From: Lentisphaerota bacterium | GTDB taxonomy: Bacteria > Verrucomicrobiota > Kiritimatiellia > UBA8416 > JABMPJ01 | DNA: 57,756 bases | Reading direction: 5' to 3' | NCBI GenBank assembly: GCA_013203785.1 | Contig: JABMPJ010000196.1 | Coordinates: 1-57,756 of the forward strand | In this document: piece by piece, positions 1 through 57,756 of the stretch | Layout: every line of letters starts with the position of its first letter | Position numbering within the stretch: position 1 is the stretch's first letter | Translations under genes and position numbers: made by a program | Notes under the pieces: model-generated | What the model saw: only the letters and a program-made list of their open reading frames with translations | What the model was told of the DNA's origin: nothing | The model's database searches: none

Positions 1-87
1 AGGCTTGCTCTAACTCATCTCAGATGAAATGCCCCTGGTACCTCATTCTGTCTCTATATCGAAAACGCGAGACACTCATGAGACATC

Positions 88-115
88 TTGATGGATCAGT
101 GCGCGTAGGTATATG
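88..115 (+). promoter_or_regulatory. Candidate sigma70-type promoter
   Basis: TTGATG (88-93), a 16-base spacer and TATATG (110-115) lie about 110 bases before the preferred start of the sugar dehydrogenase gene. If real, transcription starts near 122, which would exclude the ATG codons at 24 and 78 as starts. Visual consensus match only. Confidence 0.3.
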
Positions 116-227
116 GGGTGTGACTGTGGCTAAAACTGCGCATTCGCGCCGGATTGGGAGTGTAGTCCTCCGCTTGGATGCCATTGGCACGCAACATGCG
201 CCCTATTCCTCAAAAGGGAGAAATCAT

Positions 228-2366
228 TTGAGTCATATACAGGTTCCGACGGCAGCATTAATGATTCTGGTAGGGGTGGGGATCGGTCAGATTGGCGCTG
301 TGACTACGAATATCTCCGTTTCAGCCGACACGTTTATCCTTAGCTCGGCTACAGGGAACAACGCGGGTGCGGGAGATCACGTTGCGGCTGGAAGCACCAG
401 CTCTGGCTCGCCGAGACGGGGGCTCTTCCGCTTTGACCTGAGCGGCATCCCTCCCGGCTCAACCGTTACTTCGGCTGTCTTCGCGATATCTGTGGTCGGC
501 ACACCCGATGGAGGGGGCGCGGGCTCCACCTTTGACCTTCACCGTGTGACAGAAGCATGGGGCGAAGGCAGCAGAACGGGGAATGGCGGCGCTGCCGCGC
601 TCGCAGGCGACGCCACGTGGCTGCACAAGCAGCACGGAATCGCAGCGTGGCGAAATCCGGGCGCTGATGGGGACTTTGAGGGGATAGCGAGTGCCAGTAC
701 GGCTGTCGCAGGTGTGGCTGGCTACACGTGGACGGGCAGTGGTGTCGTGGCCGATGTGCAGTACTGGGTCAACAACCCGAGTCGTAATTACGGTACCCTA
801 CTCAGATCTCAGTCGGAAGGCGTCACCCAGACCGCCCGCAGGTTCGGCTCACGTGAGGGTGGATCAGGGGCCTCGCTGACCGTTGGGTTTGACCCTCCCG
901 TGGTGACCTCGCCAACCATCATCTCTCTCGCCGTGAGCAATGAGTTCGCGATGAGCTGGGAGTCAGCCACAAATCTCAAGTATGATGTGCGCTTCACGGA
1001 TGATCTCGTGCTGGCGGCCACAGGCGTGCTAGCCGAGGCCAACATTCCTGCCGCAACCAACGCAACCACGACGTGGATCGATCCTCCCTTTGTCGCCAGC
1101 CCAGGCGCTCCGGCCCATACGGCCCTCTTCTATCGGGTGACCGCTCTGCCGGATGCGGCCACCCCTCTGACGCTCACAACGGATCTCGTGGCCAGCAACC
1201 TTGTTTCGCCGACCGTGGTGACACACGCCGGTGACGGGTTGGGGCGTCTCTTTGTGGCTGATCAACCAGGCACGATACGTGTGATTAACGGCCAGGGCAC
1301 TCTCCTGCCGGAGCCCTTCCTCGATATCACGGGCCTTATGACCAATCTGGAGCCCGCCTTCGGCGGCGCGCCGAGGGGGCTCAATCCCGGCTACGACGAG
1401 CGTGGCCTGCTTGGCCTGACGTTCCATCCCGGCTACAGCACGAACGGGAGGTTCTTTGTCTATTACAGCTCGCCGAAGTTCGTCACAAACGCCGTGAACC
1501 ATGAAAGCATTGTGGCTGAGTACAGCGTGACAGCGACCAATATCAATCTGGCAAACCCGGCCAGTGGTCAGATCTGGTTCCGCATTGACCAGCCGGAATT
1601 CAATCACAACGGCGGGGCGCTGGCCTTTGGACCGGACGGCTATCTTTACATCGCACTGGGCGATGGAGGTGGGGGAGGTGACGTGCATCCACCTATAGGT
1701 AACGGTCAAGAGAGTACCAATCTACTGGGGGCCATTCTGCGCATCGACGTGGACTCCGGGATGCCGTATGTTTCGCCGCCGAATAACCCTTTTGTTGGCA
1801 TCATGGGCCGTGACGAGATCTTTGCCTATGGGCTACGCAACCCCTGGAAATTCTCCTTCGATCGCGGCGGATCCAATCAGCTGTTTGCGGCCGATGTGGG
1901 GCAGGGGGAGTGGGAAGAGGTCAATATCATTGAGAAGGGCGGCAACTACGGCTGGCGAATCCTTGAGGGGAATCGCGCCTTCGATCCCGCTCTGCTCGAT
2001 ACGCTGGGCTTGAGCCTGGCCGATCTCAAGCCACCCATTCACGACTATCCGCATGGCCCACTGGGCATCTCCGTTATCGGAGGCCACGTTTATCGGGGCA
2101 CGGCCTACTCTTCCCTGCAGGGCAAGTATGTCTTTGGCGATTTCAGCACCTCATTTGGATCGGCCGACGGGGCGCTCTACTATCTGGAGGAGAGTCGCCC
2201 CGGAATATGGGAGCGCTTTGAGTTCACGCTGTCGCCCCCTGGTCGGCTAAATCGTTTTGTGAAGGGCTTTGGCGAGGGTGAGGATGGAGAGCTCTATCTG
2301 CTGAGCAGTGGCACTCTCGGTCCGAGCGGATCGACGGGTGATGTCCGGCTCTTGCGCAAACCGTAG
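228..2366 (+). CDS. Secreted DNRLRE-domain PQQ-type sugar dehydrogenase
   Basis: A protein of about 712 residues. After an N-terminal hydrophobic export segment there is a DNRLRE-like beta-sandwich (residues about 30-225, with repeated R-F-D-L-S and W-G-E-G type patches), a short linker, and from about residue 315 a six-bladed glucose/sorbosone dehydrogenase propeller (DERGLLGLTFHP, HNGGALAFGPDG, YGLRNPWKFSFD, GGNYGWRILEG). That family oxidises aldoses or related sugars in the periplasm using PQQ; the substrate here is unknown. I chose the TTG at 228 because it has an AGGGAG ribosome site seven bases upstream and puts the hydrophobic stretch at the N-terminus; the frame stays open to an ATG at 24. 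The gene stands alone. The fold is clear, but PQQ dependence is inferred from family. Confidence 0.85.
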   Translation: MSHIQVPTAALMILVGVGIGQIGAVTTNISVSADTFILSSATGNNAGAGDHVAAGSTSSGSPRRGLFRFDLSGIPPGSTVTSAVFAISVVGTPDGGGAGSTFDLHRVTEAWGEGSRTGNGGAAALAGDATWLHKQHGIAAWRNPGADGDFEGIASASTAVAGVAGYTWTGSGVVADVQYWVNNPSRNYGTLLRSQSEGVTQTARRFGSREGGSGASLTVGFDPPVVTSPTIISLAVSNEFAMSWESATNLKYDVRFTDDLVLAATGVLAEANIPAATNATTTWIDPPFVASPGAPAHTALFYRVTALPDAATPLTLTTDLVASNLVSPTVVTHAGDGLGRLFVADQPGTIRVINGQGTLLPEPFLDITGLMTNLEPAFGGAPRGLNPGYDERGLLGLTFHPGYSTNGRFFVYYSSPKFVTNAVNHESIVAEYSVTATNINLANPASGQIWFRIDQPEFNHNGGALAFGPDGYLYIALGDGGGGGDVHPPIGNGQESTNLLGAILRIDVDSGMPYVSPPNNPFVGIMGRDEIFAYGLRNPWKFSFDRGGSNQLFAADVGQGEWEEVNIIEKGGNYGWRILEGNRAFDPALLDTLGLSLADLKPPIHDYPHGPLGISVIGGHVYRGTAYSSLQGKYVFGDFSTSFGSADGALYYLEESRPGIWERFEFTLSPPGRLNRFVKGFGEGEDGELYLLSSGTLGPSGSTGDVRLLRKP

Positions 2367-2534
2367 GGCGATTGGTGCTGCGCTTGGCGCAATCGATGCC
2401 TGCCGTGACGGTTTAACCTGCCTCATAACCTGCATGGTCTAGGGCGGCTCAAACGTAAAATTGTGGCATCGACGCGCGCGTCTACAGGCGCTAGGGTCTC
2501 ACTGTACCGGGCAACCGGCAGAGGGAGGCCAATC

Positions 2535-3380
2535 ATGACACAACAGGCTGAGACGCGCAACATGGCGCTGTTTTGTGATTTCGAGAACATCGCGCTGGGT
2601 GTGCGCGATGCGAACTACGCTTCATTTGATATCCACAAGGTCATGGAGCGCCTGCTCCTAAAAGGAAGTCTGGTCGTCAAGAAGGCCTACTGCGACTGGG
2701 CCCGCTACGGTGAGTTCAAGGCGCGCATGCATGGCGCGGCCTTTGAGTTAATCGAGATTCCACACGTCAGCCAGTCGGGCAAAAATTCGGCCGATATCCG
2801 CATGGTCGTCGATGCCCTCGACCTCTGCTACACCAAGGAACATCTCGATACCTTTGTCATTATCAGCGGCGATTCTGACTTCTCTCCACTGGTGGCCAAG
2901 TTGCGCGAGAACAACAAGGTCGTCATCGGCGTGGGGGTCAAGAATTCAACCTCCGATCTGCTGATGCATAGCTGCGATGAGTTCATCTACTATGACGACC
3001 TCGTTCGCAAACAGCCTCCCCGTCCACGGACCAGCCGCTCCACCGCTGCGGCCAAGCCGCCCACCCGCAAAGCCGCCGCCAAGGCTCCCACAGCCAAGCA
3101 GAAGGAGCAGGACAAGGCCACCGACATGAAACAAGAGGCCATGGATCTTGTGGTCGAGACCTACGTGGCTCTGAAGGATGAGCGTGGCGAGGGTGATAAG
3201 ATTTGGGGCTCCATGATCAAGCAAACCATGAAGCGTCGCCACCCCGGCTTCAGCGAGTCTTACTACGGCTTCCGATCATTTGGTGATCTACTTGTTGAAG
3301 CCGAAGCACTGGGCATTCTGGAGCTGGATCGCGATGAGAAATCGGGTGGCTTTATAATTGAGGCCTGCAATGCGGGGTAG
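2535..3380 (+). CDS. NYN-domain (LabA/DUF88) protein with C-terminal OST-HTH domain
   Basis: A 281-residue protein. Residues about 8-150 form a NYN (PIN-like) domain: FCDFENIALG with an early acidic residue, K-N-S-A-D-I-R-M-V-V-D in the middle and IISGDSDFSPL near the end, supplying the acidic residues expected of a metal-dependent RNase fold. An Ala/Lys/Pro-rich linker (about 155-195) leads to a LOTUS/OST-HTH-like winged helix (about 200-278), a module that binds RNA. The combination suggests an RNA-processing or RNA-silencing protein, but no target can be named. The ATG at 2535 is preceded by GAGGGAGG at good spacing, better than the upstream in-frame start at 2463. It ends four bases before the cytochrome gene. 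Confidence 0.85.
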   Translation: MTQQAETRNMALFCDFENIALGVRDANYASFDIHKVMERLLLKGSLVVKKAYCDWARYGEFKARMHGAAFELIEIPHVSQSGKNSADIRMVVDALDLCYTKEHLDTFVIISGDSDFSPLVAKLRENNKVVIGVGVKNSTSDLLMHSCDEFIYYDDLVRKQPPRPRTSRSTAAAKPPTRKAAAKAPTAKQKEQDKATDMKQEAMDLVVETYVALKDERGEGDKIWGSMIKQTMKRRHPGFSESYYGFRSFGDLLVEAEALGILELDRDEKSGGFIIEACNAG

Positions 3381-3384
3381 CGCC

Positions 3385-4374
3385 ATGGAAGCGGATAGAC
3401 AGGCAGCCATCGTGGTGAAGGGAGGGCTTTACTGGATAGGAGCGCTGCTCGGCGCCTCGCTCTTGCTTTGGCATGCTCCCGCCTCTGTGGCTGCTGCCTC
3501 GGTCAGCTACGAGGACATAGCGCCGATCCTGCTTCAGCACTGTTACGAATGCCACAACGCGGAGCGGCATGAATACGGCCTGAACCTGAGTACGTATGAA
3601 GCCATTACGAAGGACTACGGCGAGCATGATATTGTCGTGCCAGGGGCTCCGGACGCAAGCGACCTCTACCTCGTGGTCATGCACACGAAGGAACCCCACA
3701 TGCCGCCCAACGGGCCGCGACTGTCCGATGAGAATCTGGCTCTGTTGCATGAGTGGATCGCGGGCGGATTGGTCAGGCAGGAGCGCCCTGTTGCGGAGGT
3801 GATGGAGACCCTCACGCCGGACGAGTCCCTATCCGAGACGCAGGTCGAACCGCTCGCCGAGGCACCCATACCCTCCAAAGCATGGCTGTTTCTCGGCCGC
3901 TTCCATGTGGTTGTCTTGCACCTGCCGATCGGCGTGCTGATCTTCGCGTTTCTGCTGGAGCTGGATGGGGTGATCCGGCAGCGCAAGCTCGGGCCCCGAC
4001 CGGAGGTTGGTCCGTTGCTCATGTTTGGGGCCGCGTTCGCCCTCATTACAGCAGTGCTGGGTCTCCTCCTATCAGGCGATCCGCTCTATGACCCGTCGCG
4101 ACTCTTCTGGCGCAAGTGGACGGGTGTGGCGGCGGCGCTGGCGGCTGGCAGTGCCGCCCTGCTGCGTCCGAGCTGGCTGGCCCGCGGTCGTGTGGCCTAC
4201 TGGTTGTCGCTCTGCACGGCCATGATATGCCTGGTCATCGCGGCGCACCTTGGTGGATCGCTAACGCACGGTAGCAGCTATCTTACCCGCTATCTGCCTG
4301 ACTGGCTGGGGGCCATGCGGGGGAGGGCTCCGACCTCGGTGGTTGAGCCGGCAGCTGGACCGGTTGGTGATTAG
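3385..4374 (+). CDS. Membrane-anchored planctomycete-type c-cytochrome with DUF2231-like membrane domain
   Basis: A 329-residue protein. An N-terminal hydrophobic segment (about 14-36) is followed by a cytochrome c domain of the planctomycete type: C53-Y-E-C56-H57 haem site and an HMPPNG loop around 105-110, where the Met is the likely axial ligand. The second half (from about 175) has four or so hydrophobic segments beginning KAWLFLGRFHVVVLHLP, typical of DUF2231-like membrane domains that often follow such cytochromes. It is probably an electron carrier on the periplasmic face. It starts four bases after the NYN gene and precedes a flavin reductase gene by 15 bases, so it may be cotranscribed with both. 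The partner oxidase or dehydrogenase is not visible. Confidence 0.8.
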   Translation: MEADRQAAIVVKGGLYWIGALLGASLLLWHAPASVAAASVSYEDIAPILLQHCYECHNAERHEYGLNLSTYEAITKDYGEHDIVVPGAPDASDLYLVVMHTKEPHMPPNGPRLSDENLALLHEWIAGGLVRQERPVAEVMETLTPDESLSETQVEPLAEAPIPSKAWLFLGRFHVVVLHLPIGVLIFAFLLELDGVIRQRKLGPRPEVGPLLMFGAAFALITAVLGLLLSGDPLYDPSRLFWRKWTGVAAALAAGSAALLRPSWLARGRVAYWLSLCTAMICLVIAAHLGGSLTHGSSYLTRYLPDWLGAMRGRAPTSVVEPAAGPVGD

Positions 4375-4389
4375 AAAGATGCGATAAGC

Positions 4390-5067
4390 ATGGCGCTGAC
4401 AGACTTAACCACCTTGACCAATCAGCATGTGACCTCTGTCATCGAGATCGAAACCCTCACTACCTCGGCCTATCTCCTCCATATGGAGCGACATGGCATG
4501 GTCTTTAGGCCGGGGCAATGCCTCCTGCTGGGATTGCCGGGCCAAAAAGAGCAGAGGGAATATTCCATCTATAGCGCGACGGCCGATACCCGTCTCAGCG
4601 TTTTGGTCAAAGAGGTGGACGAGGGCACCGTCTCGCGCCAACTCAGGCGATTGGACTCAGGCGCGCCTGTTACAATCGAGGGGCCGATTGGCTATTTCAC
4701 ACTGGAAGATGAGGATCTGGCTGGCCGCCCCTTGCTCTTTGTGGCGACCGGAACAGGCATCGCCCCTTTCCATGCCATGATCACCTCCCATACCGCCCTG
4801 AACTACCGGTTGCTGCATGGCGTGCGGGATGCGTCCGAGGCGTACGAACGCAACGCCTACCGCCCGGAGCGCTACACGCTCTGCACCTCACGTGAGGCGA
4901 GTGGAGATTTTCATGGGCGCGTGACGGAATTCCTGCAAGACTACTCCATTCAACCGGGAACACTCTGTTACCTCTGCGGTAACGTGAAAATGATCGACGA
5001 CGCACACGCTATACTTGAACAGCAGGGCCTCTCCCCCGACGATATTCGGGCGGAAGTCTATTTCTAG
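4390..5067 (+). CDS. FNR-family flavin reductase (ferredoxin/flavodoxin-NADP reductase-like)
   Basis: A 225-residue single-module oxidoreductase. The FAD-binding half carries E-Y-S-I-Y-S (about 57-62), the family's RxYS-type flavin motif with Arg replaced by Glu. The NAD(P)-binding half begins LLFVATGTGIAPFHAMI (about 117-133) and later has a YLCGNVKMI signature and a short C-terminal AEVYF with an aromatic end, typical of bacterial Fpr-type enzymes. It moves electrons between NAD(P)H and a one-electron carrier. The gene follows the cytochrome gene by 15 bases, which suggests a common transcript, but a direct redox partnership is only inferred. Confidence 0.85.
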   Translation: MALTDLTTLTNQHVTSVIEIETLTTSAYLLHMERHGMVFRPGQCLLLGLPGQKEQREYSIYSATADTRLSVLVKEVDEGTVSRQLRRLDSGAPVTIEGPIGYFTLEDEDLAGRPLLFVATGTGIAPFHAMITSHTALNYRLLHGVRDASEAYERNAYRPERYTLCTSREASGDFHGRVTEFLQDYSIQPGTLCYLCGNVKMIDDAHAILEQQGLSPDDIRAEVYF

Positions 5068-5118
5068 GTCCCACGCCGGACCAGCCGACCACGGCCGCTG
5101 CGGAGCTCCAACACGACC

Positions 5119-6561
5119 ATGCGATACCATCTTATTACATTAGGTTGTCAGATGAATAAATCTGACAGTGAGCGCGTCCATACGGTCATCCGGGGGCTGG
5201 GTTACGAGTGGGCTGAGCAGGAGGCCGATGCTGATCTGCTGGGAGTTCTGGCTTGTTCGGTACGCCAGAAGGCGATCGACCGCGTCTACACGCGCATCCA
5301 TGGCTGGAACCAGCTCAAAGACAGTCGCAACCTGCTTACCTTTGTCACCGGCTGTGTACTGCCTGCGGACAAGGAGAAGTTCCTGAAGCTCTTTGATTTT
5401 GTCTTCTCCATGAACGAGCTGCCTCAGCTACCTGATCTCATTCGCCAGTATGGCATTGTGACCCCCCTGGCCCTGAATCCACGGGACGACGGTGATGAGC
5501 CTCCGCCCGCAGCCACCGTTCCTGATGAGACCCCCGGTGTCAGCACGGTGAGCATCGAAGCGCTCACGCGCGGAAAGGCCGACGGACGACCGGTCATGGA
5601 TGGGCTCTGGCAGGTTGAGGCCACCCCGACCTCCAGCTTCGAGGCCTTCGTACCCATTCAGAATGGCTGCAACAAGTTCTGTACCTTCTGTGCGGTGCCC
5701 TACACCCGCGGCCGCGAGGTATCACGCGCCTCCCAGGCCGTGCTGGACGATGTCGCCTCTCTGGTTGAACGCGGCTACAAGTCGATCACGCTGCTCGGTC
5801 AGAACGTCAACTCCTATGGATTGGATCGGCCCGGCGATGAGATCAGCTTTGCCGAGCTGCTGGAGCGCATTGGTCAGTTGGGGGAGGGGAACGATCATCG
5901 TTTCTGGGTCTACTTCACCTCGCCTCACCCGCGCGACATGACGGACGATGTTATCGACGTCATGGCCCGCTATGACTGTCTTGGCAAGCAGGTTCATCTC
6001 CCCGTGCAGTCCGGCGACGACCGCGTCCTGCGTCGCATGAACCGTCAGCACTCGATTGGTCGCTACCGCAAGATCCTGGAGCGTATCCGTGAGCGCATGC
6101 CTGAGGCGACGGTCTTCACCGACATCATCGTCGGCTTCACCGGCGAAACCGAAGAGGAGTTCGACAATACGCTCCAACTGATGGAGGACTTCCCCTTCCA
6201 CATGGCCTACGTGGCCGAGTACTCGCCGCGTCCCGGTGCCGCCAGCTCGCGCTGGGCCGACGACGTACCGCATGTCGAGAAGCGTCGCCGTCTGCACGCA
6301 TTGAACACCGCCCTGCACCGCCATGCCGGGCAACTGAATGGTCAGCTCGTCGGCCAGACCATACCGGTACTCGTAACCGGTCTGCACCGGAAGCAGCAGG
6401 GCCTGATGGGAATCACCGAAGGCAAGATCCGCATCCTAGTCGACACACAAGACCACTCCCTCATCGGCCAATTCGTCAACGTCAGCGTGACCGCCGCCGT
6501 GGAACTCTCCCTCGCCGGTCAGCTGGTCACGGCGTCCCGGAAGCCCGAAGCACTCACCTGA
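5119..6561 (+). CDS. miaB: MiaB-like tRNA methylthiotransferase
   Basis: A 480-residue radical-SAM methylthiotransferase. The UPF0004 domain carries C10 (GCQMN), C46 (ACSVR) and C79 (TGCV), the three ligands of the auxiliary cluster. The radical-SAM core has C184-x3-C188-x2-C191 (GCNKFCTFC) followed by PYTRGREVSR, and a TRAM domain ends the protein. MiaB converts i6A37 to ms2i6A37 in tRNAs. Two oddities: the usual N-T-C before the second cluster Cys is L-A-C here, and the linker between the two domains is about 25 residues longer than in E. coli MiaB, with an acidic/Pro-rich stretch at about 120-140. It could be a closely related methylthiotransferase, but MiaB fits best. Confidence 0.87.
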   Translation: MRYHLITLGCQMNKSDSERVHTVIRGLGYEWAEQEADADLLGVLACSVRQKAIDRVYTRIHGWNQLKDSRNLLTFVTGCVLPADKEKFLKLFDFVFSMNELPQLPDLIRQYGIVTPLALNPRDDGDEPPPAATVPDETPGVSTVSIEALTRGKADGRPVMDGLWQVEATPTSSFEAFVPIQNGCNKFCTFCAVPYTRGREVSRASQAVLDDVASLVERGYKSITLLGQNVNSYGLDRPGDEISFAELLERIGQLGEGNDHRFWVYFTSPHPRDMTDDVIDVMARYDCLGKQVHLPVQSGDDRVLRRMNRQHSIGRYRKILERIRERMPEATVFTDIIVGFTGETEEEFDNTLQLMEDFPFHMAYVAEYSPRPGAASSRWADDVPHVEKRRRLHALNTALHRHAGQLNGQLVGQTIPVLVTGLHRKQQGLMGITEGKIRILVDTQDHSLIGQFVNVSVTAAVELSLAGQLVTASRKPEALT

Positions 6562-6658
6562 TAAGATCCCTTTGCGGTGCTATTCAATGGACTCCTCTTC
6601 ACCCTCTCACTCTATCACCACCTCTGCTGGAAAAGGGCCAAGTGCCCCAAGATCCCCT

Positions 6659-6840
6659 TTCGTTCACGATTGCTTTTGGCATCGCCACCGGTGTCGCTAC
6701 GGTCACGTTTCAAACCAGACAGAAATCTTGGCCCCAAGGATCGAAATGACCAAGCAACGCGACAAGATCGGAAGGCAGAACTTGCGCGACAAGGCTAGGA
6801 CGTTCTGGTAGCCTGAGCATATCAGTTGAAAGGCCTGAAT
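6659..6840 (+). pseudogene. Decayed very-short-patch-repair endonuclease (vsr) remnant
   Basis: The frame starting near 6659 reads F-V-H-D-C-F-W-H-R-H-R-C-R-Y, then T-E-I, then K-Q-R-D-K-I, then N-L-R-D-K. This follows the order of the C-terminal half of Vsr (HGCFWHxHxC, TxxEFW, ERD, LxxxGWxVLVxWE). Just after L-R-D-K the homology moves to another frame that reads stop-D-V-L-V-A-stop, where the two stops (TAG near 6798, TGA near 6814) sit exactly where Vsr has conserved Trp. No N-terminal half is recognisable. Vsr genes normally sit beside C5-cytosine methyltransferases, as this one does. The rest of the gap 6562-6876 shows no other gene. Confidence 0.65.
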
Positions 6841-6876
6841 GGCTTCGCGAGAGGATTAACTGTTTCTTGAGTGCCA

Positions 6877-8214
6877 ATGAGTAGCAGACCAACAGTAGTA
6901 GACCTGTTTGCCGGTGCCGGTGGAATGTCGTTGGGCTTCGAGCAAGCTGGATTCGACGTTGCCGCAGCCGTGGAGTTGGATCCCGTTCATGCTGCCGTTC
7001 ACCATTTCAACTTTCCTACTACCGCAACGTTGGCCCGCTCGGTTGTCGGTCTCGATGCACATTCCATCCTGCAACACCGCAAGGAGACAAACGGCAAACG
7101 TGGTGTTGATGTGGTCTGCGGCGGAGCGCCGTGCCAAGGGTTTTCGCTCATCGGTCAGCGGATGCTCGATGACTCGAGGAATCAGCTCGTTCGACAGTTT
7201 GTCCGCCTTGTCGTGGACCTTGACGCAAACTTTTTCGTGTTCGAGAACGTGAAGGGTCTAACGGTCGGGAAACATCGCAAATTCTTGAGTTTGCTAATAT
7301 CGGAATTTGAAGAGCGCGGATACGCTGTCACCCAACCGTGGCGTGTTCTCAATGCAAAAAATTATGGCGTACCCCAGCATCGGGAGCGACTCTTTCTGCT
7401 TGGAGCCAAAGTGGGATTTCCACTGCCGGAATATCCTGAAGAACTGACGGACGGCGATCCCGATCTCTTCGGCTCCACGTCAGTTCGGCCCGTGCCTACC
7501 AGCCGCGACGCGCTTGAAGACCTTCCGAACAACGAGTGTTTCGCGGAACTGATGGCAGCTGATTCGGTGCGGGTCCAGAATTGGCGGCCAGAATCCGAGT
7601 TCGCCCGCGAAATGCACTGTGTAACAGATGACTGCTGGCACTTTGGATATCGCCGGAAGTGGGACAGCGCCATGCTCACATCAAGTATGCGGACGGCTCA
7701 CACCAATATTTCCCGCCGTCGCTTCAGCGAAACCCCCCGCGGCGAAGTGGAAGCGATTTCTCGGTTTTTGAAGCTTGCGCCCAACGGTCAGAGTAATACG
7801 CTTCGTGCGGGCACCGATTCGGCTAGGGGGGCCTTTACAAGTCCGCGGCCCATTCATTACGAATATGATCGCTGTGTCTCAGTTCGTGAGATGGCACGTC
7901 TACACGGCTATCCCGACTGGTTCCGCCTTCATGTGACCAAGTGGCACGGAGCAAGACAGGTTGGGAACTCCGTTCCACCACCGCTTGCTCGCGCTGTTGC
8001 ATCGTCCGTCATGCGTGCTCTCGGCATGACACCTCAGCGCCCAGGCCAAACACTCGATCTTGGCAGTCCTCGCCTGCTGGCGATGGGCATGACAGAAGCT
8101 GCGAAATTCTGGAACATAGAGGTGCCGATCAAGAGGCGAGACAGGAAGAATGGAGCACGCAAGAGAAAGCAACACGAGATTGAGGAAGAGCGCCTTGCGG
8201 CGCAGGGGTGCTGA
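6877..8214 (+). CDS. DNA (cytosine-5-)-methyltransferase of a type II R-M system
   Basis: A 445-residue C5-methyltransferase with all diagnostic motifs in order: motif I VDLFAGAGGMSLGFEQAG (SAM binding), motif IV GGAPCQGFS with the catalytic Cys, motif VI FVFENVKGL, motif VIII YGVPQHRERLFLLG, then a target-recognition region, motif IX VSVREMARLHGYPD and motif X QVGNSVPPPLA. It methylates cytosine in an unknown DNA site. The ATG at 6877 is taken; a GTG at 6871 in the same frame is possible and neither has a good ribosome site. The next gene begins at the base after its stop. A decayed vsr lies just upstream. A C-terminal extension of about 60 residues follows motif X. Confidence 0.92.
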   Translation: MSSRPTVVDLFAGAGGMSLGFEQAGFDVAAAVELDPVHAAVHHFNFPTTATLARSVVGLDAHSILQHRKETNGKRGVDVVCGGAPCQGFSLIGQRMLDDSRNQLVRQFVRLVVDLDANFFVFENVKGLTVGKHRKFLSLLISEFEERGYAVTQPWRVLNAKNYGVPQHRERLFLLGAKVGFPLPEYPEELTDGDPDLFGSTSVRPVPTSRDALEDLPNNECFAELMAADSVRVQNWRPESEFAREMHCVTDDCWHFGYRRKWDSAMLTSSMRTAHTNISRRRFSETPRGEVEAISRFLKLAPNGQSNTLRAGTDSARGAFTSPRPIHYEYDRCVSVREMARLHGYPDWFRLHVTKWHGARQVGNSVPPPLARAVASSVMRALGMTPQRPGQTLDLGSPRLLAMGMTEAAKFWNIEVPIKRRDRKNGARKRKQHEIEEERLAAQGC

Positions 8215-9009
8215 ATGGTAGCAAAGAAGAAGAACCGATATGTGGCCATCATCGAGAAAGTGTTCTTTTCGAAGTATACACAGGGTGATGAAGAACTAAT
8301 TTTTGAGCGCGAGGATTTGGAACGAGCGGCCAAGTCACTGCGCATTAAGTTGCCCAAGAACCTCGGTGATGTGATCTATTCCATCCGCTACCGCACCGAG
8401 CTTCCTCGACGCATTCTCAAGACACAGCCTGTGGGGAAAGAATGGATTATCGAGGGTCGCGGTCGCGCTCTCTATGCGTTTCGCCTCGTGACAGAGAACC
8501 GGATTGTTCCTAACGAGCAACTGGCTGCAATTAAGGTGCCGGACGCTACCCCCGAGATCGTTTCATCTTACGCCCTTTCGGACGAACAAGCTCTCTTGGC
8601 GAAGGTCCGATACAACCGCCTGCTCGATATCTTTCTTGGATTGGCCACGTACTCCCTTCAGAACCACCTTCGGACCACGGTGAAGGAGCTTGGGCAGGTG
8701 GAAATCGACGAGATCTATGTCGGTATCGATAAACGTGGTGCGCAATTTGTTCTCCCGGTACAGGCAAAGGGCGGCGCAGATCAGTTGTCTGTTGTGCAGG
8801 CGAAGCAGGACATCGCCTGCTGTCAGGAAAAGTTTCCGCACCTTCAGTGTCGCGCCATCTCCGCGCAATTCATTTCCTCTGAGCTGATAGCCTTGTTCGA
8901 GCTGGCAATCGAGGACGGCATGGTAAAGATAGTCGAAGAGAAGCACTATAAACTAGTCCCTGGCGACCAGATCAGTGCTGAGGATCTTCAGACGTACGCG
9001 GGACGATAG
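8215..9009 (+). CDS. Putative type II restriction endonuclease partner of the methyltransferase
   Basis: A 264-residue protein whose ATG directly follows the methyltransferase TGA, so the two are translationally coupled. I do not recognise a named enzyme. The C-terminal half has E163, D165 and E166, then D172, a beta-strand-like FVLPV, and Q183-A-K185. That order resembles a PD-(D/E)xK nuclease with the last motif written Q-x-K. The segment before it predicts helices (LLDIFLGLATYSLQNHLRTTV). Position and pattern suggest the endonuclease of the pair, with the recognition site unknown. An alternative is a non-nuclease helper of the methyltransferase. The N-terminal half is Lys/Arg-rich and could bind DNA. 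Confidence 0.65.
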   Translation: MVAKKKNRYVAIIEKVFFSKYTQGDEELIFEREDLERAAKSLRIKLPKNLGDVIYSIRYRTELPRRILKTQPVGKEWIIEGRGRALYAFRLVTENRIVPNEQLAAIKVPDATPEIVSSYALSDEQALLAKVRYNRLLDIFLGLATYSLQNHLRTTVKELGQVEIDEIYVGIDKRGAQFVLPVQAKGGADQLSVVQAKQDIACCQEKFPHLQCRAISAQFISSELIALFELAIEDGMVKIVEEKHYKLVPGDQISAEDLQTYAGR

Positions 9010-9315
9010 CCGACCCAAGGTTCTCAAATGTACGTTTGAAAATGGCAATATCGCACTTCGTGTCTTGACAGTGAAAAGTGATGAAAGAGACGATGAGTGG
9101 GTCCGAAGTAACGTACACGCTGGAGCATGCTGGCAAGTTCTACCTCCCGCTGATCTACAGGCGCAGATTCAAGCACCTGCATAAATTCATCGCCTAATGA
9201 TGGCTATGTCATCGCAGATGAGAGAGTGGCTCGCAAAGGGGTGGGGCACTGCGTTCGCGAAAACGAACCGCCCTATACCGTTGTTGAATTCGAAGATAAC
9301 GAAAAAGGAGCGAAG
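9010..9315 (+). other. Gap holding possible toxin-antitoxin remnants
   Basis: No intact gene is seen. One frame near 9027-9100 reads N-I-A-L-R-V-L-T-V-K, and a frame from 9081 to 9197 reads V-T-Y-T-L-E-H-A-G-K-F-Y followed by unrelated residues; another frame then reads L-P-P-A-D-L-Q-A-Q-I-Q. The first looks like the end of a DUF4258-type toxin and the others like pieces of a YgiT/MqsA-type antitoxin with its Cys-rich middle lost. This is weak evidence from short matches. Confidence 0.25.
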
Positions 9316-9729
9316 ATGGTGAAGAGAGTTGTGATGGCTATCATAGCCGTATTCATAGCGTGGTCCGTGCTGGATGTTGTGATCCATGGGGTGATACTCA
9401 AGACCACATACGGGGAGACGGCGTCGTTGTGGCGTCCTGAGGGCGAGATGAAGATGGGGTTGATGTATGCCGTGGGTGCCGTGGGCGCCGCCGCATTTGT
9501 GGGATTGTATGCAGCCGTCGCAAAGCCGAAGTCTATTGCTGCCGGGCTGAAATACGGTCTTCTGTTCGGAATCGCGACCGGATTTCCAATGGGATTCGGG
9601 ACCTACTGCGTTATGCCTGTCCCTGTCTATCTGGCCGTCGTCTGGTTCTTGGGTAGCCTGGTCGAAACGCTGGTTGGGGGAGCTATCGTTGGGGCTATGA
9701 TCAAGCCCTCGGTCTCTTCGGATGCATAA
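9316..9729 (+). CDS. Small integral membrane protein of unknown function
   Basis: A 137-residue protein with four likely membrane helices (about 3-22, 42-62, 70-92 and 98-125) separated by short loops; one loop holds W-R-P-E-G-E-M-K. The start at 9316 is supported by AAAGGAG eight bases upstream, which is better than the longer frame beginning at 9226. I do not recognise the family. The small Cys-rich protein gene follows after 14 bases with a strong ribosome site, so the two are probably cotranscribed. The GAT/IAG pattern in the last helix suggests tight helix packing, but no function can be given. Confidence 0.7.
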   Translation: MVKRVVMAIIAVFIAWSVLDVVIHGVILKTTYGETASLWRPEGEMKMGLMYAVGAVGAAAFVGLYAAVAKPKSIAAGLKYGLLFGIATGFPMGFGTYCVMPVPVYLAVVWFLGSLVETLVGGAIVGAMIKPSVSSDA

Positions 9730-9743
9730 CAGAGGAGGATAAG

Positions 9744-9878
9744 ATGAGTTGGGCAACATTTGCTAAAGTGGTGTTACTGATCGTGATCTTTGTCTTTGTA
9801 AATACGTTTGTGAAATGCTTGCACGACATGAAGTGCACGGCCTGCAAGCAGGCGTGCCCGGTGGTGGCGACCCCATAA
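9744..9878 (+). CDS. 44-residue single-pass membrane protein with CxxCxxxC tail
   Basis: A short gene with a near-perfect AGAGGAGG ribosome site (9731-9738) and 45 codons including TAA. The product has one hydrophobic helix (about residues 6-24, rich in V, I, L and F) and a tail with four Cys (K-C-L-H, then C-T-A-C-K-Q-A-C-P). The CxxCxxxCP arrangement recalls a metal or Fe-S ligand set, or a thiol pair facing the periplasm, but nothing assigns it. It follows the four-helix protein by 14 bases and is followed by a strong hairpin. The strong ribosome site and the neat helix-plus-tail layout argue for a real gene. Confidence 0.6.
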   Translation: MSWATFAKVVLLIVIFVFVNTFVKCLHDMKCTACKQACPVVATP

Positions 9879-9903
9879 TGGGCCATCAGCGTTTGGCGCA
9901 TAG

Positions 9904-9937
9904 AGATAGGACCCCTTGTGGGCAAGGGGTTCTATCT
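9904..9937 (+). terminator. 15-bp hairpin after the small membrane protein genes
   Basis: AGATAGG-ACCCCTTG pairs with CAAGGGGT-TCTATCT around a TGGG loop, 15 bp with one G:T pair. The following bases are only mildly T-rich (GTCTC), so it may act as a processing or stability stem rather than a classical intrinsic terminator. Confidence 0.5.
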
Positions 9938-10018
9938 GTCTCGATTGGGTGTCACGCCGCAGGTGCTCGGTACGGCTTTGTCGCACGAGATTGGCGGCGT
10001 TCTGCTTGAGAGTACGCT

Positions 10019-10531
10019 ATGAAGCTTCAGGGAAGCGTGACGGTCAGCGGCCGGGAATATCGCAAGGGCGATGACATTCCGTGGCACTTGGTTTATCCCT
10101 TCTTCTTAGTCCATATGCTGATGTTCGGGGGCTCTGGTTTTCTAATGGCGTATACCGCTGCCCGTCCCGATATAGTCTTTATCTACTTGCACGGCGGCAT
10201 TGCGATTCTGGTCTACACAATCTTCTACTTGACCCTATTCGGTCGTGACGAAGTTAAATGGATGTTCATTAATGCAGGCCTTAGTATCGTCGGCATCTAT
10301 ACGCAGATCGGTTGGATATTGTCCCTGTTCGGCAAGGAGATCAGTGATTACCCTCTTTACGTACATGTGACCCCATTTTTATACTTCGTGCTCTACACCT
10401 TTCTCCTTCGGCATGCCGTTCTCGACATCACTCATTCGCGAGAAGACAGTGACAAGAAGCATCGTGTGGAGTTTGGTTACGTTGCCGTTCTGGTGTCAGC
10501 GTATGTCATTTCCTATTTTCTTAAGAAATGA
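10019..10531 (+). CDS. Four-helix membrane protein of unknown function
   Basis: A 170-residue protein. A polar N-terminus (about 25 residues, with DDIPWHL) precedes about five hydrophobic stretches: LVYPFFLVHMLMFGG, IVFIYLHGGIAILVYTIFYL, WMFINAGLSIVGIYTQIGW, LYVHVTPFLYFVLYTFLL and a last one ending in SYFLKK. Several His lie inside or near helices (H29 region, LHGG, YVHV, RHAV), a pattern seen in haem- or metal-binding membrane proteins, but no family match is recognised. A GAGAG lies nine bases before the ATG. It is not obviously coupled to its neighbours. Confidence 0.65.
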   Translation: MKLQGSVTVSGREYRKGDDIPWHLVYPFFLVHMLMFGGSGFLMAYTAARPDIVFIYLHGGIAILVYTIFYLTLFGRDEVKWMFINAGLSIVGIYTQIGWILSLFGKEISDYPLYVHVTPFLYFVLYTFLLRHAVLDITHSREDSDKKHRVEFGYVAVLVSAYVISYFLKK

Positions 10532-10637
10532 CTGTTGAAAAACGCGGAACAGCAAGGAGCCTACCATGGTCGAGCGGGGTAATCAGGACCAGCTCTGATC
10601 ATTGAAGGTAGCGATTGATGGCTACGTCTGTATCGGG

Positions 10638-10663
10638 ACGGACCGGTCCGCGGAACCGTTTTT
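10638..10663 (+). terminator. Possible intrinsic terminator after the four-helix membrane protein
   Basis: ACGG-A-CCG, loop GTCCG, CGG-AA-CCGT, followed directly by five T. The stem is short with an internal bulge, so this is a weak call. The rest of 10532-10806 shows no gene. Confidence 0.35.
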
Positions 10664-10806
10664 CAGTAAGGCGTGTGAAGGAAAGATGGCGGGGCGATGG
10701 ACGAATATGACAGAGTCTGGGTGCGGACAAAGCAGGGCGGCGTTCGGCTTGTAACCGCCGCGGTGTTTAAACGTTCAGAAAAGCACGAATAGGATGGGGT
10801 GGGGAC

Positions 10807-11235
10807 ATGAAGCAGCAGGGATGGTTGACTGTGGCGCTGTGTGTGTGGGCTGGTGCCGCCATGGCCCAGGATCCGATCACGACGGATCCAGACAAATACA
10901 CGATGACCTTTGAAAACGATCGTGTACGGGTACTGGAGTACCACGATAAACCCGGTGCCATCACGACACGGCATCGTCACCCTGATAGTATTGTCTATGC
11001 GTTGGGCCATTTCAAACGCAGGTTGATATTGGGTGGAGGAAAGACGGTAACCGTGGAGAAGCAGCAAGGCGAGGTCTACTGGGTGAAGGCGCAAGAGCAC
11101 ATCGGCTTGAATATTGGAACGAACGACACACACGTTCTGATCATCGAGCTGAAAGAGCCGCCAAAACAAGACGGCCGAGCGCGGCCCGAAGCATCTCCCG
11201 GAAACGGTATCCCCAAAGCCTCGCTTCAGGAGTGA
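10807..11235 (+). CDS. Exported cupin-domain protein
   Basis: A 142-residue protein with a classical signal peptide (K-Q-Q-G-W then a hydrophobic core ending A-M-A-Q, cleavage near residue 20). The mature part is one small cupin: YTMTFENDRVRVLEY, then T-R-H-R-H-P-D (two His of the metal site), V-Y-A-L, G-E-V-Y-W and a later E-H-I-G-L-N-I-G-T-N-D-T-H-V strand with the remaining His. Such one-cupin proteins bind a divalent metal, and substrates are mostly unknown. The ATG has GGGGTGGGG upstream. The C-terminus is a Pro/Gly/Arg-rich tail without clear fold. Confidence 0.75.
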   Translation: MKQQGWLTVALCVWAGAAMAQDPITTDPDKYTMTFENDRVRVLEYHDKPGAITTRHRHPDSIVYALGHFKRRLILGGGKTVTVEKQQGEVYWVKAQEHIGLNIGTNDTHVLIIELKEPPKQDGRARPEASPGNGIPKASLQE

Positions 11236-11294
11236 ACGTTCGCCACACAACATAGGGTATAGTATGACTGTGTTTTTGATGCGAGAGAGGAACG

Positions 11295-11660
11295 ATGAAA
11301 GCCAAGATGGGATCCATGTGCTCTGCGCTTGTGCTGGCGGTCGCCTTGCTGAAATCAATCACGACACCGGCCTGATCAAGCTCTCGATGACCCCTGAACT
11401 GGTGTCCGAGCCGACGTGGAAGGCGCACAGCGTCACCTACACAGATGAGAGGGGAAAGGAGCACGAGACCCATCTGGAACAGCCGTTCTTTCGCACTCGC
11501 TCAGTCAGCACGAGCATTACGATCTGCAACGGCGCCACAGTCGTTCTGGGTGGCGGTGCGGGCCCCTTTCTGCTCAACCGAGGCAAAGACAATATTCTGT
11601 ACATCTTCGTGAAGGCGCGGCTTGTGGATGTCCAAGGGAGACCCATCGAAGCCGGGGGCT
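11295..11660 (+). pseudogene. Frameshifted secretin C-terminal fragment with signal peptide
   Basis: An ATG at 11295 with GAGAGAGG upstream opens a signal-peptide-like frame (M-K-A-K-M-G then a hydrophobic core) that stops at TGA 11373-11375. From about 11345 a different frame reads D-T-G-L-I-K-L-S-M-T-P-E, then Q-P-F-F-R-T-R-S-V-S-T-S-I-T, then N-G-A-T-V-V-L-G-G, then N-I-L-Y-I-F-V-K-A-R-L-V-D-V-Q-G-R-P-I. This is the conserved end of type II/III secretins (T-x-V, V-x-L-G-G, L-I-F-V-T-A-x-L-V-D-x-x-G-R-P). One frameshift joins the two parts. The downstream gate and lip motifs (P-V-L-G-x-x-P) are absent. It is probably a decayed small secretin-domain gene. Confidence 0.55.
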
Positions 11661-11791
11661 TCCCTTGCGATTTGCCCGCCGCGCCCCTACGTTCATCCCA
11701 AACAATGGCGGTACGATCGCGCGTTGCCGCACTGGAGGGGCTCGAAGAGGAGCCGCTCCGTAATCGCGAGGCCAAGGAGTCCCATACCGCT

Positions 11792-12076
11792 ATGTCTAAG
11801 AGAGCAATCGCCACTGGCGTGGTACATCGTGTCCCACCGGATCTGAAAAAGGCCCTCACGGCTGATAGTGCAGCGCTAGCGCGATGGGAGGATATTACGC
11901 CGCTCGCGCGCAACGAGTGGATTTGCTGGATCGAGGACGCCAAGAAGCCTGAGACAAGGGGCAAGCGGATAGAGAGGATCTGTCCTGAGCTCAAAGAGGG
12001 CGTGCGGCGGCCTTGTTGCTGGCCCGGCTGCTCTCACCGAGAACGAACGGGCAAGCCGTCCCTCACGTCTGAATAG
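11792..12076 (+). CDS. YdeI/OmpD-associated family protein (short form)
   Basis: A 94-residue protein with the family core: V-P-x-D-L-x-x-A-L, A-R-W-E-D-I-T-P, N-E-W-I-x-W-I-E-D-A-K-K-P-E-T-R-x-K-R-I, and a Cys-rich end C-C-W-P-G-C-S-H-R. The role of this family is poorly known; one branch is linked to bacteriocin or peptide stress. The frame is open back to 11264 through a secretin remnant, but nothing in that extension belongs to this family, so I start at the ATG at 11792 (AAGGAG lies about 14 bases upstream, a loose spacing). A genuine fusion cannot be fully excluded. Confidence 0.65.
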   Translation: MSKRAIATGVVHRVPPDLKKALTADSAALARWEDITPLARNEWICWIEDAKKPETRGKRIERICPELKEGVRRPCCWPGCSHRERTGKPSLTSE

Positions 12077-12140
12077 CAGCCACTGTCTCAGGCCGAGTAA
12101 TCCTCTGGAGACTGCTTGCGCGCCGACCCGTATAGGATAC

Positions 12141-13235
12141 ATGCCGGATATGATGAATGAATCCATTTCACAGGGGGAGGCGTCCGGAGCTACCCCGCTT
12201 TCTGGGGAGACATTTTCAGCATGGCTGGCAGCGACTGTGCGGACGCTCGGTGGCCACTCGGCTGCGTGCCTCCATCTGGACAATCCCGTCCTATTGGAAC
12301 ATATCCGTGCGAACCACGAATTAAACAGGGCGTGGCTTGACAGTGGCCAGGCGGGCGAGATGGAGTATCTGTTCCGGCATGCGGCCATGAAGGACGATCT
12401 GCATGTTACACTTCCGTCCGCCCGTTCAGTGATCGTAGTGACGTTCCGGAACAAGTGGGGGCACCCGGACGCGGCTCATCCATTTCCCGTGCCCGCCCCC
12501 GGGGCTCCGGTTGGGTACATATCGGCCTATGCGAAAGAGCGTGACTATCACCATGTCGGCCAGGAGCTTCTGTCGGGCTTGGCGGCGGAGCTGGTGTCGC
12601 TGAGTGGTCGCGATGTGGGTTGGGCCATAGGGGTGGACACAAAACCTGTTTATGAGCGTCTGCTCGCCCTAACGGGTGGGCTGGGGGTGCAGGGCGGCAA
12701 CGACCTGCTTCGCACTCCCGAGCTGAATGTCCGGGTCTTCATAGGATGCTTGTTTGTGGATTGCCGACTGCCGGAGGTAATTCGTACACCTAAGATGCTG
12801 TTTCCCTGTGAAACCTGTCGGGCCTGCGTCAAGCGTTGCCCAACCGGGGCCCTAGAGTTCGGCAAGCCGATCGATGCCCGCAAATGTATCAGCTATCTCA
12901 CGATCGAAAAGCGGACCGTGTTGGACCGAGAGGATGGGGCCAAGATTGAGGATTGGCTCTTCGGTTGCGATTGGTGCACGACGGTTTGTCCTGTAGGGGA
13001 TGCTGCCGAGACCCGCATTCCCGTTGACCTTGAATGGCTCCTTAAGACGCCTGCCGCACGGGTGCGTAAAATTCTGGAGGGCACGGCCACGTCTTACGCC
13101 GGTGTCACGCAGCTGCGCAAGACGGCGGTGGTACTGCTCAAGAAGAATCCCTCGCCGCAAGCAGCGGCTTTGCTTGCCTGGGTGCGTGATCACAGCGGCA
13201 GCGAGGTCGTCCGCGCGCAGTTGATGGCCTGGTAG
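12141..13235 (+). CDS. queG: Epoxyqueuosine reductase
   Basis: A 364-residue cobalamin- and Fe-S-dependent enzyme that reduces epoxyqueuosine to queuosine in tRNA, the last step of Q synthesis. Two ferredoxin-type clusters are plain: C-E-T-C-R-A-C-V-K-R-C-P and, later, C-D-W-C-T-T-V-C-P. The N-terminal half has the QueG fold signatures (SARSVIVV, YAKERDYHHV, G-W-A-I-G-V-D-T-K-P). The C-terminal end (A-V-V-L-L-K-K-N-P to A-Q-L-M-A-W) resembles the short HEAT-like tail of many QueG proteins. AGGAT lies five bases before the ATG. queC lies 12 kb away on the other strand, so the pathway is present but dispersed. Confidence 0.9.
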   Translation: MPDMMNESISQGEASGATPLSGETFSAWLAATVRTLGGHSAACLHLDNPVLLEHIRANHELNRAWLDSGQAGEMEYLFRHAAMKDDLHVTLPSARSVIVVTFRNKWGHPDAAHPFPVPAPGAPVGYISAYAKERDYHHVGQELLSGLAAELVSLSGRDVGWAIGVDTKPVYERLLALTGGLGVQGGNDLLRTPELNVRVFIGCLFVDCRLPEVIRTPKMLFPCETCRACVKRCPTGALEFGKPIDARKCISYLTIEKRTVLDREDGAKIEDWLFGCDWCTTVCPVGDAAETRIPVDLEWLLKTPAARVRKILEGTATSYAGVTQLRKTAVVLLKKNPSPQAAALLAWVRDHSGSEVVRAQLMAW

Positions 13236-13286
13236 GTGGAGTATCAAGATGCACCCCCACCGTGAGCCCATCCTACTTTTGCATGT

Positions 13287-13300
13287 TGCCGATGTCGGCA
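13287..13300 (+). promoter_or_regulatory. Short palindrome upstream of the metal-efflux operon
   Basis: TGCCGA-TG-TCGGCA is a perfect 6+6 inverted repeat, 22 bases before the first gene of the efflux operon and just after a TTGCAT hexamer. It could be an operator for a metal-responsive repressor, but no regulator gene is adjacent. Confidence 0.25.
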
Positions 13301-13322
13301 GGATCTGGTACGGTTTCACCCA

Positions 13323-13760
13323 ATGAGAGTTGCAGGCAAAACTGTTAGAGTAGTGGCCGTGGCTTGGTTGAGCCTTGTGCTGCTCATCTCCGGTTGGGGC
13401 GGTATGGTGCTCTGTATTGGGGCCGATGGCCATATGGCGGTCGAGATGGCCCATGATGGGCACTGCCATGATACCGCTACGGAGCACAATGACGCCCATG
13501 CCTTGACTCTTGCGGCAGCGGCAGATGATTGCTGTGAGGCGTGTGTGGATGTCGCACTCTCCTCCAAAGCGGTATTGCAGAAGACTACATCGGTCAAGGC
13601 GGGTGGTCTGCTGCGTAATAACCTGCTACGAACGATGGCTGCGGCATGGCCGGTGACCGGTTCCTCCGATACACTAGCCAGCCGTTGCCTGCTTTCCCGA
13701 GGCGTGGCCCTGCCGGTCGCCGTCGCATTCAGACCACGGACTCTCGTCCTGCGTATCTGA
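13323..13760 (+). CDS. Exported Cys/His-rich protein heading the metal-efflux operon
   Basis: A 145-residue protein with an N-terminal hydrophobic export segment (about 9-31). The next part is rich in possible metal ligands: M-V-L-C, then H-M, H-D-G-H-C-H-D, H-N-D-A-H, then D-D-C-C-E-A-C. The last 60 residues are low in ligands. It occupies the position where small periplasmic metal-binding or sensor proteins often sit before cation-efflux genes. A role as a metal scavenger or sensor is inferred from position and composition, and no family is recognised. No good ribosome site precedes the ATG. A 128-base gap separates it from the CzcC-like gene. Confidence 0.6.
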   Translation: MRVAGKTVRVVAVAWLSLVLLISGWGGMVLCIGADGHMAVEMAHDGHCHDTATEHNDAHALTLAAAADDCCEACVDVALSSKAVLQKTTSVKAGGLLRNNLLRTMAAAWPVTGSSDTLASRCLLSRGVALPVAVAFRPRTLVLRI

Positions 13761-13888
13761 TCGACTCTCGTTCGCCTTTCCCTCCCCTCACACACACGGT
13801 CTCTCTGGGTGTGTCTTTGGTCGGGACCTCTTCCTTCTTAACCCCGCCGAATTGGCGGATCCACAGACGACAACACGATGGAGAACGA

Positions 13889-15262
13889 ATGAGACGAATC
13901 GCTATTCACCTGCCCTGGCTGGCGCTGGCTGTATGGTTAGGCGCGGGCTGCGCGTCTACGCAGCAATATGCCATTCTGCCTGCACCACGCTCCCTGGGCG
14001 CGCAGCATATGGGTGTCCACGAGACGGGGGATGAAGAGGGGCGCGGAACTACATCCGGGGATATGGGTGCTGTTGATCTGAACCGGGCCTTGGCTATGGC
14101 CCTGATGCATAGCCCGGCCTTGGCAGCCTACTCACATGACGTACGTGCCGCCGAGTCCCGCCTGTTGCAGGCGGGGCTGATGCGAAACCCCACGCTTGAA
14201 CTAGAGGTTGAGGAGGTCGATCGCGGAGGGACGGGGTTCGACAATGTTGAATCCACTGTGGCTGTTGGGCAGTGGATTGAGTTGGGTGGTAAGCGTCGCG
14301 GGCGGTCGCGTGTGGCCGAGGCAGAGGGTGAGCTGGCGGGCTGGGAGTACGAGCAGAAACGCCTCGAAGTCCTCAACACCACGGCGCGGCGTTTTGTTGG
14401 TGTCATGGCTGCGCAGCGCCGCGTTGAACTCTCCATCTCTATGGTCACTCTGTCGGAGAAGACGGCGCAGGCTGTCGGGGAGCGCGTCACGGCAGGTAAA
14501 GAGTCGCCACTACAGCGCTCTAAGGTTGTGGCCGAATTGGAGATGACACGCATCGGTTTGTTGGAGGCCAAGAGCGGTCTGGTTGTGGCGCGGAATAATC
14601 TGGCCGCTCAGTGGGGTGGTGCGGCCACATCTTTTGAGACCGTGGAGGGACGCCTGGACGTTACGCGAGTGGGTATACCCTCGCTGTCTCACCTCCAATC
14701 ATTGGTGCCACGGAGCCCGTCGCTGGCGCGGTGGGAATCTGAGACTCGATTGGCACGGGCCGCGCTAGCCGCGCAGAAGGCCGACGCCGTGCCTGATCTA
14801 AAGGCATCGTTGAGGTATGTCCACTATCGGGAAGACGAGACGGATGCCCTGGCTTTTGGCGTGGGCTTCGACCTACCTCTCTTCGACCGCAATCAGGGCC
14901 ACATTGCGGCGGCCAGGCACGTTCTTGCCCGCGTCGAGTCAGATCGCACGGCCACGGCGGTGGCCCTGCTGACAGAGTTGGCGGAGGCTCATGCCGCGCT
15001 AAGCGTGGCCGAGCGTAAGGTGATGGTCCTGCGGTCGAAAGTGGTACCCGCTATGCAGGAGGCCTTCGATGCCGCCCACGAAGGCTACCGGCAAGGCAAA
15101 TTCGGACTCCTCGACATGCTCGATGCCCAACGTGGGCTATTTGAAGCAGAGGGAGCCTTCGTGGATGGTTTGGAGGCCTACCATATGGCATGGCTGACGA
15201 TCCAACAACTTACCGGGACGACCAGTGAAGAGCTGACGATGATGAAAATGGAGAACCAATAA
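13889..15262 (+). CDS. CzcC/TolC-type outer-membrane efflux lipoprotein
   Basis: A 457-residue outer-membrane factor. The N-terminus has a hydrophobic segment ending L-G-A-G-C-A-S, an approximate lipobox. Two OEP repeats follow: LNRALAMALMHSPALAAY with long helices to about residue 230, then the second repeat (AALAAQKADAVPDLKASLRY, FGVGFDLPLFDRNQG) and a closing Y-R-Q-G-K-F-G-L-L-D-M-L-D-A-Q-R motif typical of CzcC. It provides the exit duct of a tripartite RND pump. The ATG at 13889 has GGAGAA upstream and gives a proper signal; an upstream extension to 13646 does not look like this family. The stop overlaps the next start by one base. Confidence 0.87.
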   Translation: MRRIAIHLPWLALAVWLGAGCASTQQYAILPAPRSLGAQHMGVHETGDEEGRGTTSGDMGAVDLNRALAMALMHSPALAAYSHDVRAAESRLLQAGLMRNPTLELEVEEVDRGGTGFDNVESTVAVGQWIELGGKRRGRSRVAEAEGELAGWEYEQKRLEVLNTTARRFVGVMAAQRRVELSISMVTLSEKTAQAVGERVTAGKESPLQRSKVVAELEMTRIGLLEAKSGLVVARNNLAAQWGGAATSFETVEGRLDVTRVGIPSLSHLQSLVPRSPSLARWESETRLARAALAAQKADAVPDLKASLRYVHYREDETDALAFGVGFDLPLFDRNQGHIAAARHVLARVESDRTATAVALLTELAEAHAALSVAERKVMVLRSKVVPAMQEAFDAAHEGYRQGKFGLLDMLDAQRGLFEAEGAFVDGLEAYHMAWLTIQQLTGTTSEELTMMKMENQ

Positions 15263-17016
15263 TGACTCTAGTACGATACATAACAAGAAAACGAGCTGGT
15301 GTCCTGCTTACGCTGAGCCTGATGCTGTTGTGGGGCTTTGGGCGAACCATCGGGGCCGAAGAAGGGGCCGCAGATGCGTGCTGTCCCGCTGATCACTCCG
15401 ATGGTGCCGACGCCGGAGCGGAGGGGCATGAGCACGGCCATGATGATCATGATAACGAGAGTGATGACCATACGGATGAAGAGGATCATGTAGGGCACGA
15501 TCATGCTGGACATGCGGATGAAGACAGGCATGCCGCTCACGGGGATGATGCTGGCGAGGACGAGCATGCTGGACATGATCATTCCTCCCACGAAGAGGAG
15601 GGGCTCAGACTGACCGCTGAGCAGCGCGAGCGTTTCGGTATCGTGATGGCTGCGGCCGAAGGCGGCGACCTTAGACAAGAGATTCGTCTTTCGGGTGAGA
15701 TTGTCTTTAACGAAGATCGTTTGGTCCACCTTGTGCCGCGCGCATCGGGCATCGCGATGGAGATTTTCAAGACACTGGGGGACCACGTTCGTATCGGCGA
15801 GACGATGGCACGTATCGACAGCGCTGAACTGGCCGCCGCGACACTGGACTATTTCGCCGCCGTAACAGAGGTGGGGTGCTGTCAGTTCGAACTGCCTCGA
15901 GCCCAAAGCATTAACGACAACGTCCTCACGATGTTGAAGTTGCTGAAGACATCACCCTCGGTCGAAGCACTGGGGGACTCGAATGTTGGCGAGATGGGGG
16001 ACAACGGCAGCCGTCTGATCTCATCCTATTCCGAGTATGTTCTCGCCAAGAAGGCTTATGAGCGGGAACGCTCACTCATGGCTAAGAAGATCACCAGCGA
16101 AGGCGAATTTCTGGCCGCCGAAAGCGCCTACGAGAAGGCGCAGGCTAGCTACTATGGCACACGCGATTCAGTCGCCTATGATGTAAGACAGACCTTACTT
16201 GAGGTTACTCGCGATCGTCAGTTGGCGGAATTCAAGGAGGAAACCGAGCGGCAGAGGCTGCTCCTGCTCGGATTGTCGGAGGCCGAAGTGGCGGGGCTGG
16301 GCCCCCTCCCGCAGGCCACGGCCGATACTCTCAAACCACCCGCCCACGAGTGTACCGATCCCAACTGCACCAACTGCGCGAAGCATGAAGCGGTCGTCGC
16401 ACCCCCGTCCAGTCGTTCCACCCCCGGCTGGTATGAGGTCAAAGCGCCATGCGACGGCGTGATCATTCAGAAACACCTGAGCCTGGGGGAGCATGTGGAT
16501 AACGAGACGGATATCTTCACCATTGTAGATACGGAGAGTGTGTGGGTGAATCTTACGGTGTATGCCAAGGATCTGGCGGCGATTCGCAAGGGACAGTCGG
16601 TCATGTTGCGGGCGGATCATGATGGTGCTGAGGGACACGGGACGATCGCCATGGTGACCCCTTTTGTGATGGAGTCAACGCGGTCGGCTACCGCGCGAGT
16701 GGAACTGGATAATCGTGATGGCAAATGGGTACCCGGAACCTTTGTGACCGGCTTTATCACGTCGTCCGAAGTCAACCTGCCCGTGGTGGTGTCGCGCCAG
16801 GCGGTGCAGAACATAGAGAGTCGCACGATCGTCTTTGTTGAACACGAGGGTGCTTTCGAAGCGACGCCCGTGACGCTCGGTCGGGCTGACCGGACCCACG
16901 TGGAGGTTGTGACCGGGCTTAAGCCGGGAACGCGCTATGTTGCAGAGGGGGCCTATCAGCTCAAGGCCACGGTGATCACGAGCAATCTCGGCTCACACGC
17001 CGGGCACGGGCACTAA
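15262..17016 (+). CDS. CzcB-type periplasmic adaptor of heavy-metal RND pump, His/Asp-rich
   Basis: A 584-residue membrane-fusion protein. A signal segment (about 12-32) is followed by an extreme His/Asp/Glu stretch (about 40-112; H-E-H-G-H-D-D-H-type repeats) likely to bind cations. Then come a barrel-sandwich hybrid half (QEIRLSGEIVFNEDRL, R-A-S-G-I), an unusually long helical hairpin (about 210-345), a small Cys-rich insert (C-T-D-P-N-C-T-N-C-A-K-H, about 365-378), the second lipoyl half (V-K-A-P-C-D-G-V-I), a beta-barrel and a membrane-proximal domain. It links the inner-membrane pump to the outer duct. Its start overlaps the CzcC-like stop (TAATG). Confidence 0.88.
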   Translation: MTLVRYITRKRAGVLLTLSLMLLWGFGRTIGAEEGAADACCPADHSDGADAGAEGHEHGHDDHDNESDDHTDEEDHVGHDHAGHADEDRHAAHGDDAGEDEHAGHDHSSHEEEGLRLTAEQRERFGIVMAAAEGGDLRQEIRLSGEIVFNEDRLVHLVPRASGIAMEIFKTLGDHVRIGETMARIDSAELAAATLDYFAAVTEVGCCQFELPRAQSINDNVLTMLKLLKTSPSVEALGDSNVGEMGDNGSRLISSYSEYVLAKKAYERERSLMAKKITSEGEFLAAESAYEKAQASYYGTRDSVAYDVRQTLLEVTRDRQLAEFKEETERQRLLLLGLSEAEVAGLGPLPQATADTLKPPAHECTDPNCTNCAKHEAVVAPPSSRSTPGWYEVKAPCDGVIIQKHLSLGEHVDNETDIFTIVDTESVWVNLTVYAKDLAAIRKGQSVMLRADHDGAEGHGTIAMVTPFVMESTRSATARVELDNRDGKWVPGTFVTGFITSSEVNLPVVVSRQAVQNIESRTIVFVEHEGAFEATPVTLGRADRTHVEVVTGLKPGTRYVAEGAYQLKATVITSNLGSHAGHGH

Positions 17017-17055
17017 CGAGACGAGAGCACGGCTCGAAACATGTGAGGAACCATT

Positions 17056-20000
17056 ATGATTGATCACATTACGAAATCAGCGCTCAAAGTGCCCGGCCTG
17101 GTGTTGCTGGCCGTGTTGGCCATTCTGGGGCTAGGGGTATTCCAGTATAGACGCATGCCGGTGGACGCGTTTCCCGACATATCTCCGATTATGGTGCCCG
17201 TGTTTGCGGAGGGGCACGGCATGGCCCCCGAAGAGATCGAGCGGTTGATCACCTATCCAATCGAGTCGGCGATGAATGGTTTGCCGGGGGTCACACAGAT
17301 CAAATCGACGTCCGCCTTCGGCATGGCCGTCGTCTACGTCTACTTCAAAGATAGCACCGATATCTATTTTGCCAGGCAGTTGGTCGGCGAACGGCTCTCG
17401 AGCGTGATGGCCGAATTGCCTGAGACGGATGAGCCTCCCACGTTGGGACCCATATCGACCGGTTTGGGGCAGATTTTCCTCTACTACCTCGAAGCCGATC
17501 CGGCCGTGGTGGATACGGAGGGAAAACCTCTCAACACCTGGTTGCGCGAGCTGAACGATTGGGTCGTGAAGTTTCAGCTGCAGACCGTGCCGGGTGTGAC
17601 AGAGATCCTCTCCATTGGTGGCCATGTGTTACAATATCAGGTCCGGGTGAATCCGAACGCCCTGTTGAAGTATGACCTGACGCTGGAGGACCTGGTCGAT
17701 TCGATCCACGCCAACAATCGCAATGTGGGCGGTCAATTTTTGGTGATGGGTTCCGAAGAGCATCTCGTGCGTGGGGTGGGCCTGTTGGAGAGCCTGGAGG
17801 ATATCCGGACCATCGCGGTCAAACTGGTTGACGGGCGCCCCGTACTGCTCTCGGATGTGGCCGAGGTGGCATACGGCAACGAGATTCGGCGCGGCGTGAT
17901 CACGCTGAACGGCGAACGCGAAGTGGTATCGGGCATGGTGCTGAAGCTCTTCGGAGAGAACACGTCGGAGGTCATTGAGCGTCTCTACGCTAAGGTGGCC
18001 GAGGTCGAGCAGGCCTTGCCAGAGGGTGTCACGCTGGTGCCTTACTACGAGCAAGGCGAGCTGGTGCACAACGCGACCGGTACCGTGAAACGGTCGCTCT
18101 TGATCGGAAGTATCCTGGTGGTGCTGACGCTGGGCCTTTTCCTTGGCAATCTGCGCACGGCCTTCATCGTGGCACTGTCGCTGCCCATCTGTGCGCTGGT
18201 GGCCGTGCTTTGCATGGGGCTGAGAGGCATATCGGCCAACCTCATGTCGTTGGGTGGAATCGCGATAGCAATTGGGATGCTGGGCGATGGGGCGATCGTG
18301 ATGGTGGAAAATCTCTTCCGACACTTGGGAGAGCGGCACGGCCACGGCGAGTCCAAGGCGACCATAATCTACGAGTCGGCACGCGAGGTGAGCCGTCCGA
18401 TCGTTTTCTCGATTGCGATCATTATCATCGTGTTTTTACCGCTCTTCACGCTCGAAGGTGTCGAGGGCAAGATGTTCGCGCCGATGGCATTTACCATTGC
18501 GTTCGCGCTGTTCGGGTCGCTCCTGGTGGCCATTCTGGTGGCCCCGGTGCTGTCGCTCTATCTTCTCAAGGAGGGGCCACAAAAAGAACTTCCTCTGATC
18601 CGTGCTCTTAAAGCCTTCTACCGCCCTCTACTGGCCGGAGCCATCCGTTTTAAGGCCGTGGTGGTCGGAGTGGCTGTGGCGGTGCTGTTGGGCAGCCTGG
18701 CCTTGGTACCGCTGCTGGGGACCGAATTCATTCCCACGCTGGAAGAGGGCTCCATTCTGATCGGCGTGACCATGGCCCCCTCCATTTCGCTGGAAGAGGG
18801 CACCCGGTTGATCATGGCGCTGGAGCGGGAAATCACACAGTTTGATGCGGTCGATGAGACCATCTCCCGGATCGGTCGCCCTGAGGCGGGCAGCCATCCT
18901 CATCCGGTCAACTACGCCGAAGTCCACATCGAGCTAAAGCCCTTCAAGGAGTGGAAGCAGTTCAAAACCAAGGCGAAGCTGATCGAGTCGATTGAGGCCA
19001 AGCTTAAACCTTTCCCCGGCGTCCAGCTCAACTTCACGCAGCCGATTCAAAACGCTTTTGACGAGCTGCTCTCGGGGATAAAATCCCAGTTGGCGATCAA
19101 GCTCTACGGCGAGGATCTGGACGTGCTACGACGCAAGGCCGAAGAGATCCGGGGGGCGATTGACACGATTCCCGGTCTGGTCGACCTCTCCTCGGAGCAG
19201 AGCTTTGGTCAGCCCCAGGTACAGATTGTGGCCAACCGAGAGGCCTGCGCCCGCTTTGGGGTGACGGTGGGTGAGATCATGGAGATGGTGGAGCTGGCTG
19301 TGGGTGGGGAGGTGATTGATGACATCTACCTCAATACGCGGCGCTTCGGGATTCACATGCGATTCGAGGAGGCCTACCGCGCTGATCCTGATGCCATTCG
19401 GAACATTCTTGTGCCGACCGGCCTCGGGGGCGTCATCCCGCTCTCGCAAGTAGCGCGGGTCGAGCAGGTCACGGGTCCGATCCAGATTAACCGTGAGAAG
19501 AATCAGAGGCGCTGGATTGTACAGGGCAATGTACGCGGGAGAGATCTCGGGAGTGTCGTCGCGGACATCCAGGCGCAAATTGCCGAACGGGTATCCCTGC
19601 CGCCCGGCTACACCGTCGAGTACGGCGGCCAATTTGAGAATCAGCAGCGCGCCATGAAGCGTCTCTCGATCATTGTGCCGACCGTGATCCTGATGGTGTT
19701 GGTGATGCTCTGGATGTCCTTCGGTGTGATGCGGCATGCCCTCATCATCATCGTCAACGTCCCGCTGGCATTGATTGGCGGCATTCTCGGCCTCTGCGTG
19801 ACGGGTGCCTATCTCTCTGTCCCGGCCTCAGTGGGGTTCATCGCGCTCTTCGGCATCGCGGTGCAGAACGGCATGGTCCTTGTGACCTACTTCAACGATC
19901 TGCGGGGGCGGGGCAAGACGGTACGCGAGGCGGTGACGGAGGGCGCGGAGTTGCGGTTGCGTCCTGTCTTGATGACCGCCCTGACAACCGTACTGGGACT

Positions 20001-20172
20001 GCTGCCTCTGCTGCTGGCTCGTGGGATAGGTGCCGATGTGCAGCGGCCGCTGGCCACGGTGGTGGTTTTTGGGCTGACCACCTCAACTCTCCTGACATTG
20101 TTCGTGATCCCATCCGTCTATGTGTGGGTGGAAGAGCACGTCGAACGGCGGCGCGCCATCCCTTCGTCGTAA
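17056..20172 (+). CDS. CzcA/CusA-type heavy-metal RND transporter
   Basis: A 1038-residue proton-driven pump with the expected 12 membrane helices and two large periplasmic loops. It starts MIDHITKSAL and has the HME-RND D-A-F-P-D-I-S near residue 37. The TM4 signature is GGIAIAIGMLGDGAIVMVEN: it keeps one Asp and the Glu but has the G-I-A-I-A-I-G of CusA rather than the first Asp of CzcA (D-F-G). The later helix reads F-D-E-L-L-S-G-I-K-S, as in divalent-metal pumps, where CusA has a key Met. Substrate is therefore undecided between Cu/Ag and Zn/Co/Cd. The gene ends the efflux operon, with a palindromic repeat 14 bases after its stop. Confidence 0.92.
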   Translation: MIDHITKSALKVPGLVLLAVLAILGLGVFQYRRMPVDAFPDISPIMVPVFAEGHGMAPEEIERLITYPIESAMNGLPGVTQIKSTSAFGMAVVYVYFKDSTDIYFARQLVGERLSSVMAELPETDEPPTLGPISTGLGQIFLYYLEADPAVVDTEGKPLNTWLRELNDWVVKFQLQTVPGVTEILSIGGHVLQYQVRVNPNALLKYDLTLEDLVDSIHANNRNVGGQFLVMGSEEHLVRGVGLLESLEDIRTIAVKLVDGRPVLLSDVAEVAYGNEIRRGVITLNGEREVVSGMVLKLFGENTSEVIERLYAKVAEVEQALPEGVTLVPYYEQGELVHNATGTVKRSLLIGSILVVLTLGLFLGNLRTAFIVALSLPICALVAVLCMGLRGISANLMSLGGIAIAIGMLGDGAIVMVENLFRHLGERHGHGESKATIIYESAREVSRPIVFSIAIIIIVFLPLFTLEGVEGKMFAPMAFTIAFALFGSLLVAILVAPVLSLYLLKEGPQKELPLIRALKAFYRPLLAGAIRFKAVVVGVAVAVLLGSLALVPLLGTEFIPTLEEGSILIGVTMAPSISLEEGTRLIMALEREITQFDAVDETISRIGRPEAGSHPHPVNYAEVHIELKPFKEWKQFKTKAKLIESIEAKLKPFPGVQLNFTQPIQNAFDELLSGIKSQLAIKLYGEDLDVLRRKAEEIRGAIDTIPGLVDLSSEQSFGQPQVQIVANREACARFGVTVGEIMEMVELAVGGEVIDDIYLNTRRFGIHMRFEEAYRADPDAIRNILVPTGLGGVIPLSQVARVEQVTGPIQINREKNQRRWIVQGNVRGRDLGSVVADIQAQIAERVSLPPGYTVEYGGQFENQQRAMKRLSIIVPTVILMVLVMLWMSFGVMRHALIIIVNVPLALIGGILGLCVTGAYLSVPASVGFIALFGIAVQNGMVLVTYFNDLRGRGKTVREAVTEGAELRLRPVLMTALTTVLGLLPLLLARGIGADVQRPLATVVVFGLTTSTLLTLFVIPSVYVWVEEHVERRRAIPSS

Positions 20173-20185
20173 GCCCGCTGCTTTT

Positions 20186-20236
20186 GTAACGTTGGCCGTC
20201 CTCGGCCAATGATTGGCCGGGGACGGCCAACGCTAC
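20186..20236. repeat. 51-bp palindromic repeat, copy 1
   Basis: Two 25-base arms around one central base. The left arm runs GTAACGTTGGCCGTCC then TCGGCCAAT, and the right arm is its complement except for one mismatch and one G:T pair. A nearly identical element lies at 37821-37871. It sits in the 3' region of the CzcA-like gene and before proS. The surrounding gap 20173-20404 holds nothing else recognised. Confidence 0.85.
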
Positions 20237-20404
20237 AGGCATCTCATCGAGTGTCCGACGATGGAGAGTGCTGATCGCTGGCGTGAACGGCGCTCGTCAA
20301 GTGGCGAGCTCCCGTGGCGTTTGTCGTCCGCTCACCATCCCCGCTTTGACAAACGGGAGCGATGCGAGTAGCTTGCAGGGCTGAATCACAACGGGAGCAC
20401 AACG

Positions 20405-21931
20405 GTGGCAAAGAAACAGAAGACAGCGATCAGTCCGACGCGGGCTGAAGATTATCCCGAATGGTATCAGCAGGTGGTGCGTTCGGCCGAGCTGGCCGAG
20501 ACCAGTGCGGTGCGCGGGTGCATGGTCATTCGGCCGTGGGGCTATGCCATATGGGAGAACATCCGTGATGCGCTGGACCGTAAGTTCAAGGCCACGGGCC
20601 ATGTGAATGCCTATTTTCCTCTCTTTATTCCTCTCAGCTTTCTGGAGAAGGAAGCGGAGCATGTGGAAGGCTTTGCCAAGGAGTGTGCGGTCGTTACGCA
20701 CCATCGTCTGGAGGCGGGCCCCGATGGTGGACTGGTGCCGGCAGGCGAGCTTGAAGAGCCGCTCGTGGTGCGGCCGACCTCGGAGACGATCATTGGTGCG
20801 ACCTATGCCAAGTGGGTGCAGAGCTATCGTGACCTGCCGATATTGATCAACCAGTGGGCCAATGTGGTGCGTTGGGAGATGCGTACGCGCCTCTTTTTGC
20901 GTACGACTGAGTTCCTGTGGCAAGAGGGGCACACGGCCCACGAGACGCGCGATGAGGCGTGGGAGGAGACGCTCACGATTCTGGAGGTCTACAAGCGCTT
21001 CGCCGAGGAGTATATGGCGGTACCGGTTCTGACGGGCGAAAAGACTGCCGGCGAACGCTTCCCCGGTGCAAGTAATACATTCTGTATTGAGGCGATGATG
21101 CAGGACTGCAAAGCGCTGCAAGCTGGTACGAGTCACTTTCTTGGACAGAATTTCGCCAAGGCCTCCGGCATTCAATTCCAGTCGCGTGACGGAGAGGTGG
21201 AACACGCGTGGACCACCTCGTGGGGGGTATCGACGCGACTGATTGGTGGGCTGATTATGGTGCATGCGGACGACAACGGCATGGTGATCCCGCCGCGCCT
21301 GGCACCCTCACACGTGGCCATCCTCCCCATCTTCCGGAGTGACGAGGAGCGCGATGCTGTGTTGCCTTACTGCGAGGCGCTGGCCGCACAGCTACGTGAG
21401 GTGTCCTATCGTGGGCGTCCATTGGGGGTCGAGTTGGACACCCGCGACATGAACGCCGGTGAAAAGGGGTGGAGCTGGGTCAAGAAGGGTATTCCGGTGA
21501 CGGTTGAGGTCGGCCCACGCGACATGGCGGAGGGTACTGTCTATGTCGGCCGTCGCGACGTGGAGCGCAACGAGCGCTATGGTCAGCCCCGCGACCTGTT
21601 TGTGGCAGGCGTACCGGAGTTGCTTGAGGAGATTCAGGCCGCGCTGTTTGACCGGGCCAAGGCCTTCATGGACGAGCACACACGGGCCATTGATGAGTGG
21701 GAGGCCTTCGTTGCGTTCTTTACGCCCGAGAATGAGGAAAAGCCGGAATCGCACGGTGGGTTTGCGCTATCGCACTGGTGCGAGAGCGAGGCCTGCGAGA
21801 AGCGCATTAACGACGACCTCAAAGTGACCATCCGCTGCATTCCCGGCGATCGTGGCGCCGATGGCACGGGCATGTGCGTGGCCTGTGGTAAGCCCAGCCC
21901 AGGGCGTGTGGTCTTCGCGAAGTCGTACTAG
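20405..21931 (+). CDS. proS: Prolyl-tRNA synthetase, archaeal/eukaryal type (ProS type 3)
   Basis: A 508-residue class II aminoacyl-tRNA synthetase that charges tRNA-Pro. Motif 2 region: RPTSETIIGATYAKWV and N-V-V-R-W-E-M-R-T-R-L-F-L-R-T-T-E-F-L-W-Q-E-G-H-T-A; motif 3: W-G-V-S-T-R-L-I-G-G-L-I-M. It lacks the roughly 180-residue editing insertion of the bacterial ProS and ends with a Cys-rich zinc-like domain (C-E-S-E-A-C, C-V-A-C-G) and a terminal Tyr, both marks of the archaeal-type enzyme. The start is GTG with GGGAG upstream; the first residues M-A-K-K-Q-K fit the family. Confidence 0.95.
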   Translation: MAKKQKTAISPTRAEDYPEWYQQVVRSAELAETSAVRGCMVIRPWGYAIWENIRDALDRKFKATGHVNAYFPLFIPLSFLEKEAEHVEGFAKECAVVTHHRLEAGPDGGLVPAGELEEPLVVRPTSETIIGATYAKWVQSYRDLPILINQWANVVRWEMRTRLFLRTTEFLWQEGHTAHETRDEAWEETLTILEVYKRFAEEYMAVPVLTGEKTAGERFPGASNTFCIEAMMQDCKALQAGTSHFLGQNFAKASGIQFQSRDGEVEHAWTTSWGVSTRLIGGLIMVHADDNGMVIPPRLAPSHVAILPIFRSDEERDAVLPYCEALAAQLREVSYRGRPLGVELDTRDMNAGEKGWSWVKKGIPVTVEVGPRDMAEGTVYVGRRDVERNERYGQPRDLFVAGVPELLEEIQAALFDRAKAFMDEHTRAIDEWEAFVAFFTPENEEKPESHGGFALSHWCESEACEKRINDDLKVTIRCIPGDRGADGTGMCVACGKPSPGRVVFAKSY

Positions 21932-21933
21932 AA

Positions 21934-22314
21934 CTAGGTCCGTACGGCGATGCACTCGATCTCGATGCGCGCATCAAGCGGCAAGCGCGCCACCTGGACC
22001 GTTGACCGGGCCGGGGCGTGTGCGCCGAAGCATTCCTGGTAGACGGTGTTCATGGCCGCAAAATCCTGAAGATCGGCCATAAATACGGTCGTCTTGACGA
22101 CGGCGGCCAGCGTCAGATCCACCGCTCCCAACACCGCCGCCATATTGCCCAGAACCTGGCGGGTCTGTTCGGCGATATCGTTGGCCATGATTTTGCCCGT
22201 GGCCGGATCGATCGGGAGTTGTCCGGAACAGAAGATGGTGCTCTCTGTGGCGATGGCTTGGCTGTAGGGTCCGATGGCTGCTGGAGCCAATTCTGTAGCG
22301 ATGGCTTTAATCAT
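21934..22314 (-). CDS. ridA: RidA family enamine/imine deaminase
   Basis: A 126-residue RidA (YjgF/YER057c) protein. It has the family signature set: A-I-G-P-Y-S-Q-A near the N-terminus, S-G-Q-L-P-I-D-P-x-T-G, T-V-F-M-A-D-L-x-D-F-A-A-M-N, and R-S-T-V-Q-V-A-R-L-P with the catalytic Arg, followed by I-E-I-E-C-I-A. It hydrolyses reactive enamines or imines made by PLP enzymes. The start M-I-K-A-I has GAGGAA upstream. It overlaps the end of tadA by 8 bases, so the two are one transcript, and it converges on proS with its stop two bases past the proS stop. Confidence 0.93.
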   Translation of the reverse strand: MIKAIATELAPAAIGPYSQAIATESTIFCSGQLPIDPATGKIMANDIAEQTRQVLGNMAAVLGAVDLTLAAVVKTTVFMADLQDFAAMNTVYQECFGAHAPARSTVQVARLPLDARIEIECIAVRT

Positions 22315-22846
22315 TCTGATTCCTCGTGTCTGTCTGTTGGTTGCCATCTGGGTTGGGGGTGTGTTTGGTCCTTCGCTCGCGAAAGAACGACTGTAGTATA
22401 TCGCGGCACTGCTGCTCCATCACTCCCGTAATGACCTCGCAGCGATGGTTCAGATTGGGGTGGTCGAGTATGTTGAAGACGGAGAGCGCGCCGCCGCGCT
22501 TGGGATCGGGGACGCCGTAGACCACCGTGGGAATGCGCCCCAGGATGATGCCGCCGGCACACATGGGGCAGGGCTCCTTGGTAACATAGAGGATTGTGTC
22601 CGTCAGGCGCCAATCACCAAGGGCACTGGCCGCCTGAGTAATGGCCAGGATCTCGGCGTGGGCGGTTGGGTCTTTGAGCAGCTCGGTTTGATTGTGGGCG
22701 CGCCCGATAACGGCCCCAACTGGCATGTCGCGATGGGGGGCGGTGTTGATGATGATGCAACCTGCGGGCACCTCGCCGGCGGAAGCGGCACGGTCGGCCT
22801 CGCGCAGAGCGAGGTCCATGAAGTGTTCATGGTTGGGAAGGTTCAT
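22307..22846 (-). CDS. tadA: tRNA-specific adenosine deaminase-like protein
   Basis: A 179-residue CDA-fold deaminase. The zinc site is H-A-E (AHAEILAI) with P-C-P-M-C-A-G-G, and A-G-E-V-P-A-G precedes it. The C-terminal part (V-Y-G-V-P-D-P-K-R-G-G-A, then F-F-R-E-R-R) matches TadA and guanine-deaminase-like proteins. TadA makes inosine at A34 of tRNA-Arg. The first ATG giving a family-like N-terminus (M-N-L-P-N-H-E-H-F-M) is at 22846; it has no clear ribosome site, and upstream in-frame ATGs (22900 and beyond) would add unrelated residues. Compared with TadA it has a short insert after A-G-C-I-I-I. It shares an 8-base overlap with ridA. Confidence 0.85.
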   Translation of the reverse strand: MNLPNHEHFMDLALREADRAASAGEVPAGCIIINTAPHRDMPVGAVIGRAHNQTELLKDPTAHAEILAITQAASALGDWRLTDTILYVTKEPCPMCAGGIILGRIPTVVYGVPDPKRGGALSVFNILDHPNLNHRCEVITGVMEQQCRDILQSFFRERRTKHTPNPDGNQQTDTRNQND

Positions 22847-22979
22847 CGGATAAGCGTACTGTAGGATGGCCATCGGTGCATGCTTTATCGCGGGTTCCAT
22901 TTTGTTTTTTTTGAGCTGTTCGCTCTGAGTGATGGTCTCTAATATAGCCAAACGAGAGAGATGTTGATGGGAGAGGTCG

Positions 22980-25469
22980 ATGGGGCGCTGGTGGTGTAAC
23001 GTTCGGAGCAGGGTGGCCGATAGCCCGTACATGGTACGCGTGCTAGTGGTTGGGCTGTTGTACTATTGTGGTGCCCGCTTGGGCCTTTATCTCTCGTTTC
23101 AGCCCAGCAATATCGGTGCGTTGTGGCCACCCAATGCGGTCCTTCTGGTGGCACTCCTCTTGCAGCCCCGACGCCGCTGGTGGGGATATCTTCTCGTGGC
23201 CCTCCCGGCCGAACTGGCGGCCGATCTGCCGTGTGGCATATCGCTGCACGAGAGCGTGCTCTTCCTGATGGCCGATTATGTTGAAGTGCTCACGGCGGCT
23301 CTCCTCCTCGGTGTGGTGGTTCCCGGGCCACTCCGTTTCAACCGACTGAGAGAGACGATGGCATTCGTGGCGAGCGCGGTGGTTGTGGCCCCCTTTGTTG
23401 CGGCCTTTCCCGGTGCGCTGGCAGGAGGATTTGATGTGGCTTCCGCGGAGTTCTGGCCGCGCGCCCATAGCTGGTTTCTTTCGGATGCGCTGACCCACAT
23501 TGCCGTTACGCCCTTTCTGCTCCTCCTGTTTGGGGGAGCAGAAGATGAGTCAGGGCCGGAAGGGGGGCGCACGGCGGAATGCGCGGCCCTTGGGGTGCTG
23601 CTCATCATAGGGTGTCTGGTCCTCTTTGGACGCGATGTGTCGTCACATGGCGAGTTCCATTCGCTTTTCTACTTGCCGGTGCCGATGCTCGTATGGGCCG
23701 CGGTCCGCATGGGGCGCACCTACAGTTTCGGGTGCATGTGCACGGTTGCCCTGTTAGCGGTATGGTATGCCGCGCAAGGACGGGGGCCGTTCGGGCACGG
23801 GGTCCAGGCAGGCTGTGTCATGGATATGCAGGTTGCGCTGCTCCTGTCGTTGACGCCGATCGCGATGTTGGCATCGCTGATTGCCGAGCACCACAACACG
23901 GCACGTGAGCTCAGGGATTCGGAGGAGAAGTATCGCCTGCTGGTCGATCACGCGGGCGACATGGTAGTTAAGATGGATCGCAGTGGCCAATTCCTCTATG
24001 TCAGTCCGGAGTACTGCCGGGTGTATGGCAAGAGCGAATCCGAGCTGCTTGGCCAAGCCCATATGCCTTTGGTGCATGATGACGACCACGCCCAAACGGA
24101 GGCGGCCATGGGTGATGTCCTGTCTCCGCCTCACAGATGCTATCTGGAGCAGCGGTCTGCCACGGTGCGGGGCTGGCAGTGGATTGCGTGGCGTTACACC
24201 GGGATAGTGAGCGACAAGGGAAGCGTTGAGTCTATCGTGGGGGTAGGGCGAAACATCGACTCGCTGAAGGCGGCCGAAGGGGAACGGCAGTCACTTTTAA
24301 GACGTTTGGGGCAATCGGAAAAAATGGAAGCGCTCAATCTATTGGCAGGGGGGGTGGCGCATGACCTGAACAATATCCTTTCAGGCATCATCACCTATCC
24401 TGATCTGCTACTGATGGACTTGCCGGAGGATAGCAACCTGCGTGAGCCGCTGGAAGCAATCCGGAACAGCGGGTTTCGAGCCGCTGCCGTGGTGCGGGAC
24501 ATGGTGGGGCTGTCGCGCCGCAGAAGCGCGCCATGGATCCCGGGGAATCTCTCCCGGATTCTGACTGAATACCTTGGTTCAAGCGAGCATGAGGGCCTGA
24601 TGGCTCGTTTCCCTGAGGTCGAGCTGGTGGCGGATCTCGACGCTGGCATCCTGGGTGTATCCTGCGATCCCCTGCATCTACGCAAGGCCATCGGGAATCT
24701 TATCCTCAACGCGGTCGAAACGCTGAGCCCGGGTGGGCGCGTGACCGTTAAGACGGAGAACCGCTACATCGAGAATGGGCTGGTGGCCTATGAGTCCATC
24801 CCGGCCGGCGAATACGCCGTGCTGGTGGTCTCGGACAGTGCCGGAGAGGTTGCGGCAGAGGACTTGACCCGGATCTTTGACCCCTTCTACACGCGCAAGG
24901 TTTTAGGATGGGGTGGGACCGGCCTGGGGCTGACCGTGGTGTGGAATGTTGTGCACGACCATGGAGGGTTCATTGATGTGACGAGTCGCGTGGGTGAAGG
25001 TACGACGTTCACACTCTACTTTCCCGGTCAGCGTATGGCGATCCCTGACGCGTCGGAAGTGGTGTCTTCACGTGATTACGAGGGCGATGGCGAGCATGTA
25101 TTGGTGGTGGATGATGAGCCGGCCCAACGCGATATTGCCCAGCATCTTCTACAGCGCCTGATGTATCGCGTCGACACCGTTGACAGTGGTATGGCTGCGC
25201 TCAAGCATCTGCAAAGCCAGCCGGTCGACCTGGTGATTCTTGATATGATTATGCCCAGCGGCATGGACGGACAGGAAACCTACGCCAAGTTAGTGGATCT
25301 GCAACCGGGGCTCAAGGTCGTGGTGGCGAGTGGCTTTGCCACTATGGACACGATTGAGGAGATGCGGCGCTCCGGTGTGACTCACTACGTCGAGAAGCCC
25401 TACACCATGGTCAGTCTCGGTCGGGCGGTGTATGAGGTGCTACACCAGATACCCTCTGGATCAGTCTAG
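22980..25469 (+). CDS. MASE1-PAS hybrid sensor histidine kinase with receiver domain
   Basis: An 829-residue membrane sensor. Residues about 17-305 are an eight-helix MASE1 domain (GALWPPNAVLLVALLL, WPRAHSWFLSDALTHIAVTPFLLLL). A PAS domain follows (about 312-430; YRLLVDHAGDMVVKMDRSG). The kinase has A-H-D-L-N-N with the phospho-His, an N-L-I-L-N-A box, F-D-P-F-Y-T-R-K and G-G-T-G-L-G-L-T ATP-lid motifs. A receiver domain ends it (VLVVDDEPAQRD, D-M-I-M-P-S-G-M-D-G, E-K-P-Y). It is probably a phosphorelay sensor with unknown signal and partner. GGGAGAGG lies before the ATG. It converges on queC, overlapping by 9 bases. No response-regulator gene is adjacent. Confidence 0.92.
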   Translation: MGRWWCNVRSRVADSPYMVRVLVVGLLYYCGARLGLYLSFQPSNIGALWPPNAVLLVALLLQPRRRWWGYLLVALPAELAADLPCGISLHESVLFLMADYVEVLTAALLLGVVVPGPLRFNRLRETMAFVASAVVVAPFVAAFPGALAGGFDVASAEFWPRAHSWFLSDALTHIAVTPFLLLLFGGAEDESGPEGGRTAECAALGVLLIIGCLVLFGRDVSSHGEFHSLFYLPVPMLVWAAVRMGRTYSFGCMCTVALLAVWYAAQGRGPFGHGVQAGCVMDMQVALLLSLTPIAMLASLIAEHHNTARELRDSEEKYRLLVDHAGDMVVKMDRSGQFLYVSPEYCRVYGKSESELLGQAHMPLVHDDDHAQTEAAMGDVLSPPHRCYLEQRSATVRGWQWIAWRYTGIVSDKGSVESIVGVGRNIDSLKAAEGERQSLLRRLGQSEKMEALNLLAGGVAHDLNNILSGIITYPDLLLMDLPEDSNLREPLEAIRNSGFRAAAVVRDMVGLSRRRSAPWIPGNLSRILTEYLGSSEHEGLMARFPEVELVADLDAGILGVSCDPLHLRKAIGNLILNAVETLSPGGRVTVKTENRYIENGLVAYESIPAGEYAVLVVSDSAGEVAAEDLTRIFDPFYTRKVLGWGGTGLGLTVVWNVVHDHGGFIDVTSRVGEGTTFTLYFPGQRMAIPDASEVVSSRDYEGDGEHVLVVDDEPAQRDIAQHLLQRLMYRVDTVDSGMAALKHLQSQPVDLVILDMIMPSGMDGQETYAKLVDLQPGLKVVVASGFATMDTIEEMRRSGVTHYVEKPYTMVSLGRAVYEVLHQIPSGSV

Positions 25470-26132
25470 CGGGTCGGGCAGCCCAGCATCGCTAAAGGCT
25501 TGGCGGCGCTCCGCACAGCTTGGGCACGTTCCGCAGGAACGTGCGCCGCCACGGTAGCATGTCCAGGTCTGGCTAAAGTCGACGCCCAGTTCAGCCCCCA
25601 ATGTCACGATCTCCATCTTGCGCTTGCTGACGAAGGGCGCGTGTACCGTCACAGCACGCCTGCGGTTGAGGGCCAGGAGCTGGTTAATACGCGCCAGAAA
25701 GTCCGTCGTGCAATCCCAGTAGCCATATTCGTCCTGAGCCTGGGCGCCGTAGTAGATGTCAACCGCACCGATCGCCTCGGCGTACGCGGCCGCAATGGAG
25801 AGGAGGACCATGTTGCGATTGGGCACATAGGTTGGGGGTTGTGTGCGCTCGGAGGCACTGAGCGAGTCGAGATCCGGGACGGCCACCTCAGGATTGGTCA
25901 GCACGCTGCCTTGGGCGGTCAGGGTACCGAAGTCGGCCACGTCCATGACCCGGTGGTCGGCTACGTCTGCCAGGGCCGCCTGGGCCGTCGCCGCCTTGAG
26001 CTCACGGTCGTGCCGCTGTCCGTAGAAGAACGAGAGGGCGTGTAGCGGCCCAACGTCCAGGCGTCGGCGCACGTAGTGGATGAGGGTCGATGAATCCAGT
26101 CCACCGGAGAGGAGCACGACCACGGGATCCAT
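25461..26132 (-). CDS. queC: 7-cyano-7-deazaguanine synthase
   Basis: A 223-residue ATP-dependent enzyme that converts CDG to preQ0 in the queuosine pathway. The PP-loop is V-V-L-L-S-G-G-L-D-S-S-T-L at the N-terminus. F-F-Y-G-Q-R-H, Y-V-P-N-R-N and A-Q-D-E-Y-G-Y-W-D-C lie in the core. The zinc site near the end is C-Y-R-G-G, C-G-T-C, C-A-E-R (four Cys). I start at M-D-P; M-R-G-S-K-P-M-D-P from 26150 is also possible and would overlap the upstream gene. It follows the nucleotide-sugar dehydrogenase by four bases and converges on the histidine kinase gene. Confidence 0.93.
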   Translation of the reverse strand: MDPVVVLLSGGLDSSTLIHYVRRRLDVGPLHALSFFYGQRHDRELKAATAQAALADVADHRVMDVADFGTLTAQGSVLTNPEVAVPDLDSLSASERTQPPTYVPNRNMVLLSIAAAYAEAIGAVDIYYGAQAQDEYGYWDCTTDFLARINQLLALNRRRAVTVHAPFVSKRKMEIVTLGAELGVDFSQTWTCYRGGARSCGTCPSCAERRQAFSDAGLPDPLD

Positions 26133-26136
26133 CGGT

Positions 26137-27432
26137 TTAGAGCCTCTCATCTACCAGGTTGCGATCGAAAAAGCCCTTCATATCAAAGATGACGGCACCG
26201 GCTTTCGTGAACTGCGAAAGATCGATGGAATGGAAGCGGTCGTGGGCGACGGCCAAGACGACGCCATCATACAGGGCCATCTGCTCAGCCGAGGGAGAGT
26301 CGATCAAGACGACCTCATACTCGGCTTCGACTTCGTTACGGTCGGCCCACGGATCGTAGACATCGACCTGAATGCCAAAATCACTCAGTTCGTCAATGAC
26401 GTCAACGACCCGCGAGTTCCGGATGTCGGGGCAGTCTTCCTTGAAGGTAATGCCCAGGACGAGAACGCGTGAGCCGAGGACTCGATGGCCTTTCTTGATC
26501 ATCAGTTTGATGACTCGTGCCGCAGCGTAGCGTCCCATGTTATCGTTCAGCCGTCGACCGGCCAGCAGGATTTCGGGGTTGTATCCCTCGGCCTGGGCCC
26601 TGTGGGCCAGGTAGTACGGATCCACGCCAATACAGTGTCCACCGACAAGTCCCGGACGGAAGGGTAGAAAATTCCATTTCGTCCCCGCAGCATCAAGAAC
26701 GTCGGACGTGTCAATCCCCAGTCGATCAAAGATGATGGCCAGCTCGTTGACAAAGGCGATGTTGATGTCGCGTTGCGAATTCTCAATCACTTTGGCGGCC
26801 TCGGCCACTTTGATGGTGGGCGCTAGATGCGTGCCTGCCGTGATCACGGATGCATATAGCGCATCGATCACACGCGCAGCGTCTTCGGTGGAGCCGGAGG
26901 TGACTTTGAGAATGGTCGTCAGGCGGTGCGCTTTATCGCCGGGATTGATCCGTTCGGGGCTGTAGCCACAGAAGAAATCCGTATTGAACTCGAGACCGCT
27001 TTCGCGCTCAAGGATGGGGACACAGATTTCCTCGGTGCAGCCAGGATAGACCGTACTTTCGTAGATCACAATATCGCCTTGGTTGAGCACACGCCCGACC
27101 GAGGTAGAAGCCGCAATGAGCGGTTTCAAGTCGGGTTGCTTCCCCTCATCAATCGGAGTGGGGACGGTGATGACATAAACTTGGCTATCGCCCAGGTCGC
27201 CCAGGTCGGAGGTGAAACGCAGACGCTTCGCGGCCCCGATCTCCTCGGCGGTGGTTTCGAGGGTGCGGTCGTGACCGCTTTGGAGCTCGGCGATGCGGGC
27301 CGGCTTCACGTCGAAGCCCAGCGTCCGATAATGACGCCCAAATTCTACGGCCAGAGGGAGGCCCACATAACCGAGGCCGACTACGGCAATCGTGATGGAC
27401 TGGTCTGCTATTTGATCCAACATTTCTTTCAT
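26137..27432 (-). CDS. Nucleotide-sugar 6-dehydrogenase (TviB/WbpA-like)
   Basis: A 431-residue UDP-sugar dehydrogenase. The NAD-binding Rossmann motif is V-V-G-L-G-Y-V-G-L-P-L-A. The substrate part has E-S-T-V-Y-P-G-C-T-E-E-I and G-Y-S-P-E-R-I-N-P-G-D. The catalytic Cys lies in G-L-V-G-G-H-C-I-G-V-D-P-Y-Y-L, and the C-terminal UDP-binding domain has G-I-T-F-K-E-D-C-P-D-I-R-N-S-R. This set is most like UDP-GlcNAc/UDP-GalNAc 6-dehydrogenases of capsule and O-antigen pathways rather than UDP-glucose dehydrogenase. I start at M-K-E-M-L-D (27432); M-L-D-Q at 27423 is nearly as good. It is probably cotranscribed with queC, four bases downstream. Confidence 0.9.
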   Translation of the reverse strand: MKEMLDQIADQSITIAVVGLGYVGLPLAVEFGRHYRTLGFDVKPARIAELQSGHDRTLETTAEEIGAAKRLRFTSDLGDLGDSQVYVITVPTPIDEGKQPDLKPLIAASTSVGRVLNQGDIVIYESTVYPGCTEEICVPILERESGLEFNTDFFCGYSPERINPGDKAHRLTTILKVTSGSTEDAARVIDALYASVITAGTHLAPTIKVAEAAKVIENSQRDINIAFVNELAIIFDRLGIDTSDVLDAAGTKWNFLPFRPGLVGGHCIGVDPYYLAHRAQAEGYNPEILLAGRRLNDNMGRYAAARVIKLMIKKGHRVLGSRVLVLGITFKEDCPDIRNSRVVDVIDELSDFGIQVDVYDPWADRNEVEAEYEVVLIDSPSAEQMALYDGVVLAVAHDRFHSIDLSQFTKAGAVIFDMKGFFDRNLVDERL

Positions 27433-27490
27433 GAACAGAGCGTAGCCGGTGTCACAGCGCGAGGCAAGTGGCGAGTCACGAATTGATGAC

Positions 27491-27519
27491 TTGCGCAACA
27501 GCGGGCAAAAGCATATATA
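27491..27519 (+). promoter_or_regulatory. Promoter of the riboflavin operon
   Basis: TTGCGC (27491-27496), a 17-base spacer and TATATA (27514-27519), placing the transcript start around 27526, a few bases before the FMN riboswitch. A good fit to the sigma70 consensus and position. Confidence 0.6.
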
Positions 27520-27535
27520 CAGTGCAAATTAGTGA

Positions 27536-27672
27536 GTCTTCAGGGCAGGGTGCGCCCGCGTGAGCGGACAATTCCCGACCGGCGGTAATAGCCCGCGAGT
27601 CTTTTGCTGGTTGCGAAGGACAGACACAGTGCGATTCTGTGGCCGACAGTATAGTCTGGATGAGAGAAGATG
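27536..27672 (+). promoter_or_regulatory. FMN riboswitch (RFN element)
   Basis: The invariant FMN aptamer blocks appear in order: CAGGGCAGGGTG, then ATTCCCGACCGGCGGTAATA, GCCCGCGAG, and later GGCCGACAGTATAGTC followed by TGGATGAGAGAAGATGG. The variable P3 and P5 parts fit between them. It is followed by a T-run terminator and then ribBA, so FMN binding should stop transcription of the rib operon. Strongly conserved and unmistakable. Confidence 0.95.
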
Positions 27673-27728
27673 GTGGCACGACGTACGGGTTACGTCCGGG
27701 TGATCTCTTTCTCTCGGGCGTTTTTTTT
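27661..27728 (+). terminator. Terminator of the FMN riboswitch expression platform
   Basis: Eight T (27721-27728) follow CTCTCGGGCG. GAGAGAA(G)A at the 3' edge of the aptamer can pair with the T-C-T-T-T-C-T-C-T-C stretch before the T-run, with a small GACGTA/TACGTC hairpin inside. This overlap of the aptamer 3' strand with the terminator stem is the usual logic of a transcriptional FMN switch. The exact fold was not computed. Confidence 0.7.
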
Positions 27729-27758
27729 GTGTCTGGAGCCGCCGGAGCTTGGTGAAAC

Positions 27759-28970
27759 ATGAGTGAAGAAGTGGAGTTGTTTGACCCCGTGCCGGAGGCG
27801 TTGGATGCGATCCGGGCCGGTCGTATGGTCATCGTTACCGACGACGCCAATCGTGAGAATGAGGGGGACCTGATCTGTGCCGCCGAGTTGGTCACCGATG
27901 CGTCCATTAACTTCATGGCGACCCATGGACGAGGACTCATTTGCGTGGCTCTGCCATCGGAGCGTGTCAGGTCGCTTGGTTTGACGCGCATGGCGATGCG
28001 GGGGCAGGGCGATGCGTTCAATACGGCTTTCCTCGAATCCGTGGACGCAGCACGCGGCATCAGCACGGGGATCAGTACGCATGACCGGGCCGAGACGGTG
28101 CGCGTGCTCATTGATGAGGCCAGTGGCAGCAGTGATCTCGTCAGTCCAGGGCACACCTTTCCCTTACAGGCTATGGATGGGGGGGTGCTGAACCGGGCGG
28201 GCCATACGGAAGCCGCCATGGATTTGGCACGTCTGGCCGGGCTGCGCCCTGCCGGAGTGATCTGTGAGATTTTGCGGCCGGATGGAGCCATGGCACGCCT
28301 GCCTGAGTTGCGCGCCTTCGCCAGGGAACACGGGCTCAAGATTACATCGGTGGCCGACATCATTGCCTATCGCCGCCGTACCGAGAAGATGGTGGGCTGC
28401 ATCCGTCAAGTCGGGATGCCGACCCGGCACGGGGATTTTCAGCTCAAACTCTTCCATTCCGCAGTGGACGATGAGCATCATGTGGCTTTGGTCATGGGCG
28501 ATATCACGCCCGAGGAGCCCGTCCTGGTGCGGGTCCATAGCGAGTGCCTGACGGGGGATGTTTTCCATTCGCGGCGGTGTGATTGTGGCAGCCAGTTGGA
28601 GGAGGCCATGTGCATGGTGGAGGAGGAGGGCAAAGGGATTGTGCTCTATATGCGGCAGGAGGGCCGTGGGATAGGTCTGGCCAACAAAATTCATGCCTAT
28701 GCCCTGCAAGATGGCGGACTCGATACCGTGGAGGCGAATGAGGAGCTGGGCTTTAATGCTGACCTCAGGGAGTACGGTATCGGGGCGCAGATTCTGACCG
28801 AGCTGGGCGCACAGCGCCTGCGGTTGATTACCAACAATCCCTGCAAGATCGTAGGGCTGGAGGGGTATGGACTGGAGATTGTTGAGCGCATCCCCATCGT
28901 CGTGGGCCACCATGAACACAACAAGCGCTATCTGGATACGAAGAAAGAGAAGCTGGGACACCTGCTGTAG
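27759..28970 (+). CDS. ribBA: Bifunctional DHBP synthase / GTP cyclohydrolase II
   Basis: A 403-residue enzyme making both riboflavin precursors. The N-terminal RibB half has D-D-A-N-R-E-N-E-G-D-L and S-T-G-I-S-T-H-D-R-A; the ligands E, D and H are present, as is H-P-like G-H-T-F-P-L. The RibA half has the zinc Cys set in S-E-C-L-T-G-D-V-F-H-S-R-R-C-D-C-G and Y-M-R-Q-E-G-R-G-I-G-L, then N-P-C-K-I-V-G-L-E-G-Y-G. Both catalytic sites look intact. It follows the FMN riboswitch and begins the rib operon; the next gene lies 36 bases on. Confidence 0.96.
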   Translation: MSEEVELFDPVPEALDAIRAGRMVIVTDDANRENEGDLICAAELVTDASINFMATHGRGLICVALPSERVRSLGLTRMAMRGQGDAFNTAFLESVDAARGISTGISTHDRAETVRVLIDEASGSSDLVSPGHTFPLQAMDGGVLNRAGHTEAAMDLARLAGLRPAGVICEILRPDGAMARLPELRAFAREHGLKITSVADIIAYRRRTEKMVGCIRQVGMPTRHGDFQLKLFHSAVDDEHHVALVMGDITPEEPVLVRVHSECLTGDVFHSRRCDCGSQLEEAMCMVEEEGKGIVLYMRQEGRGIGLANKIHAYALQDGGLDTVEANEELGFNADLREYGIGAQILTELGAQRLRLITNNPCKIVGLEGYGLEIVERIPIVVGHHEHNKRYLDTKKEKLGHLL

Positions 28971-29006
28971 GTGTCGGATGGTAAGTGAGCAGTAGAGGAG
29001 GACGAT

Positions 29007-29474
29007 ATGCCTGTTAGAGAGATATCAGCGAAGCTGTTGGCCGATGGCCTTCGGTTCACGATTGTGGTGAGTCGTTTTAATGACTTCCTCACCAAGGAGC
29101 TACTCGGTGGTGCGATCGACTGCCTGGTGCGCCACGGCGTTGTCGAGGAATCCATCACCGTGGTCTGGGTTCCCGGAGCCAATGAGCTCCCGATGATTGC
29201 GGATCGCATTGCCGCCGCCGGAAACACGGATGGGATCATCGCGCTTGGCGCGGTGGTTCAGGGCGCAACGCCCCATGCCGACCTGATCAACGCGCAGGTC
29301 TCGCGTTCGCTGGCGAAGACAGGTATGGATCGCGGCATTCCCGTTCTGAACGGGGTGGTGTGTGCCGGCAACCTGGAGCAGGCGATTGAGCGTTGCGGCA
29401 CCAAGGCTGGCAACAAGGGCTGGTCAGTGGCACAAGCGGCCATCGAGATGGCCAATATCTGTAAGCAGCTCTAG
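29007..29474 (+). CDS. ribH: 6,7-dimethyl-8-ribityllumazine synthase
   Basis: A 155-residue lumazine synthase, the usual length. It has F-T-I-V-V-S-R-F-N, V-W-V-P-G-A-N-E-L-P (active-site loop), G-A-V-V-Q-G-A-T-P-H-A-D-L-I and P-V-L-N-G-V-V-C. The protein forms icosahedral or pentameric assemblies and makes the substrate of riboflavin synthase. Second gene of the operon; AGAGGAGGA lies before the ATG. Confidence 0.95.
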   Translation: MPVREISAKLLADGLRFTIVVSRFNDFLTKELLGGAIDCLVRHGVVEESITVVWVPGANELPMIADRIAAAGNTDGIIALGAVVQGATPHADLINAQVSRSLAKTGMDRGIPVLNGVVCAGNLEQAIERCGTKAGNKGWSVAQAAIEMANICKQL

Positions 29475-29486
29475 CGGGGAGGCCTT

Positions 29487-29915
29487 GTGGCGACACGACG
29501 GGATGCACGCGAGTGGGCAGTCCAGTTACTGTTCCAGATGGACCTCAACCCTCCCGAGGACACCGGGCCGGTGCTTGAGCGTTTTTGGGAGGATGTAAAG
29601 AGCGACAAGGGGCCGCGCGAATACACCGAACGCATTGTGCGTGGTGTGTTCAGCCATCGCGAGGAACTGGACACGCTGATCCAGAAGGCTGCGGATCACT
29701 GGGATGTCGCCCGCCTGGGCGTGATTGATCGTAATGTCATTCGTATGGCGGTGTACGAGATGCTGCACTGTCCGGATGTCCCGGCGATCGTCTCAATTAA
29801 TGAGGCGGTGGATATCGCCAAGTATTTTGCCACGTCAGAGTCGGGCCGTTTTGTAAACGGGATACTCGACCGTATCCGTGCATCCATACAGCCCGCTGAT
29901 CCCGTGACAACCTAG
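29487..29915 (+). CDS. nusB: Transcription antitermination factor NusB
   Basis: A 142-residue all-helical NusB: A-R-E-W-A-V-Q-L-L-F-Q-M-D at the start, L-D-T-L-I-Q-K-A-A-D-H-W in the middle, and the conserved D-R-N-V-I-R-M-A-V-Y-E-M-L and S-I-N-E-A-V-D-I-A-K-Y-F, with G-R-F-V-N-G-I-L-D. It binds boxA RNA with S10 during rRNA transcription. The start is GTG with GGGGAGG upstream. It sits between ribH and ribD, following the ribH-nusB pairing found in many bacteria. Confidence 0.95.
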   Translation: MATRRDAREWAVQLLFQMDLNPPEDTGPVLERFWEDVKSDKGPREYTERIVRGVFSHREELDTLIQKAADHWDVARLGVIDRNVIRMAVYEMLHCPDVPAIVSINEAVDIAKYFATSESGRFVNGILDRIRASIQPADPVTT

Positions 29916-29918
29916 GTT

Positions 29919-31013
29919 ATGCCGTTGGACGAAAAGTGGATGATTGAAGCATTGGCCCTAGCCGGGCGGGGAGCGGGGCGCACCCGGCCCAATCCGCCGG
30001 TGGGGTGTGTGGTGGTCCGAGAGGGGCGGCGAGTGGGACAGGGCTTCCATCGTGCCGCCGGTGCACCGCATGCGGAGATCGTTGCCCTTCGGGACGCCGG
30101 TGAACAGGCGCGTGGGGCGGATCTTTATGTGACGCTTGAGCCCTGTAGCACGAGCGGACGCACGCCGCCCTGTACCGATGCCCTTCTGGCTGCTGGGGTG
30201 CGTCGCGTCATCGTGGGCACGGTCGATCCCAATCCCGCCCATGCCGGGCGTGGACTGCGCCAACTGCGCGTGGGCGGCGTGGAGGTGACGCGAGGGGTCT
30301 GTCGGTATGAAGCCGAGACGCTGATCGCGCCCTTTGGAAAGTGGATCACGACCGGGCGGCCTTGGATCACGCTCAAGATGGCGATCTCTCTGGATGGTGC
30401 GATAGCCGACCGCCGGGGGCGTTCACAATGGATCACGGGCGTGCCAGCGCGGCGTTGGGTCGATCAGCTGCGTAGCGGGGTCGATGCCATTATGGTGGGT
30501 GCCGGTACGGCCTGCGCCGACAATCCCGGCTTGATGCCGCGCAACCGGCGGCGACCCACGGCCCATCGCGTCGTTGTGGATTCTTCTGGGCGTCTACCCC
30601 TCAAAGCGAAACTACTCACTGACGCCTATGCGCCGCTGACGGTGGTGGCCACAACGGCCGCCTGCTCATTAGAGCGGCAGGCCGACTATGAGGGCTCGGG
30701 TGCAGCGGTCTGGGCGCTGCCCCGCAAGGGACACCATGTCTCACTGCGCTCATTGGTACGGCAGATGGGCTTGGCCGGATGGTTGCATGTACTCTGTGAA
30801 GGTGGCGGTGAATTGGGCGCGTCGCTGTTGCGTGAGGGGCTCGTGGATGAGTTGGTGGTGTTGGTGGCACCGCTGGTGATTGGCGGGCAGCGGGCACGGC
30901 CGGCCATTGGCGGCTCGGGTTGGCTCCTGGCCCAGGCACCCCGTTTCGAGCCGGTGGAGCAGCGCTTGCTGGGTGAAGACGTTTTGATGCGGCTGCGACC
31001 GCGGTCACAGTAG
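29919..31013 (+). CDS. ribD: Riboflavin biosynthesis deaminase/reductase
   Basis: A 364-residue bifunctional enzyme. The deaminase half has P-V-G-C-V-V-V, H-A-E (A-P-H-A-E-I-V), and the zinc Cys in P-C-S-T-S-G-R-T-P-P-C. The reductase half has T-L-K-M-A-I-S-L-D-G-A-I-A-D, S-Q-W-I-T-G and M-V-G-A-G-T-A-x-x-D-N-P, with L-C-E-G-G-G-E-L-G near the end. It performs the deamination and side-chain reduction of the pathway. It begins three bases after the nusB stop. Confidence 0.95.
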   Translation: MPLDEKWMIEALALAGRGAGRTRPNPPVGCVVVREGRRVGQGFHRAAGAPHAEIVALRDAGEQARGADLYVTLEPCSTSGRTPPCTDALLAAGVRRVIVGTVDPNPAHAGRGLRQLRVGGVEVTRGVCRYEAETLIAPFGKWITTGRPWITLKMAISLDGAIADRRGRSQWITGVPARRWVDQLRSGVDAIMVGAGTACADNPGLMPRNRRRPTAHRVVVDSSGRLPLKAKLLTDAYAPLTVVATTAACSLERQADYEGSGAAVWALPRKGHHVSLRSLVRQMGLAGWLHVLCEGGGELGASLLREGLVDELVVLVAPLVIGGQRARPAIGGSGWLLAQAPRFEPVEQRLLGEDVLMRLRPRSQ

Positions 31014-31031
31014 AGGGGAGGGCGATGCACT

Positions 31032-31685
31032 ATGTTTACGGGATTGATCGAGCAGGTGGGGCGCATAGCGGCATGGGACCGTAGCGGCGACGCGCGCAGG
31101 CTCACGATTGAGCATGCCGTGTGGGAGTCCGGTGGGGCGAGTGTGCGGCCCGGCGACAGCGTGGCCGTGAACGGAGCCTGCTTGACAGCCGAAAGGGTGG
31201 AAGCGACGCGGTTCACCTGTTCCGTATTGGATGAGACCGTCAGCAGGACCTCACTGGCGGATGGGGCGATCGGCGAGCGCGTCAACCTGGAACGGGCCAT
31301 GGCTGCGGATGCGCGCTTCGGGGGGCATATGGTGCAGGGCCATATCGATGCCCTCGGAACAGCCCTGTCGATCAGGAGGAGTGGGGTCGACCGCATCGTG
31401 CGCATCGAGTGCCCGCCGCAGCTCATGGCCGGTGTCGTCGAAAAGGGGTCGGTTGCGCTGGATGGGATCAGCCTGACCATAGCGACTTTGGGACCCGACT
31501 GGCTTGAGGTTCACCTCATCCCCTTTACGTGGGCGCACACGGCATGGTGTGATCTGAGTCAAGGAAGCCGAGTCAACATCGAGACCGACATCATTGGCAA
31601 GTACGTGCAGCGCTATATGGAGCAGCAGGGCACAGCCCACCTGTCGTCAGACGCGTTGCGTCGGGCCGGGCGGTGGATGGATTGA
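31032..31685 (+). CDS. ribE: Riboflavin synthase alpha subunit
   Basis: A 217-residue protein with two lumazine-binding repeats. It starts M-F-T-G-L-I-E-Q-V-G, has V-A-V-N-G-A-C-L-T in repeat 1 and V-A-L-D-G-I-S-L-T in repeat 2, and G-H-M-V-Q-G-H-I-D-A between them. It dismutates two lumazines into riboflavin. Last gene of the rib operon, 19 bases after ribD. Together with ribBA, ribH and ribD the whole pathway from GTP is encoded here, except the phosphatase. Confidence 0.95.
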   Translation: MFTGLIEQVGRIAAWDRSGDARRLTIEHAVWESGGASVRPGDSVAVNGACLTAERVEATRFTCSVLDETVSRTSLADGAIGERVNLERAMAADARFGGHMVQGHIDALGTALSIRRSGVDRIVRIECPPQLMAGVVEKGSVALDGISLTIATLGPDWLEVHLIPFTWAHTAWCDLSQGSRVNIETDIIGKYVQRYMEQQGTAHLSSDALRRAGRWMD

Positions 31686-31688
31686 CGC

Positions 31689-31707
31689 GTCGAGCTAAAG
31701 GCTCGAC
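31689..31707 (+). terminator. Hairpin at the end of the rib operon
   Basis: GTCGAGC-TAAAG-GCTCGAC, a perfect 7-bp stem three bases after the ribE stop. Only a short T patch (CTTTT) follows about ten bases later, so termination is plausible but not strongly supported. Confidence 0.4.
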
Positions 31708-31793
31708 AGGGCCTCTACTTTTGGGTACCCATATGTCGCTGATTTTTGACAACAACCGCAGGTGACTGCGCTGCTATCGGAAGGTTCTACACC

Positions 31794-32489
31794 GTGAGTG
31801 ATATCAAGAAGCTGTTGCCCCTCCAGGATCTCGACTGCCAACTGCGTGATATGAAACGGGAATTGGAAGATATTCCGGCACGCAAGGAGGAGGAGCAGAC
31901 TCGCCTGGCCGACCATAAGGCCAACCTGCAGGTCGCCGAGGACGATCTCAAGGCCAAACAGGCCGAGATTAAGGAGCAAGAGCTCGAAGTGCAGGCCTGT
32001 CGTGACAAAATATCGAAGTATCGTCAGCAGCAGTTGGTTTTGAAGTCCAACAAGGAGTTCAAGGCTATGGAGCATGAGATCGACAGCGTGCTCGCCCAGA
32101 TTCGTGAGCACGAGGACAAGGAACTTGTGGTGATGGAGCGCGTGGAGACGGCTCGGGCGGGCGTGGCCGAGCGGCGCAAGGAGTTGGAGGCCGAGCAAGA
32201 GGCCGTCGATCTGGATGTGGCTGATCTTGACAAGCGCATGGCGGGCATGGCCGAGGAGATAGCGGCTCTGGAGTCCAAACGCGGAGAGATGTTGCCGGAT
32301 GTTCCGGAGGAGACGCTGCTGCGCTACGAGCGTATTCTCGCCCGGAGAGACCGTGCCCTGGTCCCGGTCGAATCAGGGATCTGCGGCGGGTGCCACATGA
32401 AGCTGCCTCCGTCCGTCGCCCAGAACATCCTCAAGGAGGAGTTTTTGGTTGCCTGCGATCATTGCGGGCGCTTGCTCTACATGTCCTAA
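31794..32489 (+). CDS. Coiled-coil protein with C4 zinc ribbon (DUF164/CdsZ-like)
   Basis: A 231-residue protein. Residues about 5-180 are almost continuous heptads of charged residues, a long antiparallel coiled coil. The end is a C4 zinc ribbon: C-G-G-C-H about 35 residues from the end, then C-D-H-C-G-R-L-L-Y near the C-terminus. This architecture matches the family found in Chlamydia and many other bacteria, where some members act as chaperone-like or nucleic-acid-linked proteins. GTG at 31794 has GGAAGG ten bases upstream; a TTG at 31746 would add unrelated residues. Confidence 0.85.
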   Translation: MSDIKKLLPLQDLDCQLRDMKRELEDIPARKEEEQTRLADHKANLQVAEDDLKAKQAEIKEQELEVQACRDKISKYRQQQLVLKSNKEFKAMEHEIDSVLAQIREHEDKELVVMERVETARAGVAERRKELEAEQEAVDLDVADLDKRMAGMAEEIAALESKRGEMLPDVPEETLLRYERILARRDRALVPVESGICGGCHMKLPPSVAQNILKEEFLVACDHCGRLLYMS

Positions 32490-32527
32490 CAGCCGAGAAG
32501 CTGTCTACATTGAGTCATAGTTCTGAG

Positions 32528-32556
32528 TTGATGGTTCCTGTGTAAGCTGCAATGAT
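32528..32556 (+). promoter_or_regulatory. Candidate promoter of rnpB
   Basis: TTGATG, a 17-base spacer and AATGAT; the expected start, near 32563, coincides with the first base of the P1 helix of RNase P RNA (32564). The -10 is imperfect. Confidence 0.45.
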
Positions 32557-32610
32557 GGATCCTGACGGTCGGGGGCCTTCGGTCGCTGCTCTGACCCAAG
32601 ACGTGGAGGG

Positions 32611-32641
32611 CTTGCCCCCCGTAGCCTTGGCGAAGGGGGGA
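32611..32641 (+). repeat. GC hairpin element in rnpB, copy A (P3 region)
   Basis: CTTGCCCCCCGTAGC then CTTGGCGAAGGGGGGA: a stem of six C and six G with an inner GCC-TT-GGC. It abuts the P4 sequence GAGGAAAGTCC, so it occupies the 3' half of the P3 region. It closely matches the element at 32761-32791. Confidence 0.7.
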
Positions 32642-32760
32642 GGAAAGTCCGGACACCGTAGGGCAGGATGCCTCGTGAAAACGGGGGACGTTACGTTAAA
32701 GCGTGATGGACGGCCAGTGCCACAGAAAATATACCGTCTGCTTGAGCTGGGTTGCAGGGG

Positions 32761-32791
32761 ACTTGTCCCCCGTAGCTCTAGCAAAGGGGGA
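32761..32791 (+). repeat. GC hairpin element in rnpB, copy B (P12 region)
   Basis: ACTTGTCCCCCGTAGC then TCTAGCAAAGGGGGA: same layout as copy A, with inner GCT-CT-AGC instead of GCC-TT-GGC, a compensating change that keeps the stem paired. It lies between the ACAGAAA and AGGGTGAAA cores, where the variable P12 helix belongs. Confidence 0.7.
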
Positions 32792-33016
32792 TAAGGGTGA
32801 AATGGTGGTGTAAGAGACCACCGGGTCAAGCGTAAGCGCGATCGCAAGGTAAACCCCATCCGGTGCAAGATCAAATAGGGAACGAGAGACGGCCCGTCTC
32901 ATTTCCCGCGGCGCGCAAGTATTCGCGGGATGGAAGTTTCGGGTTGATCGCAAAGATAAATGACTGAACCCTGGCAGGGCCGCTTGCGGTGCTGGTGGGC
33001 CAACAGAATCCGGCTT

Positions 33017-33910
33017 ATGACCCCCGATCGTCGTTATGCTTTCTACGCCGCCCGTCTCTCCCCGCTGGTTATGCTAGCGGCAATCGGCTGGGGAGGGTGG
33101 ATGGTCTATGCCGCTTGGTCGCTTCCCACTCCTGCAGTAGCCAGTGTGGTGGTTGCGAAGGGCCCCCGTCTCACTTCCTCCACTGCGGTGTTGCCCGCTG
33201 ACCTCGACTGGGGTGTCTTCCAGAACGAGGAGGCGGCAGTACCCACCTCGCGTGGCGCCTTGTCGCGTCGCTTCCGCTTGGCCGGTACGTTCTTCGCCTA
33301 TGGCAGCGAGTCCGGCGACACGCGTAAAGCCGTGCTCCATGATCTGGGGGACGGCGTGCAGCATATTGTGGGCGAGCAGGCTAAGATTGGCGATGTGGAG
33401 GTCGTTCGGATCATGAGCGACCGCGTCATTCTGCGCCGCGGCGCAGAGGAAGCGGAGCTCTGGCTGGGCTTCTCGCGGGCGGATGAGAGCGTTCCAAGCG
33501 GCGAGGAGGTCGAGACGGCCAAAGCGGAGAACGGCGAGGATCTCTTTGGCGGTCGTAAGACAGGGGAGAATGACTGGGTCTTCCGTCGCGACGCCCTTCA
33601 GGATTATTATGAGGCGGTGTTGGACGATCCGGAACGGCTCGTGCGGATATTCGACTCGATGAAGGCTGTCCGCGGTGCCGACAATAAGATCGAGGGATAC
33701 CGTCTCGATATCCTCGGTGAGGGCGAATTCTACCATGCCGTCGGAATGCGACAGGGCGACATCGTGCACAAGGTCAATGGCATGAGCATGACCAGCCGTC
33801 GGCGGGCGGAATTCTTTATCGGCGAATTTGCACGCAACCGCGCCAATGCGTTCGTCATCGAGATCGAACGTGACGGTGCTCCCGAGAAGCTGACGTACCA
33901 GGTTCGGTAA
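33017..33910 (+). CDS. GspC-like type II secretion inner-membrane protein with PDZ
   Basis: A 297-residue single-pass inner-membrane protein. Short cytoplasmic M-T-P-D-R-R-Y, membrane helix at about 16-38, then a periplasmic homology region (S-R-R-F-R-L-A-G-T-F-F, D-V-E-V-V-R-I-M-S-D-R-V-I-L) and a C-terminal PDZ-like domain (M-R-Q-G-D-I-V-H-K-V-N-G). In type II secretion GspC links the inner-membrane platform to the secretin. The ATG at 33017 is inside the 3' end of rnpB and has no clear ribosome site; a start at 32960 would lie fully inside rnpB and a start at 33071 would cut the helix. The secretin gene is 5.5 kb away. Confidence 0.75.
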   Translation: MTPDRRYAFYAARLSPLVMLAAIGWGGWMVYAAWSLPTPAVASVVVAKGPRLTSSTAVLPADLDWGVFQNEEAAVPTSRGALSRRFRLAGTFFAYGSESGDTRKAVLHDLGDGVQHIVGEQAKIGDVEVVRIMSDRVILRRGAEEAELWLGFSRADESVPSGEEVETAKAENGEDLFGGRKTGENDWVFRRDALQDYYEAVLDDPERLVRIFDSMKAVRGADNKIEGYRLDILGEGEFYHAVGMRQGDIVHKVNGMSMTSRRRAEFFIGEFARNRANAFVIEIERDGAPEKLTYQVR

Positions 33911-33934
33911 GTCTGCCCGTGTTGACGTTGGACC

Positions 33935-34765
33935 TCAGGAGTTGAATAGCTTCCCGCTGCGGTAGCCCCCCACGACACGTAGCTTGGAGGAGGCCTTGCG
34001 GGCCGTACGCAGCGCCCGTTTGACATTGGCCGCCTCGGGGCTCCCTTGGATATCGACGAGGAAGACATACTGTTGGGGACATCCGCGCATGGGTCGTGAC
34101 AGGAGCCGTGACAGGTTGACGTTTTCATTACGGAAGCACTCGAGAAAGGTGCAAAGGCTCCCGGGCTCATTCAGCAGCTGCACGGCAAAGGTCATCTTGG
34201 TGGCAGTGGGCTGTAGTCGTGTACGACCGCCAATCGCCAGAAAAACCGTGATGTTGGGCTGATCGGTCGCGATGGGATAGGCTAGCACGTCGAGGTTCCA
34301 CACCTTGGCCAATTCGCGATTGCCGAGGGCGGCGGCATGGGGCTGTTGCCACGCACGCTGGGCGGCCATGGCCGTGCTGGGCACCGACTCCTTGTCGGCG
34401 CGCGGCAGGTGCTTCTTCAGCCAACTGGCGCAATGATCGAGCGGTACGAAATGTGAGTAGAGCGTCTTGATCGGCTCATCCTTTCGCCCCAGCAGGGCCA
34501 GACGCACGTTCAGCGCAATCTCTTCCTGAATGCAGACACGCGGCCGGTTGGCCAGGAGGATGTCCACCATCTCGTAGATGGCACCGCCGGATGAGTTCTC
34601 TATGGGCACCACGCCGACCCGTTCCGGCTTCCGTGCCACGAAGGTGCACACGTCATGAATGGAGGGTAGGGGGACGAAGTTATTACGTGAGCCGAACTGT
34701 TTGCGCGCGACCAGTTCCGAGTAGGTGCCCGGGGGGCCGAGATAGGCGACGTCCTTGCGTGGCAT
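33935..34765 (-). CDS. pheA: Prephenate dehydratase with ACT domain
   Basis: A 276-residue protein of the monofunctional PheA form. It has Y-L-G-P-P-G-T-Y-S near the start, G-V-V-P-I-E-N-S-S-G-G and the T-x-x-F region, then an ACT domain (N-E-P-G-S-L, L-L-S-R-P-M-R-G) that would sense phenylalanine. It makes phenylpyruvate from prephenate. The usual T-R-F active-site motif reads T-V-F here (P-N-I-T-V-F-L-A-I), keeping the essential Thr but losing the Arg; activity is therefore likely but not certain. GGAGA lies before the ATG. It converges on gspC with a 24-base gap. Confidence 0.85.
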   Translation of the reverse strand: MPRKDVAYLGPPGTYSELVARKQFGSRNNFVPLPSIHDVCTFVARKPERVGVVPIENSSGGAIYEMVDILLANRPRVCIQEEIALNVRLALLGRKDEPIKTLYSHFVPLDHCASWLKKHLPRADKESVPSTAMAAQRAWQQPHAAALGNRELAKVWNLDVLAYPIATDQPNITVFLAIGGRTRLQPTATKMTFAVQLLNEPGSLCTFLECFRNENVNLSRLLSRPMRGCPQQYVFLVDIQGSPEAANVKRALRTARKASSKLRVVGGYRSGKLFNS

Positions 34766-34855
34766 GATTTGTCTCCGATTCCTGATCACATTCTGCTATA
34801 CAACTCGAACCGTATCCAAACGAGATCGGCAGGAAAAGGAAGAAAGGTGTGACCC

Positions 34856-35275
34856 ATGGGCGATGTGTTTGTCAGTACAAGCAAGCAGCGCCTGCTGGTG
34901 GCACAGATGAAACGGCTGGGTGTCGAGCCCGCTGACCTGATCGAGAAGTTCATTCTAGGCAGCGGCAGCGGGGGCCAGAAGGTAAACAAGACGGCTTCGT
35001 GTGTCTATCTGAAGCACGTGCCTTCCGGGATTGAGGTGAAGTGTCAGCGCTCGCGCTCCCGTGAGATGAATCGGTTTATTGCGCGGCGTGAGATATGTGA
35101 TCGGTTGGATGACCAACTCCTGGGCGAGCAGAGCCGCCGTCGCCAGGCCATGGAGAAAATCCGTCGGCAGAAGCGGCGCCGCCGCAGCCGCCAGAAGGCC
35201 AAGATTGTAGAAGAGAAGCGTATGCACGGACAGCAGAAGCGCCTGCGTGATCGGGTGAATAGTCATGGCGAGTAA
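34856..35275 (+). CDS. GGQ release-factor-like ribosome rescue protein
   Basis: A 139-residue protein with an RF-1 domain: G39-G40-Q41 (S-G-S-G-G-Q-K-V-N-K-T-A-S) within the peptidyl-tRNA hydrolysis loop, then V-K-C-Q-x-S-R-S-R-x-x-N. The last 45 residues are a Lys/Arg/Gln-rich helix that could enter the ribosome tunnel or bind rRNA. There are no codon-recognition domains, so it resembles ArfB-, RF-H- or mtRF-R-type rescue factors that free stalled ribosomes. It starts with ATG and overlaps the start of the next gene by 11 bases. Confidence 0.85.
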   Translation: MGDVFVSTSKQRLLVAQMKRLGVEPADLIEKFILGSGSGGQKVNKTASCVYLKHVPSGIEVKCQRSRSREMNRFIARREICDRLDDQLLGEQSRRRQAMEKIRRQKRRRRSRQKAKIVEEKRMHGQQKRLRDRVNSHGE

Positions 35276-37526
35276 GACCTACGATGTGGCGCTGTGTCGG
35301 CAGCTCATGGCTGAGATCAGTGCGGCGGGCCGTGAAGTTCCTTTGCGTCCGACTCGCTATGAGAACGGTGATCGCCTTGAGTTGCCCCTGCGTGGCCTCT
35401 GGCCCGACCGGTCGGCCATGGCGACCTTCCGCATTGAGAAGTTCATCGGGGGTGGTTTTGCGGGGCAGGTGTACCGTTGCGTACTGGAAGCACTCGAGAG
35501 TTCCGCTGAGGGGCCGATCGAGGGGCTCGAGGTAGGCGCGATTTATGGTGTAAAGATTCTTATTCCGCCAGTGCCTTTTGCAAAACGTTTTCGGGATCGA
35601 GTCTACGCGTTGGCATTTCAGGTGCCCTTCAGTGCGCAGGTCATCGAGTCCGCCTGCCGGGCGGGCGTGCTCTGGCAGAAGGTCATACGCCGCGCGGCGG
35701 CCCTCGAGTTTGGGGATGAAGCGTGTGTGGCCGACGTATATGCCTGGTTCTTCGATGAGGGACAGCAGGCCTTCGGTGAGGTACGCGAATGGGTCGAGGG
35801 CCGTATGTGGCGCCTCGAAGCGGATACGCAACTAGGCAAGCGGCGCTCATGGAAGACAGCAGATCCCGCTTCGTGTGGCAGTCCTGAATTCATCGCGAAG
35901 CGGCAGTTTATGTGGCGCTTTGTCCGTCTCCTGCACCGCATGGGTGCTGGCGAGCTAGCGCGGCAGTATGAGTGGGGGACGCTCAAGAGTCAGCCCAATC
36001 TCCTCAAACGTTCCGGGCACGACGACGATCCGGCGGCCGGACTCTGTGCATTCGACTTTCGGGCCGGGCTCGCACTCCTGCCTTTTCTACCGATGAGTCC
36101 AGCCGATATAGGTCTCATTCTGCGTGGGCTGTCGCGAGGGGTTCTGGTTCAGTTCGACCGAGGCGACATGGAGTGTTTCCGCTCGTTCATAGCGGGGCAT
36201 CGTGAACATTTTGCAGGGATGGAGGGGATGCTCGAGGCGCTGGAGTCGAGTGAGCGGGACTATCGACGTTCGATGCCCGATATCAGCCGCCAGGGGCTGA
36301 CACTGCTGACGGACGGGGCGCTAAGGGCGGATGTTCGCGCGGGATTAGTCACAGGCTACCTCCGGGCTGATCTGGTGGACGAGACCTATGCGTCACGACT
36401 CTCCCAGGGCGGGAGCCGCTTCATAGGGTTCTACCTCCTGGGCGCGATTCCTGTAGTGGGGCGCTTCCTGCGATGCTGCATCGGCAACAGTGACTATCGA
36501 TGCCATCTGAAGAGGTTCTGGAGTGAGCCTGATTACCGTCGCGCCAGTTGGGCGGCGGGGCTGCGTTACCGTCTGATTGGCTGGCTGCGTTGCGGTCGGG
36601 CAAGCAGCACGCGGGTGCGTACGTTGCTGATACATCCCTGGCTGTTCTGGCTGCAGGCCTTCACGCTGCGTCTGCTGCCTGCCGGATTGCACCGGATCAT
36701 TGCGGAGCCGCGCACGCTCTGGGAAAGCCTCTCTGCCAGCTGGGGCTTCATGAGATCATTCTTCCGCGATGCCGCTTTCCGCGAGACGTGGCTGGGCGAG
36801 CAGGTCGCGGCGGGCTATAAGGACGGCATGCTGAGTGAGGTCGAGCGCGACCGGATCATGCAGCACGTCAAGGACCCCTTCATCGTGAAATACCTGCGTT
36901 CACTGGGCGTTCATTTTGCGACGTTGCCGGTGACGCAGGTTGTGTCCGTGATTGTGGCCACTGTGGTGTTGGTGTGGCGTTTCCGGCAAGGCGATACGGC
37001 GGGTGCGGCGTGGCTCTGTTTTCTTGGCGTTCTCGGTTTCTTCCAGATCACACCCATTTCACCGGGCTCGATCTGCCGCGGAGTCTATGTGGTTGCGCTG
37101 ATGATCCGGGAGCGCAACTATCGTGACTACCTTGTTGCGGCACCACTCTCATTTGTGAAATACCTCGGATATCTGGCGTTTCCTTTTCAAATGATCACAA
37201 CCTACCCTGAGCTGGCGCGTTTCATGGGCAGTCGCTGGGCCATGGATGCGGTGCGCATTGTGCCGGTATTCGGGGAGCATGGCGCCCTGCTGGAGCACGC
37301 CGTGTTCGACCTCTTCTTCAACGTTCCGCGTGTCATAGGCGGCTGGTTTGGACGGCACGCACGCCTGGCACTCAACCTGTGGATGCTCGCGGGCGTGGCG
37401 ATCTACGATGCACTGACACGCCACTGCAACCTGGACATCAAGAGCACGACCAATCTTCTCATTGCCGTTGTCGTGCTTTGCATCCTCCCTCGTGTGCTCT
37501 TCTATCCCGTCCTGAAGCGGCGGTAG
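35265..37526 (+). CDS. Large membrane protein with kinase-like N-terminal domain, function unknown
   Basis: A 753-residue protein. Residues about 55-300 look like a protein-kinase fold: a glycine loop I61-G-G-G-F-A-G67-Q-V-Y, an invariant-lysine candidate V96-K97 (G-V-K-I-L), and in the right place P-N-L-L-K-R followed by C-A-F-D-F-R-A-G, like the N and DF(G) of the catalytic and magnesium sites. The catalytic-loop Asp before P-N is not evident and DFG is DFR, so it may be an atypical kinase or pseudokinase. From about 380 to the end there are six or seven hydrophobic segments, the last ending L-F-Y-P-V-L-K-R-R. It overlaps the release-factor-like gene by 11 bases, which implies coupled translation. 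I do not recognise a named family. Confidence 0.7.
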   Translation: MASKTYDVALCRQLMAEISAAGREVPLRPTRYENGDRLELPLRGLWPDRSAMATFRIEKFIGGGFAGQVYRCVLEALESSAEGPIEGLEVGAIYGVKILIPPVPFAKRFRDRVYALAFQVPFSAQVIESACRAGVLWQKVIRRAAALEFGDEACVADVYAWFFDEGQQAFGEVREWVEGRMWRLEADTQLGKRRSWKTADPASCGSPEFIAKRQFMWRFVRLLHRMGAGELARQYEWGTLKSQPNLLKRSGHDDDPAAGLCAFDFRAGLALLPFLPMSPADIGLILRGLSRGVLVQFDRGDMECFRSFIAGHREHFAGMEGMLEALESSERDYRRSMPDISRQGLTLLTDGALRADVRAGLVTGYLRADLVDETYASRLSQGGSRFIGFYLLGAIPVVGRFLRCCIGNSDYRCHLKRFWSEPDYRRASWAAGLRYRLIGWLRCGRASSTRVRTLLIHPWLFWLQAFTLRLLPAGLHRIIAEPRTLWESLSASWGFMRSFFRDAAFRETWLGEQVAAGYKDGMLSEVERDRIMQHVKDPFIVKYLRSLGVHFATLPVTQVVSVIVATVVLVWRFRQGDTAGAAWLCFLGVLGFFQITPISPGSICRGVYVVALMIRERNYRDYLVAAPLSFVKYLGYLAFPFQMITTYPELARFMGSRWAMDAVRIVPVFGEHGALLEHAVFDLFFNVPRVIGGWFGRHARLALNLWMLAGVAIYDALTRHCNLDIKSTTNLLIAVVVLCILPRVLFYPVLKRR

Positions 37527-37563
37527 GGAGGCGTGGGCGAGGCGGGACCACGCGAGAGCAGAA

Positions 37564-37645
37564 TGGGCGGAGCGGGACTCGAACCCGCAAGCCGTGAGGC
37601 ACAAGATCCTAAATCTTGCGTGTCTGCCAATTTCACCATCCGCCC
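37564..37645 (-). tRNA. tRNA-Leu (anticodon UAG)
   Basis: A class II tRNA on the minus strand: acceptor GGGCGGA/TCCGCCC, A discriminator, anticodon stem CAAGA/TCTTG with loop TTTAGGA (anticodon TAG), a long variable arm (TGCCTCACGGCT) and a T arm GCGGG-TTCGAGT-CCCGC. No 3' CCA is encoded. It reads CUA and, through wobble, other CUN codons. An AGCAC-A-GTGCT inverted repeat lies just upstream of its 5' end. Confidence 0.93.
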
Positions 37646-37947
37646 AATTGATTACGCCAGAATACTAGCACAGTGCTGAAGAGAATTTCACCACAAAGAA
37701 GGCCTGTACAGAAAAGAATGCTGAGCGGGGCCGCGCGGGCATGGGTGTGCGTCGTTCGTAGCGGTCGCAGGCATAGGCGATTATGGGTCTCCCAAGTCTG
37801 AAACACCTATCAAATGTCGTGTAGCGTTGGCCGTCCTCGGCCAATGGTTGGCCGGAGACGGCCAACGCTACAGGGGGGAACAGGATACGCTTTGAGCGCG
37901 TTCAGGGGGGGCGGTGCAGCAACGCATGCCCGTGGCAGCGCGGGCGG
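37646..37947. other. Intergenic stretch with palindrome copy 2
   Basis: About 300 bases between the tRNA-Leu 5' end and the lipoprotein gene stop. Apart from the 51-bp palindrome at 37821-37871, no coding or RNA feature is seen. Short open frames here lack ribosome sites and family signals. Confidence 0.5.
37821..37871. repeat. 51-bp palindromic repeat, copy 2
   Basis: GTAGCGTTGGCCGTCC then TCGGCCAAT, one central base, and the complementary arm ending CCAACGCTAC. It matches copy 1 at 20186-20236 at nearly every base, including the flanking ACAGG. It lies downstream of a minus-strand gene, again in a 3' region. Confidence 0.85.
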
Positions 37948-38595
37948 CTACTGCTGGAGGATGGTGGCGTCCACGCTCAGGCCCTGGCTATCGGACACAC
38001 GGATCACGTTGAGCCCCGTCGCAGCCCCCGCGCGTGTGTAGAGTGTGACGCGTGACTCGGTGCCGAGGATATTGCCGAGTGCGAGATCGGTAACGGTCCA
38101 TTGCAAAGGGAGCACGCCGCCGCCGACCGTAACCTGAATCTGTTCGTTGGTGCCGGTCAGAGTGGCGACATTGGGTGCTGTGCTCGAGGATCCGGCCAGC
38201 GTGATCGAGAAGGTCTCCTGCAAAATACGGGCGTGAGCCTGCCATCCATTGCTGTCGCTGACCTGTATGACATTTAAGCCCTCTTTGCCCACGGCGGCGG
38301 TGTAGACGGCAAAGCGGGCATAGGGATCGTCGCCGTGGTTGAGCGTGCCGAGCGTGCCGTCAGAGAGGCTCCACGCAAAGGGCGGAGCGCCGCCCTGCAC
38401 ATCCAGCGTGAGGGGCTGTTGCTCGGCATGGGTCCACTGGTTGACGGCCGCTTCAGAGGGGCTCAGCAGGAGCGTTGCGATGGTGCCGTTTATGGCATCC
38501 TCATTCTCGTCACAGCCGATCACCGTGGTCAAAAAGAGCGCAGCCATGAGAACCATCGGAAGCGAGACGAGGCTGAGGCGTAGACGTGTATTCAT
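37948..38595 (-). CDS. Lipoprotein with two beta-sandwich-like repeats
   Basis: A 215-residue lipoprotein. The signal ends L-T-T-V-I-G-C, a lipobox, followed by D-E-N-E-D. Two similar halves follow, each with a variable-plug-like pattern: A-P-P-F-A-W-S-L-S-D-G-T-L-G, then G-L-N-V-I-Q-V-S-D-S-N-G, and V-L-P-L-Q-W-T-V-T-D, then G-L-N-V-I-R-V-S-D-S-Q-G. These look like immunoglobulin-type modules. It is anchored to the outer membrane and its function is unknown. I start at M-N-T-R, whose ATG overlaps the stop of the beta-barrel gene (ATGA), so the two genes form one operon. Confidence 0.75.
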   Translation of the reverse strand: MNTRLRLSLVSLPMVLMAALFLTTVIGCDENEDAINGTIATLLLSPSEAAVNQWTHAEQQPLTLDVQGGAPPFAWSLSDGTLGTLNHGDDPYARFAVYTAAVGKEGLNVIQVSDSNGWQAHARILQETFSITLAGSSSTAPNVATLTGTNEQIQVTVGGGVLPLQWTVTDLALGNILGTESRVTLYTRAGAATGLNVIRVSDSQGLSVDATILQQ

Positions 38596-39341
38596 CAGAA
38601 GTGGTACCCCATGCCCACCGTATAGCGGCGGTCTGACCCATTGTAGAGTGTGGCGTCGAGTTGGGCCAGCCATCCGCTGCCCATGCGTAGATCGCTGCCG
38701 AGGCGTAAAGCAAAATCACGGTTGCCTTCGCCGCTGAGTGCGCCGAGGTCAAGCGACCAGTCGCTATACTGGACACCGCCGTAGACGGATATCCCGGTGG
38801 GCTGGCGGTGATTCCAGACCGCCTCGGTGCTGCGATCGTGTGTATAACGGAGCAGCGGGGCGACGGTCAGTTCGGTCCACTCGAAGGTGTCCTCAAAGTT
38901 GGAGGTCCCGACGTGGTAGGCGACGTCGGTCTCCAGCCGTACGGCATGCCGCCGTGGCAGGGCGGGGGATCCTGCGATGATGTATTCCCACAGGGCCGCT
39001 CGCGCGCCGATGCCCCATTCAAGTCCGCCGTTGCCCGAGGTTGGGCCGCTCTCCGCCGAGACCCAGCCCGCCTCAGCCCGTACCGTTAGGAAGGGCAGCA
39101 GGTCGGCCCCGGTGGAGGCGGTGACGCGACGGAAATCAATTGGCACAAGGGTCTCGCCGAAGCGTACTTCACGGTCAGACTGCGCATAGGCCACTGAAAT
39201 AAACCAGCCCGTGGGCTGTTCAAGGCTCACCAGACTCTCTGCGGGCGAAGCCATCTGTCCTGCGATGGCGGTTGAGGCAAGTATCAATCCGCTCAGGAAG
39301 GGGAGCGCGTACATGGTATGGATCTGCCTGTGAAAGTTCAT
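38595..39341 (-). CDS. Outer-membrane beta-barrel-like protein
   Basis: A 248-residue protein with a signal peptide (hydrophobic core, cleavage near A-I-A-G). The mature part alternates polar and hydrophobic residues in repeated strands (G-W-F-I-S-V-A-Y-A, L-R-L-G-S-D-L-R-M, W-L-A-Q-L-D-A-T-L-Y) and ends Y-T-V-G-M-G-Y-H-F, the terminal Phe typical of barrels inserted by Bam. No family is recognised. It shares its 3' end with a lipoprotein gene by an ATGA overlap, so a barrel-lipoprotein complex is a plausible inference. Confidence 0.7.
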   Translation of the reverse strand: MNFHRQIHTMYALPFLSGLILASTAIAGQMASPAESLVSLEQPTGWFISVAYAQSDREVRFGETLVPIDFRRVTASTGADLLPFLTVRAEAGWVSAESGPTSGNGGLEWGIGARAALWEYIIAGSPALPRRHAVRLETDVAYHVGTSNFEDTFEWTELTVAPLLRYTHDRSTEAVWNHRQPTGISVYGGVQYSDWSLDLGALSGEGNRDFALRLGSDLRMGSGWLAQLDATLYNGSDRRYTVGMGYHF

Positions 39342-39454
39342 GGGTGCGATGGTAGGCAGGGCACTTGGACGTTGTCAAGGTGGCAGGGAAACCTTATCTT
39401 GGGCGCTCAGTTCGTTCCAATAATCCGAACGTAAATATCCAGAGCAGGTGAAGC

Positions 39455-41359
39455 ATGAGAAGCCGAATTGTGGGCACGTTGTTGAGTGTGGCCGTTGTCG
39501 GGCAGTTCCTCGCGGTTGGCTGCCGCTCCGTGGCACCGGTGGGGAAGGAGACCGTGGTGGTGGAGGCGGATCGCTCCCGAGGTATGGCCACGGCCGAAGC
39601 GCTCTACGATGCCGACCTGTTTAATCAAGCCTTGGTGGCTTGGATCGACGCCAGCCAAGGCCGTCCTTCCACGCCGGAGTCGCTCGAACTGCGCGCGCGT
39701 ATCCTCATGGCGCTGCGCGACGAGCAGGCGCGTGAGGCCGCCCAGGGACGGCGAGCGGCGGAGGAGGCCATGGGCGTCGAGGCGGCCCTGAAGGAGTCGC
39801 TCCCCACGACGTACCGGGCGCTGCGCTACGAACGCCGTAGGCTCGATAGTCACGTCACGCCTATGGGGCCAATGCGCGATGTCCTGGAACAGAAGGTCTC
39901 CATTCACCTGACCGATGCCGATCTGGCTGCCGTCATCGGGGTACTTGGTGCGGATGACAACATCAATATTGTAGCCGATAGGGGCCTGGGTGCAGGCAAG
40001 AAGCTGGACATGCAGCTCGACGACGTCCCGCTGCGTGAGTTGTTGGATTACGTGGCGCGCAACTATGCTATCCAGTTCTATATCGGCGAAAGCCTGATCT
40101 GGGCCACACCGGCGGCAGATAAGCAGGCGGGGCCCTTGGAGACGCGCCTCTATCGCCTGCATAAGGGGATCCAGTTCCATACAACCGACTGGCGGCAGGT
40201 TGCGGCTGGTGCCGCCCAGCAGAATGCCAATCCCATCAACCGAAATGACCTCTCCTTCATGGCCACGGAGCTTCCGGCTGAGCAGACCTATATCGAGTCG
40301 CTCATCAAGCAGTTCATTCCCATGGCCGATGGTGCCGAGATCCATTTTGACAAGAACACGCACACACTCTTCGCGCGCAACACTCTGGATAACCTTGCCC
40401 TGATTGAGACGATCATCGAGGCGGTAGATGTCAGCCCACCCCAGGTGCTGATCGAGGCGCGCTTTATCGAGGCCTCGGTGGATGATCTTAAAGAGATCGG
40501 GATCGATTGGGTCCTGGATTCGCCGTGGGTGACCTCCCGCAAGTCGGTCATGGTGGACGGCGCGGCAGAGAAACGGCCCGCGGCCCAGATCGCGGGGGGC
40601 GGGGTGGCCGGTGCGATTGTCTCAAGTCCCGACCGACTGCTCAACGCGGTCGAGAAGGAGCGTTCCCTGGAGTCACACGGCCTCAACCTGACTTATCAGG
40701 GCATCCTGACTGAGCCGATGTTCACCGCGGTGTTGCATGCGCTTGAAGTGTCGGGTAAGGGCCGCACCCTCTCTGTGCCACGTGTCACCACCGTGAACAA
40801 CAATCCTGCCAAGCTGCGGCATGGGCAGGATCTGCTCTATTACGAGGAGTTCCAAGCCCAGGCGTTCACGCTTCTCGACAACCTTGGTCAGAAATACAGC
40901 ACCACAGCACTGATGCCCAAAGGAGCCCCTGTACTGGCAGAACTTGGAATTACGCTGGTCGCGGTACCCAGTGTGGGGGAAGACGGATCGAGTGTCAGCC
41001 TGCTCCTGACGCCGACGATCAGCAAGCTGGATGAGTTCAATTTTTATACGGATGCCAATGCCTCCTCGAATGGCTTGCAGCAGGTGGCGGTTAAACTGCC
41101 GACCATTTCGCGGCGCGAAGTGCAGACCAAGGTGGTGGTGCAGAGCGGCGAAACGGTGGCGATGGGCGGCCTGATCGAGGTGGTGTCTACCGATGTGGAG
41201 CATCGCGTGCCTGTGCTGGGGTCGCTCCCTTTGATTGGCAAGCTCTTCCGGCGTATTGATGTGATTGAGCAGCGGCGCAACCTGATCATTTTTGTCACGG
41301 CCACGGTTATATCTGAGCGCGGCGAATCAGTGGTTGTGGGAGCGCCCTCAGAGGAATAG
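39455..41359 (+). CDS. Secretin (GspD/PilQ-type) lipoprotein
   Basis: A 634-residue secretin. The signal ends V-G-C (Cys 23, lipobox). Residues 45-130 are a helical, TPR-like region; about 145-225 an N0/STN domain (L-D-D-V-P-L-R-E-L-L-D-Y-V); about 230-330 an N1 domain ending in V-D-V-S-P-P-Q-V-L-I-E-A-R-F-I-E. The pore domain follows with V-P-R-V-T-T, V-A-M-G-G-L-I-E, and V-P-V-L-G-S-L-P-L-I-G-K-L-F, ending N-L-I-I-F-V-T-A. It forms the outer-membrane gate of a type II secretion or type IV pilus machine. First gene of a tightly packed operon; its C-terminus is 5 bases from the next start. Confidence 0.93.
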   Translation: MRSRIVGTLLSVAVVGQFLAVGCRSVAPVGKETVVVEADRSRGMATAEALYDADLFNQALVAWIDASQGRPSTPESLELRARILMALRDEQAREAAQGRRAAEEAMGVEAALKESLPTTYRALRYERRRLDSHVTPMGPMRDVLEQKVSIHLTDADLAAVIGVLGADDNINIVADRGLGAGKKLDMQLDDVPLRELLDYVARNYAIQFYIGESLIWATPAADKQAGPLETRLYRLHKGIQFHTTDWRQVAAGAAQQNANPINRNDLSFMATELPAEQTYIESLIKQFIPMADGAEIHFDKNTHTLFARNTLDNLALIETIIEAVDVSPPQVLIEARFIEASVDDLKEIGIDWVLDSPWVTSRKSVMVDGAAEKRPAAQIAGGGVAGAIVSSPDRLLNAVEKERSLESHGLNLTYQGILTEPMFTAVLHALEVSGKGRTLSVPRVTTVNNNPAKLRHGQDLLYYEEFQAQAFTLLDNLGQKYSTTALMPKGAPVLAELGITLVAVPSVGEDGSSVSLLLTPTISKLDEFNFYTDANASSNGLQQVAVKLPTISRREVQTKVVVQSGETVAMGGLIEVVSTDVEHRVPVLGSLPLIGKLFRRIDVIEQRRNLIIFVTATVISERGESVVVGAPSEE

Positions 41360-41364
41360 CGCCC

Positions 41365-42891
41365 ATGATTCACAGGGAAACGGTAGGTCTTGACGTTGGG
41401 TCGCATTCGGCCAAAGTGGTACGCGCCATGCGTATCGGTGGTCGGCTGATTGTGCGCGACGCTGCATGGGTCCATCTGCCGCCTGATCCCTCCGAGCGTA
41501 ATCGTATTCTGGCGGCTTTTCTCGCTGACAAGGGGTACAACGCCGTCCCCTCAGTACTGGGGTTGTCGGGCCGAGATTTGATGCTGAACGTGGTTGAGCT
41601 TCCTGTCGGAGATCCCCGGTCGGTAGCGGAGGTTGCGGCCCTCGAGCAGGAACGTGTCGAGGGACTGACGGAGCAGGAGACGGCCTCCGATCATGTCGCA
41701 TTTCGCAGCGCGGGACACCGGTACCTCTTGCTGGCTATGGCGCGGTCTGAGGCCGTGGGTCGCGGGGCGGCGATGCTTTCAGGCCTGGGTGCGGAGGTGG
41801 GGGATATCGTGCCAGGCTCAATGGCACTGTATCGTGCCGTGCACGAGCTGGGACGGCCGCACCTATCCGGGAGCACGATGTGCGTCGATATCGGGCACGC
41901 GGGTGCTGAAGTGGTGGTCGGACGAGGCAGCAAGGTGCTCTTCTCGCGCGGCTTGTCAGTCGGCGTGGGAGGGGCACTGACGAGCGGCCCCGTGTCCTCC
42001 ATGGCCGACGAGATCGCCGCCTGCCTGGAATCGTTCCATGCTTCCTTTCCTGGAGCAGCCTTTGTGGTGAAGCGCGTTGTGCTAAGTGGCGGGGGGGCAT
42101 TGGTGGATGGCGTGCCTGACGCGATTGGGGCTTCCACTGGGCTGGAAACCATAAGGCTGAGTAACTGGGTGCGCAAAGTGCCAGTGGAGGAGGTCGAGCG
42201 CTATGGGCGGGCGATCGGGCTGGCCGCATGTGGGGTTAGGCGGGGCGGGGCGGGGATCAGTCTGTTGCCTCGCGCGCTGCGCGAATCGCGCATCCTGCGA
42301 TGGCAGAAGCAGTACTGGATACTGAGCAGTGCGGCCCTCATTATCCTGATGCTGCTAATCGTGGCCGGGACGCTTGCTGAGCTACGCTGGGATAATGAGT
42401 CTCTGCGGCTGCGCCAGGTGGAGCTGGAGGGCTTGCGCGCGCTCGAGCGCAAATTGGCGGTCTACGACCGCCTCAATACCGGATTGGAGGCCCAGATTGC
42501 TCCCTTCAGGACCGCGATTAAGAATGCTGAGATACTGAAAGTAGCCTTGGGCGCGATTGCGGCTTCGAAGCATCCGGATGACTGGCTGAGTCTTTTGGCG
42601 GATGCCGACGCCTATTTCGACGGTGCCCGACCGGACGAGGAGAGGAGCAGTGACGTGAGCCCCCATCCCCTGGCCGTCGGATTCGCCCAGGTTATTTTAG
42701 AGGGGTATACACCGGTCGATGATTTCTCGACAGTTGGCACGATGATTGATGAACTTCGAAAGCTGGCGGGCATTGTGGACGCTGACCTCTTGGGCGACGA
42801 GCGGTTGCGTGACGATCCGGCGCGCGATGCACGCTGGGCGGATACAGGCTGTAGCCTGTTTGTGGTTGAAATGACCGTGCGGACACCATGA
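41365..42891 (+). CDS. PilM-PilN fusion (GspL-like platform protein)
   Basis: A 508-residue protein. Residues 1-295 are an actin-like PilM/GspL cytoplasmic domain (V-G-L-D-V-G-S-H-S-A-K-V-V; V-D-I-G-H-A-G-A-E-V-V; V-V-L-S-G-G-G-A-L-V-D-G). A single membrane helix at about 312-335 (S-S-A-A-L-I-I-L-M-L-L) leads to a coiled-coil and a ferredoxin-like PilN periplasmic domain. GspL has the same layout. It connects the ATPase to the periplasmic arms. It follows the secretin by 5 bases and overlaps the PilO-like gene by 4 (ATGA). Confidence 0.87.
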   Translation: MIHRETVGLDVGSHSAKVVRAMRIGGRLIVRDAAWVHLPPDPSERNRILAAFLADKGYNAVPSVLGLSGRDLMLNVVELPVGDPRSVAEVAALEQERVEGLTEQETASDHVAFRSAGHRYLLLAMARSEAVGRGAAMLSGLGAEVGDIVPGSMALYRAVHELGRPHLSGSTMCVDIGHAGAEVVVGRGSKVLFSRGLSVGVGGALTSGPVSSMADEIAACLESFHASFPGAAFVVKRVVLSGGGALVDGVPDAIGASTGLETIRLSNWVRKVPVEEVERYGRAIGLAACGVRRGGAGISLLPRALRESRILRWQKQYWILSSAALIILMLLIVAGTLAELRWDNESLRLRQVELEGLRALERKLAVYDRLNTGLEAQIAPFRTAIKNAEILKVALGAIAASKHPDDWLSLLADADAYFDGARPDEERSSDVSPHPLAVGFAQVILEGYTPVDDFSTVGTMIDELRKLAGIVDADLLGDERLRDDPARDARWADTGCSLFVVEMTVRTP

Positions 42892-43775
42892 AGACGATTT
42901 TGCACAGCGATGTGACGCACCTACGGGCACAGGTCCTGCTGATCGTGGGCACCTGTGCGACCGTCTTGGTAGCGCTGTGGACATTTGTACTGCTGCCGTT
43001 GAGGGATGAGGCACGCTCATCCAAAGAGGAGATGCAGAACCTCGAGTCTGAACTAGCTGCCTTCGCGATGCGTTTTGAGCATACGGATTTGCCGCAACGT
43101 CTTTCAGTGGCCGCGGCGCGACAACGCCACCTGACCGCCGAGTGGACGCGCCTGCGCGAGCGCGTCGATACCTTTCGTGATCGTGACGCCATACTTGAGG
43201 CGCTGCCCACCTATGAGGATGGCCGGATCGATTTCAAGGTCGCGCTTTACGAAGCACGGCAGAAGCTGGTGAATAGCGCAGCCAGCGCCAACGTGCAACT
43301 GCCAGCTGACCTGGGTATTCCTGAAGCGATTGGGACAGAGGAGCGTGCGGAGCTGAGGGGCTGGCAATTAGCCGCTACGGTACGGCTCGTTGGGTTGGCT
43401 ATAGACGCCCGTGTTCCCGTGATCGGTTTCATCGAATCGGAGCCACCCGTGGTGTGTCCTCTCGATGAGTCTGAGTCGCAGGTCGCCATCGAGTTTCCAA
43501 CACACATGGTCCTTCGATGCTCTTTCAAGCATCTTACATCCCTGCTGGATATGCTCTCGCGGGAGAGAAGCTTCTATGCCGTACGAAGCATTCGCATTGA
43601 GAGGATGGGGTATCCCGGTGCCGAGATGTTGGAGGTCGATGTGGAGGCCGGGGCGATTTTGTTCCAGTCCCGCAACGGAACAACGGATCTGATAGGGCCC
43701 GACAGGCAGGAACCCGTGCAGGGCCGGCGGATCCACCATCCCATGGTTAACGGAAGGGAGCGCAGGCATGGTTGA
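42888..43775 (+). CDS. PilO/GspM-like platform protein
   Basis: A 295-residue protein with an N-terminal membrane helix (about 17-37), a coiled coil (about 40-85 with E-M-Q-N-L-E-S-E-L-A-A-F), and a periplasmic ferredoxin-like domain (V-A-I-E-F-P-T-H-M-V-L-R-C-S-F, R-S-I-R-I-E-R-M). The last 40 residues are polar and probably disordered. PilO/GspM proteins pair with PilN/GspL. Homology is judged from topology and position rather than strong motifs. The end overlaps the next gene by 8 bases. Confidence 0.7.
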   Translation: MKTILHSDVTHLRAQVLLIVGTCATVLVALWTFVLLPLRDEARSSKEEMQNLESELAAFAMRFEHTDLPQRLSVAAARQRHLTAEWTRLRERVDTFRDRDAILEALPTYEDGRIDFKVALYEARQKLVNSAASANVQLPADLGIPEAIGTEERAELRGWQLAATVRLVGLAIDARVPVIGFIESEPPVVCPLDESESQVAIEFPTHMVLRCSFKHLTSLLDMLSRERSFYAVRSIRIERMGYPGAEMLEVDVEAGAILFQSRNGTTDLIGPDRQEPVQGRRIHHPMVNGRERRHG

Positions 43776-44355
43776 GCTCCTCTGGAGGTTGGTTCTAAAG
43801 ATCAATGCCCGCGCGATATTTCTTTTTACCGTGCTCGTGTTGGCGGTGGTTCTGGTCGTGATGTTCCAGCATAGTAACCTGCGGGGGCAGGATATGAGGC
43901 TGGCGGGACATCGTATTCCACCCGCCACGGCACAAGCGATAGCCGTTTCGCCTCCGGCAGCGCGGCTACCCTCCGAGATCGAGGACCCCTTCACGTCGGC
44001 GTTCTTGATGGCGTGGCTCGATCTGGAGGCCAGTCGGCAGCGAGAGCGGGGGATCGCCGACGCCGCCGCGGCGCAGCTGGAATCGCCCGCGCCGACGCCA
44101 CCTCCTGCTCTCGCACCAGAGTGGATCTCCGTGATATACCAAGGCATGATTGCTCGGATGGATGGCTCTCGCATTGCTCTGGTGGTAGAGGTGGACGGCG
44201 GCGTCCTGCATACGCTGGAGTTGGATGATCGCTGGCTGGGGTATCGCGTCAAGAGCGTGGCGCCGAAGCGCATCGTGCTCGGAGCTGATGGTGAACGCGA
44301 AGATGCCGAGCTACCCGTCGGTGAGAGTAGCCGTGTGCGAAAGGGGCCGTCGTGA
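43768..44355 (+). CDS. PilP/GspC-like small inner-membrane protein
   Basis: A 195-residue protein: one N-terminal membrane helix (about 16-36), a polar linker with D-P-F-T-S-A-F-L, and a C-terminal beta-rich domain (I-S-V-I-Y-Q-G-M, V-E-V-D-G-G-V-L-H-T-L, V-K-S-V-A-P-K-R-I-V-L) resembling the PilP/GspC homology region that contacts the secretin. It occupies the expected place between PilO- and PilB-like genes. A separate GspC-like gene with PDZ lies at 33017, so both may act in the same or different machines. It overlaps the GspE start by 4 bases. Confidence 0.65.
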   Translation: MVELLWRLVLKINARAIFLFTVLVLAVVLVVMFQHSNLRGQDMRLAGHRIPPATAQAIAVSPPAARLPSEIEDPFTSAFLMAWLDLEASRQRERGIADAAAAQLESPAPTPPPALAPEWISVIYQGMIARMDGSRIALVVEVDGGVLHTLELDDRWLGYRVKSVAPKRIVLGADGEREDAELPVGESSRVRKGPS

Positions 44356-46094
44356 CGACGCATGAGTATATGGGGGCCGTGGGCGGTGGCCGCCTACCGG
44401 GCGAGGCGGCTATCACGCGGCAGATGGGGGAGCACCTCGTTGCACGTGAGCTCCTCACGGCTGAGCAAGTCGAGCAGGCCCAGCATCGTGCCCGCTGGCT
44501 CAAGGAGCCTTTCGACCGTCTGCTGATTCGCGATGGATTGGCCGAGGAATCACTAGTGCTCGAGTTGCTTTCTGAGATTGCCGGAATACCGGTGGTCTCC
44601 ATGGCCCGTGTTGAGATCAATACAACGACCACTGAAATTGCGTCCGTGCGCGTGATAAGCAGTTACCGTGTCGTGCCGGTCCGTCTCTACGGTGGTGCCG
44701 TGACGCTGGCGACCGATTCATTGGCAGAGCTGGAGCGCGAAGAGGAACTGCGCCTTGTGCTGGGACATTCCATTCGATGGGTGCTCTGTCGCTCACAAGA
44801 GATCAGTGAATGCATTAAGCACTACTACGGGGTCGGTATCCAAGCCTTGGCCGGTCCTGAAGTCAGCGGTTCGCGTTCAGTGCGCGGTGGTACGGAAAGA
44901 GAGCCGCACGATATTTCGGCTTTTGTGGACGCGATCATCCGGGATGCCGTTGCGTCGGAAGCCACCGATGTTCATTTTGAGCCGAGCGAAACAGATATGC
45001 GTCTTCGCTACCGTATTGACGGTGTCATGACCTCTGTGCCGCTGCCGCAGGGGGTCGGCACCTATTCACGAGCGATCGTCTCAAGTATCAAAGTCATGGC
45101 TCAACTCAATATTGCGGAGAAGCGGCTGCCCCAAGATGGCCGCTTTGGCATCGAGGTGGATGGCCGATCGCTCGATATCCGGGTCTCTATTCTGCCTGCG
45201 CAGCACGGTGAGGCGGCCAACCTGAGGATTCTCAACCGCGAGTCTTTGCTGCTGCAGCTCGACCAACTGGGTTACAGTCCTGAGCAACTTGAAACGATCC
45301 AAGGGCTTATCCGCTATCCGCATGGCTTGGTCCTCTATACGGGTGCAACCGGGAGCGGGAAGACCACGAGCCTGTATGCCAGCTTGGCCAAGATCAATAC
45401 GGATGAACGGAAGATCATCACGATCGAGGACCCGGTTGAATACCGGATGGCGGGCGTCACGCAGCTTCAGGTGAATCAGGATATCGATTTCACCTTTGCC
45501 TCGGGATTGCGCTCGGTCCTGCGGCATGACCCTGACGTGGTTCTGATTGGTGAAATTCGGGATGATGAAACGGCCCGCATCGCGATCAGTGCGGCTATGA
45601 CCGGCCATCTCGTCTTCAGCACGCTGCATACCAACGACTCAGCCAGCGCCGCGACGCGGCTGATCGAGATGGGGGTGCCGCCCTACCTCGTGGCGTCCAG
45701 TGTAGAGGGCGTGATCGCCCAGCAGCTTGTGCGGAGGGTCTGTCCCTCGTGTCGGCAGCCCGTGGAAGTGGAATCGGCCCTGATCGACCAGATCGCCGGT
45801 GCCGTCGGCGAAGGGGCGCGAACAACGGCGATGTACCGTGGTGTTGGCTGTCCAGACTGCCGCTTCACGGGCTACCACGGACGCCTCGGCCTCTTTGAAG
45901 TGATTACTCTGGACGATGCCCTACGAGCGATGATCGTGGCACATGCGCCCAGTGGTGAATTGATGAAGCAGGCCATACAGTCTGGGCTCTTGACCTTGCG
46001 GCAATGCGGGTGGCTGCGGGTCATGGACGGTTCCACCAGTATTGACGAGGTGTTGCGTGTGACGTCCGGCCCAGGACGGCACTGGCACGCCTAG
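44352..46094 (+). CDS. GspE/PilB-type assembly ATPase
   Basis: A 580-residue hexameric ATPase. An N-terminal MshEN-type domain (about 20-150) leads to a core with Walker A G-A-T-G-S-G-K-T-T-S, Asp box I-T-I-E-D-P-V-E-Y, Walker B V-V-L-I-G-E-I-R-D-D-E-T and His box T-G-H-L-V-F-S-T-L-H-T-N-D. The zinc motif is C-P-S-C and C-P-D-C near the end, placing it with GspE/PilB extension ATPases rather than PilT. It powers pseudopilus or pilus assembly. GTG start, overlapping the upstream stop by 4 bases. It ends the operon; no GspF, pseudopilin or prepilin peptidase gene is visible in the window. Confidence 0.93.
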   Translation: MTTHEYMGAVGGGRLPGEAAITRQMGEHLVARELLTAEQVEQAQHRARWLKEPFDRLLIRDGLAEESLVLELLSEIAGIPVVSMARVEINTTTTEIASVRVISSYRVVPVRLYGGAVTLATDSLAELEREEELRLVLGHSIRWVLCRSQEISECIKHYYGVGIQALAGPEVSGSRSVRGGTEREPHDISAFVDAIIRDAVASEATDVHFEPSETDMRLRYRIDGVMTSVPLPQGVGTYSRAIVSSIKVMAQLNIAEKRLPQDGRFGIEVDGRSLDIRVSILPAQHGEAANLRILNRESLLLQLDQLGYSPEQLETIQGLIRYPHGLVLYTGATGSGKTTSLYASLAKINTDERKIITIEDPVEYRMAGVTQLQVNQDIDFTFASGLRSVLRHDPDVVLIGEIRDDETARIAISAAMTGHLVFSTLHTNDSASAATRLIEMGVPPYLVASSVEGVIAQQLVRRVCPSCRQPVEVESALIDQIAGAVGEGARTTAMYRGVGCPDCRFTGYHGRLGLFEVITLDDALRAMIVAHAPSGELMKQAIQSGLLTLRQCGWLRVMDGSTSIDEVLRVTSGPGRHWHA

Positions 46095-46174
46095 CGCTCC
46101 GTTTTCATCTTGTATGCGCGGCCTGCTCTGGCTTATGGTTATGTTACCTTGTGAGTCCGGTAGGGGAGATGACT

Positions 46175-46948
46175 ATGAGCGTATGGCGTACGTGGGTGGT
46201 GAATGGATTTGTGATGATGGCCATGGCGGCCTTGTTGTTTGGTTGCCGTCCTGCGCCGCAGGCGGAACCCATTGCGGAATTGTCTGTCCCGGCCACGCAG
46301 CCTGGATCGGCGGCCACGGCGGTACTTGTGCCTCCCAGCACCCCGGATGAAGATAGTGGAGGGACGCGTCTGGGGCGGGAGGCGAACGCTCCCGCGCCAC
46401 GCAGCTATGTCTCCCTGACGCAGGAGAAGGAAAAAGGGCTTTTCCATATTACGCTGGAGGATCCCCACGCTGATCTCCGCGATAGTGGCGACGGTATGGT
46501 TGTGCGCCTGCGCGGCGGCGGTGCCCGACGTGCGCCTGGGTCGCCAGACATTGCTGGTCTGGTCTGGGTCTTGCCGGGTAAGCAGGGTCTTAACCTGATC
46601 CCCACCGTAACTGATGCAGCTTTTGCCATCGCCACGCAGGGCGTTGATATTGCGGCCGTGGCGGTAGCGGTGGAGAGCGACGAGGACGGAGAGAATGACG
46701 AAGAGACCTTTGAGCGCAGGCGTTCCGCCGACATCTATGACCAGGATGCCCTTTTTCCTTCACACGTCATTCGTGTTCAAGAGAGCTGGGTCGGTACCAA
46801 TAAGCTTGTCCGCCTGACCGTCAACCCGGTGCAATACAATCCTGTCACTAAGTCACTCCGGCTCTGCTACCGTCTCCAGGCTGATCTCGAATACGTTGAG
46901 GCCCTGACAGATGACGGCGAGCACCCGCAGCAGCAGGGCGACGATTGA
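46175..46948 (+). CDS. Lipoprotein with C25-propeptide-like C-terminus
   Basis: A 257-residue lipoprotein. The signal ends M-A-A-L-L-F-G-C (lipobox). After a Pro/Ala/Ser-rich linker, residues about 90-130 form a beta-rich domain (S-Y-V-S-L-T-Q-E-K). The end reads H-V-I-R-V-Q-E-S-W-V-G-T-N-K-L-V-R-L-T-V-N-P-V-Q-Y-N-P, which resembles the gingipain C25 propeptide found before secreted cysteine peptidases. No peptidase follows. GGGGAG lies before the ATG; the gene follows the GspE operon by about 80 bases and may be part of it. Confidence 0.65.
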   Translation: MSVWRTWVVNGFVMMAMAALLFGCRPAPQAEPIAELSVPATQPGSAATAVLVPPSTPDEDSGGTRLGREANAPAPRSYVSLTQEKEKGLFHITLEDPHADLRDSGDGMVVRLRGGGARRAPGSPDIAGLVWVLPGKQGLNLIPTVTDAAFAIATQGVDIAAVAVAVESDEDGENDEETFERRRSADIYDQDALFPSHVIRVQESWVGTNKLVRLTVNPVQYNPVTKSLRLCYRLQADLEYVEALTDDGEHPQQQGDD

Positions 46949-47298
46949 AAGGGTGCTTGCGTGCTGCACCCGCTTGACTCGCACATGAGCCTCCATCAGC
47001 TCGGGAGCCCCTGGAATGGTCCGTGTGGCGCGGTCATATCTCCCTATGATTCTGGCATGGCCATCGTGGGTGTGATCAGCCAGCGCGATCGGTTTGGTCG
47101 AGAATAGAATGGCGGCGGCAGTCAGGTATGTGCGCGGCCAAACAGGCAATCTTTTTTTGAAAAAAGGCGTTTACATCGCCATTCCTAATAATGCATTGTA
47201 GCCGCCGACGGCTTGGAGAGGATAGTCGTGTCCGGACTTCGCCTTGTGCCACGGTAGAGGAATGGGAACTGTATGAGAGATGGCACGTGTGAGGATAG
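46949..47298. other. Intergenic stretch before the RRM gene
   Basis: About 350 bases with no convincing gene. A CTTTTTT-TG-AAAAAAG inverted repeat lies near 47151-47166 and an inverted GCCG-CCGA-CGGC near 47201. A minus-strand frame overlapping this stretch (47149 to 46853) has no ribosome site and no family signal. Confidence 0.4.
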
Positions 47299-47658
47299 AT
47301 GATGGATATCTACGTTGGGAACCTGCCCTATGGGGCGACGGACAATGACCTGCAGGAGTTGTTCGCGAACTACGGAACGGTCACATCGGCCCGTGTAATC
47401 ATGGATCGCATGACCGGTCGCTCGAAGGGTTTTGGGTTCGTCGAAATGCCTGAGCGTGCTGAGGCAGAGCAGGCCATCGAGAACATCAATGGTTCCGATC
47501 TCCAGGGGCGTCCGCTGCGTGTGAACGAATCGCAGCCCCGTCCGCGTGACGGTGCTGGCGGCGGTGGCGGCGGTGGCGGCGGTGGCCGTCGCGGTGGCGG
47601 CGGTGGTGGCGGCGGCTACGGTGGCGGTGGCGGCGGTGGCGGCCAAAATCGTTGGTAG
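47299..47658 (+). CDS. Single-RRM glycine-rich RNA-binding protein
   Basis: A 119-residue protein like cyanobacterial RbpA and similar bacterial RRM proteins. RNP2 is I-Y-V-G-N-L-P and RNP1 is K-G-F-G-F-V-E-M (residues 2-80). The tail (about 84-119) is nearly all Gly with a few Arg and Tyr, likely flexible. Such proteins bind RNA and are often cold-induced. The codons of the tail are GGC/GGT repeats, a low-complexity coding tract. Start at 47299 (ATG ATG). A strong terminator follows. Confidence 0.93.
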   Translation: MMDIYVGNLPYGATDNDLQELFANYGTVTSARVIMDRMTGRSKGFGFVEMPERAEAEQAIENINGSDLQGRPLRVNESQPRPRDGAGGGGGGGGGGRRGGGGGGGGYGGGGGGGGQNRW

Positions 47659-47702
47659 ATAGCCGCAGTGCGGCTTGCCGCAGTGAGACTATTGAGTGAT
47701 GA

Positions 47703-47724
47703 GGCGTCCTTCGGGGCGCCTTTT
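47703..47724 (+). terminator. Terminator after the RRM gene
   Basis: GGCGTCC-TTCG-GGGCGCC with one G:T pair and a stable TTCG loop, followed by TTTT. It sits about 45 bases past the stop codon. Confidence 0.8.
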
Positions 47725-47809
47725 CACTTTGCAGGTACATTTCTATCTGGATTAGGCGGGACGGTCCTTTACTATGTGGGGCGTGCAGGTGTGCACCGGA
47801 GATGGTGAA

Positions 47810-49153
47810 ATGATCAAAGAAGAGAACGTCACGCTGCTCGATGACTTCGATGCGGTGCAACGCAGCGAGGCCTTGCGCGTGTTGACGATGGAAGCTGGCG
47901 GCCTCAGCGCCATCAGCGAGAACGTCAATATGCACATGCACTCCTTCTTTTCCTACAATGCAGAGGGCTGGTCGCCTTCGCATTTGGTCTGGGGTGCACA
48001 CGCCGCCGGTCTCTGTGGAGCAGGTTTGTGTGATTTTGATGTACTGGATGGGCTGGAAGAGTTTTTCGCCGCAGGGCGTATGGTCGGCCTGCGCACAGCC
48101 GTGCATCTTGAAACGCGCGCCTATTTCCCCGAATATGCGTCGGGAGACATCAGTTCGCCAGGTGAGGCGGGGGTAACCTATATCATGGGTGGTGCCTTTC
48201 CTTCTGTGCCGGCGTCGGACTCGGAGGCGGGCCGCGGCTTGTCCCTCCTTCGCGCAGGGGCACGCGCACGCAACGAGGCTCTGGTGAATCGCCTCAATGC
48301 GGCGGTGCCCGATATAGCCGTTGACTACGCTCTCGATGTGGAGACTCTCACGCCGTCAGGCAATGCCACCGAGCGCCATATAATCACGGCCTACATCAAC
48401 CGGGCGGCCCATGTATTCGAGGGAGAGGAACGACTCTCTGCGTTCTGGTCGAAGCTCCTCGAGCGGCCCGAGGCGTCGGTCGCGTTGCTCCTCAATGATC
48501 GGCCGTCGCTTGAAGAGGCGGTACGCTCGCGCCTCGCGAAGCGTGGCGGGCTGGGCTATGTCGCACCGTCAGAGGAGACCTTCCCGACGGTCGATGCATT
48601 CTTGAGCTGGGTGGCGAGTTGTGATGCCATTCCCATGATCACCTGGCTGGACGGCACCAGTGCTGGCGAGTCTAACCCGCATGAAATGTGCGAGTGCCTA
48701 TGCTCCAAAGGAGCTGCGGCGCTAAACATTGTTCCTGATCGCAATTGGAATATCAGCGATCCCGCGACGCGCGCCACCAAGATCGCTAATCTCAAGGCCG
48801 TCGTGGCCGTGGCGGTGGAACGGGGGCTGCCCATCAATATTGGCACGGAAATGAATAAGCTGGGTCTACCCTTCGTGGATGACCTCAGTGGCGAGGTTTT
48901 GGGTGCCTTCAAAGATGTGTTTCTGTCGGGAGCACGCATTATGGTGGGGCATACACTCCTGGCCCGGTATGCGGCGTTTCCCTATACAGGGGGGGGCGCT
49001 GCATCAGAATGGTCTGATCGGTTTGCCCGTAATCGTTTTTTTGAGAGGGTGGGCGGGCTGACGGCCCTAAGCGATCGACAGTCGGAGTACCTCATCGAGA
49101 TGGGGCCAGAGCGCGCCTTGTCGTGGTTCCGCGATACGATAGAAGCTAGTTGA
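47810..49153 (+). CDS. PHP-domain metal-dependent hydrolase-like protein
   Basis: A 447-residue protein. The N-terminal region has N-M-H-M-H-S-F-F-S-Y-N (H-x-H of a PHP domain), then C-D-F-D-V-L-D-G and R-T-A-V-H-L-E-T. Later, G-T-E-M-N-K-L-G and M-V-G-H-T-L-L supply further possible ligands near the end. A helical insertion occupies about 190-300. The reaction is unknown; PHP enzymes are phosphatases or nucleases. It lies 12 bases before rhamnulokinase, so a part in deoxyhexose metabolism is likely. GGAG precedes the ATG at 47810. Confidence 0.7.
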   Translation: MIKEENVTLLDDFDAVQRSEALRVLTMEAGGLSAISENVNMHMHSFFSYNAEGWSPSHLVWGAHAAGLCGAGLCDFDVLDGLEEFFAAGRMVGLRTAVHLETRAYFPEYASGDISSPGEAGVTYIMGGAFPSVPASDSEAGRGLSLLRAGARARNEALVNRLNAAVPDIAVDYALDVETLTPSGNATERHIITAYINRAAHVFEGEERLSAFWSKLLERPEASVALLLNDRPSLEEAVRSRLAKRGGLGYVAPSEETFPTVDAFLSWVASCDAIPMITWLDGTSAGESNPHEMCECLCSKGAAALNIVPDRNWNISDPATRATKIANLKAVVAVAVERGLPINIGTEMNKLGLPFVDDLSGEVLGAFKDVFLSGARIMVGHTLLARYAAFPYTGGGAASEWSDRFARNRFFERVGGLTALSDRQSEYLIEMGPERALSWFRDTIEAS

Positions 49154-49165
49154 GGAGTAGACCAT

Positions 49166-50668
49166 ATGCCAAAGCGACTGTTTGCCGTGGATCTCGGGGC
49201 GTCCGGGGGCAAGTGTTTTGTGGGGACGTTTGCCGACGGCACCTTCTCCATGGATGAGATTCACCGCTTCGCGCATGACGGGATGGATCTCTATATCCCC
49301 GATCGAAGCGGGGTGCCTGTTCAACGCTCGGTGTGGGATGATACCTTCATCTACCGCAATATTGTGGGCGGCTTGCAGGCATATAGGCGAGATGTGTCTA
49401 ACGAACTGGACTCGATTGGGATCGACACGTGGGGGGCGGATGGTTGTCTGCTAAGTGCGGACGGCGATATGTTGGGCAAGATGTATTGCTACCGCGATCA
49501 TCGTCTGGACGGGATGGTGGATCAGGTCAAGGCTCTTATTGAACCTGAGCGAATTTATGGTCTGACCGGCATCCACTTTCAGCCTTTCAATCTCAGCAAC
49601 CAACTGCTCTGGTTGGTGGTAAATCGCCCCGAATTACTCGCCTCGGCCGCCCGCTTTCTGCCTGTTCCTTCGCTCTTCTATTATTACTTGGGGGGAGAAC
49701 AGCGGGTGGATTCCTCATGGGCTAGCGTCTCGCAGCTCATGGATGCACATACACGCGAGTGGAGTAAGGAAATCCTGGGCGCCTTGGGTATTCCTGCCGC
49801 GATCCTACCGGAGATCGTGGCACCGGGGGCCTCTATGGGCCGCTTTCACGCCGAGCTGGCCGCATCGTTGCGACTGAATCGTGTTCCGCTCACGGCGGTG
49901 GCTTCCCACGATACGGCCAGTGCTTTTGCGGCCGCCCCGGTCTCGAACCCGGACGAGGCGTTGATTATCAGCTCCGGTACCTGGTCGCTGGTCGGTAAGC
50001 TTCTGCCGAAGCCGATCACGAGCAGCGAAGCCATGGCGGTGAACATCAGCAATGAGGGGGGCGTCGGCAATATACGTTGCCTTAAGAACTGCATGGGCAC
50101 ATGGCTTGTGCAGGAACTTCGCCGTGCGTGGCGCGTAGCCGATGGCCGTGACATGGCGTGGCCTGAGATGGACAGGCTGTCCGGCGCAGCGCCGGCATTC
50201 GCGGCCCTGATCGATCCAGATGATCTCTCCTTCTATAACCCTGACAATATGGAGCATGCTATTGCCGCTTTCTGTCAGCGTACGGGCCAAGCCGTGCCGA
50301 CGGAGCGGGGTAGCTTGATCCGCACGGTCTACGAAAGCCTCGCGCTCAAGTACCGCATGGTCAATGAACAGATCTGTCGCGTGAGCGGCACCTCGTCGAA
50401 CGTGGTCAATGTCGTGGGCGGTGGCAGCAAAAACAAGCAACTCAACCAGTATACCGCCAATGCGACCGGCCTTCTGGTGTTGGCCGGCCCGGTGGAAGGG
50501 ACGGCCGTCGGTAACTTCATGGTTCAGGCCGTTGGCCTGGGAATCATTTCGACCATCACGGCCGCCCAGCCTGTGATTCGGGCTGCTTTCCCGATCAAAG
50601 AGTATCAGCCGCGCGACACCGCTATATGGGACAAGGCCTATGAGCAGTTTAAGACGCTTGTCGGTTGA
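49166..50668 (+). CDS. rhaB: Rhamnulokinase (FGGY family)
   Basis: A 500-residue sugar kinase. It begins A-V-D-L-G-A-S-G-G-K, has D-T-W-G-A-D-G, Y-C-Y-R-D-H-R, S-H-D-T-A-S-A, S-S-G-T-W-S-L-V-G and V-N-V-V-G-G-G-S-K-N, the FGGY set in its RhaB version. It phosphorylates L-rhamnulose, the second step of rhamnose breakdown. No rhamnose isomerase or aldolase is in the window, so the pathway must be completed elsewhere. The ATG follows GAGGAG. The PHP-domain gene precedes it in one transcript. Confidence 0.92.
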   Translation: MPKRLFAVDLGASGGKCFVGTFADGTFSMDEIHRFAHDGMDLYIPDRSGVPVQRSVWDDTFIYRNIVGGLQAYRRDVSNELDSIGIDTWGADGCLLSADGDMLGKMYCYRDHRLDGMVDQVKALIEPERIYGLTGIHFQPFNLSNQLLWLVVNRPELLASAARFLPVPSLFYYYLGGEQRVDSSWASVSQLMDAHTREWSKEILGALGIPAAILPEIVAPGASMGRFHAELAASLRLNRVPLTAVASHDTASAFAAAPVSNPDEALIISSGTWSLVGKLLPKPITSSEAMAVNISNEGGVGNIRCLKNCMGTWLVQELRRAWRVADGRDMAWPEMDRLSGAAPAFAALIDPDDLSFYNPDNMEHAIAAFCQRTGQAVPTERGSLIRTVYESLALKYRMVNEQICRVSGTSSNVVNVVGGGSKNKQLNQYTANATGLLVLAGPVEGTAVGNFMVQAVGLGIISTITAAQPVIRAAFPIKEYQPRDTAIWDKAYEQFKTLVG

Positions 50669-50671
50669 GAG

Positions 50672-50688
50672 GGTCGGGCGACCTTTTT
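50672..50688 (+). terminator. Small hairpin and T-run after rhaB
   Basis: GGTC-GGGC-GACC followed by TTTTT, four bases after the rhaB stop. The stem is only 4 bp (5 with a tight loop), so the call is tentative. Confidence 0.4.
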
Positions 50689-50754
50689 CGGTGGTCTCTG
50701 GTTATAGGTCGCGAACGTACTGCGAGCTGATACCCATCAGCCGATATCCCTCTG

Positions 50755-51876
50755 CTACCCCATCCCGAACATCTTCTCCTTGAGATCGAGGTAGTAGAGG
50801 TAGTCCTCCTGCTTGACGTCGGGTGGGCAACGGTGATCACAGAAGGGGATGTAGCCGCCGCGCTCGACGAGATGAGCGACCGACTCCAGATAGGCCTTGA
50901 TTGCCTCGGGTCCCTTGCGCATCTCGAGCTTGTCAATCCCGCCCATGAGGCGCAGATCCGTCCCATATTCCGCCAGTAGCTCAGCCGGATGGATGCAGCT
51001 ATTGACCTCGTAAGGGAAGAGGCAGTTAATGCCTGCCTCAAGGAAGCCTGGAATCAATGGCCGTACATCGCCGTCGCAGTCGGTGTACCATACATCGATA
51101 CCGGCACCATGAAGCTTGTCGCCGATGCGCTTGTAGCGCGGAAACACGACCCGCTCAAAAAACTCGACCGAGACAATGGGTCCGTGATTGTAGCAGATGT
51201 CCTCCCATCCCGAGGCGTAGTCGAAATCGATAGCGGGCAGCAACTGATCGAGTGAGTCCTCGACCAGCACACAGCAGGTCTCTACCATCTCCTCAAGCAT
51301 GTCAGGGTAGTCATACACGGTGTAAGCCAGTCCCTCGAAAGTCAGGAGATCACGAATCTTTCCGATCATGGAGCCACAGTTGACCCCCAGCGGATAGTCA
51401 CGATCAGCCGGGTGGCGTGCCTTGATGGCTGCCACATCAATGGTGCGCGCGGGATCATCGCGGCGGAAGCGCTCCTCTTTGCATCGCTTCCAGTCGTCGG
51501 GAGTGACGACCGAGGCCTTGGTAAAATGTGCGATGGAAGAGTGTCCGTCCTTGGGGACCTCGGCCAGTAGGCCATCACCATTCATGATGATCTGCTTGTC
51601 GCCGATCTCCTCGATGACGCGATGCTCGAACAAGGGGTTGAGCCAGTTCATTCCTCCCGCAGAGGCGATCGGATCAAAATTGAAGAAAACATCGGCATCC
51701 TCGTTGTTGGTGATGCCGTTTTCGCGTAAGAGGGGCCACTCGGTGAAGTTCTCTGGCCAGTAGCCGAACTCCATATTGAAGGAGCGGTCGATGGGCTGAA
51801 AGTGCATCTGCGCGTTGAACCGTTCGCGATCGGTCATGGTTCCCTTCCAGCGGGGACGACAGGGCGTGATACTCAT
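50755..51876 (-). CDS. Uroporphyrinogen-decarboxylase-family protein
   Basis: A 373-residue TIM-barrel protein of the URO-D/methyltransferase superfamily: M-T-D-R-E-R-F-N at the start, V-N-C-G-S-M-I-G, D-V-W-Y-T-D-C-D-G-D-V, and C-D-H-R-C-P-P-D-V near the end. The heme enzyme signature is not clear. In PVC and other polysaccharide-degrading bacteria, such paralogs often stand beside sugar genes and may act as methyltransferases or unknown hydrolases. The start M-S-I-T has AAGGAG six bases upstream. It is divergent from an AraC regulator. Confidence 0.8.
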   Translation of the reverse strand: MSITPCRPRWKGTMTDRERFNAQMHFQPIDRSFNMEFGYWPENFTEWPLLRENGITNNEDADVFFNFDPIASAGGMNWLNPLFEHRVIEEIGDKQIIMNGDGLLAEVPKDGHSSIAHFTKASVVTPDDWKRCKEERFRRDDPARTIDVAAIKARHPADRDYPLGVNCGSMIGKIRDLLTFEGLAYTVYDYPDMLEEMVETCCVLVEDSLDQLLPAIDFDYASGWEDICYNHGPIVSVEFFERVVFPRYKRIGDKLHGAGIDVWYTDCDGDVRPLIPGFLEAGINCLFPYEVNSCIHPAELLAEYGTDLRLMGGIDKLEMRKGPEAIKAYLESVAHLVERGGYIPFCDHRCPPDVKQEDYLYYLDLKEKMFGMG

Positions 51877-51914
51877 ATGTACTCCTTGGCAGTGACGGTG
51901 CATAAGAAAGATTT

Positions 51915-51942
51915 CCGAATCGGACGTGTTTGACCTATTCGG
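51915..51942. promoter_or_regulatory. Inverted repeat between the UroD-like and araC-like genes
   Basis: CCGAAT (51915-51920) and ATTCGG (51937-51942) are 16 bases apart in the 140-base divergent gap. It could be an operator for the AraC regulator. Tentative. Confidence 0.25.
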
Positions 51943-52016
51943 CGCTTGATAGAAGATGATTGCGTAAGAACGGCCGGATAGGAATGGACCAAAATCGTAA
52001 AACCATGTAAAAGAGT

Positions 52017-52847
52017 ATGATTATGAGTGTGGATAGCATAAAGGCTCTCACGCCGGATCTAGTCAGGCCCTTGGTGGCGTACTGCAACTACATGGATGTG
52101 GTAGGTGGAACGATATGGGGACCGCGCACCATTCCGGATATGGAGCTTGTCCTGGTGGTCGCAGGCCGGTTCACCTACGAAACGGCGGAGATGGCTCCCT
52201 TGACGGCGAGGGTGGGGGAGGTGATTGTCATTGGTCCTGAGCAGCGCCACACGCTTCGCGAGGACTCTGGAGGGGGGCGAGCAGCAATCAGTTGCATTCA
52301 CTGCGAATTGTCGACAGAGGGACGATGGGCGGTGGAAGATTATCGCCCCGATCCATTGCCACCGGCGCTGACGGACACGCATCTGGATCCGACGATTCAT
52401 GATCTCTTTCGTCGCTGCGCCATGGAGGTGGAGGGGTTTGCGCTGCACCGCGATGCTCTGCTCTCCTCCATGGTGGCCGAAATATGGATGCGTCTGGCGC
52501 GCTATTGGAATCGCGACCGTCTCCCACGTCTCTCTCATCGCGTGGAGGAGATGTTAGCCTATTTGCGCGATCATCTCACGGAGGGACCGAGCCGGGACTC
52601 GCTGGCTCACGCATTTGGCCTAACCCCGCAGCATGTCAACGCGCTCTTCCGCGATGCGCTTGGAATTTCCCCCGGCACTTTTGTGAGGCGTGAGCGGATG
52701 CTCGCGGCCTATCGTTGTCTGCGCGAAGAGGAGCTCAGCGTTAAGGAGACGGCCGCGCGTATGGGATATGAGGATCCTTTCTATTTCTCAAAGGTCTTCA
52801 AGTCGGTGATGGGGCGCCCTCCTAGTGCCGTGCGGCTGCGGCATTAG
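52017..52847 (+). CDS. AraC-family transcriptional regulator
   Basis: A 276-residue regulator. The N-terminal half is a small cupin-like sensing domain (T-A-R-V-G-E-V-I-V-I-G-P-E-Q-R-H-T-L). The C-terminal hundred residues form two helix-turn-helix motifs (D-S-L-A-H-A-F-G-L-T-P-Q-H-V-N-A-L-F, V-K-E-T-A-A-R-M-G-Y-E-D-P-F-Y-F-S-K-V-F-K) ending R-P-P-S-A-V-R. It probably controls the divergent UroD-like gene and perhaps the rhamnulokinase pair. It overlaps the 3' end of dapF by 4 bases on the other strand. Confidence 0.9.
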   Translation: MIMSVDSIKALTPDLVRPLVAYCNYMDVVGGTIWGPRTIPDMELVLVVAGRFTYETAEMAPLTARVGEVIVIGPEQRHTLREDSGGGRAAISCIHCELSTEGRWAVEDYRPDPLPPALTDTHLDPTIHDLFRRCAMEVEGFALHRDALLSSMVAEIWMRLARYWNRDRLPRLSHRVEEMLAYLRDHLTEGPSRDSLAHAFGLTPQHVNALFRDALGISPGTFVRRERMLAAYRCLREEELSVKETAARMGYEDPFYFSKVFKSVMGRPPSAVRLRH

Positions 52848-53656
52848 CCGGGGAGGGGCAGGGTGCCCTCGTAGACGTGTACGGCCGGGCCGGATAGCGT
52901 GACGTGACTGACTCGGTCGCCCTGCATGCTAAACCCGATCGTCAAACAGTCGCCGCTGAGCGTCGCGACGCTGACAGGTGGCGTGACGCGCTGGCGTAGG
53001 GCCATCACGATTGCTGCGGCGGTAACACCCGTGCCGCAGGCGCCCGACTCGGCCTCAACCCCCCGCTCATAGGTGCGTACTCTGAGCTCATGCTGGTCTA
53101 CGCGCTGCACAAAATTTACGTTGGTGCCTACCGGGATGAAGCTGGGGTGATTGCGTATCGTCGGACCCAACCGCATAACAGGGGCCTCGTCCAGGTCCTG
53201 TAGTTCAAGCACGACATGCGGTACGCCGGTATTGGCCGCACCGCACGAGATAGGCGCACCGTCGACCGAAAGGTCAAAGTAGGCACGAACTTCGGTTGGA
53301 TCGGGGAGGGCGAGCCGCACGGTGTCAGGTGTGACGAGCGCCTCCAGTACACCGGCATCTGTTGCAAGCGTCATGCGGGCTGGGGCGATACCCAGTTCAA
53401 CAGCGAGGCGTGCGGCACAGCGCGCTCCGTTGCCGCACATCTCGGCGGAGTGGCCATCCGGATTATAGAAGCGCATGCGAAAATCGGCCTCAGTGGCGGG
53501 CTGAAGAAGGATGATGCCTTCGCAGCCGATGCCGGTCCGTCGGCGAGCTAGAGAGACCAACCAGTCGGCGTTCTCCGCCGGGAGGGCAAGCGCGCGGTCG
53601 TCCATTAGGATGAAGTCATTGCCCGCGCCGTGCATCTTCCAGAACGGAACTCTCAT
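52844..53656 (-). CDS. dapF: Diaminopimelate epimerase
   Basis: A 270-residue enzyme of lysine and peptidoglycan synthesis. It begins F-W-K-M-H-G-A-G-N-D-F and carries both catalytic Cys: M-C-G-N-G-A-R-C and S-G-A-C-G-T-G-V-T-A-A. The N-G-N/H-P-x-F-I-P and V-N-F-V pattern is present. Its ATG overlaps the TGA of the upstream protease gene (ATGA), so the two are coupled. Confidence 0.95.
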   Translation of the reverse strand: MRVPFWKMHGAGNDFILMDDRALALPAENADWLVSLARRRTGIGCEGIILLQPATEADFRMRFYNPDGHSAEMCGNGARCAARLAVELGIAPARMTLATDAGVLEALVTPDTVRLALPDPTEVRAYFDLSVDGAPISCGAANTGVPHVVLELQDLDEAPVMRLGPTIRNHPSFIPVGTNVNFVQRVDQHELRVRTYERGVEAESGACGTGVTAAAIVMALRQRVTPPVSVATLSGDCLTIGFSMQGDRVSHVTLSGPAVHVYEGTLPLPG

Positions 53657-55908
53657 GGCGACACGTTGAGCCATTGCTCGAGCATGTTCATAAGCGGGTT
53701 GCGCTGCTCGTCACTCTGCTCGGCCTGAAGCGAGGCCGTAGCGTATTTGGTGGCGGCAAAATCTGACAGGATCAGGAGTGTCTCTTCCATAACAAGATCG
53801 GCCTGGCTGGCTCCCTCTGGGTCCTTATCGCCACCCTCAGGAATGAGCGATTCCTGGATCTTGGCCAGCTCGGTTTCTGAGCGGGCCAGAGCCATGCGAC
53901 CTTCCAGGTCAAGCGGTAGCTCTTCGGTTTCGTTGAGGGCTTCGATGCGACGAAGCAGCTGGTTGTAGGCGTCAAAGCGGGGGTTGGCAGCGCGTCTGGC
54001 ATTCGATGCATCGCGCAGTTGCTGTTTCACGCCGTCGAGATCAGCTACAGGCACGAAGCGAGCGGGCATCACGGCCGACCAGGGCATGGGGTTGGGTAGG
54101 GCATCTTCACCCAGCTTCATATAGTCAGCTGGGCCGTGAATGATGATGTCTGGTGTAATGCCGCGCAGCTGCGTAGAGTCTCCTGTGATACGGTAGTAGC
54201 TTGCCGTGGTAACGCGTAGCGAGCCCATGTCGCCATCATTGTTCAGGCTCAGAATGGTCTGGACCGATCCCTTGCCATGGGTCTTCTTCCCTCCCACGAT
54301 GAGAGCCCGTCCGTAGTCCTGCAGGGCGCCGGCCACGATCTCTGATGCGGAGGCGCTCAGTGCGTTGACGAGGACAACGAGCGGCCCGTGGTAGGCCACT
54401 GATGGGTCACGATCCGGAAGCACCCGAATACTGTGTCGCTCACGGACCTGCACCGTGGGACCAGAGCGGATGAAGAGGCCCGTCATTCGGATGGCTTCTA
54501 CGAGTGACCCACCGCCATTGCTACGGAGGTCCAGGATGACCCCTTCCACCCCTTCGCCCTCGAGCGAAACCAAGATCTTGCGGACGTCCTCTGAGGCACT
54601 CTTGTATTGCGGGTCGTGTTTGTCTCGAATCGACATGCTGGCATAGAAAGCCGGGAGGGTGATGACTCCAAAGCGGTGAGGCTCACCATCGGTGCCCTGA
54701 ATGTCCCTGATTTCAGAGTCGGCGGCCTGTTCCTGGAGCTTGACCTCGTCGCGCTCCAGCACGACCAGCTTGGTGCTTGATCCGCTCGGGTCGGAGGCCG
54801 GAATCACCGTCAGATATACGCGTGTGGCCTTCTCTCCCCTGATCTGGTCGACAATCTTGTGGAGCGGCCAGTGCAGTACATCCACAATGGCGTTCGGCTC
54901 TTGTCCCACCGCGATGATCTTATCGCCGGCGCGCAAGCGGTTTTCGTGCTTATCCTTGGCCGCTGGACCCCCTGGGATCAGTCGAACGATCTTGGCCGCA
55001 CCGTCCTCGGTGCGCAAGAGGGCACCGATGCCGACCAGCGAGAGCTTCATCTCTATGTCGAAATCTTCAACGCTACTGGGTGACATGTAGCCTGAGTGAG
55101 GGTCATAGGCTCGCGCAAAGGCGGTTAGGTATTTCTCCACAAGCCACTCTCTGTCGCTGTCATGCAGCATGGAGCGCAGTTGCGCGTAACGCTTACGGAT
55201 GGACGCTTCAGGCGAGAGGTCCATATCCGTGGAATCAGAAGTCAGCTCATCCGCAATCGTCTCCATGGCGTTCGTTGCTATGGCTATGTCCGGAACAGCG
55301 GACGTTGGCGAGGCATGTGCTGCGGCTTCTTCTTCTGCGATCTTGATTTCTTCGGCCAATGTGCGTGATACAACCTGACGAAGGTATTCGTTCTTGATTT
55401 TGAGTCGCCACAGTGCAGCGCATTCTTCGCGGGTGGCGGCCCAGGGGGCGTCACGCCGGTTCCATGCGTACACTTCTTTGAGGGTGAGGTCAAACCCACT
55501 GTCGAGAAGGGTCTCAACGTACTCCAGTCGCTCGTCGACACGAAGCTTGTAGCGCTCAAACACGTCGTAGGCAAAGGAGAGGTCGCCTTCCTTGATGGCA
55601 TCATCGAGCATGTCGCGCTGTGCGCTGAATTCATCGATGTCCGACTGCAGAAAGAATAGGTGGTCGAAATCGAGTGAGGTCAGCAGATTGGTCCACGCTC
55701 GCTCGCTCACGGTATCGCCCATGGGGAGCCGCATCAGATGCGTGCTGGGAATACGGGAAGCAAAGCGTTCGGCCACCCTCCCATACCGTTTAGACGCCTC
55801 TTCACTTGCGGGTGCGGCGGGATCTGGCAGCGCACAGCGCCCCGCTAGCGGCAGGCAGCATAGGGCCAGAAGCGCAGCCAGACTCATGTGGTGTCGTATC
55901 TCTTGCAT
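53653..55908 (-). CDS. Carboxy-terminal processing protease (Prc/Tsp type)
   Basis: A 751-residue periplasmic S41 protease. Export signal (about 8-27), an N-terminal helical domain with L-L-T-S-L-D-F-D-H-L-F-F-L, a PDZ domain (V-G-I-G-A-L-L-R, I-P-G-G-P-A-A, L-R-A-G-D-K-I-I-A-V-G), and the catalytic domain: L-R-S-N-G-G-G-S-L-V-E-A, S-A-S-A-S-E-I-V-A-G with the Ser, and K-K-T-H-G-K-G-S-V-Q with the Lys, then a long C-terminal region (DUF3340-like). Like E. coli Prc it trims or degrades envelope proteins. The M-Q-E-I-R start is kept; M-S-L-A at 55887 is an alternative. Confidence 0.93.
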   Translation of the reverse strand: MQEIRHHMSLAALLALCCLPLAGRCALPDPAAPASEEASKRYGRVAERFASRIPSTHLMRLPMGDTVSERAWTNLLTSLDFDHLFFLQSDIDEFSAQRDMLDDAIKEGDLSFAYDVFERYKLRVDERLEYVETLLDSGFDLTLKEVYAWNRRDAPWAATREECAALWRLKIKNEYLRQVVSRTLAEEIKIAEEEAAAHASPTSAVPDIAIATNAMETIADELTSDSTDMDLSPEASIRKRYAQLRSMLHDSDREWLVEKYLTAFARAYDPHSGYMSPSSVEDFDIEMKLSLVGIGALLRTEDGAAKIVRLIPGGPAAKDKHENRLRAGDKIIAVGQEPNAIVDVLHWPLHKIVDQIRGEKATRVYLTVIPASDPSGSSTKLVVLERDEVKLQEQAADSEIRDIQGTDGEPHRFGVITLPAFYASMSIRDKHDPQYKSASEDVRKILVSLEGEGVEGVILDLRSNGGGSLVEAIRMTGLFIRSGPTVQVRERHSIRVLPDRDPSVAYHGPLVVLVNALSASASEIVAGALQDYGRALIVGGKKTHGKGSVQTILSLNNDGDMGSLRVTTASYYRITGDSTQLRGITPDIIIHGPADYMKLGEDALPNPMPWSAVMPARFVPVADLDGVKQQLRDASNARRAANPRFDAYNQLLRRIEALNETEELPLDLEGRMALARSETELAKIQESLIPEGGDKDPEGASQADLVMEETLLILSDFAATKYATASLQAEQSDEQRNPLMNMLEQWLNVSP

Positions 55909-56004
55909 CCTCTATCTCGTATTCATGCGTTGGTATTCAGGTTTGGACGGATTGGCAGAGCGCAGAGGGGTATGATCACACGATTGTCCGAAGCCTGTCA
56001 CGGA

Positions 56005-56049
56005 CGAAAAAAGGAGGTCGTACGGCACCGTGTGCCACACGACCCCCTT
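56005..56049 (-). terminator. Terminator of the HU gene
   Basis: On the minus strand a long stem (AAGG.GGTCGT and GGCAC arms around a short loop, with small mismatches) is followed by TTTTTTC. It lies just after the HU stop codon. Confidence 0.8.
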
Positions 56050-56067
56050 CGATTCCATGCCCCGGTT

Positions 56068-56340
56068 CTACGCTGAGAGGACACCCTCTTTGCAGACCTT
56101 AGCAATACGGAACTTGACTACCGTCTTGGCAGGAATGTGGATCTGCTCACCCGTGGCCGGATTGCGGCCCATGCGTGCTTTGCGATTAACGAGTACGAGC
56201 TTGCCCAAGCCGGGAATGGTGAAGCCGTTCTTCGCTTCGCTATACGCCAGTGCGGCCAACTCGTCCAAAAACTGGCCGGCCTGCGCCTTGGTGACGCCTG
56301 TCTTCTCTGCAAGACTCGCAAGTGTTTGACTCTTTGTCAT
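56068..56340 (-). CDS. HU-family DNA-binding protein
   Basis: A 90-residue protein with the standard fold: two N-terminal helices (T-L-A-S-L-A-E-K-T-G-V-T, F-L-D-E-L-A-A-L-A) and the DNA-binding arm G-K-L-V-L-V-N-R-K-A-R-M-G-R-N-P-A-T-G-E-Q-I. The signature Pro is in N-P-A-T-G. It bends DNA and organises the nucleoid. AGGAGGG precedes the ATG. It stands alone, with its own terminator. Confidence 0.95.
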   Translation of the reverse strand: MTKSQTLASLAEKTGVTKAQAGQFLDELAALAYSEAKNGFTIPGLGKLVLVNRKARMGRNPATGEQIHIPAKTVVKFRIAKVCKEGVLSA

Positions 56341-56419
56341 CGGGACCCTCCTATGTTAGTTAACGACCTCTCGATTCGCCGTGCAGCTCTGCTCTCGAAG
56401 AGTTGCATACCGTTGCTTG

Positions 56420-56447
56420 ATTATGCCGGTAGATATGGAATGCACAA
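56420..56447 (-). promoter_or_regulatory. Candidate promoter of the HU gene
   Basis: Read on the minus strand: TTGTGC, a 16-base spacer and CATAAT, about 80 bases before the HU start. A reasonable consensus fit only. Confidence 0.4.
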
Positions 56448-56477
56448 GCCCAAAAGCGCCCTGTTCATGGGTTTATT

Positions 56478-57611
56478 TTAGCGCTTCCCCATGCGCGATT
56501 TACGGTTGTCGGGGGCGGAATCTAGTGGCTGCACAGCCGTGGGGAGTGGGAGCCCGAGCTTGCGCAGGCGGTTGACGATATCATCCTTGTCGATCGCTTT
56601 AAGATAGGCCTCATCCGGCTCAATCAGATCTTGCTCAACCAGTTTAGTCAGGGCCTCGTTCATCAGCATCATCCCTTTGCCCGCGCCGACCTGCATAGCC
56701 GACTCGATCTGGTGGGTCTTTCCGTCACGAATGAGCGCCGCGACGCCCCCATCCACCAGCAAAATCTCAAGGGCCGCCACTCGTCCGCCGCCCTTCTTGC
56801 GGCACAGGGTTTGGCAGACCGCCGCTTTAAGCGAGGAGGCCAGCATGGAGCGGATCTGCGATTGGCGGTTAGCAGGAAAGGTGTCGATGATGCGGCTGAC
56901 TGTATTGATGGCGGTGTTGGTGTGGAGCGTTCCGAAAACGAGGTGGCCTGTCTCCGCAGTTTCAATCGCAATCTCTACGGTCTCCATATCGCGCATTTCG
57001 CCGACAAGGACAATATCGGGATCCTGGCGCAGGGCGGCGCGCAGGGCCGACGAGAAACTGTTGGTGTGGGTGTGTATTTCCCGCTGTGTAATCAGGCACT
57101 TCTTGTCATTGTGTACGAACTCGACCGGATCCTCAATCGTGATGATGTGGTCGCTGCGCGTTTCGTTGATCAGATCAATCAAGGCCGCCAGGGTGGTGCT
57201 CTTACCGCTGCCTGTTGGTCCCGTCACAACCACCAGCCCTTTGGAGAGATAGCAGAGGTCGCGTATGCCTTTCGGAAGCCCTAGCTGGTCGGCGCTGATG
57301 ACGTTGGCCGGAATGACGCGCAAGGTACCGCCCATGCCGTAGCGGTCGCGCCGGGCATTGATACGCAGTCGCACATAGCCCGCAATCTCATAAGCAAAGT
57401 CGGAGTCGTTGTTCTCCTGAAACTCCTGCCGATTGCGTTCGGGCATGATCTCAGTCAAAATACGCTGGATATCCGCATCGTGCAGAACGGCCTCCTCCGT
57501 GCGCATGATATCCCCATCCTTGCGCAGGATCGGAGGCCGACCGGCAGATAGGTGCAGATCGCTGCCGCCCTCTTCCACTAGGATCTTACAGAGCGCATCA
57601 ATTTCAGGCAT
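56478..57611 (-). CDS. pilT: Twitching motility retraction ATPase (PilT-type)
   Basis: A 377-residue ATPase without the MshEN domain or zinc motif of GspE. Walker A G-P-T-G-S-G-K-S-T-T, Asp box I-T-I-E-D-P-V-E-F, Walker B I-V-L-V-G-E-M-R-D-M-E-T and His box T-G-H-L-V-F-G-T-L-H-T-N, followed by A-A-L-I-R-D-G-K-T-H-Q-I, the PilT retraction signature. It powers pilus retraction. AAGGAG precedes the ATG at good spacing. It is apart from the secretin operon but suggests a type IV pilus, not only a type II secretion system. Confidence 0.93.
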   Translation of the reverse strand: MPEIDALCKILVEEGGSDLHLSAGRPPILRKDGDIMRTEEAVLHDADIQRILTEIMPERNRQEFQENNDSDFAYEIAGYVRLRINARRDRYGMGGTLRVIPANVISADQLGLPKGIRDLCYLSKGLVVVTGPTGSGKSTTLAALIDLINETRSDHIITIEDPVEFVHNDKKCLITQREIHTHTNSFSSALRAALRQDPDIVLVGEMRDMETVEIAIETAETGHLVFGTLHTNTAINTVSRIIDTFPANRQSQIRSMLASSLKAAVCQTLCRKKGGGRVAALEILLVDGGVAALIRDGKTHQIESAMQVGAGKGMMLMNEALTKLVEQDLIEPDEAYLKAIDKDDIVNRLRKLGLPLPTAVQPLDSAPDNRKSRMGKR

Positions 57612-57718
57612 AGCATCAACTCCTTAGGTGGAAGAGTAGCCGAGTCAGGGAGGCGGTGCGAGACCTTTTGAGTTGACTCTATGGATGGGTCGCATACACT
57701 CCAGCCTGTCTCTACCAA

Positions 57719-57756
57719 GCGGGTGTAGTTCAATGGTAGAACTCCAGCCTTCCAAG
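57719..57756 (+). tRNA. tRNA-Gly (anticodon UCC), 5' part
   Basis: The first 38 nt of a tRNA cut by the window edge: acceptor GCGGGTG, D arm AGTTC-AATGGTA-GAACT, then CCAGC-CTTCCAA-G with anticodon TCC. It begins at 57719. Confidence 0.85.

Follow-up and report, generated by a model that had tools for sequence, protein, structure and literature searches.

Two GC-rich hairpins in the RNase P RNA gene of this Lentisphaerota bacterium are, in all likelihood, copies of a dispersed palindrome of about 30 nt that has repeatedly entered helices P3 and P12 of this RNA, a joint reading that takes in the mechanistic steps proposed below. On this reading an essential ribozyme has been reshaped by a small mobile palindrome, and sister species with and without the insert would serve as natural before-and-after pairs. 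The window, by which we mean the whole 57,756-nt stretch of DNA that was analysed, contains a full-length match to Rfam family RF00010 that clears the gathering score and identifies the host gene as a class A rnpB. Covariance-model alignment of this gene places one hairpin (copy A) in P3 and the other (copy B) in P12, two helices known to lack sequence conservation (PMC4264200). The features concerned are as follows.

32570-33030, + strand: rnpB, class A bacterial RNase P RNA (RF00010; Infernal 177.6 bits against a gathering score of 100, model positions 1-367)
32586-32610, + strand: 5' side of P3, including a GGAGGG arm able to pair with copy A (Rfam pairs CUGCUCUG with AAGGGGGG)
32611-32640, + strand: copy A, the 30-nt palindrome within P3, CTTGCCCCCCGTAGCCTTGGCGAAGGGGGG; repeated directly as copy B and matching the class-wide core exactly
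32734-32761, + strand: 28-nt 5' strand of P12, complementary to copy B (MFE -30.4, duplex -31.3 kcal/mol)
32762-32791, + strand: copy B, 30-nt unit, predicted 3' strand of P12, CTTGTCCCCCGTAGCTCTAGCAAAGGGGGA; direct repeat with copy A and match to the core pattern

A blind repeat search paired 32608-32639 with 32759-32790, 151 nt apart and 81% identical over 32 nt, and an exact 17-nt motif occurs within the window in copies A and B only. The sequence-only reading had described two related GC hairpins in one rnpB, a description borne out by the RF00010 match, the repeat pair and the placement in P3 and P12, and had pointed to a compensatory change in the inner stem, which is indeed GCC/GGC in copy A and GCT/AGC in copy B, the inner pair passing from C-G to T-A. 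Its layout of the units holds as well, with the ends it gave (32611-32641 and 32761-32791) now refined to 32611-32640 and 32762-32791, 30 nt each, on the model of clean 30-nt insertions elsewhere; its outline of the hairpins had omitted a further complementary arm upstream, GGAGGG before copy A and GGGGA before copy B. Elsewhere in the window, a ribB/ribA-like fusion gene (27759-28970) is preceded by an ordinary FMN riboswitch (27532-27675).

The palindrome is far from confined to rnpB. Its 18-nt core, searched as CCGNAGCYNTRGCRAAGG, has five exact matches in this genome (G000), three of them outside rnpB, and 31 in four congeners (5 to 11 per genome), against none for the reversed pattern in either case. 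The search for further copies that the sequence-only reading had proposed thus came out in its favour. Across the class the core was found in 118 of 240 genomes, with a maximum of 103 copies in one genome, and in a phylum-wide sample in 47 of 145, while reversed-pattern controls gave 0 to 2 matches per genome. That P3 and P12 are ordinary helices which resemble each other by chance is scarcely credible in the face of this genome-wide search: P3 and P12 of class A RNAs are GC-rich, variable hairpins, but copies A and B share 81% of 32 positions, and hundreds of dispersed copies have the 18-nt core in common where controls are near zero.

Dispersed copies avoid long open frames: 52% lie in them against 81% of flanking control sites, although this measure is a rough one where DNA is rich in GC. 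At two loci (L074 in G136 and L076 in G187, around position 1500) the unit stands in frame inside prepilin-like genes, where the added residues, LAC(Q/R)PKPWRR(Q/P)V, have an FTLIELL motif on each side, the flanking coding sequence being duplicated. At four other loci (L007, L111, L112, L120) a tRNA gene is found no more than about 200 nt from a copy, and at L007 one tRNA gene has copies on both sides. An Rfam scan of 60 further loci with dispersed copies returned nearby tRNAs and no second structural RNA host, and none of the copies at these loci matched an Rfam family above its gathering score. The genome with 103 exact core copies is G227 (L141-L170), in which the 30 copies read are embedded in two longer repeats that add outer stems of their own, TTGCTTC..GAAGCAA and AGCCTT..AAGGCT.

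The unit is about 30 nt long, reads roughly CYTGYCCKCCGNAGCYTTRGCRAAGGMGGR and mostly begins with CYTG. Covariation among dispersed copies strongly supports a hairpin: in 71 copies outside G227, drawn from 84 distinct copies, positions u1-d1 pair 55 times where 26.8 were expected, and u4-d4 pair 67 times where 34.9 were expected. Both pairs lie in flanks outside the searched core; in 80 of the 84 copies the inner pair is Watson-Crick. Outer and inner stems are separated by a conserved 3x3 mismatch, GNA/GRA, which is partly fixed by the search pattern. Near-identical 30-nt units are cleanly inserted into unrelated repeats. Genome G003 has TCCATCCTG-30 nt-TCCATCCATGT where G004 has TCCATCCTGTCCATCCATGT, and it has CATCCGTGTC-30 nt-ATCCGTGGTTAATT, of which the uninterrupted form, ATCCGTGTCATCCGTGGTTAATT, lies within a match in G001; an insert of 30 nt separates CATCCGTGYC from ATCCGTGGTTAATT in both G003 and G001, the latter having ATCCGTGTCATCCGTGGTTAATT as well. 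In both comparisons, G003/G004 and G003/G001, the difference between filled and empty forms is exactly 30 nt and, apart from a 1-nt ambiguity, no target site duplication is seen. Because the flanks themselves belong to other repeats, the filled and empty pairs are non-orthologous sites, and a search for orthologous empty sites with identical flanks returned only the same boilerplate repeats at other loci; such pairs nevertheless fix the length of the unit. From this distribution and from the clean insertions we infer that the unit is mobile.

Comparison of 157 rnpB genes of the class, fetched and parsed, tells a similar tale within the host gene. Ordinary P12 helices in the class mostly measure 21-48 nt and those bearing the element 64-66 nt. 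It is present in P12 of six of the 157 genes, all from this order (G000, G002, G018, G019, G026, G029), and in P3 of G000 and G018, with a nested or partial form in P3 of G001. In this last case (L049), TCCTCCATAGCCCTTTGGGCGACGGAGGA stands within a copy of the element as an apparent nested insertion. A strict gapped P12 pattern run over the class matched 15 genomes, all with a short P12 devoid of the element, and is too strict to give prevalence. Presence and absence alternate within three genera: in g1, G000 and G002 have the P12 element and G001 and G003 do not, G002 and G003 being sisters with support of 97/93; in g20, G026 has it and its sister G030 does not (100/98); and in g21, G029 has it and G028 does not. 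Sister species lacking the element, which the sequence-only reading had proposed looking for, are therefore found, and together with the copies elsewhere they speak against two ordinary helices of independent sequence. G002 and a public Kiritimatiellia genome (L101) have identical P12 sequences, which puts genus g1 in that class. Beyond the class, the motif occupies the same P12 position in GTDB genomes of Geomonas, Pelobacter, Desulfuromonadales, Verrucomicrobia and Lentisphaerae, and in records labelled Dadabacteria, Bacteroidetes and Alphaproteobacteria, metagenome-bin labels that may be wrong.

In another explanation, the long P12 is an old, vertically inherited architecture of RNase P RNA that was lost many times and from which the dispersed copies derive. 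The long form does recur in several phyla with almost the same length and arrangement of parts, and loss from a variable helix would be easy. This history is nonetheless unlikely: dispersed copies are without the 28-nt 5' strand of P12, the clean insertions consist of the 30-nt unit alone, the unit also occupies P3 in two genomes and partly in a third, and only six of 157 genes of the class have it in P12. Under the preferred reading of repeated entry, some P12 copies could still have been inherited and then lost, as opposed to gained several times. In other families, P12 of L047, L050 and L287 (with a related case in L032) holds in place of the element a second, longer palindromic insert starting GTCTTCGCCCTYCGGGCTACGACGCGGCAGG, and similar strings also occur outside rnpB in L018 and L168. 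Further long inserts are found in P12 of L176, L181, L183 and L192, with ATCTGAGATTTCAGA...GAAATTTCAAATGTC common to L183 and L192.

In the P12 of this gene, copy B is probably not folded on itself; modelling instead suggests a single long helix in which copy B supplies the 3' strand and pairs with a 5' strand matched to it. Its predicted duplex with that strand reaches -31.3 kcal/mol, against -13.5 kcal/mol for its own hairpin; in the whole-RNA ensemble most bases of the 3' strand pair with the upstream strand at 0.93-0.96, and the fold puts the CTTG of copy B in the apical loop. Over a test set of 11 P12 and two P3 helices, own 5' and 3' strands gave a mean of -27.9 kcal/mol against -25.8 for swapped ones (permutation p = 0.0036), and the native 5' strand ranked first for copy B among the 13 tested. 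Copy A in P3 is ambiguous, being predicted to form either its own hairpin or a duplex with the GGAGGG on the 5' side: the two sides of P3 form a duplex of -22.9 kcal/mol, and the whole-RNA ensemble favours the hairpin (0.67), with the consequence that strand matching is supported for P12 alone. The suggestion of the sequence-only reading that a hairpin is tolerated as an RNA helix accordingly stands as regards the helix and probably falls, in P12, as regards self-pairing. Two forms of P12 can be told apart: a short one (Pelobacter and one Geomonas), in which the unit's hairpin simply extends P12, and a long one, including that of this window, in which the unit is modelled as the 3' strand of a single long helix with CTTG as apical loop. 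In one Verrucomicrobia record (L107), P12 contains two units in inverted orientation to each other.

As to what moves the unit, one candidate is a REP-associated tyrosine transposase (RAYT) encoded in the same genome, which would make the unit a REP; we consider this improbable. The size and stem-loop form of the unit are REP-like, this genome holds 14 Y1_Tnp matches, and the element occurs in 111 of 204 genomes with a Y1_Tnp match against 7 of 36 without one (Fisher p = 1e-4). That association, however, is confounded by lineage, and copies are present in those seven genomes without a match. No copy lies at eight transposase loci of this genome. A set of 40 such loci (109 kb), drawn from 29 genomes in the class, yielded a single weak match with two mismatches, unlike the element; several of the RAYTs there have another hairpin on their flanks, e.g. 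TCGTAG-CCCAGGCCAACGGCCTGGG. The element's GNAG, moreover, sits inside the stem, is not terminal, and varies at N (T 47, A 26, G 6 and C 5 among 84 copies). With no convincing copy at transposase loci and no terminal GTAG, a route other than RAYT is suggested; a flanking RAYT is apparently not the mobiliser, and no element-linked enzyme was found. RAYT-like genes at L305, L310, L311, L314, L328 and L337 have their own GTAG-tagged or related hairpins, such as CCCAGG..CCTGGG and CCCGGGG..CCCCGGG, which are unrelated to the element.

How might a guest of this size travel and settle? We propose that it spread through Kiritimatiellia and other Verrucomicrobiota as a very small palindrome, moving as single-stranded DNA or by hairpin-templated copying, perhaps with the help of an unlinked nuclease that acts on single-stranded DNA. 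P3 and P12 would tolerate it because these helices are variable and the insert can itself fold. After insertion, the opposite strand of P12 may become matched through a second copy, fold-back copying or selection, so that P12 becomes a single long helix with the unit's CUUG end as its cap. The element is probably without function for the cell, a tolerated selfish insert. The proposal of the sequence-only reading, a mobile or duplicating palindrome tolerated as an RNA helix, gains support from dispersal, clean insertion and sister presence and absence. Rather more doubtful, if still plausible, is the fullest version of this account, a 30-nt non-autonomous mobile hairpin that uses non-RAYT machinery, ranges across phyla and repeatedly colonises P3 and P12, its 5' CYTG becoming an apical tetraloop and the host strand being rewritten to pair with it. 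Sister pairs allow the effects of the insert on RNase P folding and activity to be tested, together with the adjustment of a partner strand in an RNA helix; the element would also be one source of length variation in P3 and P12, and suggests that something other than the RAYTs found in these genomes mobilises such tiny hairpins.

No earlier report of the sequence was found in the main texts of open papers. In some cyanobacteria, short tandemly repeated sequences belonging to a dispersed family lie within rnpB; they too are dispersed and inside this gene, but are short tandem repeats and not a palindrome. Bacterial MITEs such as Correia, ERIC and RUP are likewise small, non-autonomous and palindromic, but make a target duplication where this element shows none. 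GTAG REPs are single stem-loops, 20-40 bp long, whose stems show compensatory changes; they often lie between genes, and Opitutus terrae (Verrucomicrobia) is rich in them, intragenic copies included (PMC3733652). The present element, in 118 of 240 genomes, is similarly a dispersed palindrome with compensatory stem changes, but its GNAG is internal, faces GRA, varies at N and is not accompanied by a terminal GTAG, and none of its copies was found adjoining RAYT genes; it is set apart from the published families (PMC3733652) by description and not by consensus sequences. By insertion behaviour, and not by sequence identity, the closest known kind is the Rickettsia palindromic element (RPE), which is found between genes, in frame in protein genes, and in tmRNA and RNase P RNA (PMC2229807), and which the sequence-only reading had named as a precedent inside genes. 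The element described here also occurs between genes, in frame in protein genes (L074, L076) and in rnpB; RPEs, however, measure 105-146 bp and belong to Rickettsia (PMC2229807), whereas this unit has 30 nt, crosses phyla and uses P3 besides P12.
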